Part shown: positions 1 through 64,000 of the stretch, piece after piece
Layout: each line of letters begins with the position of its first letter
How positions within the stretch are numbered: position 1 is the stretch's first letter
IMG/VR virus record: IMGVR_UViG_3300017917_000199
Coordinates: 20,962 to 84,961 of that record
Length of the DNA: 64,000 nt
Strand: one strand, 5' to 3'
From: a virus
Made by a program: the position numbers and the translations under genes
Notes under the pieces: model-generated
Database searches by the model: none
What the model was told of the DNA's origin: nothing
The model's input: only the letters and a program-made list of their open reading frames with translations

Positions 1-443
1 CGGTCTAAGGCATACTGTAATCTTGACTTGAATGTAGTTTTTTGCTGACGCATCTGCTCTGGGTCCCAATCAGCCGGGAGAGGCATCTCATCAATTACTT
101 CAGTTGCTTCCCAAACATATGCATCTTCACCGCGATGTTTATCCCAGAATCTACTACCAGCATTAGTTTGGTCGTGACTTCTATTAATAACGTAACCTTC
201 GTTCTTTAGAAAGTCATACATTGACTTAGCAATGCCACGATTGCGATGGTCATCATGGACCCAAAGCATTTGTGGATATAATTCTTTATCTTCTTTAACA
301 AATTCTACGAAAGCCAATGGAGTTTTAGTAGCAGGATCATATGCTTTGATTTTTAATGCGCTATTGTTGAAGGCATACCCCATAATCAAACCATTGTACC
401 TGGCTATCTTTTTGTCTTCAGTAATAAACTCTGTGGCTCTCAT
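1..443 (-). CDS. GNAT-like acetyltransferase with capsid-targeting-like N-terminus (partial)
   Basis: The ATG is at 443 and the frame stays open to the left edge, so the C-terminus is missing. The protein begins MRATEFITE; residues IxE at 7-9 fit the T4 gp21 prohead-protease consensus (L/I-x-E). About residues 60-80 contain HRNRGIAKSMYDF, which matches GNAT motif A (R/Q-x-x-G-x-A, acetyl-CoA pyrophosphate binding). By family it would transfer an acyl group from acyl-CoA to an unknown acceptor. It overlaps the end of dps by 4 nt, so the two are co-transcribed. Packaging in the head is inferred from the N-terminal peptide only. The GNAT assignment rests on motif A and predicted spacing and is fairly safe; the substrate is unknown. 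Confidence 0.7.
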   Translation of the reverse strand, partial: MRATEFITEDKKIARYNGLIMGYAFNNSALKIKAYDPATKTPLAFVEFVKEDKELYPQMLWVHDDHRNRGIAKSMYDFLKNEGYVINRSHDQTNAGSRFWDKHRGEDAYVWEATEVIDEMPLPADWDPEQMRQQKTTFKSRLQYALD

Positions 444-880
444 TCACGCTCTTTTTTCAAAATACTACGAATGAACCAAGCCTTTTTGCCGTACAAGTCT
501 TGTAATTCAGCCATATAATTTTCAATGCCGTGTTGGTTCTCGTTAGCAGCTTCATCAAACATTGCTGTTACTAATTGAAGCATTGTTTCACAATCCTGCA
601 ATGTTTCAGCGAACATTAGTTCAGCACGAGGAATCTTTGTTTGGTCTTGAATGATTGATAACTGACTGTAACGAGTTAAACTACCGGGTGTGTAATGGCC
701 TAGTATTCTGATATATTCTGCAATCTTGTCGATAGTACCTGCTACATCACCGTATAAGTTATCAAAAAACTCGTGGTATTGCGGAAAGTTGGAACCTTCT
801 ACGTTCCAATGAAAATTTTGACTTTTAATAGCAAAACTCTGTGTGCTTGCTAGTAACACTTTTAAATTGTCTGATAACAT
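440..880 (-). CDS. dps: Dps-like ferritin
   Basis: Predicted 146-aa Dps family protein, which in bacteria forms a 12-mer that oxidises and stores iron and can bind DNA. The ferroxidase-type residues are visible: His in NFHWNVEG, His in PQYHEFF and the Asp/Glu of TIDKIAEYIRILG, in the usual Dps order. Length is typical of Dps. I chose ATG 880 (MLSDNLKV) because an AAGGA lies upstream and Dps homology begins there; a longer frame reaches 907. It lies between a lysine/cysteine-rich putative head protein and the GNAT gene, overlapping the latter by 4 nt. A phage Dps could protect DNA from oxidative damage in the infected cell or in the virion; the sequence does not decide this. Confidence 0.85.
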   Translation of the reverse strand: MLSDNLKVLLASTQSFAIKSQNFHWNVEGSNFPQYHEFFDNLYGDVAGTIDKIAEYIRILGHYTPGSLTRYSQLSIIQDQTKIPRAELMFAETLQDCETMLQLVTAMFDEAANENQHGIENYMAELQDLYGKKAWFIRSILKKERE

Positions 881-926
881 TATCTTGGGTATCCTTTTAA
901 ATTCCAATAGAAGTCATAATCTTTCA

Positions 927-2348
927 TTATTTAAGGCCTTTCATAATGGCACTTTCGTTTTTCTTCTTGCCAGCGCAATGTGCTTTTTGACTGAAGCCTT
1001 TAGGATTGCTACAGTTGATGCTGTCTTTGTATTTTTGACTCCACTTTTCATCAATCTGTTCTTCTTCAATACTTTCACTCTTTGTGCCCCAGTTGTTAGC
1101 GCCTTTTTTACGACACTGAACTAGTGCACCGCTTGCATAAGCACTAGGCCATACTTTATAACGGCTCTTTACTTTATAGTAGCAAGCATCTTTCTTTTCG
1201 TTGATTAACAACTCACTGAACATAGGTCCACCGCATTCTGGGCATTGCTGTGCTTCTTCGACCTCTTGTTCTTCGTTGGTATTCTTTACACAGTTTGGAT
1301 ATTTCTTACCAAACATAGTTTTCATACCTTCTTTGTGATAGCCTTTCCAACATGCTTCGTCTAACTTATCTTGTAACTTGTTCAACGCTAATTCAAGTTC
1401 TTGGACTCTTACTCCGCGACCTTGTTCTTTAGCTATTGCAATAAGATTCTTTAGACTATTAATCTTATCTTGTAGCATCGTTTCTTTAGTCGTTGGACTA
1501 GCATTGTCTAATGCACCTTCGTTACTCTTTTTCTTAGTAGCAACATTCTTAGCAGGACCTCTGCGTTCTGGATTAGGATCTTCTCTACGCTTTTTAGCAG
1601 CCGCATACTTACGGCCCTTCTTACCTAAGGCATGCGCTTTAGCTTGTGGCAAACACTTTGGCTTACCTTCACTATCATCACCTCTAGCACAAGCACCGCG
1701 AATCTTACCATCTGGACCAAATCTTACCCATTTTTCTTTGAACCATTTGCGTAAGTTTTCATCTACTTGTTCTTCCGCCACACCTTCTTCTTTCTTGGGT
1801 GTATTGACTGGAACAGTTTTATATACACGCTTTACAGGATCCCAAACAGTTTTGCGTTCACCTTGTTTAGCCATTTGCTTTAACGCTTGAACCGCTGATT
1901 GAAATTTAGGACCATAGTCAGCTTCTTTAGTTTCGTTCATACCTTCAGCATTGCTGATACGCTTTTTTAGTTGACTGATTTGGTCAGCAATTCTTTGCTG
2001 CTTACTTACAAATGAATAGTCATCGCTGTATTGATAGTTAGGATCAAAGCCTTTTTGTAACTGTGCTAGTTGTGCTTTTAGTTGTTCAACATTTTGTTTG
2101 TCAGCTTGCATACTAGCTTGCTGTTGTTGTTTTGCAGCATCAGTACTTGCTTGCTGTTTTGCACGTTGAGCCTCATCATCCTGTGCTTGCATTACTTTTT
2201 CAGCAAAGTATTTGTCATCAGCAGGAATACCATACTTCTTTGAGTATGCATCTATATTTTTTAATATGTCAGCCTTGCGAGTTCTATACTCTTGCTGCAT
2301 GGCTGCAATATCAACAGCTTCGGTTAAACCTTTGACAATGTTGCTCAT
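927..2348 (-). CDS. Putative packaged head protein with Cys/Lys-rich modules
   Basis: 473 aa, strongly basic in its second half. The N-terminus MSNIVKGLTE-A fits an L-x-E/A prohead-protease site. Residues about 10-160 are Gln/Lys-rich and likely coiled coil. Later come short modules: WFKEKWVRFGPDGKIRG with Cys and basic residues (about 200-270), a segment KTMFGKKYPNC (about 345), CPECGG (about 370), a module with KVWPSAYASGALVQCRKKG (about 395-420) and a C-terminal NPKGFSQKAHCAGKKK. I recognise these last modules as recurrent in marine phage proteins of unknown function (DUF5872-like, from memory). Zn or DNA binding is plausible from the Cys and Lys but not shown. It is followed downstream by dps. 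Confidence 0.75.
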   Translation of the reverse strand: MSNIVKGLTEAVDIAAMQQEYRTRKADILKNIDAYSKKYGIPADDKYFAEKVMQAQDDEAQRAKQQASTDAAKQQQQASMQADKQNVEQLKAQLAQLQKGFDPNYQYSDDYSFVSKQQRIADQISQLKKRISNAEGMNETKEADYGPKFQSAVQALKQMAKQGERKTVWDPVKRVYKTVPVNTPKKEEGVAEEQVDENLRKWFKEKWVRFGPDGKIRGACARGDDSEGKPKCLPQAKAHALGKKGRKYAAAKKRREDPNPERRGPAKNVATKKKSNEGALDNASPTTKETMLQDKINSLKNLIAIAKEQGRGVRVQELELALNKLQDKLDEACWKGYHKEGMKTMFGKKYPNCVKNTNEEQEVEEAQQCPECGGPMFSELLINEKKDACYYKVKSRYKVWPSAYASGALVQCRKKGANNWGTKSESIEEEQIDEKWSQKYKDSINCSNPKGFSQKAHCAGKKKNESAIMKGLK

Positions 2349-2349
2349 A

Positions 2350-3177
2350 TTAATCTTTCTTTACTTTCTCGGGAAGACCCTTGTGTTTTGTCTTAGCAAA
2401 ATCTTTTGCTGCTTTCTTTGGCATTGATTTAGCTACTTTAGCAACTTCTTTGCTAGGAGCCTTCATATCACCCTTTTGTACAGCATGTACCATGCCCATG
2501 AATTTTTGTTGTTTTTTGCTTACAGCTTTTTCATTAACTTTTTCTGATTCATTTGCCATGCCACCTGCGATGACACCACCTGGAGACATTTCATCAATGA
2601 CATGTTCATAATCTTTCATGCTTAGTGTTTTACCACGACTACCTCTAGCAACTAATTTCTCTGCTAGGTCATGTAGATCCATATCAGTGTTAGCGTCTTC
2701 TCTTGCGTATTCTAATAATCTGATTAATAATGGAACATCTAATTTAACTGTATCTGTGGGGTTCATTGAATTTTCAGGTTTACTCAACAATCCAGGCTTT
2801 AGCTTATGACCTTTGCCTACAGCAATAATCTTATCTTCTTCATGTAAGTCAGCTTCTTTGACAGGCTCAGGCTTATTTTTCATTTCTTTACGAACTTCAG
2901 CCTTAGTCTTGCCATACTTCTTTTTGAATTCTTCGTCTGATAAACCATCAGGACCACCTTTTAAATCCATAGAAAGTTGCTTTACAGCACCTTCTGTAAT
3001 TGAATTAGCGAATGGTTTACTTGTTTTCTTGCCCTTGAATAAACTACCTACTTTTTGATCTCCGTAGATACTAGCGTTTCTTGTTTTAGTTGCGCCTAAG
3101 GGACTTGATACTGTAGCTACAGAACCTGAGCCAGTAGCTCCTGCAGAAGTTTCAGTAATTATTTGATTGATTTTCAT
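2350..3177 (-). CDS. Putative packaged protein with DUF3008-like C-terminus
   Basis: 275 aa. It begins MKINQIITE-T, an I-x-E site at residue 9, and has a second NSITE-G site near residue 62, both compatible with gp21-type processing. Around residues 145-190 is a helical module (DVPLLIRLLEYAREDANTD) seen repeatedly in marine phage proteins. The last 60 residues (KKQQKFMGMVHAVQKGD to KTKHKGLPEKVKKD) match the DUF3008 pattern of small basic bacterial proteins. A late-type promoter element lies at 3197-3206, 19 nt before the ATG, so it is probably expressed with virion genes. Function unknown; internal head protein is the inference. Confidence 0.75.
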   Translation of the reverse strand: MKINQIITETSAGATGSGSVATVSSPLGATKTRNASIYGDQKVGSLFKGKKTSKPFANSITEGAVKQLSMDLKGGPDGLSDEEFKKKYGKTKAEVRKEMKNKPEPVKEADLHEEDKIIAVGKGHKLKPGLLSKPENSMNPTDTVKLDVPLLIRLLEYAREDANTDMDLHDLAEKLVARGSRGKTLSMKDYEHVIDEMSPGGVIAGGMANESEKVNEKAVSKKQQKFMGMVHAVQKGDMKAPSKEVAKVAKSMPKKAAKDFAKTKHKGLPEKVKKD

Positions 3178-3196
3178 AGGAATTCCAAAGTTATAT

Positions 3197-3206
3197 AGTA
3201 TTTATC
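3197..3206 (-). promoter_or_regulatory. Late-type promoter element GATAAATACT
   Basis: Reads GATAAATACT on the minus strand and ends 19 nt before the ATG at 3177. It resembles the T4 late promoter TATAAATA. The same 10-mer occurs at five other gene starts in this window. Confidence 0.65.
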
Positions 3207-3220
3207 AAAATACTAAACTA

Positions 3221-5422
3221 TTAGAACTTCCCATCGGGTCTCGCTGTTGGGGGTATACCTGCACGACTTACTTTGCTGTAAAACGCTTTTGCGTTCTTTT
3301 TGATACTGTCGGGCTTAACATCTACTGTTAATGCTGTTTTAAAACGAGGATCGTTTTTCTCTTTTTCGCTAGGGATGTATCCTGAGGCTTCTGCTACATT
3401 CTGCTTTCTAGTCAATTTAAACACAACACCTTCATCACGGTCAATAGCTTGTGCATTATACCCCCATTGTTGAGCATAGCGTTTTACTAGTCTATCATAT
3501 AGTTTAGCTCTACTCATTTCATTCTGTCCAGGCTCAACTTCTTTACTAGCAGAGAATGATATATTTGTCGGTTGTTCCATTTTCAAGAATTCTTGTATGG
3601 CGTGTAGTACAGTAGCAAATACTCTTTGAGCGTCACCTTCACCTGTTAATTCTAGATTGTTATTTCTCCAAAATGTAATAACAACATCGTCAGGTGACTC
3701 ATGGTCAAACATGATGGTCAATGGGGTACCATCTGGGAGTTTTGTCATTGCATCATAATCACCATACTCACTCTTTTCCCATTTAATGGGGTAGGGTTGG
3801 TCGAATGCTTCTGCTATTGAACCACGAAATTGATTGTCTTTTAAACCACCATATGGATTTACTGGAGGTGTTTTTTCACTAGCAAATCGTAATGTATCAT
3901 CTTCTTCAATAGAAGCATTTTTCTCAAAACCCTTCCACATTGCTTTACCTGCAGGAGTTTGTGTGCCGCTAGGTCTAATATCATTGCCCATTGATTTGAC
4001 CCACTTATAGACTTCTGTTGCGATACCCTTCTTTTGATATTCACTCCAAACACTGACATTGCCAGCTAATACATATGGGTCTTTTTTCTTGGCAAATTTG
4101 CTGAATATTTTATACTTAGGTTCAGGTTCATAGTCATGCACAACGAATCTAAAATATCCTATCTTTTTACCGTCAGGTGTAATTACATCAATTCTAAACT
4201 GTTGAGGATATTCATCCGTAACGTTTTGAGCTACTAACTTTAATGGACCTACATCTTTAATGTCAATTTCTTTTTCAGCGTGAAAGTCTTTTTTAACTAC
4301 TTCTGGATTAATCTTTTCATTTACATTATATGTAGGATCAACCTTCTGACGCTTCATGCCCTTAGGTTGATTCTTATCTAATGGATCAATATCAGTTGTT
4401 GTAAGACCCGTTTTTTCTAAATCTTGTATGTACTCGTGTTCTTCTGGTTCGCTGCCAAATGACATTATAGTGCTTGGTGGACCTTGACCAAAGTCATGGT
4501 GACCTAATCCTTTTAAGTTGCTGATATGTTGTCCTAGTTTATACCAGTCATAAACATCACTTACATCTACCTTTACTGTACCAGCTGGCATAGTAGGTTT
4601 GAATTCTGGTCCAGGTGGAGGACCGTTTGGATCATAATCTTCATCGGCAATCTTAGAAAACTCTTTAGATAGTTTGTCTTTAAGTTTATTTTGTTCTGGC
4701 TTCTTATACATAGTTTCAATAGTTAAAATTTCACTATGTAACTTGTCTCTAAGTGCATAAAGTTTTTGAATATATCCTTGACTACGCAATGCTTTAAATG
4801 CTAAATTCTCGGGACCAAACTCGCCTCCCTTATCTAACCCTGCTTGTCTATATTGTTTTATTTTCTTTAGTACTTTATTAACTTTATCTATGTCACTGGA
4901 TTTTAATGCTCGTTTTATGATATCTAATAATTTATCGTATTTTGCTTTTGAGGCGGTTTGGTCAAAATTTGCTCTACGCTTAGTGGGGATTCTAAGCCAT
5001 TTATCATTCAATATACTGTACTCACCTAGACTTACGACTGGTTCTCTGGCGTCTTGTACGTATAATTCTACTGGAACCCCGTGGATAGTAATATCGTGAC
5101 TGTCGTTATAAATTGATTTTTTAGCTTGGAATAATTCCTTATAGACTTCATTTTGTGGCAAGTTGCCTAAGTCTACAAGAATGTGTAAATCTAAATCTGA
5201 GTGCTTTGTGTAGCTATATGCAGCGTTTGAACCTGATACTGTGATATCCTTAACATCTAAATCGTGGATGCCTAGTTCTTCTATAAAATCCTGTGCTATC
5301 AATAATAGTTGTTTTTTAACTTTAGGACGCAATTTCTGCCCAGCCCATAGTTTAGGGTTGAGTTCATCGTGAAAAGTAACCGCATCTGAAAGTTTAAAAC
5401 TGTGTAGTTCGTTTAATTGCAT
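3221..5422 (-). CDS. Multidomain nucleotidyltransferase / GNAT-like protein
   Basis: 733 aa. About residues 62-90 hold VSGSNAAYSYTKHSDLDLHI, the G-S-x(n)-S-D-x-D signature of the polymerase-beta nucleotidyltransferase superfamily, with SDLDL as metal ligands. About residues 380-500 resemble a GNAT fold (VSVWSEYQKKGIATEVYKW, with the G-I-A of motif A), similar in layout to the GNAT gene at the left edge. About residues 560-680 form a third domain (NEMSRAKLYDRLVKRYAQQWG) common in phage proteins but uncharacterised. The N-terminus MQLNE contains an L-x-E tripeptide, a weak prohead-cleavage match. The reaction is unknown; nucleotide transfer to a host RNA, protein or small molecule is possible. 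A CATAAATAC element lies just upstream (5428-5436). Confidence 0.75.
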   Translation of the reverse strand: MQLNELHSFKLSDAVTFHDELNPKLWAGQKLRPKVKKQLLLIAQDFIEELGIHDLDVKDITVSGSNAAYSYTKHSDLDLHILVDLGNLPQNEVYKELFQAKKSIYNDSHDITIHGVPVELYVQDAREPVVSLGEYSILNDKWLRIPTKRRANFDQTASKAKYDKLLDIIKRALKSSDIDKVNKVLKKIKQYRQAGLDKGGEFGPENLAFKALRSQGYIQKLYALRDKLHSEILTIETMYKKPEQNKLKDKLSKEFSKIADEDYDPNGPPPGPEFKPTMPAGTVKVDVSDVYDWYKLGQHISNLKGLGHHDFGQGPPSTIMSFGSEPEEHEYIQDLEKTGLTTTDIDPLDKNQPKGMKRQKVDPTYNVNEKINPEVVKKDFHAEKEIDIKDVGPLKLVAQNVTDEYPQQFRIDVITPDGKKIGYFRFVVHDYEPEPKYKIFSKFAKKKDPYVLAGNVSVWSEYQKKGIATEVYKWVKSMGNDIRPSGTQTPAGKAMWKGFEKNASIEEDDTLRFASEKTPPVNPYGGLKDNQFRGSIAEAFDQPYPIKWEKSEYGDYDAMTKLPDGTPLTIMFDHESPDDVVITFWRNNNLELTGEGDAQRVFATVLHAIQEFLKMEQPTNISFSASKEVEPGQNEMSRAKLYDRLVKRYAQQWGYNAQAIDRDEGVVFKLTRKQNVAEASGYIPSEKEKNDPRFKTALTVDVKPDSIKKNAKAFYSKVSRAGIPPTARPDGKF

Positions 5423-5427
5423 AATAT

Positions 5428-5436
5428 GTATTTATG
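5428..5436 (-). promoter_or_regulatory. Late-type element abutting a start codon
   Basis: CATAAATAC on the minus strand, 5 nt before the ATG at 5422, with no Shine-Dalgarno in between. If active it would give a leaderless transcript; read-through from the small gene at 5444-5527 is the alternative. Confidence 0.35.
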
Positions 5437-5443
5437 CAATTAT

Positions 5444-5527
5444 TTACTGTTTAGGTTGTTTGTTTTCAGGAATAGGTTGCTTTGGAAGTGGGGGATATTT
5501 TGGTGGTCTGTGCCTAAACCAAGACAT
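5444..5527 (-). CDS. Small proline-rich peptide
   Basis: A 27-codon frame, MSWFRHRPPKYPPLPKQ and on to a Lys/Gln-rich end, preceded by a strong AAGGAG six bases before the ATG. Small proteins beginning MSWF with proline-rich tails occur in T4-like marine phages, from memory, with unknown role. It lies between the pstS terminator and the nucleotidyltransferase gene at 5422. The evidence is the ribosome site plus a gap that would otherwise be empty. Confidence 0.5.
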   Translation of the reverse strand: MSWFRHRPPKYPPLPKQPIPENKQPKQ

Positions 5528-5560
5528 TTTGTTCTCCTTCTTGTATTTAGCGAATCCATT

Positions 5561-5581
5561 AAAAAAGCCCCTTTCGGGGCT
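5561..5581 (-). terminator. Rho-independent terminator after pstS
   Basis: On the minus strand AGCCCC-GAAA-GGGGCT is followed by a run of T (5565-5561). It begins 4 nt after the pstS stop and makes pstS its own transcription unit. Confidence 0.85.
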
Positions 5582-5584
5582 ATT

Positions 5585-6592
5585 TTACTTAATTTGACTC
5601 CAAACTCTTTCACGTATCTGTTTTGTTAGACTGTCTGGTAATGGTACATAATCTAAGTCTGTAGCATCTTTCTTGCCATTCTTAAACGCCCAGTCAAAGA
5701 ACTTTAATACTTCTTGGCTTCTTGCTTTATTGTCTGGATTTTTGTACATAATCACAAAGCTAGCACTAGAGATAGGCCAAGCATTTTGACCCTTTTGATC
5801 CACAATGCTTACACCCATACCAGGAACACTAAACCAATCAGCACCGTCAGCAGCGGCAGCAAATGTAGTATCGTCTGGGTCAACGAATTTACCTGCACGA
5901 TTTTGTAACTGTAGATAATTCATATTGTTCTTTTTGACATACGCATACTCTACGTAACCAATCGCACCTTTAACTCTATTAACGTTAGCTGCAACACCTT
6001 CATTGCCTTTACCACCTACACTGCTTGCAGCTGGCCACTTGACAGCAGCACCCTTACCTACTTTGTCACTCCACTCTTTACTGACTGCTGCTAGGTAGTC
6101 TGTAAAGTTGAATGTTGTTCCGCTGCCATCAGCACGATGAACTACTGTGATATTTGTATCAGGTAATTTTTTTCCTGGATTTAGTGCAACTAACTTGCTG
6201 TCATTCCATTTAGTGATTGTACCTAGATATACTTCTGCTAGTACAGGGCCAGTAATCTTTAACTCACCTGGTTTGAAACCTTCTAAGTTAATTACAGGAA
6301 CTGTTCCACCTATAATTGTAGGGAACTGTACTTGATTGTTCTTATCTAAATCTTCACCTTTGACTGGTGCATCACTTGCTCCAAAGTCAACAGTTTTCAT
6401 ATTAATTTGTTTGATACCACCTGAACTACCGATGCTTTGATAATTTAAATTATTTCCAGTTGCTTTCTTATAGCTTTCAGCCCACTTAGCATAAACTGGA
6501 TACGGGAAAGTCGCGCCAGCGCCTGTAATGTCCGCACTGAATGCGACTGTTGATATTAACAATGCACCTAAAAGTGTTGTCAGTTTTTTCAT
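5585..6592 (-). CDS. pstS: Phosphate ABC transporter substrate-binding protein
   Basis: 335 aa, full family length. It binds phosphate in the periplasm and hands it to the host PstCAB transporter. The start at 6592 gives a signal peptide, MKKLTTLLGALLISTVAFSA, with cleavage likely after AFSA, and an AAGGAG lies 8 nt upstream. Family motifs are GAGATFPYPVYAKW at the mature N-terminus, the phosphate-binding loop SIGSSGG, GASDAPV and DGSGTTFNF. The gene is monocistronic: a Pho-box-like repeat lies upstream (6644-6661) and a terminator immediately downstream. Cyanophage pstS genes are known to be controlled by the host PhoB system, and this copy appears wired in the same way. Its role would be to raise phosphate uptake during infection of starved cells. 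Confidence 0.95.
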   Translation of the reverse strand: MKKLTTLLGALLISTVAFSADITGAGATFPYPVYAKWAESYKKATGNNLNYQSIGSSGGIKQINMKTVDFGASDAPVKGEDLDKNNQVQFPTIIGGTVPVINLEGFKPGELKITGPVLAEVYLGTITKWNDSKLVALNPGKKLPDTNITVVHRADGSGTTFNFTDYLAAVSKEWSDKVGKGAAVKWPAASSVGGKGNEGVAANVNRVKGAIGYVEYAYVKKNNMNYLQLQNRAGKFVDPDDTTFAAAADGADWFSVPGMGVSIVDQKGQNAWPISSASFVIMYKNPDNKARSQEVLKFFDWAFKNGKKDATDLDYVPLPDSLTKQIRERVWSQIK

Positions 6593-6643
6593 GTAATATT
6601 CTCCTTGTGTGTTTGTATTACACAAATATTTACTAGAAGAATT

Positions 6644-6661
6644 GTGACAATACTGTGACAA
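6644..6661 (-). promoter_or_regulatory. Pho box upstream of pstS
   Basis: On the minus strand TTGTCAC-AGTA-TTGTCAC: two identical 7-mers separated by 4 bp, giving an 11-bp period. This is the architecture of the PhoB box (CTGTCAT-N4-CTGTCAT type). A -10-like TAGTAA at 6635-6630 follows after 8 bp, as expected where PhoB replaces a -35 element. The pstS ATG is about 50 nt downstream. Confidence 0.75.
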
Positions 6662-6681
6662 AGTGAAATTATTTACCCATT

Positions 6682-6702
6682 AAAAAAGCCCCTTTCGGGG
6701 CT
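6682..6702 (-). terminator. Rho-independent terminator after glycosyltransferase gene
   Basis: AGCCCC-GAAA-GGGGCT with a downstream T run on the minus strand, 4 nt past the stop at 6707. Almost identical to the terminator after pstS. Confidence 0.85.
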
Positions 6703-6706
6703 AATT

Positions 6707-7624
6707 TTACTGAGCTATTTCGTTACCGTTTTGGTCAACTAATTTAACTTTACCTGCTTTGACTTGCTCATCCAAGTACATAGGTCCAATTGTATTCATC
6801 AAGTGTTGTTGATTTTCTTGACAGAATACATAGCTACCTGAGTGACGCAATAATACTCGCTTATCAACCCAAATCTTACCGCCTAGATCACGCCAGTTTT
6901 CACAGAATGTCCAGTCTTCACTGTAGTAACGGTTTTGGCGAACTGCTGTATCAAAGTAAGTCTTTAAGTGATTATCAAATTTAGGATCTAATCCGATATC
7001 GTTTTTATATTGCTTGACTGCAGGATGAGCCTTCATCTTTTCAAACACGTGCTTCTTCATTAGTAAGAAACCTGTACCTGCTTTAGATACTTCCTGTAGT
7101 TGATCTGGTCCTTCTTCTGCACCTTCGAATCCGTTAACAACCCACTTGATGGGCATAGTCTTCATTGGGTATAGACCACCAATAACATCAACGTCACGGT
7201 TCAATAATACTAACAAGTGCCATGGTTCCCAACCAATATCTGCATCGACAAAGAACAAATGTGTTGCTTCAGGCATGTCTAAGAATTTAGCAGTTAGTGT
7301 GTTTCTAGCACGACTGATGAGAGATTCGTTGACCATGGTTTCGAGAGTCCAATCGATACCAAGCTGTCGGGCTGTGTTTGCCCATTTAATGAAACTCATA
7401 AATGTTGATTCAGTCAACATGCCACCGTAGCATGGCATTGCTATGTGTACACGTGTAGTGCGTAGAAAATCTACGTTAACTTGAACTTGTCCTTGTGCAG
7501 GCGCAGCTTCTTTTTTAGCTTCTTCAGCTAGTTCCTGTACTTGTTCTACAGGAACATTCTTTTCTGCTTTTGGTTTTGCTGCCTTTGCAGCAGCTTTCGT
7601 AGTAGTTGTTTTCTTTGTTGCCAT
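6707..7624 (-). CDS. GT-A fold glycosyltransferase-like protein
   Basis: 305 aa. The first ~45 residues are a Lys/Ala/Glu-rich extension (MATKKTTTTKAAAKAAKPK). The body has RVHIAMPCYGG, SLISRARNTL, the DxD-type FFVDADIGWEPW (about residues 125-140) and a C-terminal SEDWTFCENWRDLGGKIWVD, all typical of a phage family of GT2-like glycosyltransferases. These use a metal-bound nucleotide sugar; the acceptor (virion protein, DNA base or host glycan) cannot be read. An AGAGGA ribosome site precedes ATG 7624. A perfect 18-bp palindrome lies just upstream and a terminator just downstream, so it is a separate unit. Confidence 0.75.
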   Translation of the reverse strand: MATKKTTTTKAAAKAAKPKAEKNVPVEQVQELAEEAKKEAAPAQGQVQVNVDFLRTTRVHIAMPCYGGMLTESTFMSFIKWANTARQLGIDWTLETMVNESLISRARNTLTAKFLDMPEATHLFFVDADIGWEPWHLLVLLNRDVDVIGGLYPMKTMPIKWVVNGFEGAEEGPDQLQEVSKAGTGFLLMKKHVFEKMKAHPAVKQYKNDIGLDPKFDNHLKTYFDTAVRQNRYYSEDWTFCENWRDLGGKIWVDKRVLLRHSGSYVFCQENQQHLMNTIGPMYLDEQVKAGKVKLVDQNGNEIAQ

Positions 7625-7639
7625 TTGGTCCTCTTTAAA

Positions 7640-7657
7640 GATGTAAATATTTACATC
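7640..7657. repeat. Perfect 18-bp palindrome upstream of glycosyltransferase gene
   Basis: GATGTAAATATTTACATC reads the same on both strands and contains a TGTAAATAT core that resembles the late-promoter element. It lies 16 nt before ATG 7624. It could be an operator, a bidirectional late-promoter site or an RNA hairpin. Confidence 0.6.
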
Positions 7658-7674
7658 AGTAAAGGGGAGTCAAA

Positions 7675-9948
7675 TTATTTTTCTTCTAGGTAATCGATAC
7701 TTTCGGCAACCTTTGCAGTATCAATAGTTTGTTTGATTTTGTCCACTTCTTGTTGCAATTGCTCGATTTCCTGATCTTGCTTTTTATCTTCTTCTTGGCT
7801 GTGCATTAATGCACGTTGGGCAAACTTAATAAATGCTTGCTGTTTTGTACTTGCATTGGGATAATGTTGTTTGACATATCTCATCAATCTGTCAGTTTCT
7901 GGGTCTGCTGTTACAAATTCGTCATCATCGCGTTTTGAGATATCTCTATACTTTAATTGTTCGTCACGTTCCATATCACGCTTTGCACGATGTTGCATTA
8001 CCTTAGGAGGGTTTTCTAAGTCTTTAGCTGTCCTAGCAATGATTCTGCTTTTAGCTTCACTCAGTTGCTGGTAGATTTTAACCTTTTGTTCAGGTGTTGC
8101 ATGTTCCAACAATTGCTTGTACTTTTCAATAAACTCTTTCAATTTGTTACCTTTAGCTTTTGGTAAATTAAACTTAGCTAAGTTTTCTTTTGCTGTTCGC
8201 ATCATACTTAAAACTTCTGCATCACTTAATGACGGACTCATAGACTGTCTCCATACAGCAAATTGTTCTTTTTCACTCTTGCTAGGATCCATTAATACTT
8301 GACGCATTGGAGTTGCACGAGGACCTTCATGGTAATCTGGTTTATTAGGATCACTACCAGGAGCTTGTGTATCTTGTCTACTCATTACTTGCATACTGTC
8401 AAGACCAAACTTTTTGTATGGTTCGATGCCACTCTTATCTGGTCTAGTCAAATAACCAAATGCATCTTTTTGGTCAGCACCTACAACTAATGTAACATTG
8501 TCATAACCTTTAGCACCCATATCAGCTAACACATCATTTAGTGTTGGCTTGTCAGGACTAGGCAATCTAAAAATCTTTGCGTACTTAGGAAATTTCTTCT
8601 GATACATTTTTAGTTTTGTCTCAGGAGGAATAGGATCATCTTTACCAAAGCTACGACTTACAACAAAGAAAGGTGTTGCACCTGTTTTTCCTGCTTGATG
8701 TATAACTGCTGAAACTAATGCATCGTGTCCAGTATGTCCCATACCACGACCCCAACCTAATACTGCTGACTGTTGACCTTTCGCTTCGTTCATTACTGAT
8801 TCCTTAGGACTCCATGTTTGTTGGCTGATTGTTTTAACAAACTGTCCTGGTATGTCATACTTGAAAGGCTTACCTGGGTGTGCTTGTGCATAACCTTCAG
8901 GCTTAGTTTGTTTAATGCCACCGTGTGTTGATTGCGATAATGAAGCTATCAATTTTTCTTTGACATTCATAATGCCTTCAACAGCACCCAATGTAGCTTG
9001 CATACCCTTAACATCTGATAATAATGTTTGTGCTTTCTTGTCACTTAGATTAGCTTTAGCCCACTCAGGGAAATCTCTTGTTAATCCTTCAGTGCGTAAA
9101 TGTTTGTTTAGATATGTGTACAATTCACCTGCTGGATTACTTAATCCTGGCTTAGGTGCTAGATAGTTGTCAATTAACTTACTGTTCTTTTTGATAAATG
9201 CTTCTAAGTTAGCAAGTGTTTGTTTGTCGATTTCTTGCGGTTCTTGTACATATGTTGTACCTTGAACGATAACTCCTGGTACACTTAATTTTTCTGCATC
9301 TGGGAATCTTTGTTCATCACTAGAACCTAAACTAGGATAATAGCCCGTAACAGCAACCATCATCTTAGATTTTGGAATCTGTTTACCCAATTCACTATCT
9401 ACTGGGATATGAAATGTAGTAATGTTAGGTTGAAAGTCATATGTATTTGTCTCTTTGTTTAACACAGGCATCGCCGATTGACCATCAGGTTTTGTACCTG
9501 GATAAAACAATAGCCCACCTTCTAAGTAACCTTGCTTAGGACTAATCTTTTCAAAGTAAGGCCATAAACTAGCAAACTGATTAGCAAATTGTTGTCTAGC
9601 TTTAGGATCACCTGAGCCTGTGCCTAACACAAACTTCTTTACATCGTCAGGGCTACGCATTACTGTAGGTGCACCACTTGCTGTTTGAGTCTTGCCACTC
9701 TTTAAGTATGCCCAAGCATTCTTAGGAATCATACTAAAGTTACCTTCTTCATCACGGCCCCAGTATACAACAGGCATGCCGTCCCACTTTAACTCAATTG
9801 TGCCACCTTCTTCACCCATGTGACTTAAACGCTCAATGGCGTGCATGGCACCATGACTACCATTGCTCAACACTAAATCTTCAATGTGTTGATATTTGCG
9901 ACCAACTGTTGGCTTCGCTGCTTCTGATAGTACTTGTGTTACTTTCAT
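7675..9948 (-). CDS. Ligase-like plus HxGH cytidylyltransferase-like fusion, putative packaged protein
   Basis: 757 aa. It opens MKVTQVLSE-A, an L-x-E/A prohead-protease-type site at residue 9. About residues 50-56 are ELKWDG, a K-x-D-G motif as in the nucleotide-binding lysine of ATP-dependent DNA/RNA ligases, followed by YLEGGLLFY. About residues 396-410 are GRGMGHTGHDALV, the HxGH motif of nucleotidylyltransferases, with VVGADQKDAF and RATPMRQVL (compare ISSTxxR or SASKMR) around residue 546. The C-terminus is Glu/Gln-rich coiled coil. Related HxGH proteins are common in T4-like marine phages. It overlaps the preceding polymerase-beta-type nucleotidyltransferase gene by 4 nt (ATGA), so the two are made together. 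The substrate is unknown; NAD-type chemistry or RNA end modification are possibilities. Confidence 0.75.
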   Translation of the reverse strand: MKVTQVLSEAAKPTVGRKYQHIEDLVLSNGSHGAMHAIERLSHMGEEGGTIELKWDGMPVVYWGRDEEGNFSMIPKNAWAYLKSGKTQTASGAPTVMRSPDDVKKFVLGTGSGDPKARQQFANQFASLWPYFEKISPKQGYLEGGLLFYPGTKPDGQSAMPVLNKETNTYDFQPNITTFHIPVDSELGKQIPKSKMMVAVTGYYPSLGSSDEQRFPDAEKLSVPGVIVQGTTYVQEPQEIDKQTLANLEAFIKKNSKLIDNYLAPKPGLSNPAGELYTYLNKHLRTEGLTRDFPEWAKANLSDKKAQTLLSDVKGMQATLGAVEGIMNVKEKLIASLSQSTHGGIKQTKPEGYAQAHPGKPFKYDIPGQFVKTISQQTWSPKESVMNEAKGQQSAVLGWGRGMGHTGHDALVSAVIHQAGKTGATPFFVVSRSFGKDDPIPPETKLKMYQKKFPKYAKIFRLPSPDKPTLNDVLADMGAKGYDNVTLVVGADQKDAFGYLTRPDKSGIEPYKKFGLDSMQVMSRQDTQAPGSDPNKPDYHEGPRATPMRQVLMDPSKSEKEQFAVWRQSMSPSLSDAEVLSMMRTAKENLAKFNLPKAKGNKLKEFIEKYKQLLEHATPEQKVKIYQQLSEAKSRIIARTAKDLENPPKVMQHRAKRDMERDEQLKYRDISKRDDDEFVTADPETDRLMRYVKQHYPNASTKQQAFIKFAQRALMHSQEEDKKQDQEIEQLQQEVDKIKQTIDTAKVAESIDYLEEK

Positions 9949-10664
9949 TTTAAAATATCCAATGTTTTACGGAACCATTCTTGTACAGTAGGTGCTGCAA
10001 AGTATTTTTCTTTGATTGCTTTATATTTCTCTGGGTACTTTTCTAATGCTTTCATCATCTTAGTTGGGTTACCCATGTCATTTGCTGTAGCTGTAGGACC
10101 GATTATAATTTTAGCAATCTTATCTTTGTCGTTAGCAACCAACTCTTTAGTCTCACGGTCTAGTAATCCTTTATAAGGACTCATCATTAGACTTTGATGA
10201 CCAGGCAATGAACTCATGTTTGCCAAGTCAGCCCACATTGCATGTAATGTGCCGCCCTTCATTGTACTATCTGTATAATCGTGTGTATGTAATGGCTGCG
10301 CCGCTCTTGCGTTCTCAACTGCCATTAAATCGACTTGAACAATTTCATCACCTACACCAGTAGGAACACCAACGTGTACGCTAACGCCTGTACGTGCTGC
10401 TGACATACCTTTTTCTTTGAAGTAATCTTCTAATGCTTTACGACTTAGTTTTAATTCTTTTGCGGGAAACGCTTTCATCAATTCTTCTGCATCAATCAAT
10501 GCGTCAATATCAGAACTGATTTCTTTATGACCTGCACTACCGATAGGGTACAAATGCACACCTGGTGGTAATACTTTTTCTAATGTAGCAACTGCTCTAG
10601 GAAAGTTTTCTTTCTTAATAGGAACAGCTCCTGGTATTACATTTCCGCCTTCAAATAAATTCAT
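9945..10664 (-). CDS. Polymerase-beta-type nucleotidyltransferase
   Basis: 239 aa. Residues about 40-56 are LYPIGSAGHKEISSDIDALID: G-S followed by S-D-x-D, the nucleotidyltransferase signature with both metal-binding aspartates. A further Asp (QVDLMAVE, about residue 112) would complete the triad. The N-terminus MNLFE-G is a short L-x-E/G match to a prohead cleavage site. Its stop overlaps the start of the ligase/HxGH gene by 4 nt, and its own ATG lies 2 nt after the upstream structural gene. The pairing suggests a two-enzyme nucleotidyl-transfer pathway. No orthologue of known function is recognised. Confidence 0.75.
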   Translation of the reverse strand: MNLFEGGNVIPGAVPIKKENFPRAVATLEKVLPPGVHLYPIGSAGHKEISSDIDALIDAEELMKAFPAKELKLSRKALEDYFKEKGMSAARTGVSVHVGVPTGVGDEIVQVDLMAVENARAAQPLHTHDYTDSTMKGGTLHAMWADLANMSSLPGHQSLMMSPYKGLLDRETKELVANDKDKIAKIIIGPTATANDMGNPTKMMKALEKYPEKYKAIKEKYFAAPTVQEWFRKTLDILK

Positions 10665-10665
10665 A

Positions 10666-11052
10666 TTAGTAACTCAACTTAACAAAATTTACACCACCGC
10701 TGTTTAAATCAACAACTTTTGCTCTTAAAAATACAAAGTTGCCTTCAATGTTTGTATATACGCTTGCATTGCTTGCAATCTTTGGTGCTGTGTTTGCAGG
10801 AGCATTTGCGTTTGCTTCTAGCTCATAAACTTTGAACCAGTCAGTACTAGAAGGTGTTGTAGCTAAACTTGCCTCAATGACAATATTACCAGTCAACTCA
10901 GTGGCTTTGATATTGACAGTTTGTAAATCTTTATTACCTAAATAATATGCAGCAGCCGGTTGGCTAGTACCAGTGACTGTATAGGGTGCACCGTTACCTG
11001 GATTTATATATGTTGTTTGAGGCAACAATATTAGTGTTGTGGTTTGGCTCAT
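10666..11052 (-). CDS. Small virion-type structural protein
   Basis: 128 aa, rich in Thr, Asn and Ala with beta-strand pattern (TTTLILLPQTTYINPG, LQTVNIKATELTGNIVIEAS, NFVFLRAKVVDL). It resembles small tail or decoration proteins of T4-like marine phages, but I cannot name it. It starts inside the stop of the upstream 55-aa gene (ATGA overlap), and is transcribed from the late-type element at 11239-11248. Confidence 0.6.
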   Translation of the reverse strand: MSQTTTLILLPQTTYINPGNGAPYTVTGTSQPAAAYYLGNKDLQTVNIKATELTGNIVIEASLATTPSSTDWFKVYELEANANAPANTAPKIASNASVYTNIEGNFVFLRAKVVDLNSGGVNFVKLSY

Positions 11053-11216
11053 GCTGATACGACCTCAACCACAACACCCTCACCCACTAATTCTTGGGCG
11101 ACTTGTTCTAATGCTGTTTTTACATCGTTATTAACAAGACCACCATTATCAGTGTCTGAATCTTTAACGATTTTGCTGAATTTAACGACTAAAACGTCTT
11201 CTACAATCTTTGCCAT
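11049..11216 (-). CDS. Small conserved phage protein (55 aa)
   Basis: 55 codons from ATG 11216: MAKIVEDVLVVKFSKIVKD, then DSDTDNGGLVNNDVKTALEQ and ending VVVEVVSA. I recognise the pattern as a small conserved protein of T4-like marine phages, from memory, without a function. Its TGA overlaps the ATG of the 128-aa gene, and the late-type element GATAAATACT lies 22 nt upstream, so it is the first gene of a late operon. Confidence 0.7.
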   Translation of the reverse strand: MAKIVEDVLVVKFSKIVKDSDTDNGGLVNNDVKTALEQVAQELVGEGVVVEVVSA

Positions 11217-11238
11217 GGTAAATACCCTATAGTAATAG

Positions 11239-11248
11239 AGTATTTATC
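11239..11248 (-). promoter_or_regulatory. Late-type promoter element GATAAATACT in an inverted repeat
   Basis: Exact copy of the 10-mer, 22 nt before ATG 11216. It is one arm of an imperfect inverted repeat (11219-11246: TAAATAC-n-CTAT ... ATAG-n-GTATTTA), so a TAAATAC element also faces the other way. Confidence 0.65.
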
Positions 11249-11252
11249 ACTT

Positions 11253-11978
11253 TTAGATATTATCTGGACGCTTTTCTAGCTTGTACTTTTTACCGAGAAT
11301 GTCACCATGCATTAGTGCTAAGTAGCTTAGTGTAGATTCGTCATCATAATCAATGAAATGTGCCGAACTTGTCCATCTAAAATGCCAGATTCCCCATCGT
11401 TTAGGGTCACGGTTCATCCAACGCTTTAATGCATTACTGGGATGCAGTGTCTTTTGACGGTTAATTGTTTCTTTAAATTCATCTAAAAACCCGTCTTCAA
11501 CACGCTTAGATTTCAAATATATTCGATATTTGTGTTTAGGTTCTTCAACAAAGTGTTTGACCCCAGCATATTGACTAGTTTGAACCTGTGTATAGTCTGG
11601 ATTATACATAGGACCAAGCTCTTGTGCAATTGCTTGTAATTTTGATAAATCGTTACAAAAAATAGCAACAGTATCACCCTCAATACGCATAGACATATCT
11701 TTAGTTTTCTTACGGGTATTCTGTAAGTTAAGCAAAGTTTTTAATGCATTTTGATTTTGAATTACATCAGGTAAGTCAGCTTTTTTGATAGAGCCGAATC
11801 TGTTACTTTTGCCTGCAATCTTATTGTCAAATTCGGCAGCCGTCTTACACCACCAAATGTATCTCGCACAAGGGATGTTTACCCTCATGCGATACTCGTA
11901 ATTGTTATAGTATGTATTGTCCCGATACTCATAATAATTGATACCGGGAACATTATCAACTGACTTCAATAATCCCAT
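11253..11978 (-). CDS. Conserved hypothetical protein downstream of clpA
   Basis: 241 aa if started at ATG 11978 (MGLLKSVDNVPG); an in-frame ATG two codons upstream is possible, but AAGGG is better spaced for 11978. The protein is aromatic-rich (YYEYRDNTYYNNYEYR), with RYIWWCKTAAEFD and WGIWHFRWTSSAHFIDYDD. No family is recognised. Its start overlaps the end of clpA in another frame by about 23 nt, which ties its translation to the chaperone operon (dnaJ-clpA-this gene). Confidence 0.7.
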   Translation of the reverse strand: MGLLKSVDNVPGINYYEYRDNTYYNNYEYRMRVNIPCARYIWWCKTAAEFDNKIAGKSNRFGSIKKADLPDVIQNQNALKTLLNLQNTRKKTKDMSMRIEGDTVAIFCNDLSKLQAIAQELGPMYNPDYTQVQTSQYAGVKHFVEEPKHKYRIYLKSKRVEDGFLDEFKETINRQKTLHPSNALKRWMNRDPKRWGIWHFRWTSSAHFIDYDDESTLSYLALMHGDILGKKYKLEKRPDNI

Positions 11979-14226
11979 CTTCATTCACCCTTGCGTTAGT
12001 AGCTTGAACAGAATTGAACTCAATTCCATCACCGTTCATTACACATGTAATATTAGCATTTTTGATACGCTCAAACAAGATTTTTTTAGATAGAGGCACC
12101 CTAATCAATTCGTCAATCTTACGTGCTAGAGGACGTGCGCCCATTTTCTTGTCATAACCTTTGTCTGCCAAATATTCAATGACAGGCTCGGTTAGGTTCA
12201 ATGTGATGTTGTGCTTATCCAACAGTGTTTTCTTGAGGTCTTCAGTGAATTTAACAACAATCTTCTTAATCGCAAGCATGTCAAGTTTACCGAACTTGCA
12301 AACAAGATCCAAACGATTACGGAATTCAGGCTTGAAGAATTCTTTCAGTGCTTTGTCATCTTCACCTGTACGCTCTTGTGTACCGAAACCAATGTTATTA
12401 CGTTCGTTGTCACTAGAACCCAAGTTACTGGTCATAATGATGATAGTGTTCTTACAGTTCACTTCTTTACCATTACTACCTGTGATTCGACCTTCATCAA
12501 GGATCTGCAGGAAGATGTTGAAAATATCAGGATGAGCCTTTTCAACTTCGTCAAACAACATGATTGAGTGTGGATTCTTACTCAAGTCGCTGATTAGTCT
12601 ACCACCACCAACTTGACTGTCACCGAATCCAACATAACCAGGGGGAGGACCGATCAAGCTAGATACACTGTGCTTCTCTGAATATTCACTCATATCATAC
12701 TTGAGCAATGGCATGTCAAGGTTCTTACTCAACAACTTAGCCAATTCTGTTTTACCTGTACCTGTTGGACCTAAGAACAAGAAACTAGCCATTGGCTTTG
12801 TTTCATTGTTAATGCCAGCAAAACTTACATAGACACGTTCAAGTACTTTGTTGACAGTTTCGTCCTGACCATATAGTTTGCCCTTAACGTTAACTTCAAG
12901 AGTATTAATACGGTCAAAGTTGTCACCTGAAAGTTTATCAGCAGGCACACCTGTGAATTTTTCTACTTGTTCGTAAATCAATTCTTTAGTAATTACTGCA
13001 CCTTCATTGTTTGCAACACGTTGTTTAGCACAAGCCGCATCAAGCAAATCAATGCTCTTATCAGGATTCTTACGGTCGTGAATGTAACGACCAGCTAATT
13101 CAACTGCTGTACTAATTGCGTCTTGTTCGATTTCAACATGATGGAACTCAGCCAAACGTGTAGACAATCCAGAAAGAATGCGTACAGTAGATTCTTGGCT
13201 AGGTTCATCAACACCAACACGATAGAATCGACGCATCAATGCACGATCCTTTTCGAAAGATTCGTAGAATTCTTCCCATGTAGTGCTTGCGATAACTTTC
13301 AGTGTTCCCTTAGTAATTGCAGGCTTAATCATATTGGCAAAGTCAACTGATCCGTTGTTAGAACCACCTGCACCCTGCATAGTATGTGCTTCATCAATGA
13401 ACAGAATAGCTTTCTTCTTACTGTTCAATGCGTCAATAACCAGTTTGACTTTTTCTTCAAAGTCACCGCGATACTTACTACCAGCAAGCAACGCACCAAC
13501 TTCAAGGCTGTAAAGTTCATGGTCTTTTAAGAATTCAGGAATATCATTCTCGTGGATTTTTAGTGCAAGACCTTCAGCAATAGCTGTTTTACCTACACCA
13601 GGATCACCTACCATCAATACGTTACTCTTAAATTTCTTAGCAAGAACATTAACGATATCGTCAATTTCTTTTGTGCGACCAATCAGTGGTTCAATCTTAC
13701 CAGCTGCTGCCAATTGAGTTAGATTAACAGTGTATTCTTCCAGAATTTCATTGGCTTGGTCATCTGTAAGTTTGTTAGTTGTTTCACTGTTCTTATAATG
13801 TTTCTGCCAGTGTGCAACAAACTCATTCTTGTTGACACCGTATTTTAGCAAGTAGTAATGGGCATGACTGTTACCTTCACTTGCGATAGAAAGATACAAG
13901 TCAACAGTTGTAACTTGACGGCGGCCAGTAAACAAAACTTGTGTCACACTACGATTCATTACTCGTTCAAGTGAGTTTGTTCGTTTGGGTTGGACTTCTT
14001 CCTGTACATCCTTCACAACGATTGCGTGTAGGCTATCCAAATAAGCAACAACATCTTGTGTCATTGCATCAACTTCAACGCCAAAACTATCTAAACACTT
14101 TTTAAATGGCTGATGCGTAATCAGTGCCAATAGCAAGTGTTCAATTGTGCAATATTGGTGGTTACGTTCTTTAGCATACTCAATGGCATGCTCGATGATG
14201 CTTTCAATTTCGGGACTGTTTTGCAC
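11956..14226 (-). CDS. clpA: ClpA-type AAA+ unfoldase
   Basis: 756 aa. In bacteria ClpA unfolds substrates and feeds them to ClpP. The N-domain (about 1-140) has the Clp-N form (IEHAIEYAKERNHQYCTIEHLLLALI). AAA-1 has Walker A GDPGVGKT (about 207) and Walker B LFIDEAHT; AAA-2 has GPTGTGKTE (about 485), pore loop GYVGFG and a C-terminal ARPLARKIDELI. There is no long ClpB middle domain. The loop between the second Walker B and PEFRNRLD carries N-IGF-G at about 612, the position and form of the ClpP-binding IGL/IGF tripeptide, so docking to host ClpP is likely. I chose GTG 14226 because AAAGGAA lies 6 nt upstream and it sits just after the dnaJ stop; a longer frame runs into dnaJ. Confidence 0.9.
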   Translation of the reverse strand: MQNSPEIESIIEHAIEYAKERNHQYCTIEHLLLALITHQPFKKCLDSFGVEVDAMTQDVVAYLDSLHAIVVKDVQEEVQPKRTNSLERVMNRSVTQVLFTGRRQVTTVDLYLSIASEGNSHAHYYLLKYGVNKNEFVAHWQKHYKNSETTNKLTDDQANEILEEYTVNLTQLAAAGKIEPLIGRTKEIDDIVNVLAKKFKSNVLMVGDPGVGKTAIAEGLALKIHENDIPEFLKDHELYSLEVGALLAGSKYRGDFEEKVKLVIDALNSKKKAILFIDEAHTMQGAGGSNNGSVDFANMIKPAITKGTLKVIASTTWEEFYESFEKDRALMRRFYRVGVDEPSQESTVRILSGLSTRLAEFHHVEIEQDAISTAVELAGRYIHDRKNPDKSIDLLDAACAKQRVANNEGAVITKELIYEQVEKFTGVPADKLSGDNFDRINTLEVNVKGKLYGQDETVNKVLERVYVSFAGINNETKPMASFLFLGPTGTGKTELAKLLSKNLDMPLLKYDMSEYSEKHSVSSLIGPPPGYVGFGDSQVGGGRLISDLSKNPHSIMLFDEVEKAHPDIFNIFLQILDEGRITGSNGKEVNCKNTIIIMTSNLGSSDNERNNIGFGTQERTGEDDKALKEFFKPEFRNRLDLVCKFGKLDMLAIKKIVVKFTEDLKKTLLDKHNITLNLTEPVIEYLADKGYDKKMGARPLARKIDELIRVPLSKKILFERIKNANITCVMNGDGIEFNSVQATNARVNEDGIIEVS

Positions 14227-14242
14227 TATAGTTTCCTTTAAG

Positions 14243-15070
14243 TTATTTGTTTTTGGCTTGAAGAATGCTATTTTTAATAGCAGAGTCAATTTTATCAGGG
14301 ACGAATGGTTTAATCAAGATGATTTGGTCTCCAAACAAGTTTGTATTTGGAATGGGCATTCCTTGACCTGCAATCTTCAACTGCATATGCGGCTGCGTAT
14401 TTTCTGGTACCGTGACTGTGAAAGTTTTTCCCGAAATCGTTGTGAATTCAAACTCTCCGCCCGCAATTAAATCTAATACAGAAACTCGTTGGTTACAGTA
14501 AAGGTCGTTCCCATTTCTTTCGAACTTTAAATGTGGTCTGATTTTAAATTCTACAAGCAAACTTGCACCATCAATCATATTATCAAAACGTACTTGTCCA
14601 CCGTCTGGGATTCCTTTGGGCACCTTAATTGTTATTACATGATTTCCTTTTGGTGTTTGTAACTGCAATGTTTGTTCTGCACCATTGTAGACTTGTTCCA
14701 AATCAACTACCACTACCGTCCTAAACATTTGCGGTTGTTGTTGTCGTTGTTGGTGATGCCCAAACATTTGACTAAAGAGGTCGTTCATGTCAAATCCATT
14801 GACATTAAAACTGAACCCTCCGGGCCCAAAACCAGCCCCACCAAATGGCCCGGGTCCTGGACCAAAGCCCCCTGGTCTGTTAAAAGGGTTCTCGTACTCT
14901 TGTCTTTTTTGTGGATCTGAAAGAATGCGGTACGCTTCTTCGATTTTTTGGAATGTAGCAGTATCACCACCTCGATCTGGGTGGTGTTGTCCTGCTAATT
15001 TGCGATATGCTTTTTTGATTTCGTCTGGGGTAGCGTTTCTGTCTACCCCTAAGGTTTTAAAATGGTCCAT
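14243..15070 (-). CDS. DnaJ-type co-chaperone (CbpA-like, no zinc finger)
   Basis: 275 aa. It would stimulate host DnaK ATPase and deliver clients. The J domain (1-65) has HPD at residues 30-32 and the expected helices ([20 protein letters not shown]). A Gly/Phe-rich linker runs to about residue 115, followed by two beta-rich client-binding domains and no cysteine-rich zinc domain, as in CbpA/type II J proteins. The ATG is at the usual J-domain position, so the gene has no room for a later start; its sigma70-like promoter ends 6 nt upstream, implying a leaderless mRNA. It leads a dnaJ-clpA operon. Confidence 0.92.
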
Positions 15071-15076
15071 ATATTG

Positions 15077-15105
15077 ATTTTAACAGAGTAACTGTTAGTT
15101 GTCAA
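15077..15105 (-). promoter_or_regulatory. Sigma70-type promoter of dnaJ, predicted leaderless
   Basis: TTGACA (15105-15100), 17-bp spacer, TAAAAT (15082-15077), then 6 nt to the ATG at 15070. With normal spacing the +1 would be the A of ATG. The spacer contains an inverted repeat TAACAG-AGTAA-CTGTTA (15081-15097), a candidate operator. Confidence 0.75.
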
Positions 15106-15108
15106 TAT

Positions 15109-15642
15109 TTATTTGGCAGCACCTTCAATTTTTTCTTTTGTGCGGCCATATGCAGCAATACCTAGAACTGCACCCATTGCTACGTGATACAAACCTGCAC
15201 CTTGCAGTGTCAAGGGTTGCCATTGACTAGTCACATTACCTTTACTTAATGCTTGTAATATTGACCATAAAATAGGGAACAACACAAAGTCTGCTGTACA
15301 TGTTGCCATATACACCCAGCCCATTACAGGGCGCCACTTTTTATTGATCCAATCTGTATTGTCATTTGCAACTAACACATCTGCACCTTGGGCAGCATTA
15401 GAACCTGCTTGTGTTAAGTTAGGCTGAGGTTGTGGTTGTTGCTGTAGACCGCTGTAGTTATTTACAGCAGCGGTTCCAAAATTGTTTGGTGAACCATATG
15501 CTGACATTGATGGACTTCCAAACTTACTACCTTGCGGAAATTGTTGTATAGTTGGATCAGCAGCCAATTGTTCGTGGTGCTCATCGTCTAGTGCCATGGG
15601 CTGTTCAAATCCAGCCTTCTTAGGTAAAATAGTCTGTGCCAT
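15109..15642 (-). CDS. Holin-like membrane protein (3TM holin family)
   Basis: 177 aa. The N-terminal ~95 residues are Gln/Pro/Asn-rich and soluble (QQQPQPQPNLTQAG). The C-terminal part has INKKWRPVMGWVYMATC, a hydrophobic VLFPILWSIL and LYHVAMGAVLGIAAYGRTKE, which fit the 3TM holin family (WRP near the first helix, G-R-T-x-E-K at the end). Such holins permeabilise the inner membrane to release endolysin; the GH19 enzyme at 26.5 kb is the likely partner. The extra N-terminal region is unusual. It is followed after 2 nt upstream by the gene at 15645. Confidence 0.7.
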   Translation of the reverse strand: MAQTILPKKAGFEQPMALDDEHHEQLAADPTIQQFPQGSKFGSPSMSAYGSPNNFGTAAVNNYSGLQQQPQPQPNLTQAGSNAAQGADVLVANDNTDWINKKWRPVMGWVYMATCTADFVLFPILWSILQALSKGNVTSQWQPLTLQGAGLYHVAMGAVLGIAAYGRTKEKIEGAAK

Positions 15643-15644
15643 TT

Positions 15645-16193
15645 TTATAGTCCTGCTATTGTTTTAAAATCACGAATTTCTTTGTCTTGGCTATCAAAAA
15701 TATCTTTAGTTTCTAATCCAGCAATTTCACGCATTTCGTTTATTTCTTGTTCTTTTTCAACCTTCATACGATATTCGTGCGGGCTTAAAACGATTGCTGA
15801 TTTTAGAAGACTTACATCTGGCTTGTATTCTTTATCATCCACAACAACTGTCCATTCATTTAATTTAAGTGCGGTTAATGTTTTTAAATCACTTAGTAAT
15901 TCTACGATTCTTTCTGGAACTTTCGTTCTACGATCCATTTCTACAAAAACCAAATACTTACCCGGAGAAACTTCCCCTTCGCTTACTTGTGCATCTAACA
16001 CAAAATCATATCCGCGTTCAAACCAATCAGCTAAATCACTACCTGCTAATTCACCGGAGACAGTAAATGCTAATGTAACTATCTCACTATCTTCACCCAT
16101 TTTAGCTGAGTATTCATCAACCGTAACTTCGGGAACGATTTGTCCTTCAAAATCGTGATAGTCTAACCCTTCAAATAACTTACTATTGCTCAT
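15645..16193 (-). CDS. Conserved virion-associated hypothetical protein
   Basis: 182 aa, acidic N-terminal half. The start MSNSKLFE-G offers an L-x-E/G prohead-cleavage match. The sequence contains VTLAFTVSGELAGSDLADWF and a charged C-terminus (EKEQEINEMREIAGLETKD). I do not recognise the family. It lies between an acidic conserved protein (16199) and the holin, all close-packed on the minus strand, probably a late operon. Confidence 0.6.
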   Translation of the reverse strand: MSNSKLFEGLDYHDFEGQIVPEVTVDEYSAKMGEDSEIVTLAFTVSGELAGSDLADWFERGYDFVLDAQVSEGEVSPGKYLVFVEMDRRTKVPERIVELLSDLKTLTALKLNEWTVVVDDKEYKPDVSLLKSAIVLSPHEYRMKVEKEQEINEMREIAGLETKDIFDSQDKEIRDFKTIAGL

Positions 16194-16198
16194 AATCT

Positions 16199-16789
16199 TT
16201 ACATTGTTGGTGTAGTTGTTCCAGGCTGTTCAGCAGCTTGACCTGTCTGTTCTTCGTCACCTTCTGTTTCGCCTTCGTCTAAATCTTCTTCATAGCTATC
16301 ATCTAAATCTTGCAAGTCGATTGTTTGATCCGCTAAGTCAATAGATCCTTGACGTATTTCGTTCATTAGTTCTTTTGGCATTTCAATAAGAACTAACCAA
16401 ATTTCTTTTTCTTTACTCTTGGGATATCTTGTACCAGGAATGTAATCTTCGTAATTTTCAACTGCAATAGGTACTTTGATTTTTGTCTTTTTAAACTTCA
16501 ATTTGCAGCCGATTGAAACTAAACGTTTTGCTCCTGCTGGATCGGGCATGAGTTTGTAAGGATACATGAATATGCAACTAACACTGTATCTACGAACTGT
16601 AGGACCTTGAACAAGTTCACCTAGTTCCCAGTTTTTAAATGCATATAGGTCGGCTTCGTCTAATACACGTTCAAAGTCTAAAAGTGTAGACATAGAACCG
16701 TCGCTAGTGAAGATTCCCTTGACGGTATCAACAATGCTTACAAAGTCAACATCATTGAAAAATTTATCGGCTGTTTTGTCATCTATCAT
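16199..16789 (-). CDS. Conserved phage hypothetical protein with acidic tail
   Basis: 196 aa. An alpha/beta N-terminal ~145 residues (VRRYSVSCIFMYPYKLMPD, KLKFKKTKIKVPIAVENYED) is followed by a strongly acidic, disordered tail ending in TTTPTM. Not recognised. It is divergent from phoH and starts 5 nt after a GATAAATACT element with no ribosome site, another candidate for a leaderless late transcript. Confidence 0.6.
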   Translation of the reverse strand: MIDDKTADKFFNDVDFVSIVDTVKGIFTSDGSMSTLLDFERVLDEADLYAFKNWELGELVQGPTVRRYSVSCIFMYPYKLMPDPAGAKRLVSIGCKLKFKKTKIKVPIAVENYEDYIPGTRYPKSKEKEIWLVLIEMPKELMNEIRQGSIDLADQTIDLQDLDDSYEEDLDEGETEGDEEQTGQAAEQPGTTTPTM

Positions 16790-16794
16790 AGTTA

Positions 16795-16804
16795 AGTATT
16801 TATC
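16795..16804 (-). promoter_or_regulatory. Late-type promoter element GATAAATACT abutting ATG
   Basis: Exact 10-mer, only 5 nt before ATG 16789. A weaker sigma70-like pair further upstream could provide an ordinary leader, so the leaderless reading is tentative. Confidence 0.5.
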
Positions 16805-16963
16805 ACAAAACTATTTTATATACTGATTATATTCCTGATGAACAATACAGCCTAATATTTATGCAGGAAAATTGCGAAAAAACACTGCTATATTGCGAGG
16901 TTTTATATCTCTTAAATATCTTTGAGTGGTATGAGCACTCATGCTCTTAAAGGAGAAGTTAAC

Positions 16964-17755
16964 TTGAGCAAACGAAAAACCAGCGCATTACGCAAACAAC
17001 AACAGGACACACGCTTTACACAGAATAGAAAATTTACGGACGAACAGACATTTTACATGAATGAATCTAAAACTATTGACTTTTCACAGGCTCAACGAGC
17101 TATGAAAGTTGATAAACGTCCTATTCACTTAATCCCCAAAACAATAAACCAATCAAAATACATTGAGGCACTACTTGACGATGATACAGACATTGTTGTA
17201 GTTTCAGGCCCTGCGGGTACAGGTAAAACATATCTGGCTATGCAGGCTGCTATCAAAGCTATGAAAGCAGGTGAGTGCGATAGAATTATTCTATCACGCC
17301 CTGCAATTGGTGTTGAAGATGAAGAACATGGGTTCTTACCAGGTGATATTAATCAAAAGATGGAACCGTGGACAAGACCTTTGTTAGATGTGCTACGTGA
17401 ATATTACACAGCAAGAGAAATAACCCACATGCTAGAAGAACAAATAGTAGAAATAGCGCCCCTAGCATTCTGTAGAGGTCGAAATTTCAAGCATAGCTGG
17501 ATAATATTAGACGAGGCTCAAAATGCAACCCCGGGTCAACTTAAAATGATTATGACCAGAATCGGCAGCGGCAGTAAGATTGTAATTACTGGCGACATTG
17601 AACAAGCCGATCGTAAAACAGCCGACAACGGGCTACTAGATTTACAAAATAGGTTGAGAAAGGGGGTGATTCCAGGGTTGCAGTTATGCTCATTCGACAT
17701 TAAAGATGTCCAACGACATAAAATTATCGAGCACGTACTTAGCTTGTACGCATAA
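16964..17755 (+). CDS. phoH: PhoH-family P-loop ATPase
   Basis: 263 aa. PhoH proteins are single-domain ATPases, widespread in marine phages and often phosphate-regulated in bacteria; RNA-related roles are proposed but unsettled. Walker A is GPAGTGKT, Walker B ILDEAQNA, and the family segments RPAIGVEDEEHGFLPGD and LAFCRGRNFKHSW are present. I chose TTG 16964 because AGGAG lies 8 nt upstream; in-frame ATG 16931 and TTG 16922 have no ribosome site. It is a lone plus-strand gene that converges with a minus-strand operon at a shared terminator. No clear Pho box is visible upstream. Confidence 0.9.
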   Translation: MSKRKTSALRKQQQDTRFTQNRKFTDEQTFYMNESKTIDFSQAQRAMKVDKRPIHLIPKTINQSKYIEALLDDDTDIVVVSGPAGTGKTYLAMQAAIKAMKAGECDRIILSRPAIGVEDEEHGFLPGDINQKMEPWTRPLLDVLREYYTAREITHMLEEQIVEIAPLAFCRGRNFKHSWIILDEAQNATPGQLKMIMTRIGSGSKIVITGDIEQADRKTADNGLLDLQNRLRKGVIPGLQLCSFDIKDVQRHKIIEHVLSLYA

Positions 17756-17779
17756 AAAAGGGGCTTTACGCCCCTTTTT
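17755..17779. terminator. Bidirectional terminator between phoH and 17766 gene
   Basis: AAAAAGGGGC-TTTAC-GCCCCTTTTT, symmetric with A and T tracts, so it can stop transcription in both directions. It overlaps the phoH stop and the last codons of the convergent gene. Confidence 0.85.
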
Positions 17780-18038
17780 GACCAGCTGTAATAACAGCTT
17801 CTTTTTCTAGTTGTCCTATTAGATTAGGATAGATTTGTTTATAATATGTATCCATCTTCTCCCAATCAGTTTCAACCGTCTTACCCTCAATTACACACTT
17901 TTGTACCTGCTTGGTGGCATAATCCAGGATTACGTTGCAAGTTTGTAAGTCTGCCGGTTTTATCTTCTTCGACACTGCAACCTGTTCGTCAATTTGTCCC
18001 CCAGGTTTTCTCAAATAAGTAATCAATAAATATCTCAA
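17766..18038 (-). CDS. Conserved hypothetical protein after clamp loader gene
   Basis: 90 aa: MRYLLITYLRKPGGQIDE and a helical rest (TCNVILDYATKQVQKCVIEG). It occupies the place where T4 has gp62 (clamp-loader small subunit) but is half the size and shows no resemblance to gp62. I recognise it only as a small protein conserved in related phages. Its start overlaps gp44 by 4 nt; its C-terminal codons form part of the terminator stem. Confidence 0.7.
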   Translation of the reverse strand: MRYLLITYLRKPGGQIDEQVAVSKKIKPADLQTCNVILDYATKQVQKCVIEGKTVETDWEKMDTYYKQIYPNLIGQLEKEAVITAGQKGA

Positions 18039-18958
18039 GTTGTTAACTCCACTAATGTTGCTGCCATTGCTATTTCGGGAATACCGACTAATGGCAAATT
18101 TGCTAGACCATTACGAATAATAATGATACTTGCGTCTTTACGTTCTTGGTCTTTGCCCCACAAATCCAAGTTATCGTACATCCATTTATACGTATCTTCA
18201 ACTCTTGTCGGGTAAAGTGCGATATATTGCATTAACTGCTGTCTTCCCTCAAGAACTTTTCCAGATTTAAACAGTTGTGTCGCTTCCAACAACAAGTCAT
18301 TTTCACTTGATCCATGTGTTTCAGGCGCTAGTAGTTTACCTGTGCTACTATTAACTTGCAGTTGATTTAGACACTTACGCAGATCAGGATATGTTGCACG
18401 AACATACGTATCTAATGTGTCTGGATCAGCTTCAATATTTTCATTAGAAAGTACAGTAGCCGCACGAATCAAAAAGTCGTTGATATCAGGCTTAGCAATA
18501 TGAAACTCATGGCATCGTGACTTTAACGCAGGGATAACTTTGTATCCATAGTTACATGTCAGAATGTATCTACAAGTTTCAGCATACGCTTCCATATCAT
18601 TACGCAATGCAGCCTGTGCGTCACGTGACAGATAATCAGCTTCGTCTAATAGAACAATTTTAAACTTACCAAATGGCATTGTTTCAACAAAGCCATTGAT
18701 TTTTGTTCTTACGTTTTCGACCGAGTTTTCTCTGGATGCATTAATCTCAAGTACATCATAATCATCCACTTCAAGTTCTTTGATAAGAACTTTTGCAAGT
18801 GTAGTTTTACCTGTGCCTGGATCACCACTCAATAACAAGTGAGGGATAGATCCTTCTTTGATCCAGTTTTCAACTTGCTGCTTTTGCCTTTCGTCAACAA
18901 ACACATAATCAGAAACTGTGTTTGGACGATACTTTTCTACCCACAATTGATTTTTCAT
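18035..18958 (-). CDS. 44: Sliding-clamp loader large subunit (gp44)
   Basis: 307 aa, close to T4 gp44 (319 aa). An AAA+ subunit that, with gp62, opens and loads the gp45 clamp for replication and late transcription. Visible motifs: LWVEKYRPNTVSDYVF at the N-terminus, Walker A GDPGTGKT (about 45), Walker B LLDEADYLS (about 105), and the arginine-finger SRCHEF (about 147, S-R-C of clamp loaders). The start overlaps the BI-1 gene by 4 nt. No gp62 candidate was found beside it. Confidence 0.93.
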   Translation of the reverse strand: MKNQLWVEKYRPNTVSDYVFVDERQKQQVENWIKEGSIPHLLLSGDPGTGKTTLAKVLIKELEVDDYDVLEINASRENSVENVRTKINGFVETMPFGKFKIVLLDEADYLSRDAQAALRNDMEAYAETCRYILTCNYGYKVIPALKSRCHEFHIAKPDINDFLIRAATVLSNENIEADPDTLDTYVRATYPDLRKCLNQLQVNSSTGKLLAPETHGSSENDLLLEATQLFKSGKVLEGRQQLMQYIALYPTRVEDTYKWMYDNLDLWGKDQERKDASIIIIRNGLANLPLVGIPEIAMAATLVELTT

Positions 18959-19641
18959 TCTTTTTTATCACCAAATAGTTGTAACAATGACAAGAATATA
19001 TTAATGAAATCTAGGTACAATGTCAATGCCCCGGTGACTTCTGCAATCCCAGTATCAGTATCATACATGACCATTTCACGAATTTTTTGGGTATCATACG
19101 CTGTCAATCCCAAAAAGATAATGATAGCTAGTGCAGAAATTACCATTTGAAATACAGTGCTACCTACAAAAATGTTAATGATGCTGGCAATAATGATTGC
19201 AATTAAGCCAACAAACATGAACTTGCCTATGCTGTCTAGGTTGTTCTTAGTAAAGTACCCATATAGACTCATGGTTCCAAATAGTACTGCTGCTCCCATG
19301 AATGCTGTAAAAATGCTACCCATTTGGTATACAGCAAAGATAGTAGCAAAACTTAGTCCCATCAATGCTGCAAATCCATGTAGCATCAATAGTGCGATAG
19401 ATTTAGGTGGACCAGCATTTAATGCAATGGTAATTGCAAAAATAGCTGCTAGTGGAGCAAAGATTACAACCCACTTTAATACTCCTGTAAAAAAGAATTC
19501 TAGTAGTTGTGGAGTAGTACCAACAAAATAACTCACTAGCATACTAATAATAACAGCGACACTCATGTGGCTATAGACATTTGCCATAGCAGTGTTGATT
19601 TGTGCTGCTGAACGATAGGTTAAAGTATCTGAATAGCTCAT
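18955..19641 (-). CDS. Bax inhibitor-1 / YccA-family membrane protein
   Basis: 228 aa with about seven hydrophobic helices. Bacterial relatives include YccA, which inhibits the FtsH protease, and YetJ, a pH-sensitive calcium leak. The BI-1 family signature is at the C-terminus: LGLTAYDTQKIREM and ALTLYLDFINIFLSLLQLFG, including the conserved aspartates proposed to act in the pH switch. The N-terminus has the typical hydrophilic 20 residues before TM1. It sits in a replication/chaperone operon, overlapping gp44 and the 104-aa gene by 4 nt each. It may modulate host membrane proteolysis or ion balance; this is inference. Confidence 0.88.
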   Translation of the reverse strand: MSYSDTLTYRSAAQINTAMANVYSHMSVAVIISMLVSYFVGTTPQLLEFFFTGVLKWVVIFAPLAAIFAITIALNAGPPKSIALLMLHGFAALMGLSFATIFAVYQMGSIFTAFMGAAVLFGTMSLYGYFTKNNLDSIGKFMFVGLIAIIIASIINIFVGSTVFQMVISALAIIIFLGLTAYDTQKIREMVMYDTDTGIAEVTGALTLYLDFINIFLSLLQLFGDKKE

Positions 19642-19952
19642 CTTTTTAATGCCTCCATAGTAATAATTTGTGAAATATGTTTACCTAATTCTTCTTCGTC
19701 GTTGACAACATAAAGACTAGTCTCTACCCTATCATTTCTATTGTCATACTGTCTGAATTCAATAGCCCAACCACCGTTAGCTTTGAACATTTTGAACTGA
19801 ATTGGCTCTGTATTTAAGTCATCACTTTCTCTAACTAATTGCGCTCGGCGAACCTTAGAAGTACCAATAGTGTTGATAGCTCTAGGTTCATCATCTATAC
19901 GTTGAGCATTGTTAATTTTGTCGCCCAACCATTTGTAAAACCATTGTATCAT
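19638..19952 (-). CDS. Conserved hypothetical protein
   Basis: 104 aa: MIQWFYKWLGDKINNAQR, then FKMFKANGGWAIEFRQYDN and ISQIITMEALKR. Not recognised. Its stop overlaps the BI-1 start by 4 nt and its start lies 2 nt after the zinc-ribbon protein, so it belongs to the same operon. GGGG precedes the ATG. Confidence 0.65.
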   Translation of the reverse strand: MIQWFYKWLGDKINNAQRIDDEPRAINTIGTSKVRRAQLVRESDDLNTEPIQFKMFKANGGWAIEFRQYDNRNDRVETSLYVVNDEEELGKHISQIITMEALKR

Positions 19953-19954
19953 TT

Positions 19955-20584
19955 TTACCCCAAATCTACTTTACCGTTACACTTTGGACAAATATATGCA
20001 CCTTTGTCATCATCATTAGGATTATCTACTAAATCCATAATGTCCTCAGTTGAGAAATCACATTCAGTGCATCTAAATTGTGCGTACTCAGGTTCAGGTG
20101 CATTACTAAAGGGCCACTTTGCTCCGGGCTCTAATTTAATTGACTCAGTAACTTCTTCATCTTCTTTGTCAGAGCCAACAATTTCACCTGTTGGATTACC
20201 GTCATCGTCAAGTCGTTCAATGATTAAATCACAATCGATAATCATTTCACATTCATCTTGCACCCAACCATGTTCTTCAAGGTCTAGCCAAGAATTACCC
20301 TCGTCAAAGAATTCTTGTAGCCATTCTTCGGTTTCCGCATCACAATCATCGTAATCGATTTCTTCCCAGCAACCGTCGTTAGTTTCAACTAGTTCTGTTT
20401 CATAGTCGCAGTTGTAGATATCTACCCCTGCTTCAATGTTTGGTGGATTGTCATCATCTGTATACACAGTGAATTCACCCCATCGCCAACCAGTCTCAAC
20501 CATAAGACGATTATCACCTTTGATGAAATAGTTACGTTCGATAACTGATTTCTTCCACTCGGGCTTGACAGACCATAATGCCAT
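19955..20584 (-). CDS. Acidic protein with C-terminal zinc ribbon
   Basis: 209 aa from ATG 20584 (MALWSVKPEWKKSVIE), chosen because AAGG lies nine bases before it; an in-frame ATG six codons upstream lies inside the GroES-like gene. The middle is very acidic (ETELVETNDGCWEEIDYDD). The C-terminus has FRCTECDF ... YICPKCNGK, two CxxC pairs that form a zinc ribbon. A conserved protein of T4-like marine phages from memory, function unknown. Confidence 0.7.
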   Translation of the reverse strand: MALWSVKPEWKKSVIERNYFIKGDNRLMVETGWRWGEFTVYTDDDNPPNIEAGVDIYNCDYETELVETNDGCWEEIDYDDCDAETEEWLQEFFDEGNSWLDLEEHGWVQDECEMIIDCDLIIERLDDDGNPTGEIVGSDKEDEEVTESIKLEPGAKWPFSNAPEPEYAQFRCTECDFSTEDIMDLVDNPNDDDKGAYICPKCNGKVDLG

Positions 20585-20585
20585 T

Positions 20586-20963
20586 TTAGTATACCTTATC
20601 ACTCATTGTTTCATCTTCCATCGGCTCATCCGATACAAGCAGTATATCATTAGGATCTACTTTTCGCAACGTGACTTTACCCGAAGGAGTTTCAACAGTG
20701 ATACCGCGTGTCCAACGACCGTGACTAATAAGAATGTACTTACCAATTTCTAGTTGTGGGTCTTTAACATCAGGACCTAGTCCATAAATCTTTGCCCAAC
20801 GTGGACGAATACCAGATGACTTTTTATCATCGTCTAACAGAACAATGCCACCTTTACTGATACGTTCGTCAAACTTCATGTCCGAAACAATAATGTTATC
20901 ATGCATGAAGCGTAGTTTGTCTACTTTTGTAGGACTAAATGCTGGTTTGCTATACTCGCTCAT
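20586..20963 (-). CDS. GroES / gp31-like co-chaperonin
   Basis: 125 aa, near the size of T4 gp31 (111 aa), which replaces GroES on host GroEL to fold the major capsid protein. RFMHDNIIVSDMKFDERISK is followed by GGIVLLDDDKKSSGIRP, which has the place and form of the GroES mobile loop (GGIV-type GroEL-binding tripeptide), then WAKIYGLGPDV and YILISHGRWTRGI, the GroES beta-barrel pattern. ATG overlaps the upstream stop by 4 nt. The phage also carries dnaJ and clpA, so it has a broad protein-quality set. Confidence 0.75.
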   Translation of the reverse strand: MSEYSKPAFSPTKVDKLRFMHDNIIVSDMKFDERISKGGIVLLDDDKKSSGIRPRWAKIYGLGPDVKDPQLEIGKYILISHGRWTRGITVETPSGKVTLRKVDPNDILLVSDEPMEDETMSDKVY

Positions 20964-21301
20964 TTCTTTCCTTCTTTTGCTTTAATTGCCTCAATCTCGT
21001 CATCAAGCTCTGTGTCTAATTCAAACTCTTTTTCAGCTTCGGTCAATTCAGCTAAATCTATTTTTGGTTTTGCTGGCGCAACAGGTTTACTTTTAACTGG
21101 TTGTGCTGAACGGTTACCTACAGTCTTTGAATATGAATCGTTGACTTTGGTAGTCACGGGTTTTACAATTCTGCCCTGATCGTTAATCGTATCACCCCTA
21201 GCGTTAACACTCATGTTGCCAACTGCTCGGGTTTTCTCATTTCTTGCGGCTAGTGCGGACATGTCTACGACTTTGCCCATTGCTGTTCTATAGTTAGCCA
21301 T
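20960..21301 (-). CDS. Conserved hypothetical protein
   Basis: 113 aa: MANYRTAMGKVVDMSALAAR, a basic and proline-rich middle (PVKSKPVAPAKPK) and an acidic coiled C-terminus (ELTEAEKEFELDTELDDEI). Likely disordered. I recall similar proteins in T4-like marine phages but no function. Strong AGGAG before the ATG. It overlaps the GroES-like gene by 4 nt. Confidence 0.65.
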   Translation of the reverse strand: MANYRTAMGKVVDMSALAARNEKTRAVGNMSVNARGDTINDQGRIVKPVTTKVNDSYSKTVGNRSAQPVKSKPVAPAKPKIDLAELTEAEKEFELDTELDDEIEAIKAKEGKK

Positions 21302-21311
21302 TTTAGTTCTC

Positions 21312-21821
21312 CTATTTTAAAAACTCATCTATTGGTAAGTCGTAGTATAAGCTATCAATTTTGTGAACTCCTATTAAGAATAACACATAACTCGCTACAC
21401 TACTACCCCTACCCACACCCCATACGATACCATTTTTACGCATGGTATCAACTAAGTATTTAAGATATTTTAACAAAACAAACATGTTTCTGTCTTGAAA
21501 TTTCAATAATTCGTCACCCGCACGTTGTAATTGTTCCTCAGTCGTGCATTGATCCAAGACAAATTTAGCAATGTCAAAATTTTTATATTCTTCTGGAAGA
21601 TACCAATTGCTTTGATTTAATTCATCAAACTTTTCTAGTGAGAGTTTCGGATCAACATATTCTTTTATGTTGTTGATATTGCTTGCTTCCAAAAAAACAT
21701 AGTCTAAATTTATGTTATTTTCAACCAAAACTTGTTTAATTATGCGTGTAGGATCTTGTAAAAACAAACCGCACAAATCAGTTTCATTTAAAATAGGTTG
21801 ACCATATAAATCTATCTTCAT
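21312..21821 (-). CDS. N-terminal half of a split DNA polymerase III alpha-like protein
   Basis: 169 aa from ATG 21821 (MKIDLYGQPILNE). The C-terminal third aligns with the first palm segment of bacterial Pol III alpha (family C): FVLLKYLKYLVDTMRKNG, then GVGRGSSVASYVLFLIGV, then KIDSLYYDLPIDEFLK. The E. coli counterpart is [21 protein letters not shown] then DPLEFDLLFERFLNPER. The GRGSS loop binds the incoming triphosphate. The protein stops exactly where the catalytic DVDF segment should begin; that segment is the start of the gene at 62457. There is no PHP domain. A sigma70-like promoter ends 6 nt before the ATG. Family assignment is fairly sure; polymerase activity is not. Confidence 0.75.
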   Translation of the reverse strand: MKIDLYGQPILNETDLCGLFLQDPTRIIKQVLVENNINLDYVFLEASNINNIKEYVDPKLSLEKFDELNQSNWYLPEEYKNFDIAKFVLDQCTTEEQLQRAGDELLKFQDRNMFVLLKYLKYLVDTMRKNGIVWGVGRGSSVASYVLFLIGVHKIDSLYYDLPIDEFLK

Positions 21822-21827
21822 AGGTTT

Positions 21828-21856
21828 ATAATACACGACTTACCTGTTAAAGTCAA
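21828..21856 (-). promoter_or_regulatory. Sigma70-type promoter of Pol III alpha N-half, predicted leaderless
   Basis: TTGACT (21856-21851), 17-bp spacer, TATTAT (21833-21828), 6 nt, ATG 21821. There is no ribosome site, so the start codon should be the transcript end. Confidence 0.75.
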
Positions 21857-22465
21857 TCAAGTTGGTTGTTTTTCGGATTCATTAGTGAATAGAATTTGGG
21901 CTTTGGTTACTGGTAATTTTTCTTCCCAATATAACTCATAGTCAGCCCATTCCATTTGACACGTTTTGACCAATTTAACAATCTTTTCCTTTTTGTTAAC
22001 TTTGGACAAATCGTTTATTGATGTGTTTGAATCATTCCACCATCCTTGTTTTTCAAATGGTCCCATAGGTTCTAATATATCGTATACAAATTTGACACCA
22101 TCGCTTAATCGTGATCCTAACGTGATTTCATCTAAAACTAACCTACCTTCACATATAGCATTTACTTTACGTAATAATGCAATAGCGACTATTTGGTCAT
22201 AGGGTTCATCAGGTATTGTGGATATTTTTAAATTGGCATCTTTGAATTTGTCAATTATTTTCTTTTCAGTGTTTTGAACGAAAACACAGTTATCCAAACA
22301 TTCATTGAACAATAACTTGACTCTTTCCATAGCAACATTTTGCTCGTGTATGGACTCGACTTCAACTGACATGTTTAACACTATGTTATAGTGGTTCATG
22401 TAAAATGTATTTTTAAAATACACACCGGCATACAATTCAACTGAACGTTCGATTCTGGTGCTCAT
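21857..22465 (-). CDS. Hypothetical protein upstream of Pol III alpha N-half
   Basis: 202 aa: MSTRIERSVELYAGVYFKN, helical middle (ERVKLLFNECLDNCVFVQN) and a Trp-containing C-terminus (TCQMEWADYELYWEEKLP). No family recognised. The start overlaps the 75-aa gene by 4 nt, and its stop codon directly precedes the -35 of the next promoter. Context suggests an early, nucleic-acid-related role, but nothing in the sequence shows it. Confidence 0.65.
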   Translation of the reverse strand: MSTRIERSVELYAGVYFKNTFYMNHYNIVLNMSVEVESIHEQNVAMERVKLLFNECLDNCVFVQNTEKKIIDKFKDANLKISTIPDEPYDQIVAIALLRKVNAICEGRLVLDEITLGSRLSDGVKFVYDILEPMGPFEKQGWWNDSNTSINDLSKVNKKEKIVKLVKTCQMEWADYELYWEEKLPVTKAQILFTNESEKQPT

Positions 22466-22689
22466 TTTTTAATGTCAATCTTGGTTTTGATGTTTTGTTT
22501 TGCCATCATCTCATCCATTTTCTTATTGTACTCTGACTTATAGCTTTCTATTGCCATATTAAGTTGTTGCACCAATGCGGCATTTTGAGTTCTGTAGGCA
22601 AAGGTAAGTTTGGACATTAAGTCCGTGATAGTAGATTGTAAGTCCTCTAGTGACTTATCTGATAGGTCATTTATAAAAGGATGTTTCAT
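22462..22689 (-). CDS. Small helical hypothetical protein
   Basis: 75 aa: MKHPFINDLSDKSLEDLQS, then long helices with heptad-like spacing and a Lys-rich end. Probably a coiled-coil protein. Preceded by AGG adjacent to the ATG and an ACTAAATAC element 5 nt upstream. First gene of the operon that continues to gp44. Confidence 0.65.
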   Translation of the reverse strand: MKHPFINDLSDKSLEDLQSTITDLMSKLTFAYRTQNAALVQQLNMAIESYKSEYNKKMDEMMAKQNIKTKIDIKK

Positions 22690-22702
22690 CCTACGTATTT
22701 AG

Positions 22703-23974
22703 TTACCAAGAACTTAACGCAATTCTTTTCCAAATATCATTGCCCACGTAAACGTTAGCAGTTGTTGCCGTAGTATTAGCTGATGGGATAACTGCGGTAT
22801 CCGCAACACCGTTAGTTCTGGATAAACTTACAGTAATGTTTCCACCTGAACCAATTGATTTAACGTAATATACAGTGTTTGCAACAATGCCACCTATATT
22901 TCCTGCAAATATTATCGGAGAATTTGTCACCAAACTTGTAGTATTGTTTAATGTAATATTTCCAGATGTTGCGGTTGCAGTAACTGATTTTGTATAAACA
23001 GTTGAATTAAAGTCATCAGTAGCAACATACATGTAACGTTGCGGATTCAAATACATGTTTCCAGTGCTACCTGCTAAGTTTACGTTAGCACCACCAATAC
23101 TAGAAGAAACAGTAAATGTGTTACTAGAAACAACATTACGAATGTAATATGTGACACCACTAGTAATATTTGCTTCAAAGCTAGTTCCAGTAAACACTAC
23201 AGGCATATCAGTGTACAATTGTGTAGTATTACCTGTTGTAGTGAAATAATCAGCAGCATTTGATGATGTAATGTTTAACTGATTTACACTGGTATCAATA
23301 GCAATTGTACCAGTAACGTCACCTGGTAATCCTGTTGGTGGAACAATTCGTTGTTGTACTTGTGTTGAAATACGTGGTCTGTTGAATGGCTCAATCGTAA
23401 CTGTGTTTCCGCAGTCTACTGTGCTTAGGCGATACTCTAATTGTGTAACACCATTTGGAATAGTGACAGTAGGAACATTACCAACGTTAGAAAAGTTTTC
23501 TAACAATTCAACACCGTAGTTTCCTGTCATAGAAACTGTAGAAGGGAAAGAAATTACAGCGTTTGCATTTGATATAGCTAATTCTAATTGAACATTACTT
23601 TGTGTACCGCTTGGTGCCCAGCCAGCCAATTGAATTGTAGTGTTACCTGCAATAGTACCATACTGTACATCACCTAATGATGCATCTATAACTACAGTAC
23701 CTGATAACGCATTACCTAAATTATAAGTGCTGGCTCTGAAACTTCTAGTAACAGCATTGCTTATTAATGTGTTAGCCATGTTGTTGTCAACAATGGTACC
23801 CGTCAAGGCTTGCTTAACAACTACTTTAGATTGTAGGTCTGAAATTTCAGTACTAGCTGTGTTTAAATTTGTCTTTATAGCACTGAAATTATCTCTAAAA
23901 CCCTGGCTGCTATTGTTCACCCCGGGTACTGGGTAATTTACATTGATTCCGTTTGTATTAATTGCACTTGTCAT
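22703..23974 (-). CDS. Repetitive virion protein (baseplate/fibre-associated)
   Basis: 423 aa, Thr/Asn/Val-rich beta structure. The N-terminus (MTSAINTNGINVNYPVPGVN, GFRDNFSAIKTNLNTASTEI) is a phage module found at the start of fibre and baseplate proteins. About residues 255-300 and 350-385 are two copies of a domain (SGVTYYIRNVVSSNTFTVSS; NTVYYVKSIGSGGNITVS) shared with three other proteins here. C-terminus WKRIALSSW. Late-type element TAATAAATAC 16 nt upstream. Probably tail fibre or baseplate; the exact position is unknown. Confidence 0.65.
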   Translation of the reverse strand: MTSAINTNGINVNYPVPGVNNSSQGFRDNFSAIKTNLNTASTEISDLQSKVVVKQALTGTIVDNNMANTLISNAVTRSFRASTYNLGNALSGTVVIDASLGDVQYGTIAGNTTIQLAGWAPSGTQSNVQLELAISNANAVISFPSTVSMTGNYGVELLENFSNVGNVPTVTIPNGVTQLEYRLSTVDCGNTVTIEPFNRPRISTQVQQRIVPPTGLPGDVTGTIAIDTSVNQLNITSSNAADYFTTTGNTTQLYTDMPVVFTGTSFEANITSGVTYYIRNVVSSNTFTVSSSIGGANVNLAGSTGNMYLNPQRYMYVATDDFNSTVYTKSVTATATSGNITLNNTTSLVTNSPIIFAGNIGGIVANTVYYVKSIGSGGNITVSLSRTNGVADTAVIPSANTTATTANVYVGNDIWKRIALSSW

Positions 23975-23990
23975 AATCGTTTTCCGTTAT

Positions 23991-24000
23991 GTATTTATTA
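23991..24000 (-). promoter_or_regulatory. Late-type element TAATAAATAC
   Basis: On the minus strand, 16 nt before ATG 23974, overlapping the stop of the upstream 824-aa gene. GGAAA lies between it and the ATG. Confidence 0.5.
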
Positions 24001-26472
24001 TTGCGGTTCGTCTGGTAAAATAGTTTGTCTAGGGAATAAGACATAAAAATCTTTACTGTCGATTGGGTCTGGAACGGGTGTTCCACTAGGTAATCCTGTC
24101 CATGTAGGCGGAGCAAGAAGATTATCATAGTTATATGTGATGCTCTTGTTGACTGTAAACCTGTCAATTCTAAAATTGATTAAATTTAATGTATATGGCC
24201 AATTGTTGTTGATATTGTTCTTTATCGTTTCACTGAAACCAGGCTTGGTATAACAAATTACCCATGCTTTAGTGAATCCTAATGTTCCACCGTTCGCTTG
24301 TTGACTAGTCATCCATAATGGTAATAGTTTACTGTTGTACTCTTGACCTAATACGTCAGCTACACGGTTTCTCATATTGTATAAACTATTTGGATACAGT
24401 GTTCTAGCATACCCAGGTGTTCTACTTGTATAGAATCCAGGCGGTAAATCTTTGTCATAGCTAGTGTAGATATCAGTGATACTTGTGTACCAAGGACCTA
24501 ATCCTAAATCAATTGGTCGAGGCCAGATTATAGGATTAGAAATACTTGTTCCTTGTGGGTTTTCCAAATTATCTATGATTTCACTATAGACAACTTCGTA
24601 AACAATTTCACCTGCATCGTTTTTAGCCACTGCTGTTTTTATTTCACCTAATGTTAGATATCTCCAATAATGGTTTCTAGTAACAGCGGCTATATATTCA
24701 TCAATCATACTAGCATATATTCCATATGCATGTTCATAAACTACGTTGGTTGATTTACCAAAGTTAATGTCAGTAGGCCTATAAACTAATTCACTTGGTA
24801 TAATCGTTTCGTCATTCAATAAAGAATTTATTAAATTTCTATCATCTATACCAGGTGTACAAGTTATATATAACGTATCAGTTGGTTGGTCAAACTCTTG
24901 CACAACAGTAACAACAAATGATTTAGATGAACTAATAGTCGGGTAATTAGGAGAATATGCTGTAATTGTAAATGAATATTCTGTAGTATCACCTACATTA
25001 AGTATTTGTTCTGTAGGTTGATCTGCCACTACACCCACAAGTTCACCGTTTGAATTTAAAGTTAAGTTTGGCGGTAATGATCCTTCACTTAAACTATAAT
25101 TTAAAGGAACATCACTAACTGCATTTACGTATAATGTACTTACGGATCCATTGTATATTGTACCTAAATTAGTATCAGTATTCCAAATAATAACTCCTGT
25201 TATATTTTTAGATACACTTAAAGAAAAGTTAAAGTTTGGTGTGGTGATACTAGGAGTACCTGATTTATAAACACGAACGTTAAAATTATAGTTATTCAAC
25301 ACATCAACATTTAGAGTAGGAGTACCAGTTATCCAACCAGTAACAGTATCTCCCACTAAATCAGGTGGTAAATTAGAAAAAGAATATCGTAAATCATTAC
25401 CATCAAAATCATAGCCTATAATTTTGAATGAAAAATAATTGTCACTTTCTATTGTACCTATTTGTGCCGGTACAGATGGATCTACTGGTGGAAGTCTATA
25501 ATAACCATAATATGGATCATTATCATTAAGATTAAATGTTAACGGTCTTGTATTTAAAATTGTAGGTACTCTTGTATTTACTGGATACCCGGGGCCTCCT
25601 TGACTGACAGGCGTATTTTGATTAATGACAGTAATAGAATAACTAGCAATATCATTTCCTAAATCACTGTATAATTTTAGTGCAAATGAATATGTTCTTA
25701 CAGTAGGTTGTCCAACGGATACTGCTGTTAAGGTAGCAGTCATTAAGCCTGAGCTATTTGATAGGGCAAGCACGTTTCCGTCCTGCGTAGTCGTTATAGT
25801 AAATTCAGTGGGACTAACTACACTTTTTACATAGTATGTGACCCCATCGACAATATTTCCAAAAACTGTTCCAGAAAAAACTATAGGTCTACCTGGTGTA
25901 AATTGTATAGTGCTAGAACATGTTAATATATTGGTGCCAGATGTTGTTGTAGTAACATTTGTACTTATTGAACTCAATGTAACTGTAACTGTAGGTGGTT
26001 GAGGGTAACCTCTAATAACACCTTGCTCGTTAATTTCTAATCCAGGGGGCAGCAAACCCTCGCTTAATTCAACAACTACTGAATTTGTTGGCACTGGGTT
26101 GTCAAATTCTATAGGTATTTCTACCCATTGGCTATCTAAAGTGTTTAAGATGTTGCCTTCAGGTGTTGTAAATTGTGGATTTGCAGAACCTGATACTAAC
26201 ATCGAAAATGTTCGGTCACGCAAATTATTTAAATTATCAGTGGCTCTTATAGTAAATGTTGAAGTTGTATCAGTAGTTACTAAAGTTGGTATGCCATTTA
26301 TTAATCCACTGGTAGAAATTCTTAATCCAACTGGTAATGACCCGCTTATCAAAGTGTAAGTCACACTTGTTGCTGGTAATACAGGAGAAGCAGATAACTG
26401 CACCGTTACTGTTAGACCGGCTGTATATCCACCTAATGACCCCGCCGCAGTATTCCAAATTGGTTGTGCCAT
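23998..26472 (-). CDS. Large Ig-like (He_PIG-type) virion protein
   Basis: 824 aa. Repeated putative-Ig units are visible: TYTLISGSLPVGLRISTSGL followed by INGIPT; LSEGLLPPGLEINEQGVIRG; FSNLPPDLVGDTVTGWITGT; LSEGSLPPNLTLNSNGELVG. These have the LPPGL ... G-x-I-x-G-x-P pattern of He_PIG domains. About residues 180-250 hold the YYVK/FT domain shared with other proteins in this window. The last ~280 residues are a different, aromatic-rich domain (YEHAYGIYASMIDEYIAAV; WVICYTKPGFSETIK). Probably a baseplate or fibre protein that contacts the host surface. It is followed upstream by the endolysin gene at 1 nt. Confidence 0.7.
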   Translation of the reverse strand: MAQPIWNTAAGSLGGYTAGLTVTVQLSASPVLPATSVTYTLISGSLPVGLRISTSGLINGIPTLVTTDTTSTFTIRATDNLNNLRDRTFSMLVSGSANPQFTTPEGNILNTLDSQWVEIPIEFDNPVPTNSVVVELSEGLLPPGLEINEQGVIRGYPQPPTVTVTLSSISTNVTTTTSGTNILTCSSTIQFTPGRPIVFSGTVFGNIVDGVTYYVKSVVSPTEFTITTTQDGNVLALSNSSGLMTATLTAVSVGQPTVRTYSFALKLYSDLGNDIASYSITVINQNTPVSQGGPGYPVNTRVPTILNTRPLTFNLNDNDPYYGYYRLPPVDPSVPAQIGTIESDNYFSFKIIGYDFDGNDLRYSFSNLPPDLVGDTVTGWITGTPTLNVDVLNNYNFNVRVYKSGTPSITTPNFNFSLSVSKNITGVIIWNTDTNLGTIYNGSVSTLYVNAVSDVPLNYSLSEGSLPPNLTLNSNGELVGVVADQPTEQILNVGDTTEYSFTITAYSPNYPTISSSKSFVVTVVQEFDQPTDTLYITCTPGIDDRNLINSLLNDETIIPSELVYRPTDINFGKSTNVVYEHAYGIYASMIDEYIAAVTRNHYWRYLTLGEIKTAVAKNDAGEIVYEVVYSEIIDNLENPQGTSISNPIIWPRPIDLGLGPWYTSITDIYTSYDKDLPPGFYTSRTPGYARTLYPNSLYNMRNRVADVLGQEYNSKLLPLWMTSQQANGGTLGFTKAWVICYTKPGFSETIKNNINNNWPYTLNLINFRIDRFTVNKSITYNYDNLLAPPTWTGLPSGTPVPDPIDSKDFYVLFPRQTILPDEPQ

Positions 26473-26473
26473 A

Positions 26474-27097
26474 TTAATGTACGCCTAAATGCTGTAATGC
26501 TAAATGGTAGTGATGCTCTCTATCAGCTAACCCAATAGTTCCACCATTAATGCGTTTTGTTAAGGTGACGAAATCATCACGGTCACAATATTGATTTAAT
26601 TTATTATTATCCCAAAACCATCCTGCACTTGCTACGGCACCGTTAGGTGTTTCTAAATAAGCAATAGTATCTTCGATAGACATGTCCAATGCTTCTGCAA
26701 ACTTTGTGTAGTTTTCACGACCAGTCAATTGAATTAACCCACGTCCTCTAAATTTAAATCCATCCCCGCTTGCCTCATCACCGTTCTTCATGCGATTAGC
26801 GTAAACACGATTAGCAATCTTTTGTGGTTGACGTTCATACTGTTTTGCTAATTCTTCAGTAGGAAAATACTTTTTAAATGTACCCATCAAACCCTTAGCA
26901 CTGTAATTTAGATTTTCTACTACCGCAGTAAAGCCACCCGATTCGTGTGCTATCTGTGCTAAGAATCCTGCAACACGCTTTGGGTTCTCAAACATTTCAT
27001 AATACTCAGCTACTGTATTCAATGGTTCTACATAACCTTCTAATGTAGAACGTTTTGTTTTTGGACACATTGCTTGTAATAATTCTAAAGTTATCAT
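26474..27097 (-). CDS. GH19 chitinase-like endolysin
   Basis: 207 aa, family 19 glycoside hydrolase, used by many phages to cleave peptidoglycan. The catalytic-glutamate motif AHESGGF is at about residue 50, followed by NLNYSAKGLMGTF, FKFRGRGLIQLTGRENYTKF and a late VASAGWFWDNNKLN and RINGGTIGLADR, all in family order. No signal peptide or transmembrane segment, so it needs a holin (candidate at 15109). It lies among fibre genes, so it may alternatively be a virion-bound lysin. AAGGAAAT precedes the ATG. Confidence 0.9.
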   Translation of the reverse strand: MITLELLQAMCPKTKRSTLEGYVEPLNTVAEYYEMFENPKRVAGFLAQIAHESGGFTAVVENLNYSAKGLMGTFKKYFPTEELAKQYERQPQKIANRVYANRMKNGDEASGDGFKFRGRGLIQLTGRENYTKFAEALDMSIEDTIAYLETPNGAVASAGWFWDNNKLNQYCDRDDFVTLTKRINGGTIGLADREHHYHLALQHLGVH

Positions 27098-27106
27098 TTA
27101 ATTTCC

Positions 27107-29803
27107 TTATGCGTATGTTGCACCTACTGTATACCACTGAGTAGAACTTGATGCAATAAATTGTAATGAACTTGACGTAGGCATTGTTAATGCTGCGTTA
27201 GCTGCTTGTGAATTTATAATCGCGCTACTAGCAGGATATACCAATAAACTATTTGCGCTAGTGTTAACAATATTAATTACCATACCTGCTACTGCTGTAG
27301 GTAATACAACACCTTGACCAGTTGATACTGTAGATACGATGTTGATTTCTTTTGTTAGCGGAGTCGCGTTACCTTGAACAGTTCCTGCGGCACTAATTCC
27401 AGTGTTTACTGAACGAATATGATAACCCGTTGTTATAACATTCCCACTTGTTATATTTCCAGATGAACTAACATTACCGAATATATTGCCAATTATATTA
27501 CCTGCGTTAATATTACCAGATACAATCAAATATGATAACGTACCAACTTCTGTAATGTTAGGTTGTGAAGATGCGGCTGTTGCAAATTTACCAGTAAAGA
27601 AATTTGCTGTTGCAAGATTTCCTAAATTAGCATTTACTGATATGATATTCCCGCCTACAGTTAGTGCACCTGTTGTCTTGTTGAACGTTAAATTCGCGTT
27701 ACCTGCATAAGTAGAACCACCGTCATTGAATATAACTTGAGTATTTGCACCTTGCGCCGGAACCAATGTTGCAGTGTCCCAAGACAATGAACCACTTCCG
27801 TTTGTTCGTAAGAATGCGCCATTAACGCCACCTGTAATAGTTACATTACCGTTAGGACCTAAGTTAGTCAAACCACTAACTGTAAGTCCTGTTAATGTAC
27901 CTACACTAGTAACATTAGGTTGACTTGCAGTTGTTAGACTACCTGTTAATCGTGTAGCTATTACACCTGTAGCACCTATGTTACCTACGTTAGCATTGCC
28001 CGTAACATTTAATGTACCTGCAACATTCACCCCAGTACTGGTTACAACCTGTACATTAGATACACCTGCAACACTCGTATTTACATTACCATTTAAATCT
28101 ACAGAAACGTTGCTTGTTCCATTAACAATAAATGAACCTGCAGCTACTGAGATGTTGCTGATTTGCCAACCATCACCCGCTAAGTATGCTCCTTTAATTG
28201 TACCACTATTAGCATAAACATTACCTGCTACTACGTTAGCAGTTACAGCTAAAGCACTTAATGTACCTACACTAGTAATATTAGGTTGTGCATTAGTAGT
28301 TACTGTTCCAGCTGTAGTAGCACTTGTTGCGGTTGTAGCTGTTGTAGCTAAGCCTGCATTAGTTGCGTAAGTTGCATTTGCAACAGTTCCTGTAACATTA
28401 CCACCTGCTATATTTGATAATCCACTACCGTCACCACTTACATTAGTGAATACACCATTACTAGCACCAATATTACCAACATTAGCGTTACCAGAAACTG
28501 ATAGTGTTGATAGTACACCTACACCAGTAATGTTGGGCTGTGTGGCGGTTGTTACTGTTCCGGCTGTAGTAGCGTTACCTGATAAGTTAGCTGTTATAAC
28601 ATTTGCTGAAAAACTTCCATTAGCATCACGAATGACAACAGTATTAGGTGTTGCTGCACTGTCAGTTGTGTACCCGTCTAATAAATCAGCGTTTAAGTTT
28701 GCAACTTTGGTTGTACTAGATACTGATAGTGGTGCCGTGCCTGTCGCAATAGTAGAAATTAGTTGACCAGCAGTTATTAGGTTTGATCCAGTTATATTGC
28801 CAGAAGAATCTAGCGTACCAGCAACATTAACACCCGTTGATTTAACTATTAATACGTTTGCGGTACCCGCTACACTTAAATTAATATTACCACTAGCTGC
28901 AGGAATATTTAAATTGCTCGTACCATTAGACAACGGGCTTACTAAGTTACCTATTACTACATTTGCTAGTGTAGTATCACCAGTTACATTTAATGTACCG
29001 GCAACATTGACACCCGTACTAGTTACAACGTGTACGTTAGCCACGCCGCCAACACTTGTATTAACATTACTATTTGTAACAACAATTACATTACTTGTAC
29101 CGCCTTCAATTTTGTTACCGGCAGAAACTGACAAATTAGATAATAGATAACCATCACCGCTGAAATAATTAGCTGTTACTAAATTACCTAAATTAGCATT
29201 TCCTGATGTGATATTTCCCGCAACACCTAAACTAGTTAATGTACCTACACTTGTAATATTTGGTTGTGCATTAGTTGTTAATGTGCCTGTAAAGAAATTA
29301 GCACTTATCGAGTTTCCAGCTGTAATATTTCCTACATTACTGTTACCGGTTACATTTAATGCACCTACTACTGATAGATTACTACCTACGTTTGCATAAC
29401 CTGTTACTATTAGATTCCCTCCCACATTAGAGTTTCCTGTAACAGATGAATTTCCAGTTAATGACAAATTACCGGTAGATAAAGTTGGAGGAACGTCAAT
29501 ATATAATTGTTGCGATGTATTAGAAAGTATAGCAGTGGTTCCACCATTACTACCAATACCTACACTCAATGTCGATGTTCTTACTTGAACACACGCTAAT
29601 GTAGCACTGACTACAACGTTTCCAGTGGGAGAACTAACGGATATACCGGCGCCTGGTGTATTGTTAACAGTAACAACACTACCTAAAATAGTTGTAGCGT
29701 ATAGTTCGGAAAAGTTATTTTGTACCTTTTGAAACGCGGTTCGTATCGCATCTGCATCTGGATCGTCTGGAAACGCTCCAAAATCAATATATTGTTGTGC
29801 CAT
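27107..29803 (-). CDS. Long repetitive tail fibre
   Basis: 898 aa. N-terminal FPDDPDADAIRTAFQKVQNN followed by FSELY is a phage fibre-attachment module. The rest is tandem Gly/Asn/Val/Thr repeats with recurring units such as PNITSVGTLTSLGVAGNI, VVTSTGVNVAGTLNVTG and GNANVGNIGA, at both protein and DNA level, expected to fold as an elongated trimeric beta structure. The C-terminal ~90 residues (VNTGISAAGTVQGNATPLTK to YTVGATYA) form a distinct, less repetitive tip. Related repeats occur in the fibre at 52783-54888. Late-type element 19 nt upstream. Confidence 0.75.
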   Translation of the reverse strand: MAQQYIDFGAFPDDPDADAIRTAFQKVQNNFSELYATTILGSVVTVNNTPGAGISVSSPTGNVVVSATLACVQVRTSTLSVGIGSNGGTTAILSNTSQQLYIDVPPTLSTGNLSLTGNSSVTGNSNVGGNLIVTGYANVGSNLSVVGALNVTGNSNVGNITAGNSISANFFTGTLTTNAQPNITSVGTLTSLGVAGNITSGNANLGNLVTANYFSGDGYLLSNLSVSAGNKIEGGTSNVIVVTNSNVNTSVGGVANVHVVTSTGVNVAGTLNVTGDTTLANVVIGNLVSPLSNGTSNLNIPAASGNINLSVAGTANVLIVKSTGVNVAGTLDSSGNITGSNLITAGQLISTIATGTAPLSVSSTTKVANLNADLLDGYTTDSAATPNTVVIRDANGSFSANVITANLSGNATTAGTVTTATQPNITGVGVLSTLSVSGNANVGNIGASNGVFTNVSGDGSGLSNIAGGNVTGTVANATYATNAGLATTATTATSATTAGTVTTNAQPNITSVGTLSALAVTANVVAGNVYANSGTIKGAYLAGDGWQISNISVAAGSFIVNGTSNVSVDLNGNVNTSVAGVSNVQVVTSTGVNVAGTLNVTGNANVGNIGATGVIATRLTGSLTTASQPNVTSVGTLTGLTVSGLTNLGPNGNVTITGGVNGAFLRTNGSGSLSWDTATLVPAQGANTQVIFNDGGSTYAGNANLTFNKTTGALTVGGNIISVNANLGNLATANFFTGKFATAASSQPNITEVGTLSYLIVSGNINAGNIIGNIFGNVSSSGNITSGNVITTGYHIRSVNTGISAAGTVQGNATPLTKEINIVSTVSTGQGVVLPTAVAGMVINIVNTSANSLLVYPASSAIINSQAANAALTMPTSSSLQFIASSSTQWYTVGATYA

Positions 29804-29822
29804 TTTTATATCACCTTATCTA

Positions 29823-29831
29823 TTATTTATC
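29823..29831 (-). promoter_or_regulatory. Late-type promoter element GATAAATAA
   Basis: Minus strand, 19 nt before the fibre ATG 29803. Confidence 0.6.
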
Positions 29832-29855
29832 GTTTTTAGATAAATGGATGCCCAA

Positions 29856-29886
29856 AAAAATACCCGACTGTTGCCGGGTATTTTTA
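29856..29886 (-). terminator. Rho-independent terminator after 706-aa gene
   Basis: AAAAATACCCG ... CGGGTATTTTT: a 6-bp core stem TACCCG/CGGGTA (29861-29880) extended by A/T tracts, 14 nt past the stop at 29900 and before the fibre promoter. Confidence 0.8.
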
Positions 29887-29899
29887 ATTTAAGTTAGTA

Positions 29900-32020
29900 T
29901 CACTTGATACCTGCTAACTTTTTCCAGTCATTAACTGATTCGTTAGTAGCACCATTGTAACCCATGCGGTCATTCTGACCTGCGATTACAGGGACTGTTG
30001 TTTGACCGGTTGATTTCTTCTTATTCAAACCACTAGAAATAACATCAGTCATAAACTTGATATCAGTTTCAAATGTATCATCAGCACTGTTTGCATAAGA
30101 TTCTTCTAAATCTTTTTCTTCTTCGGCTGCTGCTTCATAAGATGCTGCTTCAGCTTCGTGTTCACCTTTAGCGTAGTTTGCAGATGCTTCGTCTTCGGCA
30201 GCTTCTGCATTTTCGTCAGCAGAAGTTTCTTGTTCTTCTGTTTCGTCTTCTGCTACTTGGTAAGTACGTTGATCCATTGTTTCTGTTTCTTCAACAGCTT
30301 CTTCGTCATCACATCCGCAATCAGATTTTCCGCATGCATCACATACTTCTTCGTGGTCTTCATCTTCAAAGTCGTGGTCATGACCAGCAAATCCTGCTTC
30401 TGGACCTTTTGGCTCAGCACCTACTACCTTTTTGATTAAGTTCATCATGCCATCATGGTCATCAACTACATCAATCTCAGCACCACCTGTACCGATTTCT
30501 GCAGGCTCACCTTTATCTACTGTCATTGGTGCTGCTGCAGGAGCTTCTTCACCACCAAACAAACCTAAACCAGCTTGCTTAATTAATGCTAATAGTTGGT
30601 CAGCTTCACCGTCTTGTGCAGTTACTGAAACTGAATCAGGCATTCCTTGTTGACCTTTACTGATAGAAACAGTCATACCTTCACTAACTTCTTCTTTACC
30701 TTCTAGTAAAGCATTTAGTTCTTTGTCCCATGATTCAAAAGCAAATGGGCTTTCAGTTACTTTAGCATCATAATTTGTTTTGTCTGTAAATGTTTTGCCA
30801 CCAACACTGAACTTACCACCTTTTGGTGTCTTGGCAAGTGCTGCTGTAAATGCATTGCCTTCTTCTACACCATCGTGTTCAGCTTGGTCAGCCATGCCAC
30901 TTACTGTTGCTGGAGGTGTTGTTTCACCTACATAACCTTGTATTGGCATCTGTCCATAGCACTCATCTAGACCTTCTTTGTAGCCTTCGTGATAATGTCT
31001 TGCTTCTTCCATATCGTCATAACGGCAGTTATAACCTTCTTTTGCAAGAGCATGTGCCTTACCTGCTAATCTTGCAGATTGTAATTTATGATTCATACCT
31101 TCATCAACTTTCTTTTTGTCTTGTGCGGCTTTTTTCATTGACTCTTTCTTGTTGCCGTCTTTGTCTAAATCTAAGAAGTCAGGTTTAGCTTTACCTTCTA
31201 ATGTAGTTGCGCTACGTCCTGCACCTAATCCTGCACCTGCTGTGCTATCATCTGTAGGGATCGTACCTTCTTCAATGCTTTCATGTGTAGCACGTAGTTT
31301 AGCTAACACTGCACCCGCTACTTTTTCACCGCGTTCTTTAGAACCATAACGCTTTGCAGCGTCAGCAGCAATCTTAGCAAATTGCTTACCTGGCTTACCG
31401 ATATCTTTACCAGCACGCGCTTTCTTAGCACTGTAATCACCTGTAGCTTCATCCATGTCATCTTCTGACATAGTTTGTTGACCTTGTTGTACAGGCTGAC
31501 CTGGTTTTTGTTGTTGAGTAGGAACAACAATCTGTGCTTTCTTTTGTTGTGCTAGTTTACTGATAGCATCTTTCATTGCTTGACCAGCAGGACTGTTATC
31601 ATCAATGTGTAAGAAGCCTGCGCCAGTTTGCTGTGTGTCGCCTTGCTTACCAACTACTGGAATAGCTTGTTGAGCCATCATTTCATTCAATGCTGCATCC
31701 ATTGAATCAAAATATTCTTTTAGTCTGTGCTTCTTAGAAACAGTGCCTACTTCTTTCTTAGGCTTTTGTCCAGCACCTAAAGCAGCACCAAGACTCTTAG
31801 TATCAAACTTTTTCTCTTCGCCTGTCTCACTGTCAGCATTCTTCTTAGGACGACCGCGACCCTTTTTAGGTGCATCAGCTTTTACTTTTTTGCCTTCAGA
31901 ATCTTCATCGTCTTTGCGACCATAGCCACCTGGCTCAGCAGTGTGAATACGACCTTTACCTGTTTCTTTTGTAGCTTCATTCAACTGGTCTAGTTGTGAT
32001 AATAAACTTTTGAAATCCAT
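29900..32020 (-). CDS. Large acidic/basic mosaic protein, putative internal head or scaffold protein
   Basis: 706 aa. N-terminus SQLDQLNE-A gives an L-x-E/A cleavage match at residue 15. About residue 55 is KKGRGRPKKN, an AT-hook that could bind AT-rich DNA. About residues 195-245 is a basic helical module (SAKKARAGKDIGKPGKQFAK), then PDFLDLDKDGNKKESMKKAA (about 285), which resembles an EF-hand/dockerin loop; both recur in marine phage proteins. The C-terminal third is very acidic, with CDACGKSDCGC (about 565). It follows the 210-aa CTS-type gene and gp16, so it is a late gene. Scaffold, internal protein or DNA-condensing protein are all possible. Confidence 0.65.
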   Translation of the reverse strand: MDFKSLLSQLDQLNEATKETGKGRIHTAEPGGYGRKDDEDSEGKKVKADAPKKGRGRPKKNADSETGEEKKFDTKSLGAALGAGQKPKKEVGTVSKKHRLKEYFDSMDAALNEMMAQQAIPVVGKQGDTQQTGAGFLHIDDNSPAGQAMKDAISKLAQQKKAQIVVPTQQQKPGQPVQQGQQTMSEDDMDEATGDYSAKKARAGKDIGKPGKQFAKIAADAAKRYGSKERGEKVAGAVLAKLRATHESIEEGTIPTDDSTAGAGLGAGRSATTLEGKAKPDFLDLDKDGNKKESMKKAAQDKKKVDEGMNHKLQSARLAGKAHALAKEGYNCRYDDMEEARHYHEGYKEGLDECYGQMPIQGYVGETTPPATVSGMADQAEHDGVEEGNAFTAALAKTPKGGKFSVGGKTFTDKTNYDAKVTESPFAFESWDKELNALLEGKEEVSEGMTVSISKGQQGMPDSVSVTAQDGEADQLLALIKQAGLGLFGGEEAPAAAPMTVDKGEPAEIGTGGAEIDVVDDHDGMMNLIKKVVGAEPKGPEAGFAGHDHDFEDEDHEEVCDACGKSDCGCDDEEAVEETETMDQRTYQVAEDETEEQETSADENAEAAEDEASANYAKGEHEAEAASYEAAAEEEKDLEESYANSADDTFETDIKFMTDVISSGLNKKKSTGQTTVPVIAGQNDRMGYNGATNESVNDWKKLAGIK

Positions 32021-32031
32021 TTTAGTTATCC

Positions 32032-32661
32032 TTATTTGTTAAAACTAGCACCAGTTTTAGGTTTTGCTGGGCGTGTGATTGTAGTCATTGGACTCTTTGC
32101 ACCTAACTTATCGTCAGATAGATATGGTTTGAAAGGGTCAAACGCATCAGGTGTTTCTTTAGCAGCATATTGCATTTCAATCTTATCATCTTTAGATTGA
32201 TCCTTAATACTCTGTAAATATGAATCACCGTATGCTTTAGCAGCTTCTTTAGCACCAGGCTGTTCTTCCATTTCTTCGTGTGTAAGAACTGGGTTGTGAT
32301 CCATTTCGTTTGCGTATCCTGCCATTTCGCTGTTGATGCTATCATCAAAGCTAGAACTAATACAACGAACCATATTTACGTTATAACCTAATAGTTGAGC
32401 AATTTGCTGAACCATTGGCTCTGTAGCTGGATATCTAAATTCGCACTTTAGAATAGTTACAGACTGATTCGCCAAGTTAGGAAAACCATATGGGTCTTTT
32501 TGTATAGGTGTTTGAACTGGGTCAGAGATTTTAACTGGGTCAAACTTCTTCAAATTGTATTTGAACAAGTCAACAAAGTTTTTATCAACATCACCGGCGA
32601 TTTTGATAGTGTAATTGTAAGTCTTTACACTTTCCATTATGTATTGTTTGAGGCTTCGCAT
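32032..32661 (-). CDS. Putative internal head protein with capsid-targeting-like N-terminus
   Basis: 209 aa from ATG 32661 (MRSLKQYIME-S), chosen because AGGA lies 8-9 nt upstream; a longer frame begins in the gp16 stop. The first ten residues closely resemble the T4 internal-protein targeting peptide (M-K-x-x-Q-E-F-I-x-E). The body has YNYTIKIAGDVDKNFVDLFK and VTILKCEFRYPATEPMVQQI, which I recognise as a family conserved in T4-like marine phages without known function. Late-type element GATAAATACT 18 nt upstream. It lies just after gp16. Confidence 0.7.
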   Translation of the reverse strand: MRSLKQYIMESVKTYNYTIKIAGDVDKNFVDLFKYNLKKFDPVKISDPVQTPIQKDPYGFPNLANQSVTILKCEFRYPATEPMVQQIAQLLGYNVNMVRCISSSFDDSINSEMAGYANEMDHNPVLTHEEMEEQPGAKEAAKAYGDSYLQSIKDQSKDDKIEMQYAAKETPDAFDPFKPYLSDDKLGAKSPMTTITRPAKPKTGASFNK

Positions 32662-32679
32662 CGTGTTATTCCTGTATTC

Positions 32680-32689
32680 AGTATTTATC
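32680..32689 (-). promoter_or_regulatory. Late-type promoter element GATAAATACT
   Basis: Exact 10-mer, 18 nt before ATG 32661, overlapping the gp16 stop codon. Confidence 0.6.
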
Positions 32690-33170
32690 ATTTCTCATCG
32701 GTTTTTGAGTTGAGCATTCTTAGTAATTCGTTCCTATCTAATGATTTACCCTCACCGACTGGAGTGTTTTCAATTTCTTCTGTTTTGCTAGCAAGTTTTT
32801 GGTCTAGTTGTGCTTTCTTTAACTGCAAATCAAGCATTTTTAGCTTTTTATTAATCTTTGCTGTCTTAGCTGTGATAGCGTGTCCTAGCATAGAACTAGC
32901 ACTATTGAATATTTCACTAGCAAAACGACTATCAACTTGCATACCTAGATCCATTAAGTCTTTATAACTGCTAGTGGCAAGTTGTGCTAACTCGTCCATT
33001 TCTCCATCCGCAGCTTCTAAACCTTTAACTTGAGGTAATGCATTTTCAATCTTTTCTAAGTTATTCAATGCTTCTGTTGTTATTTCTTCTGCATCCTGAG
33101 GAATGTTCAGCATAACACCGCTAGTGTCATCTTCAGGAAGTTCAAATAATTCGTTGAGTTTTTTGGTCAT
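32688..33170 (-). CDS. 16: Terminase small subunit (gp16)
   Basis: 160 aa (T4 gp16: 164 aa). Recognises phage DNA and regulates the gp17 packaging motor. Sequence shows the marine gp16 pattern: MTKKLNELFELPEDD, a helix-rich centre (MDELAQLATSSYKDLMDLGM, QVDSRFASEIFNSASSMLG) and the coiled KTAKINKKLKMLDLQLKKAQ. The large subunit gp17 is not beside it, unlike T4. AATAAATACT lies 3 nt before the ATG. Confidence 0.75.
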   Translation of the reverse strand: MTKKLNELFELPEDDTSGVMLNIPQDAEEITTEALNNLEKIENALPQVKGLEAADGEMDELAQLATSSYKDLMDLGMQVDSRFASEIFNSASSMLGHAITAKTAKINKKLKMLDLQLKKAQLDQKLASKTEEIENTPVGEGKSLDRNELLRMLNSKTDEK

Positions 33171-33182
33171 GAAAGTATTTAT

Positions 33183-33620
33183 TTACTTACGTGAACCATT
33201 TCTAAAAAGGTCATCTTCTGTGATTACACGAAACGTATAACCTTGCTGTTTGCAGTAAGCAGTTGCTGCTTGCCACTTAGCATGATTGATAGCTACAATA
33301 GCCCTGTCTTTAGCACTAGCTACTCTACTTTCAATAAGACTCTGTTTCTTTGGTTTTATTTCCACAATTTCAGCAAGTTGTCTGCCGTGTTTGTTTTGAT
33401 ATACTACGAAAAAGTCAGGAACGTAACGTGACATTTTTCCAGTCAATGGGTGACGATAAGGTACTGATATAGCTTCACTGGCCCAATACAATATATTTGC
33501 ATTGTTATCGCAGAAGTTCATAAATGTAAGTTCCCAGCCACTACGATATTTAGGCTTATGATTCCCTACATATTTCTGAGGGTTCTTGGGAGTAAAGATT
33601 CCTTGTGCCCAGTTTCCCAT
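33183..33620 (-). CDS. 4: Head completion protein (gp4)
   Basis: 145 aa (T4 gp4: 150 aa). In T4 gp4/gp50 completes the packaged head before tail joining. Residues match T4 gp4 along the length: NPQKYVGNHKPKYRSGWELT, WASEAISVPYRH, RYVPDFFVVY, EIVEIKPKKQ, KWQAATAYCKQQGYTFRVIT. The D-x(n)-E-I-K arrangement (PDFF ... EIKPKK) is that of TnsA-like PD-(D/E)XK nucleases, and the putative catalytic residues are intact. Neighbours are gp16 and tail genes. Confidence 0.9.
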   Translation of the reverse strand: MGNWAQGIFTPKNPQKYVGNHKPKYRSGWELTFMNFCDNNANILYWASEAISVPYRHPLTGKMSRYVPDFFVVYQNKHGRQLAEIVEIKPKKQSLIESRVASAKDRAIVAINHAKWQAATAYCKQQGYTFRVITEDDLFRNGSRK

Positions 33621-33622
33621 GA

Positions 33623-33982
33623 TTATTGCACTATGTTACGTGCCACTGGTTGATTAGATTGTGGTATTGTACTAATACCATATAAACTAGTTTTAGATTT
33701 GAAACTGTTCATGTAATATGCCATTGTTCTGTTCATATCCATTTTAGTTCCACTCTGCAAACTTTGTAATAAATCTAAAATATAGATATTTGTTTCTTGT
33801 GCGATTCTAAAAAGAAACGCGGTAAAGTTGTTGGCAATTTGATTAGTTGCACACACTGATCTGAAGTATCCATTAACTACATCATACTCACTAGGATTAA
33901 CGACCAAGTCTATTGAATAAAAATCGTCAAATATTCTTATTGTTTGGTCTAAACCTGATCTTGAATCTATAATTTTTGGCAT
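33623..33982 (-). CDS. Conserved virion-associated hypothetical protein
   Basis: 119 aa: MPKIIDSRSGLDQTIRIFD, FYSIDLVVNPSEYDVVNGYF and a helical middle (FTAFLFRIAQETNIYILDLL). Not named. It lies 2 nt from gp4 and 7 nt from the tube-fold gene within the tail operon, so a small structural or assembly role is likely. Confidence 0.65.
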   Translation of the reverse strand: MPKIIDSRSGLDQTIRIFDDFYSIDLVVNPSEYDVVNGYFRSVCATNQIANNFTAFLFRIAQETNIYILDLLQSLQSGTKMDMNRTMAYYMNSFKSKTSLYGISTIPQSNQPVARNIVQ

Positions 33983-33989
33983 AATATTT

Positions 33990-35192
33990 TTAATCTCTTA
34001 CCGGAGGAGGACTTGATCTACCTGTTGTTTGCCCAGCTTGTCCTGGTCCAGGTGTTTGACCTGTTACAGGGAACTGGAATAAATTATTTCTATTTGGAGT
34101 ATTTAATACTGAATTATACACACCTGCTTTAAGTTCTTGACTTGCAACATTTTTAATATTAAGGTTCTTGAAAGTGTTATATGCAGTACCAGCTTTCTGT
34201 ATTGCGGCTATTGGATTTATGTTACCATTTTCATCGGGAGTCAAATCTTGTAATATACCATTAGCAGCATCTACTAATCCACCTTGACCTAATATCGTTG
34301 ATTGAGAACCAGGTCTTGCTATAGGACTCAATGTTCTGTCATACAATCCAAGATTACCGAATGTTGTAATAATGTCGCTTGGATTTCTACCATTGATTGC
34401 ACCGTCAAAATATTTGACAGTTTCATAATCAACTGTCATTTTATTTTCCATTACACCTTGACCTTCACTATAATTATATTGGTCGTGTGAGTATCTAGTA
34501 ATGATGGGATTTACTAATGTATAAGCAGAAAATTTATGTTGATTAAAACCAAATATAGTTATATTTCTAAAGAAAGGAGGTTTTGTTTCTCCGGTCGATG
34601 TTGCGGTATTGCTATTAATGCTTCTAGCAGTCTCGCCGATATAGCCCCAAGAATTGTCACCTTCAATTTCTTGAGGTGTAGCATATTGGGTTCTTTTAGA
34701 ATAATCTTTAACTAATTTTCCATTGTTTGGAATAACTTTAGTAGGCTCACCCAATGATCTTCCGGCTGATATATTAACTGGTCTATTGGGATCATTGTAA
34801 TAATATGAATAGTAACTATACCATAGATTTCTTGCTAAGTTTCCATTGTCATCATGGAACGTGATATCTATTGGATCATACTTAATTTTTGTTTGTACAA
34901 TTCTTTTACGATTGTACTGATTCATTTGGTGTGTTTCTAGTGTAAAGTTAGGCAATGCTGCACTTTTAACAGTGAGAGACAAATTATTTGTTGTCCCTAT
35001 ATTAGAAAATGTAGTAACTTCAGGATTAATATCAAATACAACGTGAAATAAAAATTTGAGTTTAGGTGCATACTGATAAGAATTGCTTCTAAAAGTTTGC
35101 GCTGCATGGGTATAATCACGAAGGTAATCGCTGCCGAAGAAAGCTCCGGCAGCGTCACGTAATTGGTTTTGTGCCCAGTTACCTAAACTCAT
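33990..35192 (-). CDS. Tail-tube-fold baseplate protein (gp54-like)
   Basis: 400 aa. After MSLGNWAQNQLRDAAGAFFG the sequence has AALPNFTLETHQMNQYNRKR and KIKYDPIDITFHDDNGNLAR, the pattern of the gp19/gp54 tube fold (T4 gp54: NSPNIRITGRELDPLVISFR). A later NITIFGFNQHKFSAYTLVNP and VDYETVKYFDG fit the second half of that fold. The C-terminal ~110 residues are Gly/Ile-rich as in gp54. In T4 gp54 starts tube polymerisation on the baseplate. It directly precedes gp19 in position, supporting a tube-related role; gp48 is the alternative. Confidence 0.6.
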   Translation of the reverse strand: MSLGNWAQNQLRDAAGAFFGSDYLRDYTHAAQTFRSNSYQYAPKLKFLFHVVFDINPEVTTFSNIGTTNNLSLTVKSAALPNFTLETHQMNQYNRKRIVQTKIKYDPIDITFHDDNGNLARNLWYSYYSYYYNDPNRPVNISAGRSLGEPTKVIPNNGKLVKDYSKRTQYATPQEIEGDNSWGYIGETARSINSNTATSTGETKPPFFRNITIFGFNQHKFSAYTLVNPIITRYSHDQYNYSEGQGVMENKMTVDYETVKYFDGAINGRNPSDIITTFGNLGLYDRTLSPIARPGSQSTILGQGGLVDAANGILQDLTPDENGNINPIAAIQKAGTAYNTFKNLNIKNVASQELKAGVYNSVLNTPNRNNLFQFPVTGQTPGPGQAGQTTGRSSPPPVRD

Positions 35193-35201
35193 AATTTAAA
35201 T

Positions 35202-35846
35202 TTAAGCAGCTTGGTTAGAACCGATACCTGTTGTAGAACCAGTAGCTCCACTTAATGCACGACCTACACTTGTTCCTACACCAGAACTCAATGGTGACTG
35301 AACTGCATTATCGTAACGAATTGTCAAAGAAATTGTTACAACATCGTTAGTTCCATAATTTAATGTATTGTAATTAGCTGCTTGGATGAAGCATCCATAG
35401 CATTCCCAAGTTTCTAATACTGTAGGAACTGCTGTACCGTTACCACCGTCTAAGATTTCAATGTTTGTCTGGAATTTGTAATCTTGGCCAGTAGCTGCTG
35501 ATGCTTGCTCAACAAAGTCTAATTGTTTCTGTAGTTGTTGACCAACTAACTTAGAAACTTGTCCACCTGCATCATCTCTAATGTTAACTGTCAATGCTGT
35601 CCACTCATGGCGACCAGCTAGATACATTGTAGAGTTGTATACGGGAATACTAATTTCACCGAAACTAACTTGTGGGCGATTGATATCAATAACTTGCTTT
35701 GTTAGTTCGATTGTGTTTCCAATACCTAAATTCAAAAAGTTGACTCTGAAACGGTATTGTAATTTGGGCATCAACAAACCTTGGTTACCACCAGCGTTAT
35801 CTGATGCTACGGTCATGTTGAACAATGATTGAGAGGCTGTTGCCAT
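35202..35846 (-). CDS. 19: Tail tube protein (gp19)
   Basis: 214 aa (T4 gp19: 163 aa). Forms the inner tube of the contractile tail. Typical features are LQYRFRVNFLNLG near the N-terminus, VIDINRPQVSFGEISIPVYN, HEWTALTVNIRDDAGG and a late YGTNDVVTISLTIRYDNAVQ. The C-terminal ~25 residues are Gly/Ser-rich. It has its own late-type promoter 18 nt upstream and an AGGAGAAA ribosome site, consistent with high expression. Confidence 0.9.
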   Translation of the reverse strand: MATASQSLFNMTVASDNAGGNQGLLMPKLQYRFRVNFLNLGIGNTIELTKQVIDINRPQVSFGEISIPVYNSTMYLAGRHEWTALTVNIRDDAGGQVSKLVGQQLQKQLDFVEQASAATGQDYKFQTNIEILDGGNGTAVPTVLETWECYGCFIQAANYNTLNYGTNDVVTISLTIRYDNAVQSPLSSGVGTSVGRALSGATGSTTGIGSNQAA

Positions 35847-35864
35847 TTCGTTTCTCCTATAATC

Positions 35865-35873
35865 TTATTTATC
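35865..35873 (-). promoter_or_regulatory. Late-type promoter element GATAAATAA of gp19
   Basis: Minus strand, 18 nt before ATG 35846. Confidence 0.6.
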
Positions 35874-35885
35874 TCTTTAACTGAT

Positions 35886-35901
35886 GCCCCCTTTCGGGGG
35901 C
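35886..35901 (-). terminator. GC-rich hairpin between gp18 and gp19
   Basis: GCCCCC-GAAA-GGGGGC on the minus strand, 9 nt after the gp18 stop. It lacks a T run, so it may be a weak terminator or an RNA-stabilising or processing hairpin. Confidence 0.6.
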
Positions 35902-35910
35902 TTTCAATTA

Positions 35911-38900
35911 TTAAACTGCTGCCAATTCACCTGTATTCAAAATACGAACTGGGATATAGATGAATTCAGCTGCCTTGACAGGCTCAACTGCAACGTCAAT
36001 CCATAGTTCATTTCTGTCAATTCTAGCTGGAGTGTTGTTACTTTCGTCACAAACAACTAGATAGTCGTACAAGCCGCGTTTAGCAACTAAATCAATCATC
36101 AATGTTTCTACAACACCAGAGATTTCTTTACGTGTCAACGCATCGTTAGGCTCGAATACAAACGGACGAGCAGCTAATGTTAACTGTCTACGTATGTAAG
36201 CAATTAATCGTGCAACGTTTGTTCTATCTAATGCAGATTGACTATTGAAACTTGTCTTGTTACCATAGTTCAACAAGCCAACACCAGTGAAGAATACTAA
36301 TGGGTTGATGAAGTTAGTATATAAGATATCACGTATACCAATACGTGTCTTAATAGAAACAAACTCACCTGTTGCACTATCTACATAACCAATGCTAGAT
36401 GCATTGTCAATGTTACCGCGGCGAGTGCCTGCTGCTGCTAACCAAGGATAAGCAATTGTGTCATTTCTGACAAATGTGCGTAACATCATGTGTGATGCAG
36501 GAACAGCAACTGAGTTACCTGACAAGTCTGTAGCAAGACCACTTGGGTAGAATAGACCCATGTATGTATTGCGTGTTACTAGACCTTCTTCACCTGTGCT
36601 AGATGCACCTGCTGCGTTAGTGGCCCAATTTTGAATTGCTGTACCGCTATCAGCTAATCTCATTGGTGTGTCACCTAAGATATAGCAAGTTTCACCACGA
36701 GCACCGTTCAACTCAATCATATCTGGTTGTAGTTCAGGGTAGTTAGGTGTAGCCATTAAGTTGAAGAAGTTATCTTCGTCACGGATAGCTGTATTTGTAA
36801 CGATAGCTGCCTTCAATGCTTGAACAACCATAGCACGTTGAGCTTGACGGCCCATGTATGGAGCGCCATTTGTCATATTACCGCTTACTGTCACCCATGT
36901 ATCAGTATAAGTTGGTAATACAGAGTTAGGGAAACTATCTATGTTAAAATAGTTGGATCTGTATTGCTTTACGTTATAACCTGAACGGCGTGTGTTGAAT
37001 AACAACATACCAGATGGATATAATGTTGGCTCAGGTGCGTCTAAATCAACGTTGTTGCTTGTTAACAAGCTAACAATTGTTGGGATAGGATCATCGATTG
37101 GGCTAATGCTATTTTGATTGCTAGACCAACGTGCATCGGCAAATACAATACCTGTTGACCCAGTGTTGTCAGTATTGTCAATTAAGACCCACTGATTTAC
37201 ACCGCTGACTGACTGCCAACGACTGATTACAGGGTAATTTTCTAAGTCACTGGTGTTGATCCATAAATCACCGTATTCTAATTGTGTACCATCAGACTGT
37301 GTTGTAGGCTCAGATGCGCTTACGATAGGTCCGTTAGGATCAGTTAAGTTTGTACCAGTTGCTGTTGGGAAACCGCTACTATCATAGTTTCTGTTACCAT
37401 AACCATACCAAGCACCGTTGTAGTTAACCATAATATCAACTTGGTCAACAACACTATAGAACCAGTTTGTGTTATTAGCTGGAGCTACACCAGGAGCGCC
37501 TTCGTTTGCAGTGTATGTCATCTCTACCCAATTACTTAATTGAGTTAAGTATACCGCTGAAGGTTCGCCTGAAATATATGTGACTGCTGTTGCAGCGCCG
37601 GCACTTACTGCTGTTACTTGTAAGACTAAATCATTTGCGGGAGTTGTTCCGCCTAAATCTGCTCCGCTAATCGTTACAGTATCACCTATAACGTAACCAG
37701 AACCACCGTCGCCGATTCCTGTTCCGTTTACAATATAACTACCATATGAGTTAAGAATGTTAAATGTAGCAGAAGATCCGACACCGCTAGTACTATCCTG
37801 AACAATGCCAGTAAATGCTGCTGTAGATCCTGAACCGTATCTTACTCCAGTGTCACCTACTATAAAACCTGCTTCGGTTATTAATCCAGATGACACGTTA
37901 GTTGAAACAAAACTACTATCAACAGTATCATCCATCATAATTACGCCACCAGTTGTGTGTGTTAATTGTATAGAACCGTTTGTAGTTACTGTTGCAGTTG
38001 TGTAAGGAATATTTGCTGCTGCCCATGCTGTTACAAAATCAGTAGCATCGCTGTTATCGGCTAATGTAAAATTGTATGGTCCGGATAATGTTGAAGAACC
38101 TGGCACTGAAACATAAACATTCATGTAATACGAAACAGTATCAGGAGCAGCATCAAACGCTGGATTAGTTGTTGTTCCTGTTACAACTGTAGCTCCGGTA
38201 GCGATTCGTTCCCAGAAATATACAGGTGCTGTTCTAGCAGTACCATTGTAAAAATATTGTCCGTAAATTGTTCCTGCAGGAATAGCCTGGCCACCTGTAG
38301 CATCTAAGTCGTTAATTGCACCGGCATCGCTAGTAGCTAATGTAACATTCTTTAAATTCCAAGTTTGGGTAGTACCATTGAATACCGACATTTTTGGATT
38401 TAAACCATTGCCTGCAGCGCCAACTTTAACCCATACTGATCCAGTTGGGCGAGGTTGTGATTGACCAGTGGTCCATAATGGCATTTGTGCTGCTGTACCG
38501 TAACTTAGTAAAGGTTGATAGTAAGTTCCAGCTGTTATACCTAAATCAGTTAATGCTGTTCCTGAAACATCAGAAAGATTAACGTTTCCGTTAGAAACTC
38601 CGGATGTAAGTATTTGACTAGAAAAAATACATAATTTACCATTTCTAACTTCTGCTGATAGAGATGTCCATCCTAAATTATTAATTGCTGTTACAACACT
38701 TTCAGCATCAGCACCTACTGTGATAGTTGCAGTGTATAAACCTGACATATCAATATCAAATGTATCACCGGGATTCAATGTAGGATTTGATGTTCCACCT
38801 TGAACTGTTGGAACATCATTTCTCCATGAGTTAGAACCAAGTACGACCCATGTGTTTGTTGTAGTTTTGTAATAGTATGTTCTGTTAGCACCATTAGGTT

Positions 38901-39483
38901 CTGTAGTAACTTCTAAAGCATTTACAGCATAGTCACCTATGTTTCCGATACTTGCTAGAGGAAGGCCACCTGACATATCACTAGCCATAGTGATAACGAT
39001 CGGTGTTTGTAATTCAAATGTACCAGTTGTAGCATTGAATTCATAGATACCCCATGTGCTAGTTGTAGTGTCTAACCAATATGTGCCATTAGATGGTGTA
39101 CCGACTGGACGACCAACTTGACCTACTAAACTTGCTAAATCAATGTCAGCACGTAAAACGTAGCAACGATTGGTTACACCTAAAACACTGTAAGCTGCTA
39201 ATAGACCATATTCATTTAATTCATAACCTTGAATAGGTGTACCATTGGTTGTAGTATAGAAGAACGGAGTTCCATACAAATCAACCAAATCACGCTGACT
39301 TGTTACTTGATATAATTTTCCTGCATTGGCTGCTGTTGTAGCTTGAGCAACACCTGTACCAGCAGCATTAGCTTTATTCTGTGCTGTTGCTAGAAGTACA
39401 AATGGGACGGAGTTGACTGGGGCTGGAAGATATTGACTTTGGTCAATGATTGATACTTCTACGCCTGGAGATGTTAATGCCAT
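35911..39483 (-). CDS. 18: Tail sheath protein (gp18), enlarged
   Basis: 1190 aa against 659 in T4. The conserved ends are clear: N-terminal MALTSPGVEVSIIDQSQYLP and C-terminal RKEISGVVETLMIDLVAKRG with ELWIDVAVEPVKAAEFIYIP. The sheath contracts to drive the tube through the envelope. The middle (about residues 200-830) is a long Thr/Gly/Asn-rich insertion, with segments such as YWLDTTTSTWGIYEFNATTG and DMSGLYTATITVGADAESVV, that probably forms surface-exposed domains. AAAGGAA precedes the ATG, and a TAATAAATACT element lies 54 nt upstream. Confidence 0.92.
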   Translation of the reverse strand: MALTSPGVEVSIIDQSQYLPAPVNSVPFVLLATAQNKANAAGTGVAQATTAANAGKLYQVTSQRDLVDLYGTPFFYTTTNGTPIQGYELNEYGLLAAYSVLGVTNRCYVLRADIDLASLVGQVGRPVGTPSNGTYWLDTTTSTWGIYEFNATTGTFELQTPIVITMASDMSGGLPLASIGNIGDYAVNALEVTTEPNGANRTYYYKTTTNTWVVLGSNSWRNDVPTVQGGTSNPTLNPGDTFDIDMSGLYTATITVGADAESVVTAINNLGWTSLSAEVRNGKLCIFSSQILTSGVSNGNVNLSDVSGTALTDLGITAGTYYQPLLSYGTAAQMPLWTTGQSQPRPTGSVWVKVGAAGNGLNPKMSVFNGTTQTWNLKNVTLATSDAGAINDLDATGGQAIPAGTIYGQYFYNGTARTAPVYFWERIATGATVVTGTTTNPAFDAAPDTVSYYMNVYVSVPGSSTLSGPYNFTLADNSDATDFVTAWAAANIPYTTATVTTNGSIQLTHTTGGVIMMDDTVDSSFVSTNVSSGLITEAGFIVGDTGVRYGSGSTAAFTGIVQDSTSGVGSSATFNILNSYGSYIVNGTGIGDGGSGYVIGDTVTISGADLGGTTPANDLVLQVTAVSAGAATAVTYISGEPSAVYLTQLSNWVEMTYTANEGAPGVAPANNTNWFYSVVDQVDIMVNYNGAWYGYGNRNYDSSGFPTATGTNLTDPNGPIVSASEPTTQSDGTQLEYGDLWINTSDLENYPVISRWQSVSGVNQWVLIDNTDNTGSTGIVFADARWSSNQNSISPIDDPIPTIVSLLTSNNVDLDAPEPTLYPSGMLLFNTRRSGYNVKQYRSNYFNIDSFPNSVLPTYTDTWVTVSGNMTNGAPYMGRQAQRAMVVQALKAAIVTNTAIRDEDNFFNLMATPNYPELQPDMIELNGARGETCYILGDTPMRLADSGTAIQNWATNAAGASSTGEEGLVTRNTYMGLFYPSGLATDLSGNSVAVPASHMMLRTFVRNDTIAYPWLAAAGTRRGNIDNASSIGYVDSATGEFVSIKTRIGIRDILYTNFINPLVFFTGVGLLNYGNKTSFNSQSALDRTNVARLIAYIRRQLTLAARPFVFEPNDALTRKEISGVVETLMIDLVAKRGLYDYLVVCDESNNTPARIDRNELWIDVAVEPVKAAEFIYIPVRILNTGELAAV

Positions 39484-39537
39484 TTTGTTTTTCCTTTATG
39501 TAAAATTATGAGGTTTACCACCTAAAAATGCATAAAA

Positions 39538-39548
39538 GTATTTATTAA
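39538..39548 (-). promoter_or_regulatory. Late-type element TAATAAATACT of gp18
   Basis: Minus strand, 54 nt before ATG 39483, in the divergent gap between gp18 and the 39603 gene. Confidence 0.5.
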
Positions 39549-39602
39549 AAAAATCAAAAAAGACGGTTTAGTCGTGCCTTCGAAGGTGATACTAAATACA
39601 GT

Positions 39603-39956
39603 ATGAGTTTAAAGCGTCCTATATGTCCTGTGTGTAACAAAAACTACCGTGCTGTTAATTATAAGCGTGATGGTGTAACACATTACAGAAGCATGTGTGA
39701 TGAATGCGGTAGAAAGAAAAATAAACTTAAACCTAGAAAACCCAATTGGTCTAAAAATGGATACAAAAAGAAAACCACATGTGACTTATGTGGTTTCAAA
39801 AGTTTATTCTCCTCGCAGATAGCAGTGTTCTATATTGACGGAGACTTAGAAAATGCTACACCAGCCAACCTCAGAAGCATATGCTTAAATTGTGTAGAAG
39901 TAGTTAAGCAAAAAGAAGTTAACTGGAAACGCGGAGATTTACAAGTTGACTATTGA
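39603..39956 (+). CDS. Four-cysteine-pair zinc protein, HNH-like
   Basis: 117 aa with four CxxC pairs: CPVC, CDECG, CDLCG and CLNC. The stretch FYIDGDLENATPANLRSICL has the I-D-G ... N-L-R-x-x-C form of the HNH zinc-finger core, although the catalytic His is replaced by a Tyr-Ile in the FYIDG segment, so nuclease activity is doubtful. Very basic (KLKPRKPNWSKNGYKKK). It is a lone plus-strand gene converging with gp1, overlapping it by 18 nt. ACTAAATAC ends 3 nt before the ATG and no ribosome site is seen. Confidence 0.7.
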   Translation: MSLKRPICPVCNKNYRAVNYKRDGVTHYRSMCDECGRKKNKLKPRKPNWSKNGYKKKTTCDLCGFKSLFSSQIAVFYIDGDLENATPANLRSICLNCVEVVKQKEVNWKRGDLQVDY

Positions 39957-40571
39957 TTTGATTTTTTGATGCAAGTCATCAATGGTTCCGTCGTTTTCAA
40001 TATAGTGGTCATACTGTAATCCCACGCTAGAATATTCACTTGCGTGTACGCCCAAACGAATCAAGTTTTCTTTACTGATTGCCCAAGTCATATTACCCCA
40101 CTCACCCTTATTGTATGATACGGCATATTCGTACCAGTCAGGTTTAGGACCCCTAGAGATTCGCATTGTAGTACCGCCCACTGACTTGATAGCATTGACT
40201 TCATTAGCAAAACGACAGTCTGTAATAACAATATTATCTTTAGCTTGGCGTAATTTGTTCTCTACACTTGCAACCCAAATATCACTATGGAAGTTGTTAC
40301 GTAGTACATCTGTTCCCCAGTACTGCAATACCCAACGCGGTGTGATTTCCATACCTAGACGATTACTCCACCATTCGTCCTTTTGTTCTCGCCATTCTCT
40401 ACTTGTCTTAGTAGATCCTTCTAATAGTTCTCGGTCCCATCCGAAAACTGAACTAACTGCGTCTTTCAATGACGCTGCAAAACTTACTCTTTTAAAACCA
40501 TGGAATGTGCAAAGATAATCAGCAACAGTATCTTTGCCAGACCCAATAAAGCCGGTTACGCCTAAAATCAT
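39939..40571 (-). CDS. 1: Deoxynucleoside monophosphate kinase (gp1-like)
   Basis: 210 aa. Phosphorylates dNMPs released from host DNA for the phage dNTP pool. P-loop GFIGSGKDTVADYL at residues 7-20, followed by FKRVSFAASLKDAV, FGWDRELLEGS, the WVLQYWGTDVLRN segment and ITDCRFANEVNAI, matching T4 gp1 and related phage dNMP kinases. The ribosome site AGGAG lies within the 3' arm of a perfect 9-bp inverted repeat (40579-40611), so its translation may be controlled by a hairpin. It overlaps the convergent 39603 gene. Confidence 0.88.
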   Translation of the reverse strand: MILGVTGFIGSGKDTVADYLCTFHGFKRVSFAASLKDAVSSVFGWDRELLEGSTKTSREWREQKDEWWSNRLGMEITPRWVLQYWGTDVLRNNFHSDIWVASVENKLRQAKDNIVITDCRFANEVNAIKSVGGTTMRISRGPKPDWYEYAVSYNKGEWGNMTWAISKENLIRLGVHASEYSSVGLQYDHYIENDGTIDDLHQKIKSIVNL

Positions 40572-40578
40572 GTGGAAA

Positions 40579-40611
40579 CTCCTGTCAGAGATACTTATTC
40601 TATGACAGGAG
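40579..40611 (-). promoter_or_regulatory. Ribosome-site-sequestering hairpin upstream of gp1
   Basis: In the mRNA sense CTCCTGTCA (40611-40603), a 15-nt loop, then TGACAGGAG (40587-40579), a perfect 9-bp stem. The 3' arm contains the AGGAG that lies 7 nt before ATG 40571, so folding would hide the ribosome site. Confidence 0.7.
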
Positions 40612-40634
40612 CATGACGAAAGAAAGTGTTTAGG

Positions 40635-41000
40635 TTAATCGGAATAATCTTCTAATTTTAAAATCATGTTTGGAAGAATATCACCCATGTACATACATTG
40701 GTCTGTTTCTCTAAGACTTTCTATCCAATTTTCTTCCGTAGTGTGATCTATGTCGCCCATCAATTTTGATTTATCTAATTTGTTGAGGTCTACCGTCACT
40801 AAGGTAATGTTGTCATAACCAGTTCTTTCTTGGTCAGACTCAGCATATTCTAACGCAAGGTCGGGATTATCAGTCAAAAATACTGAGTGTTGTCTGCCAG
40901 CTTTCAAGCCATGTTTTTTTATAGTTTCAATTGATTCTGAGGTTCCGTGCCATAATATATTATGACCAGTATCTTCAAAAAGTATCTCGCTTATTCTCAT
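40635..41000 (-). CDS. ADP-ribosyltransferase-like protein with capsid-targeting-like N-terminus
   Basis: 121 aa. MRISEILFE-D gives an L-x-E match at residue 9. ILWHGTSESIETIKKHGLKA then SVFLTDNPDLALEYAESDQ fit the H-G-T ... (F/Y)-L-T-D ... A-x-x-Y-A pattern of small ART-fold proteins (KptA/DUF-type). In T4, the packaged ADP-ribosyltransferase Alt also carries a targeting peptide, so the parallel is suggestive. The catalytic Glu cannot be assigned. AAGGA lies in the last codons of the gp13-like gene just upstream. Confidence 0.6.
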   Translation of the reverse strand: MRISEILFEDTGHNILWHGTSESIETIKKHGLKAGRQHSVFLTDNPDLALEYAESDQERTGYDNITLVTVDLNKLDKSKLMGDIDHTTEENWIESLRETDQCMYMGDILPNMILKLEDYSD

Positions 41001-41001
41001 G

Positions 41002-41805
41002 TTATCCTTGTACCCATGTTAATGGTTGACTGTAATCAACATAACGCTTGAGTTCGTCAATTAGTTGTGCTTGCAATTCTCTACTTTCGTTCTTCATTGC
41101 TGTACCATTTAATGTTGTGCCACCGCCTGGCCCTGCAATGCTACCAAACTTCTCACGTGCCTCACCGATGATACCCTTCAATACGGCTAAAGTAAAGTCA
41201 CCAATCCAAACACCTGCACCTGGATCTTGTAACAACACTGTTTCAGGACGTTGAACATCAGCCCAAATAAGAATTCTTTCACCAGAACCCTTGAAGTCAC
41301 GAACTAATCTCAATACCTTTGTGACAGGATCGAATGTATAAATGACATAACCACCGAACATACGAGCAGCCAACTCGACATAACCAGCATAGAAGTCATA
41401 TGTCGCCATACCACCTGTATAGTTGTAATTCAATAGGTATGTGTTTAGAATCGCACTTGAGAATGGGTCAAAACTTGTAGAACTTGGACCTGTTTCAAAA
41501 CCAACTGTTCGTCTGAAAACTGAACGAACATTAATGAATTCTTGAGGCAATGTATAAGTGTCAACATTCTTAATGACTGTCATTAATGTGTAGGATTCAG
41601 CCGTAGCGTTTTGCGCTCTTTGGCGATAGATTTTGATTGCATAGTTATACGCAGCCTCAAAGTGCTGAGGATCTAATTCTAGGTCAATAATTCCATCGCC
41701 TAAACGATATTTCAAGTTTTGAAACAGTGCTTGTTTCAATTCGTCTAGTGTTAGATTAGACGGAGTTGCTAAAATACTAGCTGTTTGATTTGTTGCTGTG
41801 GTCAT
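41002..41805 (-). CDS. Head-tail connector / neck protein (gp13-like)
   Basis: 267 aa. The N-terminal LKQALFQNLKYRLGDGIIDL, ELDPQHFEAAYNYAIKIYRQ and RAQNATAESYTLMTVI match a connector family of T4-like marine phages that I associate with gp13; the identification is from memory. The middle has YTFDPVTKVLRLVRDFKGSG and the C-terminus NESRELQAQLIDELKRYVDY. A late-type GATAAATACT element is 19 nt upstream, inside a larger inverted repeat. Its T4 neighbours gp14 and gp15 are on the other strand 3-6 kb away. Confidence 0.5.
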   Translation of the reverse strand: MTTATNQTASILATPSNLTLDELKQALFQNLKYRLGDGIIDLELDPQHFEAAYNYAIKIYRQRAQNATAESYTLMTVIKNVDTYTLPQEFINVRSVFRRTVGFETGPSSTSFDPFSSAILNTYLLNYNYTGGMATYDFYAGYVELAARMFGGYVIYTFDPVTKVLRLVRDFKGSGERILIWADVQRPETVLLQDPGAGVWIGDFTLAVLKGIIGEAREKFGSIAGPGGGTTLNGTAMKNESRELQAQLIDELKRYVDYSQPLTWVQG

Positions 41806-41808
41806 AGA

Positions 41809-41842
41809 GATTACCCGATAATGTAGTATTTATCAGGTAATC
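41809..41842 (-). promoter_or_regulatory. Late-type promoter element inside a 34-bp inverted repeat
   Basis: GATAAATACT (41834-41825), 19 nt before ATG 41805, is part of GATTACC-n-GATAA ... TTATC-n-GGTAATC (12 of 13 arm positions pair). It could be an operator or a leader hairpin. Confidence 0.6.
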
Positions 41843-42053
41843 AGTCTTTCAATATATCAAATACAGTCCCGTATTCGTATCTTTTCCAATCATCCATATC
41901 AACATATATATTGATACAACGGCGGTATACTGTCTTTAGCCACGTTCGTTTTCCATGAACTTTTACAGGATACCATGCAAACCATTTCTCCCAAGGATGT
42001 ATTATTACCTTTCTGGGAGTATAGCCATATCTCGGGGGAGGATTATAATTCAA
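41841..42053 (-). CDS. Small basic hypothetical protein
   Basis: 70 aa, Trp/Tyr/Arg-rich: PPPRYGYTPRKVIIHPWEKW, KRTWLKTVYRRCINIYVDMD. The only start available is TTG 42053, directly after the stop of the 2OG oxygenase gene, so translational coupling is likely. Family not recognised. Confidence 0.55.
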   Translation of the reverse strand: MNYNPPPRYGYTPRKVIIHPWEKWFAWYPVKVHGKRTWLKTVYRRCINIYVDMDDWKRYEYGTVFDILKD

Positions 42054-42055
42054 TG

Positions 42056-42931
42056 TTAACTCTTATCATAGGACCATTTCCAAGTGTATCCATCTTCAAG
42101 ACCTAGCTTTTCACATAGTTCTTCTGTAAAAGTTCCGTCGATTCTTAATGTATATCGGAATACTGGTTCAGGATCTACACCATGATAATCTCTGTTGTTG
42201 AAGAAATAACTTTTAGCACCATTAGGAAGATAGTATTTTTCTTTTGTTTTTTCGTCCCATATAAAACTTGGGCGCCATCCACCGTCAAAGAACAGATTAA
42301 TATTGTGGTCGCTATGTTCTGCAACTACACTATCTCTATGAATAGTCACCCCAGCGTTTGGATAAGTCGTGAAAAACATGACCCTGCCTATATTTTTAAA
42401 GGGAAGGGTTTTTATGTATTCAAGTAATTTAGGAAAATGTTTACTTGCTTCAGTCCAATTATCGTTGTCTTTTGTTTTGTTTCGAAATTCGCTATGTTTT
42501 AAATATAATGCAAAGAACCATGGTATGACCGATCCCAATGCAAAATACGCATACTTATATGCCACTTGCATTTTTTGCCCTTCAGGTGCTTTTTCTATTA
42601 ACTCTAGTATAGCTTTTTTATGCACTCCGGAAGGATCTATTTCAGAAAGATTTTTTAAAGTGTCAGACCAGCATCCATGATTATTATACTTCTTTTCTTC
42701 TTCCGGTGGAATGTCTCCGTAGACCATTCCCATTTTGTAATCGTTGCTCAGTGCTAAACCCTGACAGCATTCAATATGCAATTCAGAATCCATGCTATGG
42801 TCAATATAGTTGTCCATAGAAATTATAGGGGTACGGGTCGTACCTACACCCCTCACACCAAATTCTTGGTAAGCAAAATGCGGTACCATAACATCTCCTA
42901 TTTTATATAGAAGATGTTGTTGGTCTTTCAT
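42056..42931 (-). CDS. 2OG-Fe(II) / aspartyl beta-hydroxylase-like oxygenase
   Basis: 291 aa. The second half carries GVTIHRDSVVAEHSDHNINL (H-x-D of the facial triad, about residue 198), FNNRDYHGVD (distal His, about 243) and RYTLRIDG (Arg for 2-oxoglutarate), as in the Asp/Asn beta-hydroxylase branch. Such enzymes are frequent in marine T4-like phages; substrates are mostly unknown. The start overlaps mazG by 4 nt and the operon is driven by a consensus sigma70 promoter at 44767, so this is likely an early gene. Confidence 0.75.
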   Translation of the reverse strand: MKDQQHLLYKIGDVMVPHFAYQEFGVRGVGTTRTPIISMDNYIDHSMDSELHIECCQGLALSNDYKMGMVYGDIPPEEEKKYNNHGCWSDTLKNLSEIDPSGVHKKAILELIEKAPEGQKMQVAYKYAYFALGSVIPWFFALYLKHSEFRNKTKDNDNWTEASKHFPKLLEYIKTLPFKNIGRVMFFTTYPNAGVTIHRDSVVAEHSDHNINLFFDGGWRPSFIWDEKTKEKYYLPNGAKSYFFNNRDYHGVDPEPVFRYTLRIDGTFTEELCEKLGLEDGYTWKWSYDKS

Positions 42932-43338
42932 AGGTCACCCTCTTTTCGGTTCTCACTGTAGAATGCATCAAAGTGTCCGCCCGGGTATCGTGATTCTAGC
43001 TTGGAAACATTTTCAGCAATCACATCATTGGGGTCGTATCCAAGTGCCCTGCAAGCATTAGTCCAGTACCAAAAGATATCACCGAGTTCACGCTTCATAT
43101 GAAAACGATTATCTTCATTGAAGGGCTTACCTTGGAACATAATCTTTTTAACGATTTCGTTAAACTCGCCGCCCTCACTTGCTAGACCGATACCTGCTGT
43201 AGCAAGCAATGGGACATTCAAATTCTGCTCTTGTAGTTCAAGTACACGGGCAATAAATGCACCTGTGTCGTTACTTGCCTCACTGGTAACTGCTTGGACA
43301 AAGTCCTTGTATTTGTTTAAATCAATTTGTTGTGTCAT
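42928..43338 (-). CDS. mazG: MazG-like nucleotide pyrophosphohydrolase
   Basis: 136 aa. Family enzymes hydrolyse NTPs or dNTPs (possibly ppGpp) to monophosphates. The metal-binding E-x-x-E ... E-x-x-D arrangement is present: GLASEGGEFNEIVKKIMFQG then HMKRELGDIFWYWTNACRAL. The all-alpha body and PNDVIAENVSKLESRYPGG end fit phage MazG. AAAGGAA precedes ATG 43338. It lies in an early operon with the 2OG oxygenase. Confidence 0.88.
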   Translation of the reverse strand: MTQQIDLNKYKDFVQAVTSEASNDTGAFIARVLELQEQNLNVPLLATAGIGLASEGGEFNEIVKKIMFQGKPFNEDNRFHMKRELGDIFWYWTNACRALGYDPNDVIAENVSKLESRYPGGHFDAFYSENRKEGDL

Positions 43339-43347
43339 ATTTTTCCT

Positions 43348-43578
43348 TTAATCATTAATCACATTGAACAGTGCGTCACCTGCAACTTTGTCAAAAGGTG
43401 CGCCATATTCAGCAATGTGTTGTGCATCTTCGTGTTCGTCACGACCTGCTACAACATCAATATAGTATTTGAAGTTCGCAACGCCTGTCTGACGGTAATC
43501 TTCTTTTTCATGGTCTTGTACGATTTGCACAATACCAATACAGGTTCTACCTGTAAACCATTTTACTCCTGTAATCAT
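43348..43578 (-). CDS. Small conserved hypothetical protein
   Basis: 76 aa: MITGVKWFTGRTCIGIVQIV, FKYYIDVVAGRDEHEDAQH and GAPFDKVAGDALFNVIND. A compact alpha/beta protein, not recognised. It starts 1 nt after the 386-aa gene and is followed by mazG after 9 nt. Confidence 0.65.
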   Translation of the reverse strand: MITGVKWFTGRTCIGIVQIVQDHEKEDYRQTGVANFKYYIDVVAGRDEHEDAQHIAEYGAPFDKVAGDALFNVIND

Positions 43579-43579
43579 A

Positions 43580-44740
43580 TTAGAATGCCTTTAGAATAAT
43601 CATGTTTTCGTTAAAGCGACCGTTAGGTTGAGTCGCAACTGCCTTGATACTGTCAAAGAATTTTCGTGCCGCGGGCTTACTGCCCATGACTTCTTTGATT
43701 TGTTCGCCTGGCTTACGCAGTGTTTTAATCTCACTCTTGTTACTGTCAAAGCCTAGAATTGTGTTACCCTTGACTGTGAAAGTTTTAGAGTATTCGTCTG
43801 CAATATAATGATGCAGTTTGCGCTTTGCAGTATCATATACCCACGCTTCGCTTGCACCATGCAACTTAGTAGGATGCACACTGACAAGATCCAACTTATT
43901 TGCAGGGTCTTTGAATTCTTTGAGGTACTTGAGTTTTGCGACGACCTTCTCGATAGGCACAGCTTTTTTCTTGCGAGGTGCTTTAGCTGCCTTTTTGATA
44001 CTGATATAACTGTTCAGTTCACCGAGCACTTGTTCAATAAATTTGAGCAGGTTGCGAATCTGAATCTTACCCATGTCACGGTAACCATCTTTGACTTCTT
44101 TGTCACCGTTACTAAGCAATTCAAATTCTGATTGCTTGCGCTTCCAGAATTCAACAATCAGTGGAATGTGCTGGGGCAATACATTGAATCGTGCAACGAT
44201 ATCAACTGTTTTTTGTGTAGTCTTACCTTCAAGGAAGTATTCATCGAACATGCCTTCAAGTTCACCTGCAGCCTCACGTGCTTTGTCACGCATGATTTCC
44301 TGCACATTAGGTCGATTGCTTACAGGCTTTTCTTCCTCTTTTTCAACAACTGCAGGTTTCGCTGTTAGTTTTAGCAACCGAGAAATTTCATTTTCTACTG
44401 TTGCTTCCTCATGTTCTGTCAATTCAAGACCGCGAATAGACATGCGAGACAACCAGCATAGTGTCATCAAAAATTCTTTGTCATCGACTTTACGCAATGC
44501 TTTAGCTTCATTGGCTCGGTCGTGATGTTCACAATATTGTGCCAACAGTTCCTTAGCGTCTTTCTTGCCATAGAAACGGTTATACCAGTTAAAACTCCGC
44601 GCAAGTGCAATTCCGCGATAGTCAGTATCAGGTTGCAACGCAAAATAGGGCTCTTCGCCCATGTATTTTGTGTCGGGATCCCTAGGATTCAGTGATTTAA
44701 CGAAGTGGTCACCGGTCTTTTTGGGTTTGCGTGTAGCCAT
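43580..44740 (-). CDS. Conserved hypothetical protein heading an early operon
   Basis: 386 aa: MATRKPKKTGDHFVKSLNPR, FNWYNRFYGKKDAKELLAQY, a Glu/Lys-rich linker around residue 130, VDIVARFNVLPQHIPLIVEF and a C-terminal half with a basic patch (KKAAKAPRKKKAVPIEK) and beta structure (EAWVYDTAKRKLHHYIADEY). I recall similar proteins in T4-like phages without function. It has the strongest early promoter in the window (TTGACA-N17-TATAAT) plus AGGAG, so it should be made early and in quantity. Confidence 0.7.
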   Translation of the reverse strand: MATRKPKKTGDHFVKSLNPRDPDTKYMGEEPYFALQPDTDYRGIALARSFNWYNRFYGKKDAKELLAQYCEHHDRANEAKALRKVDDKEFLMTLCWLSRMSIRGLELTEHEEATVENEISRLLKLTAKPAVVEKEEEKPVSNRPNVQEIMRDKAREAAGELEGMFDEYFLEGKTTQKTVDIVARFNVLPQHIPLIVEFWKRKQSEFELLSNGDKEVKDGYRDMGKIQIRNLLKFIEQVLGELNSYISIKKAAKAPRKKKAVPIEKVVAKLKYLKEFKDPANKLDLVSVHPTKLHGASEAWVYDTAKRKLHHYIADEYSKTFTVKGNTILGFDSNKSEIKTLRKPGEQIKEVMGSKPAARKFFDSIKAVATQPNGRFNENMIILKAF

Positions 44741-44757
44741 GAATGCTCCTATGAAAG

Positions 44758-44795
44758 AATAACGTTATTATATATCATTGCCCAATTACTGTCAA
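44758..44795 (-). promoter_or_regulatory. Consensus sigma70 promoter with palindrome at +1
   Basis: TTGACA (44795-44790), 17-bp spacer, TATAAT (44772-44767): both hexamers are perfect. A 12-bp palindrome AATAACGTTATT (44758-44769) overlaps the end of the -10 and the start site, a plausible operator. ATG 44740 follows with AGGAG. Confidence 0.9.
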
Positions 44796-44818
44796 GTTTA
44801 AAAAGGTAATACTTTTGC

Positions 44819-44827
44819 GATAAATAA
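44819..44827 (+). promoter_or_regulatory. Late-type promoter element GATAAATAA
   Basis: Plus strand, 19 nt before ATG 44847 of the gp14-like gene. Confidence 0.6.
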
Positions 44828-44846
44828 ATGATTAGAGTACAAAAAT

Positions 44847-46559
44847 ATGCCACGTTTAAGTCTATACCGCCCAAATAAAACTAATGACTACAATTTCTTG
44901 GATAGAATTGTTTCCGAACAGTTAACCGCGGGTGGAACGGATCTTTATGTTCACAAATACATGGGTCCTAAAACAACACCCTCAACTGATTATACTCAGC
45001 CACAATATGCTGATTTAAGTCCTACAAATATACAAGATTTACTATTTTTAGAGAATAGGGATAGGGTATATGACAAAAACATATACAGACTTCGTGGGCA
45101 TTATAATGTACAAAACTTAGATTTTGATTTAAGCCAATTTGGTTTATTCTTAAACAACGACATTATCTTTATTACTGTCCATTATAACGATATGATTGAG
45201 TTAATCGGTCGTAAGTTAATGGTTGGTGATGTAATCGAATTACCGCACTTAATAGATTATAATCCATTGGATGAAAGTATCCAATATGCATTAAAACGAT
45301 TTATGCAAATTACTGACGCTAATTATGCGTCAGAAGGATTTAGTCAAACATGGTTCCCTCATTTATGGCGTATTAAATGTGAGCCATTAGTTAATAGTCA
45401 AGAATTTGATGACATTCTCAAACAACCTAATAATCAGGATAATTATTTAGGTAACTGGGAAGATGGTAGAGTTTATCCTCCAGGATATACTATTAACTTC
45501 GGTGACAAGATTTACGAATCATTACAAGAAGTTCCAATAGGAGTAACTCCCCCTAATGAATTATATTGGAGAGAAATTGTTGATGGTAGTTTAGCTGATA
45601 TATTATCTACATATAATAAGAATATCAATATCAATAATGCTATACTTGAAGAAGCAAGACGATTAGTACCTAAATCAGGATACGATCAAAGTAATCTATA
45701 TATTGTACCTACATACGGAGAATATCAATCTAATACAGCATTATCAGGTAAACTAAATCAACCTGCGCCTCCTATTAGTGTTATCGCAACTAATGATTCA
45801 GCACCTATAATGACAGGCACGATTGCGTATATGCGTAATCCTAAATATAAAAATGCAAGTCCTGTATTAAGAGTTTCTAAAGAAGTTGCCAAGAGCATTT
45901 GGGACATGACTGCTGATATGCTAGATATGCCTTTAGGTAAGTTCCAGCAAACAAATTTAGAAATAGTCACACTTGCACCAGAAATGATAGGTAGTGGTTC
46001 AGGTCCAGTTGAAGGAGATCGTGTGTTAGCTGTTCAATCGTTTGGTCCAGTTACTGGTCCATTCGGTACTGCTGATAACACATATGCTACTGCTGACCAA
46101 GATCCTGACGCAACTGGCTTCACTGGCACAGAACCATATGGTCCTAATACAATGGACTATCGTGCTGATTGTGATCCGAGATTCCAATATATCGGTCGTT
46201 CAAGCCCTCGTAGCTTTGGTTACAGTATGGGTTACATGACAGGTGATGGCACAGCACCAAACGGGTATCCAACAGGTGCAGGTATTAGTTTCCCACAAAA
46301 TCCACAAGTTGGTGATTATTTCTTACGTATTGACTACATGCCTCAAATATTGTATCGTTGGGACGGTAGATTGTGGGTTAGAATCAGTGAGAATGTCAGA
46401 ACAGAAACAGGAATGACAGCAGGAGATTTGTCACAGCAATCTAGCTTCATAAATAACAGTAACGTAACAGTATTGACAGATGGAACAACTGTATCCCAAA
46501 GTCAACCATTGTCATCTATACTTTCTATAACACCAGACACTCTACCACCAGTAATTTAA
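44847..46559 (+). CDS. Neck protein, gp14-like
   Basis: 570 aa, more than twice T4 gp14 (256). The N-terminal ~200 residues carry the gp14-like pattern: DLLFLENRDRVYDKNIYRLR, SQFGLFLNNDIIFITVHYND and GRKLMVGDVIELPHLIDYNP (T4: DLIFGEDLKNKF ... GDLIYFPM). MPRLSLYRPNKTNDYNFLDR is typical of marine relatives. The remaining ~350 residues are Pro/Gly/Asn-rich and end near QPLSSILSITPDTLPPVI. In T4 gp14 binds gp13 and gp15 at the neck; here gp15 follows on the same strand after a homing endonuclease. Confidence 0.55.
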   Translation: MPRLSLYRPNKTNDYNFLDRIVSEQLTAGGTDLYVHKYMGPKTTPSTDYTQPQYADLSPTNIQDLLFLENRDRVYDKNIYRLRGHYNVQNLDFDLSQFGLFLNNDIIFITVHYNDMIELIGRKLMVGDVIELPHLIDYNPLDESIQYALKRFMQITDANYASEGFSQTWFPHLWRIKCEPLVNSQEFDDILKQPNNQDNYLGNWEDGRVYPPGYTINFGDKIYESLQEVPIGVTPPNELYWREIVDGSLADILSTYNKNININNAILEEARRLVPKSGYDQSNLYIVPTYGEYQSNTALSGKLNQPAPPISVIATNDSAPIMTGTIAYMRNPKYKNASPVLRVSKEVAKSIWDMTADMLDMPLGKFQQTNLEIVTLAPEMIGSGSGPVEGDRVLAVQSFGPVTGPFGTADNTYATADQDPDATGFTGTEPYGPNTMDYRADCDPRFQYIGRSSPRSFGYSMGYMTGDGTAPNGYPTGAGISFPQNPQVGDYFLRIDYMPQILYRWDGRLWVRISENVRTETGMTAGDLSQQSSFINNSNVTVLTDGTTVSQSQPLSSILSITPDTLPPVI

Positions 46560-46561
46560 TA

Positions 46562-47170
46562 TTATTTTAACTTACAATTGTTAAAATGCCATCTTGGCAT
46601 CGTAGATGATCCGCCCTTCTTACCACAATGTGGACATTCCACAATCTCATACTTCATCCCCGTTCGGGTTTTTGCGCTTTTATCAATCCATTCCTGTGGA
46701 AGTGGACGCCCCTTATTTTTATTGGGCTTAGTTCTTGCTTTAGGTTTTTTATATTTTAAACCAACCTTCTTAGCAAGATATTCAGGAGACCTTTTTATAC
46801 CTTTCTGACGCTTACTCTTATTTGCATTTTCTTCAGGAGAGTGTTTTCTACCCGTTTGAGCTTCTGCTATTTTCTTACGGCCGTCTGGTCCGGGATCACC
46901 ACCATCTCCGGTTTCAGGCTTTAGGTTAGCCCATTTATTACTATCAACTATTTCCCACAACTGACTATAGTATTCACCCCAATATTTTACCTCATCTGGT
47001 GTGGAACATTCTCGTAGAATCTCGGTATCATAATTGAAACCATGTTTTTTCAAATGTGCTTTCCAGTATTTTCCAGATCCAGAATAAGCATGTGGATCAT
47101 TTGCTGTAGTTTTACCTAAATACATCAATCCGGTAATTCGGTGTGTCTTTTTGTAAAGATAAATAGTCAT
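46562..47170 (-). CDS. GIY-YIG homing endonuclease
   Basis: 202 aa. The N-terminus has the GIY-YIG core as YLYKKTHRITGLMYLGKTTA and YSGSGKYWKAHLKKHG. The middle has repeated NUMOD3-like units (GRKKIAEAQTGRKHSPEENA; QKGIKRSPEYLAKKVG), DNA-binding modules of phage endonucleases. It ends in a CPHCGKKGG ... WHFNNCK zinc knuckle that is also present in the gene at the right edge. It lies antisense between gp14-like and gp15, the classic site choice of a mobile endonuclease next to conserved virion genes. Its promoter is a TATAAATAA element. Confidence 0.88.
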   Translation of the reverse strand: MTIYLYKKTHRITGLMYLGKTTANDPHAYSGSGKYWKAHLKKHGFNYDTEILRECSTPDEVKYWGEYYSQLWEIVDSNKWANLKPETGDGGDPGPDGRKKIAEAQTGRKHSPEENANKSKRQKGIKRSPEYLAKKVGLKYKKPKARTKPNKNKGRPLPQEWIDKSAKTRTGMKYEIVECPHCGKKGGSSTMPRWHFNNCKLK

Positions 47171-47225
47171 GCTGATGCTCCTTTATAGCGTTAGAGTAGT
47201 TGGGCCTGCCCGCCGCGAACTACAC

Positions 47226-47234
47226 TTATTTATA
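47226..47234 (-). promoter_or_regulatory. Late-type promoter element TATAAATAA
   Basis: Minus strand, 55 nt before ATG 47170. It contains the full T4 late consensus TATAAATA. The leader between contains a stem TAGTT ... AACTA around a GC-rich loop. Confidence 0.55.
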
Positions 47235-47248
47235 CAAGGACAACAGTT

Positions 47249-48625
47249 TTGGCCGCCTTCTTCTATGATAATCAGGTACGCAGATTCTTAATACAGTTTG
47301 CAAAAATTTTTAGTAACTGGTATGTTACTAAGGGTAAAGATCCTAACGGCAACGATATATTAGTTCGCGTACCTGTAATGTATGGAGATTCTAGTAGACA
47401 AGCTAGCACTATTATTGCTAATAACAGTTCCAGTAATTTACCTTCAGCACCGTTGATTACGTTTTACATTAGTGGTTTAGAATATGACCAACGTAGAACA
47501 CAAGATCCTACGTTCGTTGATAGAATAAGTGTTCGACAACGTACATATAATAGTGAAACACAAACATATGAACAAGTTCAAGGTCAAGCATTTACAGTTG
47601 AAAGATTAATGCCTGTTCCCTATACGTTGCGTGTTACTGTAGATTTTTGGACAACAAACTACAATCAAAAATTAGAATTGATTGAACAATTGGGAACATT
47701 GTTTAACCCATCATTAGAAATTCAATCTACTGATAACTTTATTGATTGGACTTCGTTGAGTGTTGTATATCAGGATGGATTAACATTTAGTAGCAGAACC
47801 ATTCCCCAAGGTACAGGTAATCCAATTGACGTAATGAGTTGGAAGTTCTATATGCCTATATGGATTAGTAACGCTGCTAAACTCAAGAAGTTTGGTGTTA
47901 TTGAGAAAATCATTGCAAGTATCTTTAAAGGTAATGCACTAACTGATATTCAAGATGACGATTTATTGTTAGGTACTAGACAGAAAATTACACCTTATGG
48001 ATACAAAGTATTGTTGATAGGAAACAACCTACAATTACTACCAGCGAATGAAACTTTTAACCCTCCTAACACAGATTTGAATCTACCTCCTGCACCAAAC
48101 ACTAGCTTGTATTGGTCTAGTTTGTTGAACGTATACGGCACACTAAGACCCGGTATTAGCCAGATATGGTTACAGAATCCATACATGGATACAGAAATTG
48201 TAGGTACGATTGTTCCGAACCCAGTTGATGATAGATTGTTAATCTATAACATCGACCCTGACACATTACCACAAAATACATTAGCTCCAGTTGATAGCGT
48301 TATCAATCCCTTGATTACAGGTCCAAATGCAGGCTTACCAGGACCTGTCCCAAATAGAAGATATTTGATAGTAGAAAGTGTAGGTCATGATGGAGACACC
48401 ACTACATCATGGGGAGATTTAGTTGCAAACGCTAATGATATTATTCAGTACAATGCTGGGTTAGGTAAATGGGTAGTATCGTTTGATTCTCAGGCTGCAA
48501 CGTCTGTCCAATACGTTACGAACTTAACGACCAACGTCCAATATCGCTATATGAATACTGAAAATATATGGATGAAATCCGTGGAAGGTTGGTACGATCA
48601 GGGCGACTACAGTATTGTAATCTAA
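47249..48625 (+). CDS. 15: Tail terminator / sheath stabiliser (gp15)
   Basis: 458 aa (T4 gp15: 272). The N-terminus FFYDNQVRRFLIQFAKIFSN followed by RVPVMYGDSSRQ matches T4 gp15 (YFYNSSFRRYATLMGDLFSN ... RVPITYAS), and FWTTNYNQKLELIEQLGTLF corresponds to T4 ELSIFTRYEDDMFQIVEQIL. It caps the tail and joins it to the neck. The start is TTG 47249, with AGGA 8 nt upstream and no usable ATG. The C-terminal ~180 residues are an extension not found in T4. Its 3' end contains the promoter of the Nudix gene. Confidence 0.9.
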   Translation: MAAFFYDNQVRRFLIQFAKIFSNWYVTKGKDPNGNDILVRVPVMYGDSSRQASTIIANNSSSNLPSAPLITFYISGLEYDQRRTQDPTFVDRISVRQRTYNSETQTYEQVQGQAFTVERLMPVPYTLRVTVDFWTTNYNQKLELIEQLGTLFNPSLEIQSTDNFIDWTSLSVVYQDGLTFSSRTIPQGTGNPIDVMSWKFYMPIWISNAAKLKKFGVIEKIIASIFKGNALTDIQDDDLLLGTRQKITPYGYKVLLIGNNLQLLPANETFNPPNTDLNLPPAPNTSLYWSSLLNVYGTLRPGISQIWLQNPYMDTEIVGTIVPNPVDDRLLIYNIDPDTLPQNTLAPVDSVINPLITGPNAGLPGPVPNRRYLIVESVGHDGDTTTSWGDLVANANDIIQYNAGLGKWVVSFDSQAATSVQYVTNLTTNVQYRYMNTENIWMKSVEGWYDQGDYSIVI

Positions 48626-48643
48626 CAGATTTCGTGCTATCAT
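48615..48643 (+). promoter_or_regulatory. Sigma70-type promoter of Nudix gene, predicted leaderless
   Basis: TTGTAA (48615-48620), 17-bp spacer, TATCAT (48638-48643), 5 nt, ATG 48649. The -35 lies in the last codons of gp15. Confidence 0.6.
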
Positions 48644-48648
48644 TTAGT

Positions 48649-49065
48649 ATGAACAACGTTGCTGCCGGTGTTTTCTTTTACAGTAAGAATACTAACCGTT
48701 TTTTATATCTTCTACGAACGGATACTAAAAATCCGGGCACGTGGGGTATACCCGGTGGAAAGTTAGAAGAAAACGAAACACTGCTTGAAGGTGTTATGCG
48801 TGAATGCACAGAGGAAATAGGTGGCTTTCCTGAAAATACAAAATTAGTTCCTATTCAAAAATTCAAAAATCATAGTTTTGTATACCATACTTTTTTCTGT
48901 GCAGTTGAAGATGAATTTACTCCAAAACTCAATGAAGAACATTGCGGGTATGCTTGGGTAGGAGATCATCAATACCCCAAGCCATTGCATCCTGGATTGT
49001 TTAGCACAGTCAACATTGATGTTGTACAAGAAAAATTACAAGCACTAATGAATAAGGGGACCTAA
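48649..49065 (+). CDS. Nudix hydrolase
   Basis: 138 aa. Hydrolyses a nucleoside diphosphate linked to another group. The complete Nudix box G-x5-E-x7-R-E-x2-E-E-x-G is present: GKLEENETLLEGVMRECTEE then IGG, at about residues 39-61. I chose ATG 48649 because homology begins there (NNVAAGVFFYSKNT); a longer frame reads back into gp15. The product could clean oxidised nucleotides or act on ADP-ribose, NAD or capped RNA. It has its own promoter and terminator. Confidence 0.9.
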   Translation: MNNVAAGVFFYSKNTNRFLYLLRTDTKNPGTWGIPGGKLEENETLLEGVMRECTEEIGGFPENTKLVPIQKFKNHSFVYHTFFCAVEDEFTPKLNEEHCGYAWVGDHQYPKPLHPGLFSTVNIDVVQEKLQALMNKGT

Positions 49066-49082
49066 GTCCCCTATTTTTATTT
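49056..49082 (+). terminator. Terminator overlapping the Nudix stop codon
   Basis: GGGGAC-CTAA-GTCCCC followed by TATTTTTATTTT. The TAA stop lies in the loop. Confidence 0.8.
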
Positions 49083-49391
49083 TAGAAATTTTGCTAGTGT
49101 TTCGAATCCTAACGATCCTATAACTACACCTGCTCCCATCATCATCCATCGCCATTTTTCTAAAGCAGATATCTTAGCGTCCAATGCTTTGTGTGCTGTC
49201 GCAGCGGCATCTGACATTCCCTTTAGTAGTTGGTGAGTGTCTTCAGTCTTTTTATTCATAGACTCAGAGAGAATTTTTATGTTCTCTTTGATCTCAGACA
49301 CATCCTGTTCAATATTCTCAACCTTGACTTCAAGTATTGCTATGTCAGTCTCGGTTTTTTGATTAAGTTTTATTGTTCTGGTATTAGACAT
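49077..49391 (-). CDS. Coiled-coil protein with C-terminal membrane anchor (XhlA-like)
   Basis: 104 aa. Residues about 15-75 form a heptad-rich coiled coil (AILEVKVENIEQDVSEIKEN), followed by KWRWMMMGAGVVIGSLGFET, one membrane helix. This is the layout of XhlA-type phage membrane proteins that assist holins. It starts 2 nt after the upstream virion gene. Role in lysis is inferred from layout only. Confidence 0.6.
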   Translation of the reverse strand: MSNTRTIKLNQKTETDIAILEVKVENIEQDVSEIKENIKILSESMNKKTEDTHQLLKGMSDAAATAHKALDAKISALEKWRWMMMGAGVVIGSLGFETLAKFLK

Positions 49392-49393
49392 GA

Positions 49394-50659
49394 TTAAGCG
49401 TTGTTAATAGTTACGATTGGGTTAGGTTGTCCGGATACGTTAGATACTTGACCATCGATTGGGTTTGTACCTGGATACGTATTAGCTGCATAAGCTGTAC
49501 CAAATGTTGCAATGATATCTGGGTTAGCATTTGCATCATTTGTATTATAGAACACTTGTGATTGATAATCATTCAATGACTGGATATATACAGTAGCTGA
49601 ATTTGCATATGTACCAATGATGTTCATTGTGTTAGGTGTTAGTGCAGTATTAGCAACATTAGCTGTATAACATTGTGCTGTTAATCCTGTAGTAGAACCT
49701 GTAGCCAAGTATTTTGTTTTGCCCTTTTGACGAACAATATAGCCTGGCTCATTATCAGCAAATATGTAATTTGCATTAGTAAAAGTTATCGGAGGTTCTG
49801 TATCTAAAACTACTACATCAATTGTAGCATTAGCTGCGGTGGTTCCAGTAGTTAACGCTCTTGTTGGTCCGTATTGTGTATTAGATACCGTAAAGGCTGC
49901 TGCGTTAGCAATAGTTTTAACAAAGTATGTTACACCTGCTACTAGACCACCTGTGTTCGCGTCGAATGTCACTGGCGCACCAACAAACAATGTTTGTGCG
50001 TTGCCAGAAGTACCAATAACATTTCCTGTAGCACTTGTGTTAGCAACAGCAACTGTAATATAACCTGTAACAGTATCAACAAATCCAACATCAACATAAT
50101 CTGTGCTGCCATTGATATTAGCTACAGCTACTTGTAGTGCTGAGCCAACTGATAACGTATTAGAGAAGTCAGTACCCTGACCGTAAACATTTAAGTTACC
50201 AGGATCACCGTACATTGTACCTACACCCACTTGACCAATAGCAACTTGACATAGTGTTTGTGAACCATAAAATGCTGTATTGCCACCAACTACACCGTAG
50301 CTTGTGCTGTTTGTTGCTGTGTTAGAACCATCAGGGTTACTAAATCCACTGTCAACTAATCCAACGGTAGCTGCTACTGTTGTACTTGTTGTAGTAGAAA
50401 GATTTACTGGGGTAAATGTTGGGTTAGCGTTTAATGGAGTAGCTGAAACAGTAAATGTGCTTGCTCCGGTTATTTTTAATATCCAATATGTTGTTCCACC
50501 TGTTAATCCACCTGTAGTTGTTGCTGGTACAACTGACATACCTGCAATAATACCTAATGTTGATAATGTCTGTGATACGGTTACTTCTTCTGTTGTTCCA
50601 TTAGTACCTGTGATTGTTAAGACTGCCTGAGCCTTAGATATTTTTAGAGGGCGTCCCAT
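49394..50659 (-). CDS. Repetitive virion protein, paralogue of 51498 gene
   Basis: 421 aa, Thr/Val/Asn-rich beta protein. MGRPLKISKAQAVLTITGTN opens like the 51498 protein (MGNALKIRK), and both share an IVRQKG-x-x-K-(Y/F)-L motif and PNTM further on. Two copies of the YY(V/W)-K/FTVS domain lie at about residues 35-85 and 220-280. Probably a fibre, decoration or baseplate protein. Its ~80-nt leader is structured and conserved with that of the paralogue. Confidence 0.65.
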   Translation of the reverse strand: MGRPLKISKAQAVLTITGTNGTTEEVTVSQTLSTLGIIAGMSVVPATTTGGLTGGTTYWILKITGASTFTVSATPLNANPTFTPVNLSTTTSTTVAATVGLVDSGFSNPDGSNTATNSTSYGVVGGNTAFYGSQTLCQVAIGQVGVGTMYGDPGNLNVYGQGTDFSNTLSVGSALQVAVANINGSTDYVDVGFVDTVTGYITVAVANTSATGNVIGTSGNAQTLFVGAPVTFDANTGGLVAGVTYFVKTIANAAAFTVSNTQYGPTRALTTGTTAANATIDVVVLDTEPPITFTNANYIFADNEPGYIVRQKGKTKYLATGSTTGLTAQCYTANVANTALTPNTMNIIGTYANSATVYIQSLNDYQSQVFYNTNDANANPDIIATFGTAYAANTYPGTNPIDGQVSNVSGQPNPIVTINNA

Positions 50660-50750
50660 TTGTTTCTCCTTATTGATATGTGGGTTCTATTCCACTACGC
50701 GGCGGGGACCGCATAAACTCCCATCATTAGGAGCATATGATATATTTATC
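50660..50750 (-). promoter_or_regulatory. Late element plus three-hairpin leader RNA (copy A)
   Basis: GATAAATATA (50750-50741), then a leader with stems CTCC/GGAG, GCGG/CCGC and GTGG/CCAC, a ribosome site AAGGAG and ATG 50659. Between the stems, TTTATGC and GCGTAG-n-GG and AGAACCC are shared with copy B at 52392-52483, while the paired bases differ in compensating ways. Confidence 0.65.
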
Positions 50751-51429
50751 AACGAAGGTCAAAAAGCAGTATCTCAGAGTTATCAGGATTTGTTATTTCT
50801 ACTATGTTTTCGTTTTCAATAGCAAAACCACCTAACGTAGGGCTTTCTATACCGTTAATAGTAGCAGTTCCTGATATAATATACATATAATATCTGCGAT
50901 TACTATTCAAATGTAACGTATGATTCTTTGTAAAGATGCCTGCAAACACTTTAGCATCACTATTGATGTATATAGGACCATTCTCGCTAGCAATAGGACA
51001 GAACTTGTCTAGTTTATCTTCTCTAGTGAACTGCATCACATCATATTGAGGAGCAAAGTTATGTTTGTTAGGACGTAACCATATCTGTAGATAACGAATA
51101 GGCTTATCTGATAGATTGCCTTCAGTGTGCCATATGCCAGTTCCACTGCTCATGCGCTGTACACACCCACTAGGTACTTCCCCGTAGTTGTGTAAATTGT
51201 CATTGTGATAGCAAGGACCATCGATAATGTATCCTAAAATTTCCATATCACAATGTTGATGAATGGGCACACAGTTTCTGGGCTGAACTCTATCATCGTT
51301 GATAACTTCTAAATCGCTGAAATGGATATAGTTAGGGTCATAGTAACTATTGTTACTAAAAGTACGATATGTTTCAATCCAGTCTTCTTTGAGATGGCCT
51401 AATGTATCAGGATGTCTAAATTTAATCAT
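50749..51429 (-). CDS. Pirin-family cupin
   Basis: 226 aa. Pirins are bicupin Fe proteins; bacterial ones include YhaK and YhhW (quercetinase). The four metal ligands of pirin are visible: VPIHQHCDMEILGYIIDG (H-x-H) and VQRMSSGTGIWHTEGN (H-x-E). The second cupin half (RRYYMYIISGTATINGIESP) is present. Length is usual. It lies between the two paralogous virion genes 49394 and 51498; a terminator separates it from the latter, and a TTAAATAT element lies just before the ATG. Function in infection unknown. Confidence 0.85.
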   Translation of the reverse strand: MIKFRHPDTLGHLKEDWIETYRTFSNNSYYDPNYIHFSDLEVINDDRVQPRNCVPIHQHCDMEILGYIIDGPCYHNDNLHNYGEVPSGCVQRMSSGTGIWHTEGNLSDKPIRYLQIWLRPNKHNFAPQYDVMQFTREDKLDKFCPIASENGPIYINSDAKVFAGIFTKNHTLHLNSNRRYYMYIISGTATINGIESPTLGGFAIENENIVEITNPDNSEILLFDLR

Positions 51430-51444
51430 GCAGATATTTAATGG

Positions 51445-51466
51445 AAAAGCGGCATAAGCCGCTTTT
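51445..51466 (-). terminator. Terminator after 51498 gene
   Basis: AAAAGCGGC-TTAT-GCCGCTTTT on the minus strand, with T run, about 32 nt after the stop. Confidence 0.8.
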
Positions 51467-51497
51467 TCTTTTGAGTGTTATTTGATTTAACTCAATA

Positions 51498-52391
51498 TTA
51501 ACACCAGTTCTCTGTGCCAGCTAGAGTATAAACTAAATCATTTGTAGCTGCTGGGTCAGGGATAGTATTACCACCGTCGTTAAAGAATGTAGCTGAGTAT
51601 GTTACACCTTCATTGCAATTGTCATATGGTGTTTCAAAGTTTGTACTGAATTTGTTCTTCAAGCGACTTGCATAGTATGTGTCACCATCATCATAAATTG
51701 CAACACTCATTGTGTTAGGCTCTGTCGGGCTGTTTAAGTTTACTAACAAACATGTAGCAACTGGCCATACATAACCGTTTGTTGTAAGACCTGTACCGTC
51801 TTTAGTTGCTGTAAAGATATCATATTGTCCAGCAGTTGCGTCAGCACCTAATGCTACCCAATCAGTATCACCAACGTCAGCAATCATGTATGCTTGACCA
51901 GCAGCAATGGATTCATCTTGAATGTTATTATTAGTACTAGCAACTAAGAATTTTCTAGAACCTTTTTGACGTACAATAGATGCATTGCTTGTAGCAGTGT
52001 AATACCATGCGCTGTCAGTAACATCTACAGCAGAAGGGTCACCTAATTCTACTTCACCGTCATCTGTTATGCTATCGATAATACCAAGTGAAGTATATCC
52101 GCCTGCACCATCATCTACCCAAATCTGTGAGCTACCGGTGTTAATTCCGTCTGTAGTAAAGTGAGTTCCTGTTCCAGTAACAGTAGTGCTGCTAGTAGTA
52201 GCAGTAATAGTTCCCAAACCTTTTACTAATACCGCTGCATCACAACGGATCATATCGCTATCTTCGTAGATACCGCCTACGATACCGGGTTGATTATCAT
52301 CATAACCATTGTTTGTACTACCATCGTTAGGGAAACCCTGATCTACAACTTGGCCCCCTTGATATTTTCTAATCTTTAATGCATTTCCCAT
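51498..52391 (-). CDS. Virion protein, paralogue of 49394 gene
   Basis: 297 aa. MGNALKIRKYQGGQVVDQGF at the start, ASIVRQKGSRKFLVAS (about 140) and SPTEPNTMSVAIYDDGDTYY (about 225-245) parallel the 49394 protein. The first half has a GTGTHFTTDGIN segment typical of phage beta-structures. It lacks the YYVK-type domains of its paralogue. Likely a fibre- or decoration-type protein. Its leader RNA is conserved with that of 49394. Confidence 0.65.
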   Translation of the reverse strand: MGNALKIRKYQGGQVVDQGFPNDGSTNNGYDDNQPGIVGGIYEDSDMIRCDAAVLVKGLGTITATTSSTTVTGTGTHFTTDGINTGSSQIWVDDGAGGYTSLGIIDSITDDGEVELGDPSAVDVTDSAWYYTATSNASIVRQKGSRKFLVASTNNNIQDESIAAGQAYMIADVGDTDWVALGADATAGQYDIFTATKDGTGLTTNGYVWPVATCLLVNLNSPTEPNTMSVAIYDDGDTYYASRLKNKFSTNFETPYDNCNEGVTYSATFFNDGGNTIPDPAATNDLVYTLAGTENWC

Positions 52392-52483
52392 TTGTTTTTC
52401 CTTTAAATGTTTGCGGGTTCTAGCCGCTACGCAGTGGGTTACTGCATAAATTCTCCCTATGAGAATGTTATAAAGTATTTATC
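52392..52483 (-). promoter_or_regulatory. Late element plus three-hairpin leader RNA (copy B)
   Basis: GATAAATACT (52483-52474), then stems ATTCTC/GAGAAT, GCAGT/ACTGC and GCGG/CCGC, a ribosome site AAAGGAA and ATG 52391. Stem positions match copy A with base pairs exchanged. Confidence 0.65.
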
Positions 52484-52492
52484 TATATTCGC

Positions 52493-52768
52493 TTAATTAT
52501 TGGTAGGTGCACCTAAGCTAGTAACACTAAATGCTCCTGCAGTACCGGCTACATTAATAAATGCAATATAATTTCCTTGCCCTACTATAAAGTTGTTGTC
52601 AACTGTATTAGCAGGTATGATTTCACATGCTGTTAAGTTTGCAGTAACATTAGCATCACCCACTGCTATTGCTATTGCTGAAGTTGTTGTAGCAATACGA
52701 ACTTTATCTGTCGTTGCTACGGCTGTTAACTGACTAGTTGCGTTTGCTGTATAAATTGCTGATGCCAT
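52493..52768 (-). CDS. Small Ala/Thr-rich virion-type protein
   Basis: 91 aa: MASAIYTANATSQLTAVATT, VRIATTTSAIAIAVGDANVT and NFIVGQGNYIAFINVAGTAG. Beta-rich, no signal. Similar small proteins accompany marine phage fibres; unnamed. It lies 14 nt from the fibre gene upstream, so probably co-transcribed. Confidence 0.6.
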   Translation of the reverse strand: MASAIYTANATSQLTAVATTDKVRIATTTSAIAIAVGDANVTANLTACEIIPANTVDNNFIVGQGNYIAFINVAGTAGAFSVTSLGAPTNN

Positions 52769-52782
52769 TTTATTATTCCTTT

Positions 52783-54888
52783 TTATAATCTACCTACGGC
52801 AATTTCAATTATGCCTTCGGTTCCCTCAAAGTTTTGTATTGCTTTTCCGATAATCATACCTGGTTGAGCATTATTCCATGGTCTAGCAAATCCATTGCCT
52901 GCCGAAACCATTAAATCACCTTTATGTATTTTTCCGCGAACTTTTACTGGTACACGTCCTTGTAACGCTAACGCTACAGCGATTCCAGGACATCCAGTGT
53001 TCATTACGTATGCTGGATTTGTTGTAATTACACCAGCAACTCTTGTTGTGCCATCTTGTGCTAGTGTAACTTCCTTTTCGCCACCAAACTCAACTACTGT
53101 ACCCGGTTCGTACTCTTGGTCAGCTTCATAGTATTCTGCCAAGTCAGCATACGTTGCTTGCAATCTAGAACCAGTAGACAATGACCAATTACCAGTTATA
53201 GTTCCTACATTAGTATTGGCACCAGTTGTCAACGTCATGTTATTACCGCTTACTATTGCTGCATTTGAAAGATTAATATTTCCAGCAGAAATGTTACCTG
53301 TGTATGTAGGAAGATATGATGCAACATTACTATTAGAATAACTACCGGCAAAACTGATAGGTGTGCCATTCGCGTAGTAGTAATTGTCTGTTTTAATACC
53401 TAAGACAGATGCGTTACCTGAAGCACTAATGACACCACCGGTTGATAAATTGCCACCTGTAATGTTTCCTGTTGCAGTAATTAAACCAGCAGTTCCAATG
53501 TTACCAATGTTTGCGTTGCCCGAAACGCTTATTGTACCGTTAATGTTTGTGCCTGTGCCAGTAACAATAAAAATATTTGCATTGCCTGCACTGCTAATGT
53601 TTACATTACCGTTCACTGCAGGTATACTTACGTTAGTAGTTCCGTTAGCAAATATACCCATGATATTGGCTGCTGTTAAATTACCTGATACTGATAAAGA
53701 CGTTAAGGTGCCAACACTAGTGATATTTGGTTGTGCTGCTGTTGTTACTGTTCCCGCTGTTGTTGCGGCACCACTAAGCGTACCGACAAACGTAGTAGCA
53801 GAGATAGATCCATTGGCTAGGTTAGCAGTATATGATGCATTTCCTGCTTGTTGAACGTTGCCTGTAATTGCATTTACAAATGACAGGTAATAATTACCAG
53901 TAGATTCTGTAGTAATCGCAGTATAATCAGCAACATTGGAATATGAAACATTTAAATTAGAAACACGAGTGGTAGATGTAACTGTTATCGGTTCAGTTCC
54001 AGTAGCTACGTTACTTATAAATCTTGGTGCTGTTGCTGTACCGGACAAATTAACATTACCTGTAGTTATGTTACCGTTGATAGTAAGAAGTTTTGTACCA
54101 GTATTATTAAATGTAAAGTCTGCATCTCCTGCAATTAAACCGCTTGAGTTAAACTGAACTGTTGTATTTGCACCACCGGCGACAGTTCCACCTGAACCAG
54201 ACAAACTACTGGTTGCGATTCCGTTTGGAGAATTAGTATATGTTAAGCCTGTACCTACAGCCGCAGTCGATAAACTAAAATCAGTATATAACTCTACGTT
54301 ACCTGATGTAGGATAATCATTTGCTAACTTTACATAAAAATCATTACTGTTTACAATAGAGTTTGATGTACCTTCAACACCGCTAATTGTAATTTTTGAG
54401 GCATTTGTGTACGGAGTACTAGTAGCCACTGTCATTATAATAGGGGTAGCATTAGACAAGGCTATAATGTTAGCGTATATTGTACCTTTAGGAGTCCATG
54501 AAAGATTGCCTAGACTATCGGTTTCTAATATATAACCAATTGCACCGCCGCCTATTTTTACATTACCAACGTCACCTAAATCAATTAACCCGCCTACATT
54601 TCCACCCTTATTGGTAACAAAAGTATTAGGACCTACTACTTCAAGTCCTAGAATTTGTCCGTTAGCTGTATTAGCAAGGTTAAGTTCGGTGTTACCTGAA
54701 CCATTAATTTGACTAAAACTAATATCAGAATAAGAGGTTAAAACTTCAATGTTTTCATTGGGTGTGGTTTTACCGATGAATAGTCTTTTAGCGTCGGAAG
54801 CCCAACCAAACTCACCTTCATCCAATTGAGGTAAATCAACTAGGTTACCGGATCTTTGTTGGAGTTTAGAGATTTGTATTATAGCCAT
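52783..54888 (-). CDS. Tail fibre with peptidase-G2-like C-terminal domain
   Basis: 701 aa. N-terminal IISKLQQRSGNLVDLPQLDE-type module (MAIIQISKLQQRSGN, then LDEGEFGWASDAKRLFIGKT) is common at the start of phage fibres. The middle has Asn/Gly/Thr repeats, including PNITSVGTLTSLSVSGN, shared with the 898-aa fibre. The C-terminal ~120 residues (YADLAEYYEADQEYEPGTVV, TTNPAYVMN, KVRGKIHKGDLMVSAGNGFA) resemble the intramolecular chaperone/peptidase G2 domain that trims and trimerises fibres. A hairpin and a late-type element lie before the ATG. Confidence 0.75.
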   Translation of the reverse strand: MAIIQISKLQQRSGNLVDLPQLDEGEFGWASDAKRLFIGKTTPNENIEVLTSYSDISFSQINGSGNTELNLANTANGQILGLEVVGPNTFVTNKGGNVGGLIDLGDVGNVKIGGGAIGYILETDSLGNLSWTPKGTIYANIIALSNATPIIMTVATSTPYTNASKITISGVEGTSNSIVNSNDFYVKLANDYPTSGNVELYTDFSLSTAAVGTGLTYTNSPNGIATSSLSGSGGTVAGGANTTVQFNSSGLIAGDADFTFNNTGTKLLTINGNITTGNVNLSGTATAPRFISNVATGTEPITVTSTTRVSNLNVSYSNVADYTAITTESTGNYYLSFVNAITGNVQQAGNASYTANLANGSISATTFVGTLSGAATTAGTVTTAAQPNITSVGTLTSLSVSGNLTAANIMGIFANGTTNVSIPAVNGNVNISSAGNANIFIVTGTGTNINGTISVSGNANIGNIGTAGLITATGNITGGNLSTGGVISASGNASVLGIKTDNYYYANGTPISFAGSYSNSNVASYLPTYTGNISAGNINLSNAAIVSGNNMTLTTGANTNVGTITGNWSLSTGSRLQATYADLAEYYEADQEYEPGTVVEFGGEKEVTLAQDGTTRVAGVITTNPAYVMNTGCPGIAVALALQGRVPVKVRGKIHKGDLMVSAGNGFARPWNNAQPGMIIGKAIQNFEGTEGIIEIAVGRL

Positions 54889-54889
54889 A

Positions 54890-54923
54890 AATGTAATTCT
54901 TCACGATATTACATTTATTTATC
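54890..54923 (-). promoter_or_regulatory. Late element GATAAATAA followed by leader hairpin
   Basis: GATAAATAA (54923-54915) overlaps by one base an inverted repeat AATGTAAT/ATTACATT (54890-54897 and 54908-54915) that ends one base before the start codon at 54888. No ribosome site is visible outside the hairpin. Confidence 0.5.
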
Positions 54924-54942
54924 TAAAATGTGCCCTAATACA

Positions 54943-55629
54943 TCATAGAAATTTCATATAGAATTGCTCTACACGTTTGAACCACTCGTTAGTCCAATGG
55001 TCGAATTCAGTGCCCTCAATGATAAATTCTTGGTAGATATTGTCTGCTGTACACATGAAAATAACACCCTTACGAATGTCTGTTCCGTGTACTTCATTGT
55101 GTGCGTTAGCATAGGCTGCTAACTGTATAAAGTAATCAGAAATCCACTCTTTTTTCTTTAGCTTGTTAGCTTGTTTGTGATCCATGATAGCAGGGCTACC
55201 ATCGTGAACACCAACCAGATCAGTTGTTCCGGCATATACTTTAGGAAAATAGAGAGGAACTTCTGTTCCCCAATACTCATTACATTTACTGAGTCCTTGA
55301 TAGATGATAGACTGTGCCATTTTATGGCTTTGCTGGCTATATGGATTGCTTCCGGGGACACCTAATACTCCTGTTTTAATGTAATCTTCGATCCACTTGT
55401 GCATACGAGTACCACGACCCGCTGCCTCAGTAGTAATTGCTTGTGCTTGCTTGTGACCTACACGATTACGCCACTCTTGTAATGCTTTCTTTGCCTCTTC
55501 AGGCTTCGTTGCTTCTAAGATAGTTGTAACGCTAGGAAGTTTTTCACCGTCGGGTGTAGCATATCTACGACCCTCAGGTGTGTCAATGCGCTTTACTGGC
55601 TCGTATTTGTATTTGGTTGGATTGTACAT
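54943..55629 (-). CDS. PD-(D/E)XK exonuclease (Cas4/MGME1-like)
   Basis: 228 aa. The nuclease core is visible: LPSVTTILEATKPEEAKKAL, RGTRMHKWIEDYI (motif with His/Glu), YAGTTDLVGVHDG (catalytic Asp) and IMDHKQANK (D-x-K), then YFIQLAAYANAHNE. This is the order of phage and mitochondrial MGME1-type single-strand exonucleases used in recombination or DNA processing. The promoter lies entirely in the end of the IscA gene and its perfect TATAAT ends 6 nt before the ATG, implying a leaderless transcript. Confidence 0.85.
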   Translation of the reverse strand: MYNPTKYKYEPVKRIDTPEGRRYATPDGEKLPSVTTILEATKPEEAKKALQEWRNRVGHKQAQAITTEAAGRGTRMHKWIEDYIKTGVLGVPGSNPYSQQSHKMAQSIIYQGLSKCNEYWGTEVPLYFPKVYAGTTDLVGVHDGSPAIMDHKQANKLKKKEWISDYFIQLAAYANAHNEVHGTDIRKGVIFMCTADNIYQEFIIEGTEFDHWTNEWFKRVEQFYMKFL

Positions 55630-55635
55630 TCATGT

Positions 55636-55664
55636 ATTATACTACTCTGAAACTCTCTCCGCAA
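55636..55664 (-). promoter_or_regulatory. Sigma70-type promoter of exonuclease gene, predicted leaderless
   Basis: TTGCGG (55664-55659), 17-bp spacer, TATAAT (55641-55636), 6 nt, ATG 55629. The -35 is poor beyond TTG but the -10 is perfect. It lies inside the 3' end of the IscA gene. Confidence 0.6.
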
Positions 55665-55960
55665 CCACAACGGTCACGTTCGTTCGGGTTTTTAAACTCA
55701 AACCCTTCATTAAGTCCGTTTCTTACATAGTCTATTGTCATGCCCTTAACATATGGGCAGCTTTTTGGATCAACATACAATGAGCACCCATTACAGTCAA
55801 TTGCAATATCTTCTGGATTGGGGGTGTCAACATATTCAAGGACATAGGCTAAACCAGAACAGCCTGTCGTTTTGACTCCTATTCTGATTCCTAATCCTTT
55901 GCCCCTCTTTGCGAGAGTTTGTTGTACTTTTTTGCTTGCTACTTCTGTGATTGATATCAT
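55637..55960 (-). CDS. IscA/ErpA-type Fe-S carrier
   Basis: 107 aa, the usual A-type carrier size. Accepts and delivers Fe-S clusters. The three conserved cysteines are in place: VKTTGCSGLAYVLEY (first) and RCGCGESF (second and third). Also GFEFKNPNERDRC. Two additional cysteines (CNGCSLYVDPKSC) are not part of the usual set. A host-derived gene, probably for maturing phage or host Fe-S enzymes (for example a ribonucleotide reductase activase), but no client is encoded in this window. Confidence 0.9.
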   Translation of the reverse strand: MISITEVASKKVQQTLAKRGKGLGIRIGVKTTGCSGLAYVLEYVDTPNPEDIAIDCNGCSLYVDPKSCPYVKGMTIDYVRNGLNEGFEFKNPNERDRCGCGESFRVV

Positions 55961-55962
55961 AC

Positions 55963-56292
55963 TTACTTCATAGCTTTTTTAGCCATTTGGTCAACTACTT
56001 TATCACTTTCTGAACGGTCGGCATCAACATCTAATTCGCTGCCTTGACCTTTAAAAATAACATCATCACCTTTAATGTTAGCAATAACTTGATTTAAAGG
56101 TGGATTCTTAATCATATCATATAGATCGGATTTAGCAACAATAATATCATTCTTTCTAAAGAATGTTAATAAGTCATCAACTTTCCAATCTTTTGGTTGC
56201 TGGCCCTGTTCTACTTCACCTTTAAGTTGGTTAGATACTGCAACCAACTTAACTCGTAATGGATCAGGGCCTGCAAACTCGTACAATAGCAT
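55963..56292 (-). CDS. Conserved hypothetical protein
   Basis: 109 aa: MLLYEFAGPDPLRVKLVAVS, WKVDDLLTFFRKNDIIVAKS and an acidic/basic end (DADRSESDKVVDQMAKKAMK). The N-terminus contains L-Y-E near the start. I recall this protein next to the one at 56298 in T4-like marine phages; the pair is likely functionally linked. No function recognised. Confidence 0.65.
   Translation of the reverse strand: MLLYEFAGPDPLRVKLVAVSNQLKGEVEQGQQPKDWKVDDLLTFFRKNDIIVAKSDLYDMIKNPPLNQVIANIKGDDVIFKGQGSELDVDADRSESDKVVDQMAKKAMK
55967..55994 (-). promoter_or_regulatory. Sigma70-like promoter of IscA gene, possibly leaderless
   Basis: TTGACC (55994-55989), 16-bp spacer, TATGAA (55972-55967), 6 nt, ATG 55960. The elements lie in the last codons of the upstream gene and could be chance. 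Confidence 0.45.
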
Positions 56293-56297
56293 TTTGA

Positions 56298-57005
56298 TTA
56301 ACGCTTTGCACGTCCTACGTCACCTGCTGGTTCTTCTTCAGGCTCGGGAATTTCTTCTGCGTCTGCTTCTAAATCAGCACCAGCTTCTAAGCCAGCGTCC
56401 ATGCCAGCTTCAGCGCCTAAGTCAGCGCCCATTTCAGCACCTGCGTCAAAAGCAGCCATGTCGCCACCTTGACCAGTAACAGTACCTAAAGCAGCCTTCA
56501 TACCAGCAAACGCTTCTTTCAATGTAGCACTTAATGTATCTAGCTGTTGAGAAACTTGGTCATTGTATTGTTGTGCTTCGTTAACACCAATTTCAGACTC
56601 GATGCTTGATACTAATGCAGGTAGTTCTTTGACTTGCATTTGACCAACATCTTCTAGCATTTTCTGAATAGAATCAACCATGTCTTGTGCAGCTAAAACA
56701 ACTTGAGACTTTTCAACCTCTTCGTTTTCAACTACAATTCTTGCTTTAGGTGTTGCTTCAATCTCAGCCATTCTGTCAGAAAGTGCTTGCTCCATGAATA
56801 CAAGTTTCATGTATGATGGACTAGTTTGCTTCTCATAGAAGTCTGGTGATTGGCGTGTTTCATTCATCAAGCCACGCACTTTGCGTAACATAGATTGTGC
56901 TGAAATAGCATTTAATGACTCTACGCTGAAAGGTAGGTCATAATTTTCTTTAAGTGCTTTAGCAGCCTTAGAGATTTTTTTGTTGTCAAATTCGGTTAGT
57001 TTCAT
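56298..57005 (-). CDS. Scaffold-like conserved phage protein
   Basis: 235 aa. MKLTEFDNKKISKAAKALKE (with an L-T-E at residues 3-5), SYMKLVFMEQALSDRMAEIE, VVENEEVEKSQVVLAAQDMV and a helical core. The C-terminal ~70 residues are tandem Ala/Gly/Glu/Asp repeats (GAEMGADLGAEAGMDAGLEA) ending EPEEEP. The sequence pattern is familiar from T4-like marine phages, where I associate it with head assembly, but this is memory. Late-type element 23 nt upstream. Confidence 0.65.
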   Translation of the reverse strand: MKLTEFDNKKISKAAKALKENYDLPFSVESLNAISAQSMLRKVRGLMNETRQSPDFYEKQTSPSYMKLVFMEQALSDRMAEIEATPKARIVVENEEVEKSQVVLAAQDMVDSIQKMLEDVGQMQVKELPALVSSIESEIGVNEAQQYNDQVSQQLDTLSATLKEAFAGMKAALGTVTGQGGDMAAFDAGAEMGADLGAEAGMDAGLEAGADLEADAEEIPEPEEEPAGDVGRAKR

Positions 57006-57028
57006 AGTTTATCCCAAGATAATATATT

Positions 57029-57038
57029 ATATTTATCT
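57029..57038 (-). promoter_or_regulatory. Late-type element AGATAAATAT
   Basis: Minus strand, 23 nt before ATG 57005. Confidence 0.5.
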
Positions 57039-57049
57039 TTTATTTAAAA

Positions 57050-57517
57050 TTATCTATCCAAAATTTCAAAACGTTCACGCTGTAAACGGTCTGAAACTAT
57101 AATGTATCCCTGCAATTCTCTGGTTATTTTGACCTTTTTTAGCTTGTCTTCGTTCAATTTAGCTAGATATATAAAACGGTCTTCGTTGCTTTTAGCCTTT
57201 TTATAGAGTTTTTGGTGCATTTCTAGTGCTAATTCGACCCCAGACAATGTATTGTCTAGTACTTCTACCCTATTGGAATTTAAGATAAGATTCTGTCTGT
57301 CAAAAATACACCAAGCAACTGCATTCTTTAACTTATAAAAAGTTTTCACTGTTGCTGTTTTAAGTTTGTAAACAGTGTATCCTTTGTTTTTTCTTTCAAT
57401 GGTGTATATATTGAATAGGTTGTAGCTTCCATTTTCTTCGTAGATTAAATCAGTAGCTATATTCTGATATTCTTTAACTAAAAATTTTTCTACTTTAACA
57501 GTTTTATCAATCACCAT
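57050..57517 (-). CDS. Conserved hypothetical protein
   Basis: 155 aa from ATG 57517 (MVIDKTVKVEKFLVKEYQNI), chosen because GAGG lies nine bases before it; a TTG five codons upstream has no ribosome site. The centre has KGYTVYKLKTATVKTFYKLK and AVAWCIFDRQNLILNSNRVE, the rest is helical and Lys/Glu-rich. It overlaps the upstream gene by 11 nt. Not recognised. Confidence 0.65.
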   Translation of the reverse strand: MVIDKTVKVEKFLVKEYQNIATDLIYEENGSYNLFNIYTIERKNKGYTVYKLKTATVKTFYKLKNAVAWCIFDRQNLILNSNRVEVLDNTLSGVELALEMHQKLYKKAKSNEDRFIYLAKLNEDKLKKVKITRELQGYIIVSDRLQRERFEILDR

Positions 57518-57965
57518 TGTTTGATACCTCAAAATAAATGTTACGCAATTCGTCTGTCGAGTCTAGGAACTCGGGTAATTTATTCCATTCAGTTCCTACT
57601 TTAATCATAGGTACACCGTGACAATCAGTGTACAATGCACCTAATTCAGTCAAACCATCAGCAAAAACACTTGGATGCTGAACTTCAAAATCAAAGGACC
57701 AGCAATTATGTTCTTCATCGTCTTGTTCAAACAGGAATCCGAAATTTTTAAATTCTTGAAATTTTATGTTTGTCTTTTGCGGAACTCTCACAACTTCAGG
57801 TTGTGAACGCAAAGAAATTGCTTGTAATACAGTATCGAAATTACACTGAACATTTCTTTTATACTTCCAGTTATCAAAGTTTTCATCATCACTAGGGCGG
57901 TTTCTATTAATCACCCCGGTCTGTGTGATATCAAACAATGTATAACACGTAATCTTATAACTCAT
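57507..57965 (-). CDS. Conserved hypothetical protein
   Basis: 152 aa: MSYKITCYTLFDITQTGVIN, NFDNWKYKRNVQCNFDTVLQ, FGFLFEQDDEEHNCWSFDFE. Conserved in related phages by memory, unnamed. Preceded by GTTAAATAG four bases before the ATG and separated from the 58043 gene by a terminator, so it must have its own promoter. Confidence 0.65.
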   Translation of the reverse strand: MSYKITCYTLFDITQTGVINRNRPSDDENFDNWKYKRNVQCNFDTVLQAISLRSQPEVVRVPQKTNIKFQEFKNFGFLFEQDDEEHNCWSFDFEVQHPSVFADGLTELGALYTDCHGVPMIKVGTEWNKLPEFLDSTDELRNIYFEVSNNGD

Positions 57966-57969
57966 ATCA

Positions 57970-57978
57970 CTATTTAAC
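57970..57978 (-). promoter_or_regulatory. Late-type element abutting ATG 57965
   Basis: GTTAAATAG on the minus strand, 4 nt before the ATG and downstream of a strong terminator, so a start site near here is needed. Confidence 0.4.
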
Positions 57979-57995
57979 TAGTATTCAACAGCCAC

Positions 57996-58027
57996 AAAAA
58001 AAGGTCTGACGAATCAGACCTTTTTTT
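57996..58027 (-). terminator. Strong terminator after 58043 gene
   Basis: GGTCTGA-TTCG-TCAGACC with A and T tracts on both sides (symmetrical), 16 nt beyond the stop. Confidence 0.85.
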
Positions 58028-58042
58028 CAAACTAAATTTGAA

Positions 58043-58414
58043 TTAGTTTGTGAATGTAGCAGAAGCTGTAACAACAACGTTAGCTAAACCTGTAGCTGCT
58101 GTAACTGCTGTGTCTAGAGTAGCAGTTGTCCATGCACCTACTGGATAGATAGCTAATGCTAATGTGTCATCTGTACTATCTGTGTACTCATAGATATGAA
58201 CTGTAGCTAATTGCTCAACTGTTTGGAAAGTTTGTAGCAATTGTGTTGTTGTCATACCTGCGTTAGCAGTGATAGTGAAGAAGTCTAGCTTAGGACCTTG
58301 AGGTTGAACTGTAGCTGCTGATTCAACTGCGTTTAAGCCGCTGTTTGTGTAAGCACCAGAGTCATAGTTGATAACTGGTAGAAAGTCGCCGTTTACTTTT
58401 GTAAATTGTGCCAT
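58043..58414 (-). CDS. Small beta-rich virion protein
   Basis: 123 aa: MAQFTKVNGDFLPVINYDSG, LDFFTITANAGMTTTQLLQT, VEQLATVHIYEYTDSTDDTL and a Thr/Ala-rich end. Probably a decoration or minor tail protein. It has its own late-type promoter, a leader hairpin and a strong terminator: a monocistronic, likely abundant late transcript. Confidence 0.6.
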   Translation of the reverse strand: MAQFTKVNGDFLPVINYDSGAYTNSGLNAVESAATVQPQGPKLDFFTITANAGMTTTQLLQTFQTVEQLATVHIYEYTDSTDDTLALAIYPVGAWTTATLDTAVTAATGLANVVVTASATFTN

Positions 58415-58431
58415 GATAAAAATCCTTTTAT

Positions 58432-58467
58432 ATAGTTGAGACCTACTGTCTCATACTATTATTTATG
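58432..58467 (-). promoter_or_regulatory. Late element CATAAATAAT with 11-bp leader hairpin
   Basis: The element is at 58467-58458. It overlaps an RNA hairpin ATAGT-a-TGAGAC ... GTCTCA-ACTAT (58459-58432, loop AGTAG, one bulge). AAAGGA and ATG 58414 follow. Confidence 0.6.
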
Positions 58468-58505
58468 CCTGGTACAAAAAAATACAGGATTTGGGCGCAA
58501 AAATG

Positions 58506-64000: not shown

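Follow-up and report, generated by a model that had tools for sequence, protein, structure and literature searches.

Freshwater-2 RNA as a conserved three-hairpin 5' leader of a late, putatively virion-associated gene family in jumbo phages

The virus record IMGVR_UViG_3300017917_000199 (84,961 bases) contains two copies of a leader RNA, both located in the window analysed in this study, a stretch of 64,000 nucleotides (positions 20,962 to 84,961 of the record). Both leaders lie on the minus strand, each between a GATAAATA box and the ATG of a gene. The ATGs are located at 50657-50659 and 52389-52391, and the distance from the GATAAATA box to the ATG is about 83 nt, in agreement with the roughly 80 nt given in an earlier note on this DNA. 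The features are as follows.

52476..52483, minus strand: late promoter element of leader 2, T4-type, GATAAATA (sequence)
52389..52466, minus strand: freshwater-2 RNA copy 2 (RF02980), from stem 1 to the start codon (cmscan, R1 model)
52450..52466, minus strand: copy 2 stem 1 hairpin, AUUCUC-AUAGG-GAGAAU, conserved in position and free in sequence (Rfam alignment)
52428..52448, minus strand: copy 2 stem 2 hairpin, UAUGCAG...CUGCGUA, with invariant lower stem and U-G wobble (alignment, covariation)
52413..52427, minus strand: copy 2 stem 3 hairpin, GCGG-CUAGAAC-CCGC, with near-invariant loop (alignment, covariation)
52399..52404, minus strand: Shine-Dalgarno sequence of leader 2, AAAGGA (sequence)
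51498..52391, minus strand: MGRP-family gene 2 (297 aa, MGNALKIRKYQ...), downstream of leader 2 (sequence comparison)
50743..50750, minus strand: late promoter element of leader 1, T4-type, GATAAATA (sequence)
50657..50733, minus strand: freshwater-2 RNA copy 1 (RF02980) (cmscan, R1 model)
50717..50734, minus strand: copy 1 stem 1 hairpin, GCUCCUA-AUGA-UGGGAGU (RNAfold)
50696..50715, minus strand: copy 1 stem 2 hairpin, UAUGCGG...CCGCGUA (alignment, covariation, RNAfold)
50680..50695, minus strand: copy 1 stem 3 hairpin, GUGG-AAUAGAAC-CCAC (alignment, covariation, RNAfold)
50666..50671, minus strand: Shine-Dalgarno sequence of leader 1, AAGGAG (sequence)
49394..50659, minus strand: MGRP-family gene 1 (421 aa, MGRPLKISKAQ...), downstream of leader 1 (sequence comparison)

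A pirin-family (cupin) gene (50749-51429, minus strand; Pfam PF02678, E 1.5e-20) lies between the two leader-bearing genes. Elsewhere on the minus strand, the window encodes by sequence an IscA/HesB-like iron-sulfur protein with CGCGESF near its end (55637-55960) and a PstS-like phosphate-binding protein (5585-6661), a candidate auxiliary metabolic gene.

Both leaders matched the Rfam family RF02980, "freshwater-2 RNA", over the full model length (positions 1-84) in cmscan. The scores were 69.9 bits for copy 2 and 57.5 bits for copy 1, above the gathering cutoff of 49.9. A more permissive covariance model built from 43 leaders (hereafter R1) gave 81.1 and 64.2 bits, respectively. The last three positions of the freshwater-2 model are the ATG of both window genes, so that the RNA stands in cis to them. 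Sequence, three-hairpin architecture and start-codon-proximal position agree with RF02980 over the full model, with no difference in kind, and the two leaders are almost certainly members of this family. The RNA, which the earlier note presented as new, is already known as an Rfam family, to which the window adds two members. What is new here is its context, namely jumbo phages, a late promoter, one gene family and a capsid module, of which no description was found in the available literature. The Rfam match by itself comes without the jumbo-phage host, the late promoter, the single target gene family and the capsid-module synteny.

The three hairpins and the stem sequences quoted in the earlier note are present. 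Its parsing of the remaining blocks, however, has to be corrected. In the Rfam alignment, both leaders consist of stem 1, a 7-bp stem 2 (UAUGCgG/CcGCGUA, including a U-G pair) and stem 3 with the loop YUAGAAC. TTTATGC and GCGTAG, described as unchanged linkers between the stems, thus contain UAUGC and GCGUA, the lower half of the seven-pair stem 2, and AGAACCC, described as another such block, is the loop of stem 3 together with its 3' strand. The compensatory base pairs that had been noticed between the two copies do exist, but clean cases are few: one in stem 2 (G-C to A-U) and one in stem 3 (U-A to C-G). Since there are only two, this pair of leaders alone is weak evidence for a selected structure.

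At the other late genes of the window, the leaders are shorter and fold simply, if at all. The tail-sheath gene is preceded by a late box and has a similar start region (AAAGGAAAAACAAAATG) with a different, single hairpin (AGGTGGTAAACCTC) at 39481-39547 (minus strand). A 20-bit match of R1 at these positions was rejected, being due mainly to the shared Shine-Dalgarno sequence and start region.

Further leaders were collected from IMG/VR by two pattern scans. The first, whose pattern contained neither the TAAATA box nor the MGRP protein start, gave at least 120 loci. The second ignored the hairpins and required a late box, 63-93 nt, a Shine-Dalgarno sequence and an MGRP start. It gave at least 109 further loci, all of which showed the three-hairpin architecture on inspection; a loose core pattern covers 106 of them, and the remaining three deviate by a longer loop 2 or a compensated stem 2. 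At least about 200 leaders were collected in total, and removal of those above 85% identity left 103 as a sample among the matches listed. The box or the MGRP start was part of the pattern for part of this set, and the association with these two features is therefore partly built in. Since the first scan used neither and still reached the same gene family, the association with the gene is not wholly built in.

Covariation was counted from fixed anchors in the 103 leaders and is therefore independent of any structure-fitted alignment. The inner pair of stem 2 is G-C in 59 leaders, A-U in 31 and U-A in 12, with one mismatch. Its mutual information is 1.30 bits against a shuffle maximum of 0.11, which is far beyond chance. 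Three pairs of stem 3 gave 1.24, 1.19 and 1.33 bits against at most 0.26 in shuffles. The lower part of stem 2 is invariant and the YUAGAAC loop of stem 3 near-invariant; UAGAAC occurs in 95 of the 103 leaders, and the loop ends 17-34 nt before the ATG. In a sequence-only MAFFT alignment of 43 leaders, stem 2 was paired in 100% of cells and stem 3 in 84%. The covariation score of this alignment was 0.305, compared with 0.055-0.115 when the partners were slid and 0.104 when they were shuffled. Relatedness among the leaders was controlled by dereplication and partner sliding, not by a tree. These comparative data strongly support selection at the RNA level on stems 2 and 3, and the selected structure proposed from the two window copies is borne out in both sets of leaders.

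The strictly conserved blocks, taken alone, could be sites in DNA, such as a cruciform, a protein site or a recombination site. The probability of such a DNA-level element is practically negligible in view of the compensatory changes and the fixed placement between late box and start codon. The third pair of stem 2 is, moreover, U-G in 101 of the 103 leaders. This pair would be A-C on the other strand, and its retention indicates that the structured molecule is the mRNA (sense) strand.

Stem 1 behaves differently from stems 2 and 3. Its sequence is free across clades, and it was not registered by the 43-leader alignment (44% paired). A hairpin with at least five perfect pairs was nevertheless found at its position in 74% of leaders, compared with 26% of shuffles, and the leaders as a whole fold better than shuffles (mean z -2.5). 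With stem 1 placed just behind the predicted transcription start and conserved as a fold rather than as a sequence, the leader might be an mRNA stabiliser that needs no specific ligand, its 5'-terminal hairpins protecting the late transcript against 5'-end-dependent decay. Such a stabiliser, however, would need neither the near-invariant YUAGAAC loop nor the invariant lower stem 2. One would also look for it on other abundant late genes, that of the capsid for example, yet the RNA usually occurs once per genome, on one family. We regard this explanation as somewhat unlikely. A reading of the leader as a nut/boxB-like site, with loop 3 and CGCUCUUA in stem 1, was dropped, since the sequence of stem 1 is free.

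The surroundings of the hairpins were also analyzed. Each of the 103 leaders has a TAAATA box 18-51 nt (about 25 nt) before UUAUG, a feature on which they had been selected. A Shine-Dalgarno sequence and an A-rich start region, AAACAA, are conserved next to the hairpins. The Shine-Dalgarno sequence is not generally masked in predicted folds, its mean unpaired probability being about 0.6 with or without a CUUCU segment. These features are what would be expected if the leader worked without a trans factor, as a self-contained translation enhancer or a ribosome standby structure, and kept the A-rich start region accessible. The RNA, however, is absent from homologues whose Shine-Dalgarno sequence is similar, and the constancy of the loop 3 sequence is left unexplained, which makes this explanation quite unlikely. 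A Shine-Dalgarno switch, in which an RGACUUCU segment pairs either with the Shine-Dalgarno sequence or with the UAGAA loop of stem 3, seems very unlikely. A GACUUCU-like segment, complementary to both AGGAG and AGAA, is present in 42 of the 103 leaders, but it is absent from the other 61 and from both window leaders, and neither loop 3-linker nor linker-Shine-Dalgarno complementarity exceeds that of shuffled pairs.

Pseudoknots of loop 2 or 3 with the linker, the Shine-Dalgarno sequence, the start codon or the 5' end likewise showed no leader-specific complementarity above shuffles. Since these tests of pairing in cis were negative, the fixed loop 3 and lower stem 2 are in keeping with a trans factor that recognises them. 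A helix closing off the three hairpins, G[U/C][U/C]C with GG[A/G]C, was rejected: it is perfect in a few clades (that of L157, for example) and not significant overall, 58 of 500 shuffles being at least as good even in a favourable subset. In the clade of L157, L176, L181 and L225, the 5'-end AGTTCAA can pair with TTGGACT after stem 3, and the three hairpins would then be enclosed in a four-way junction; this clade often has GAGAAC in loop 3 and CUCCU in the linker.

No conserved upstream ORF of the kind found in leader-peptide attenuators was detected in the freshwater-2 leaders. Reading frames that start at the AUG of UUAUG run for 1-38 codons and fall in all three phases relative to the gene, so that a translated leader peptide is unlikely. 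No terminator-like U-run was seen by eye after the stems. These two facts make attenuation unlikely.

The genes behind the leaders form one family. Among the matches listed, the loci of the first scan lead into genes starting with MGRPLKI, MGRALKIQK, MGRPLNKRYFG and similar sequences, their 109 distinct downstream proteins form one similarity component, and each leader collected precedes this one protein family with an MGRP start and a beta-rich core. Such a strict tie to one late gene speaks for gene-specific control. The core is shared around 'IVRQKG..KFLV'. The two window proteins, called paralogues in the earlier note, do share the core domain in a profile-to-profile comparison (hhalign, E 9e-14), but they are distant, direct BLASTP giving E 0.01. 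The same gene pair with both leaders occurs in the phage contig L002, which supports the view that the leader is common to two paralogous late genes. An AlphaFold2 model from 30 sequences predicted a beta-rich core (mean pLDDT 76.6). No significant match to this core was found in the PDB, and no RNA-binding fold can therefore be named. The best matches of the model were uncharacterised phage proteins; proposed surface proteins of Yersinia phages fHe-Yen9-03 and -04 matched weakly. PHROGs gives no function for the family.

Genes for the portal, head maturation protease, a scaffold-like protein and a T4 gp23-like major head protein are located upstream of the family gene. Among the matches listed, the major head gene was found upstream in 65 of the 94 loci that hold at least 3.5 kb of upstream sequence, and it ends within 250 nt of the family gene in 29 of 107 loci. 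The loci with no upstream major head gene belong mainly to the MGRPLKI clade, which includes the window. This synteny gives indirect support to the earlier assignment of the two genes to the virion, and because of it we infer a head-associated, decoration-like role for the MGRP protein. Atu_ph07 and some other jumbo phages of the group carry hair-like fibres on head and sheath (PMC7824862), and a link between these fibres and the MGRP protein is a possibility.

The tail tube protein of the window is closest to those of the jumbo phages Phosso, PA5oct and Atu_ph07. When 20 phage records were searched whole, the motif scored above the cutoff in 16, with one such copy each, including records of 525, 345, 335 and 328 kb. 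Atu_ph07, Phosso and two other records with family genes showed no motif in the same search. With R1, nothing convincing was found in PA5oct, SCTP-2, Atu_ph07 and Phosso. Searches of INPHARED with blastn and tblastn gave no motif in phage isolates, the gene homologues of Atu_ph07 and Phosso being without it. Five pattern matches in GTDB genomes were discarded, having no score in Rfam or with R1.

A scan for a late box with a short leader gave 18 contigs, 17 of which encode the MGRP family (some are near-identical, and one is Atu_ph07); the short leaders of these 17 are without the motif. Three loci (L143, L148 and L154) contain a family gene without the motif and a separate copy of the motif. 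The earlier note had counted homologues with unrelated leaders against its claim. Such short leaders do exist, although they leave the covariation evidence intact. The gene can therefore do without the RNA, which is an addition specific to it, and family genes with and without the leader form a clean comparison set.

In one phage, a second match below the threshold is more likely to be a ROSE-like element. A ROSE_3-like RNA thermometer (L287:1501-1600; positions 244996-245092 of the 335-kb phage record G002) scored 34.5 bits against a cutoff of 43 (E 1.1e-4). It is located just 5' of a phage Hsp20-like gene (148 aa, L287:1595-2041), contains a UCUUGCU anti-Shine-Dalgarno segment, and is flanked by phage ClpX- and ClpS-like genes. 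A phage-borne heat-shock thermometer, if true, would be unusual.

Two known phage operators were compared with the leader. In the gene 43 operator of T4 and RB69, a hairpin whose loop is conserved stands about 40 nt ahead of the start codon (PMC3014915). The freshwater-2 leaders likewise place a conserved-loop hairpin upstream of the start codon of one phage gene, which in the gene 43 case serves single-gene control (PMC3014915). The gene 43 operator, however, consists of a single hairpin, has a UAAC loop and belongs to a mainly early gene that encodes a replication protein (DNA polymerase), whereas the freshwater-2 leader has three hairpins on a late head-module gene. The T4 gene 32 leader is also structured and serves a single gene; some T4-like phages have this leader and others lack it (PMC3014915). 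It is a pseudoknot, unlike the freshwater-2 leaders, in which none is supported, complementarity being equal to that of shuffled pairs.

On sequence evidence, freshwater-2 appears to be a conserved three-hairpin 5' leader of a late virion-associated gene family in jumbo phages related to Atu_ph07 and PA5oct. The role in translational regulation or mRNA stability suggested in the earlier note is plausible. By analogy with the known operators, we tentatively favour translational control of a single gene, with stems 2 and 3 of the late virion mRNA serving as the bound operator, while granting that this reading may well be wrong. If transcription starts from the late box, stem 1 would lie close to the 5' end of the mRNA and may help to protect the transcript; its free sequence would suit a stabiliser or a spacer. 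Stems 2 and 3, in which a loop and the lower stem are fixed, would form the putative binding site of a phage-coded protein, which may be the MGRP protein itself or a head protein. The bound protein would tune the translation of one gene in the manner of the T4 gene 43 operator, the ligand and the direction of control being presumed. The leader would thereby match the supply of a head-associated protein to capsid assembly. As to the ligand, the N-terminus of the MGRP protein is also conserved in homologues without the RNA, and nothing therefore marks this protein as the one bound. The Shine-Dalgarno sequence, largely open in the predicted folds, also counts against an operator. The more specific version, a late-gene autogenous operator whose stem 2/stem 3 unit is bound by the head-associated protein encoded behind the capsid gene or by the capsid protein, seems rather unlikely. 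If true, it would couple protein synthesis to capsid assembly in giant phages. Freshwater-2 has been an orphan motif, one of many catalogued structured RNAs without a function, and its gene, promoter and capsid context now turns it into a testable hypothesis.
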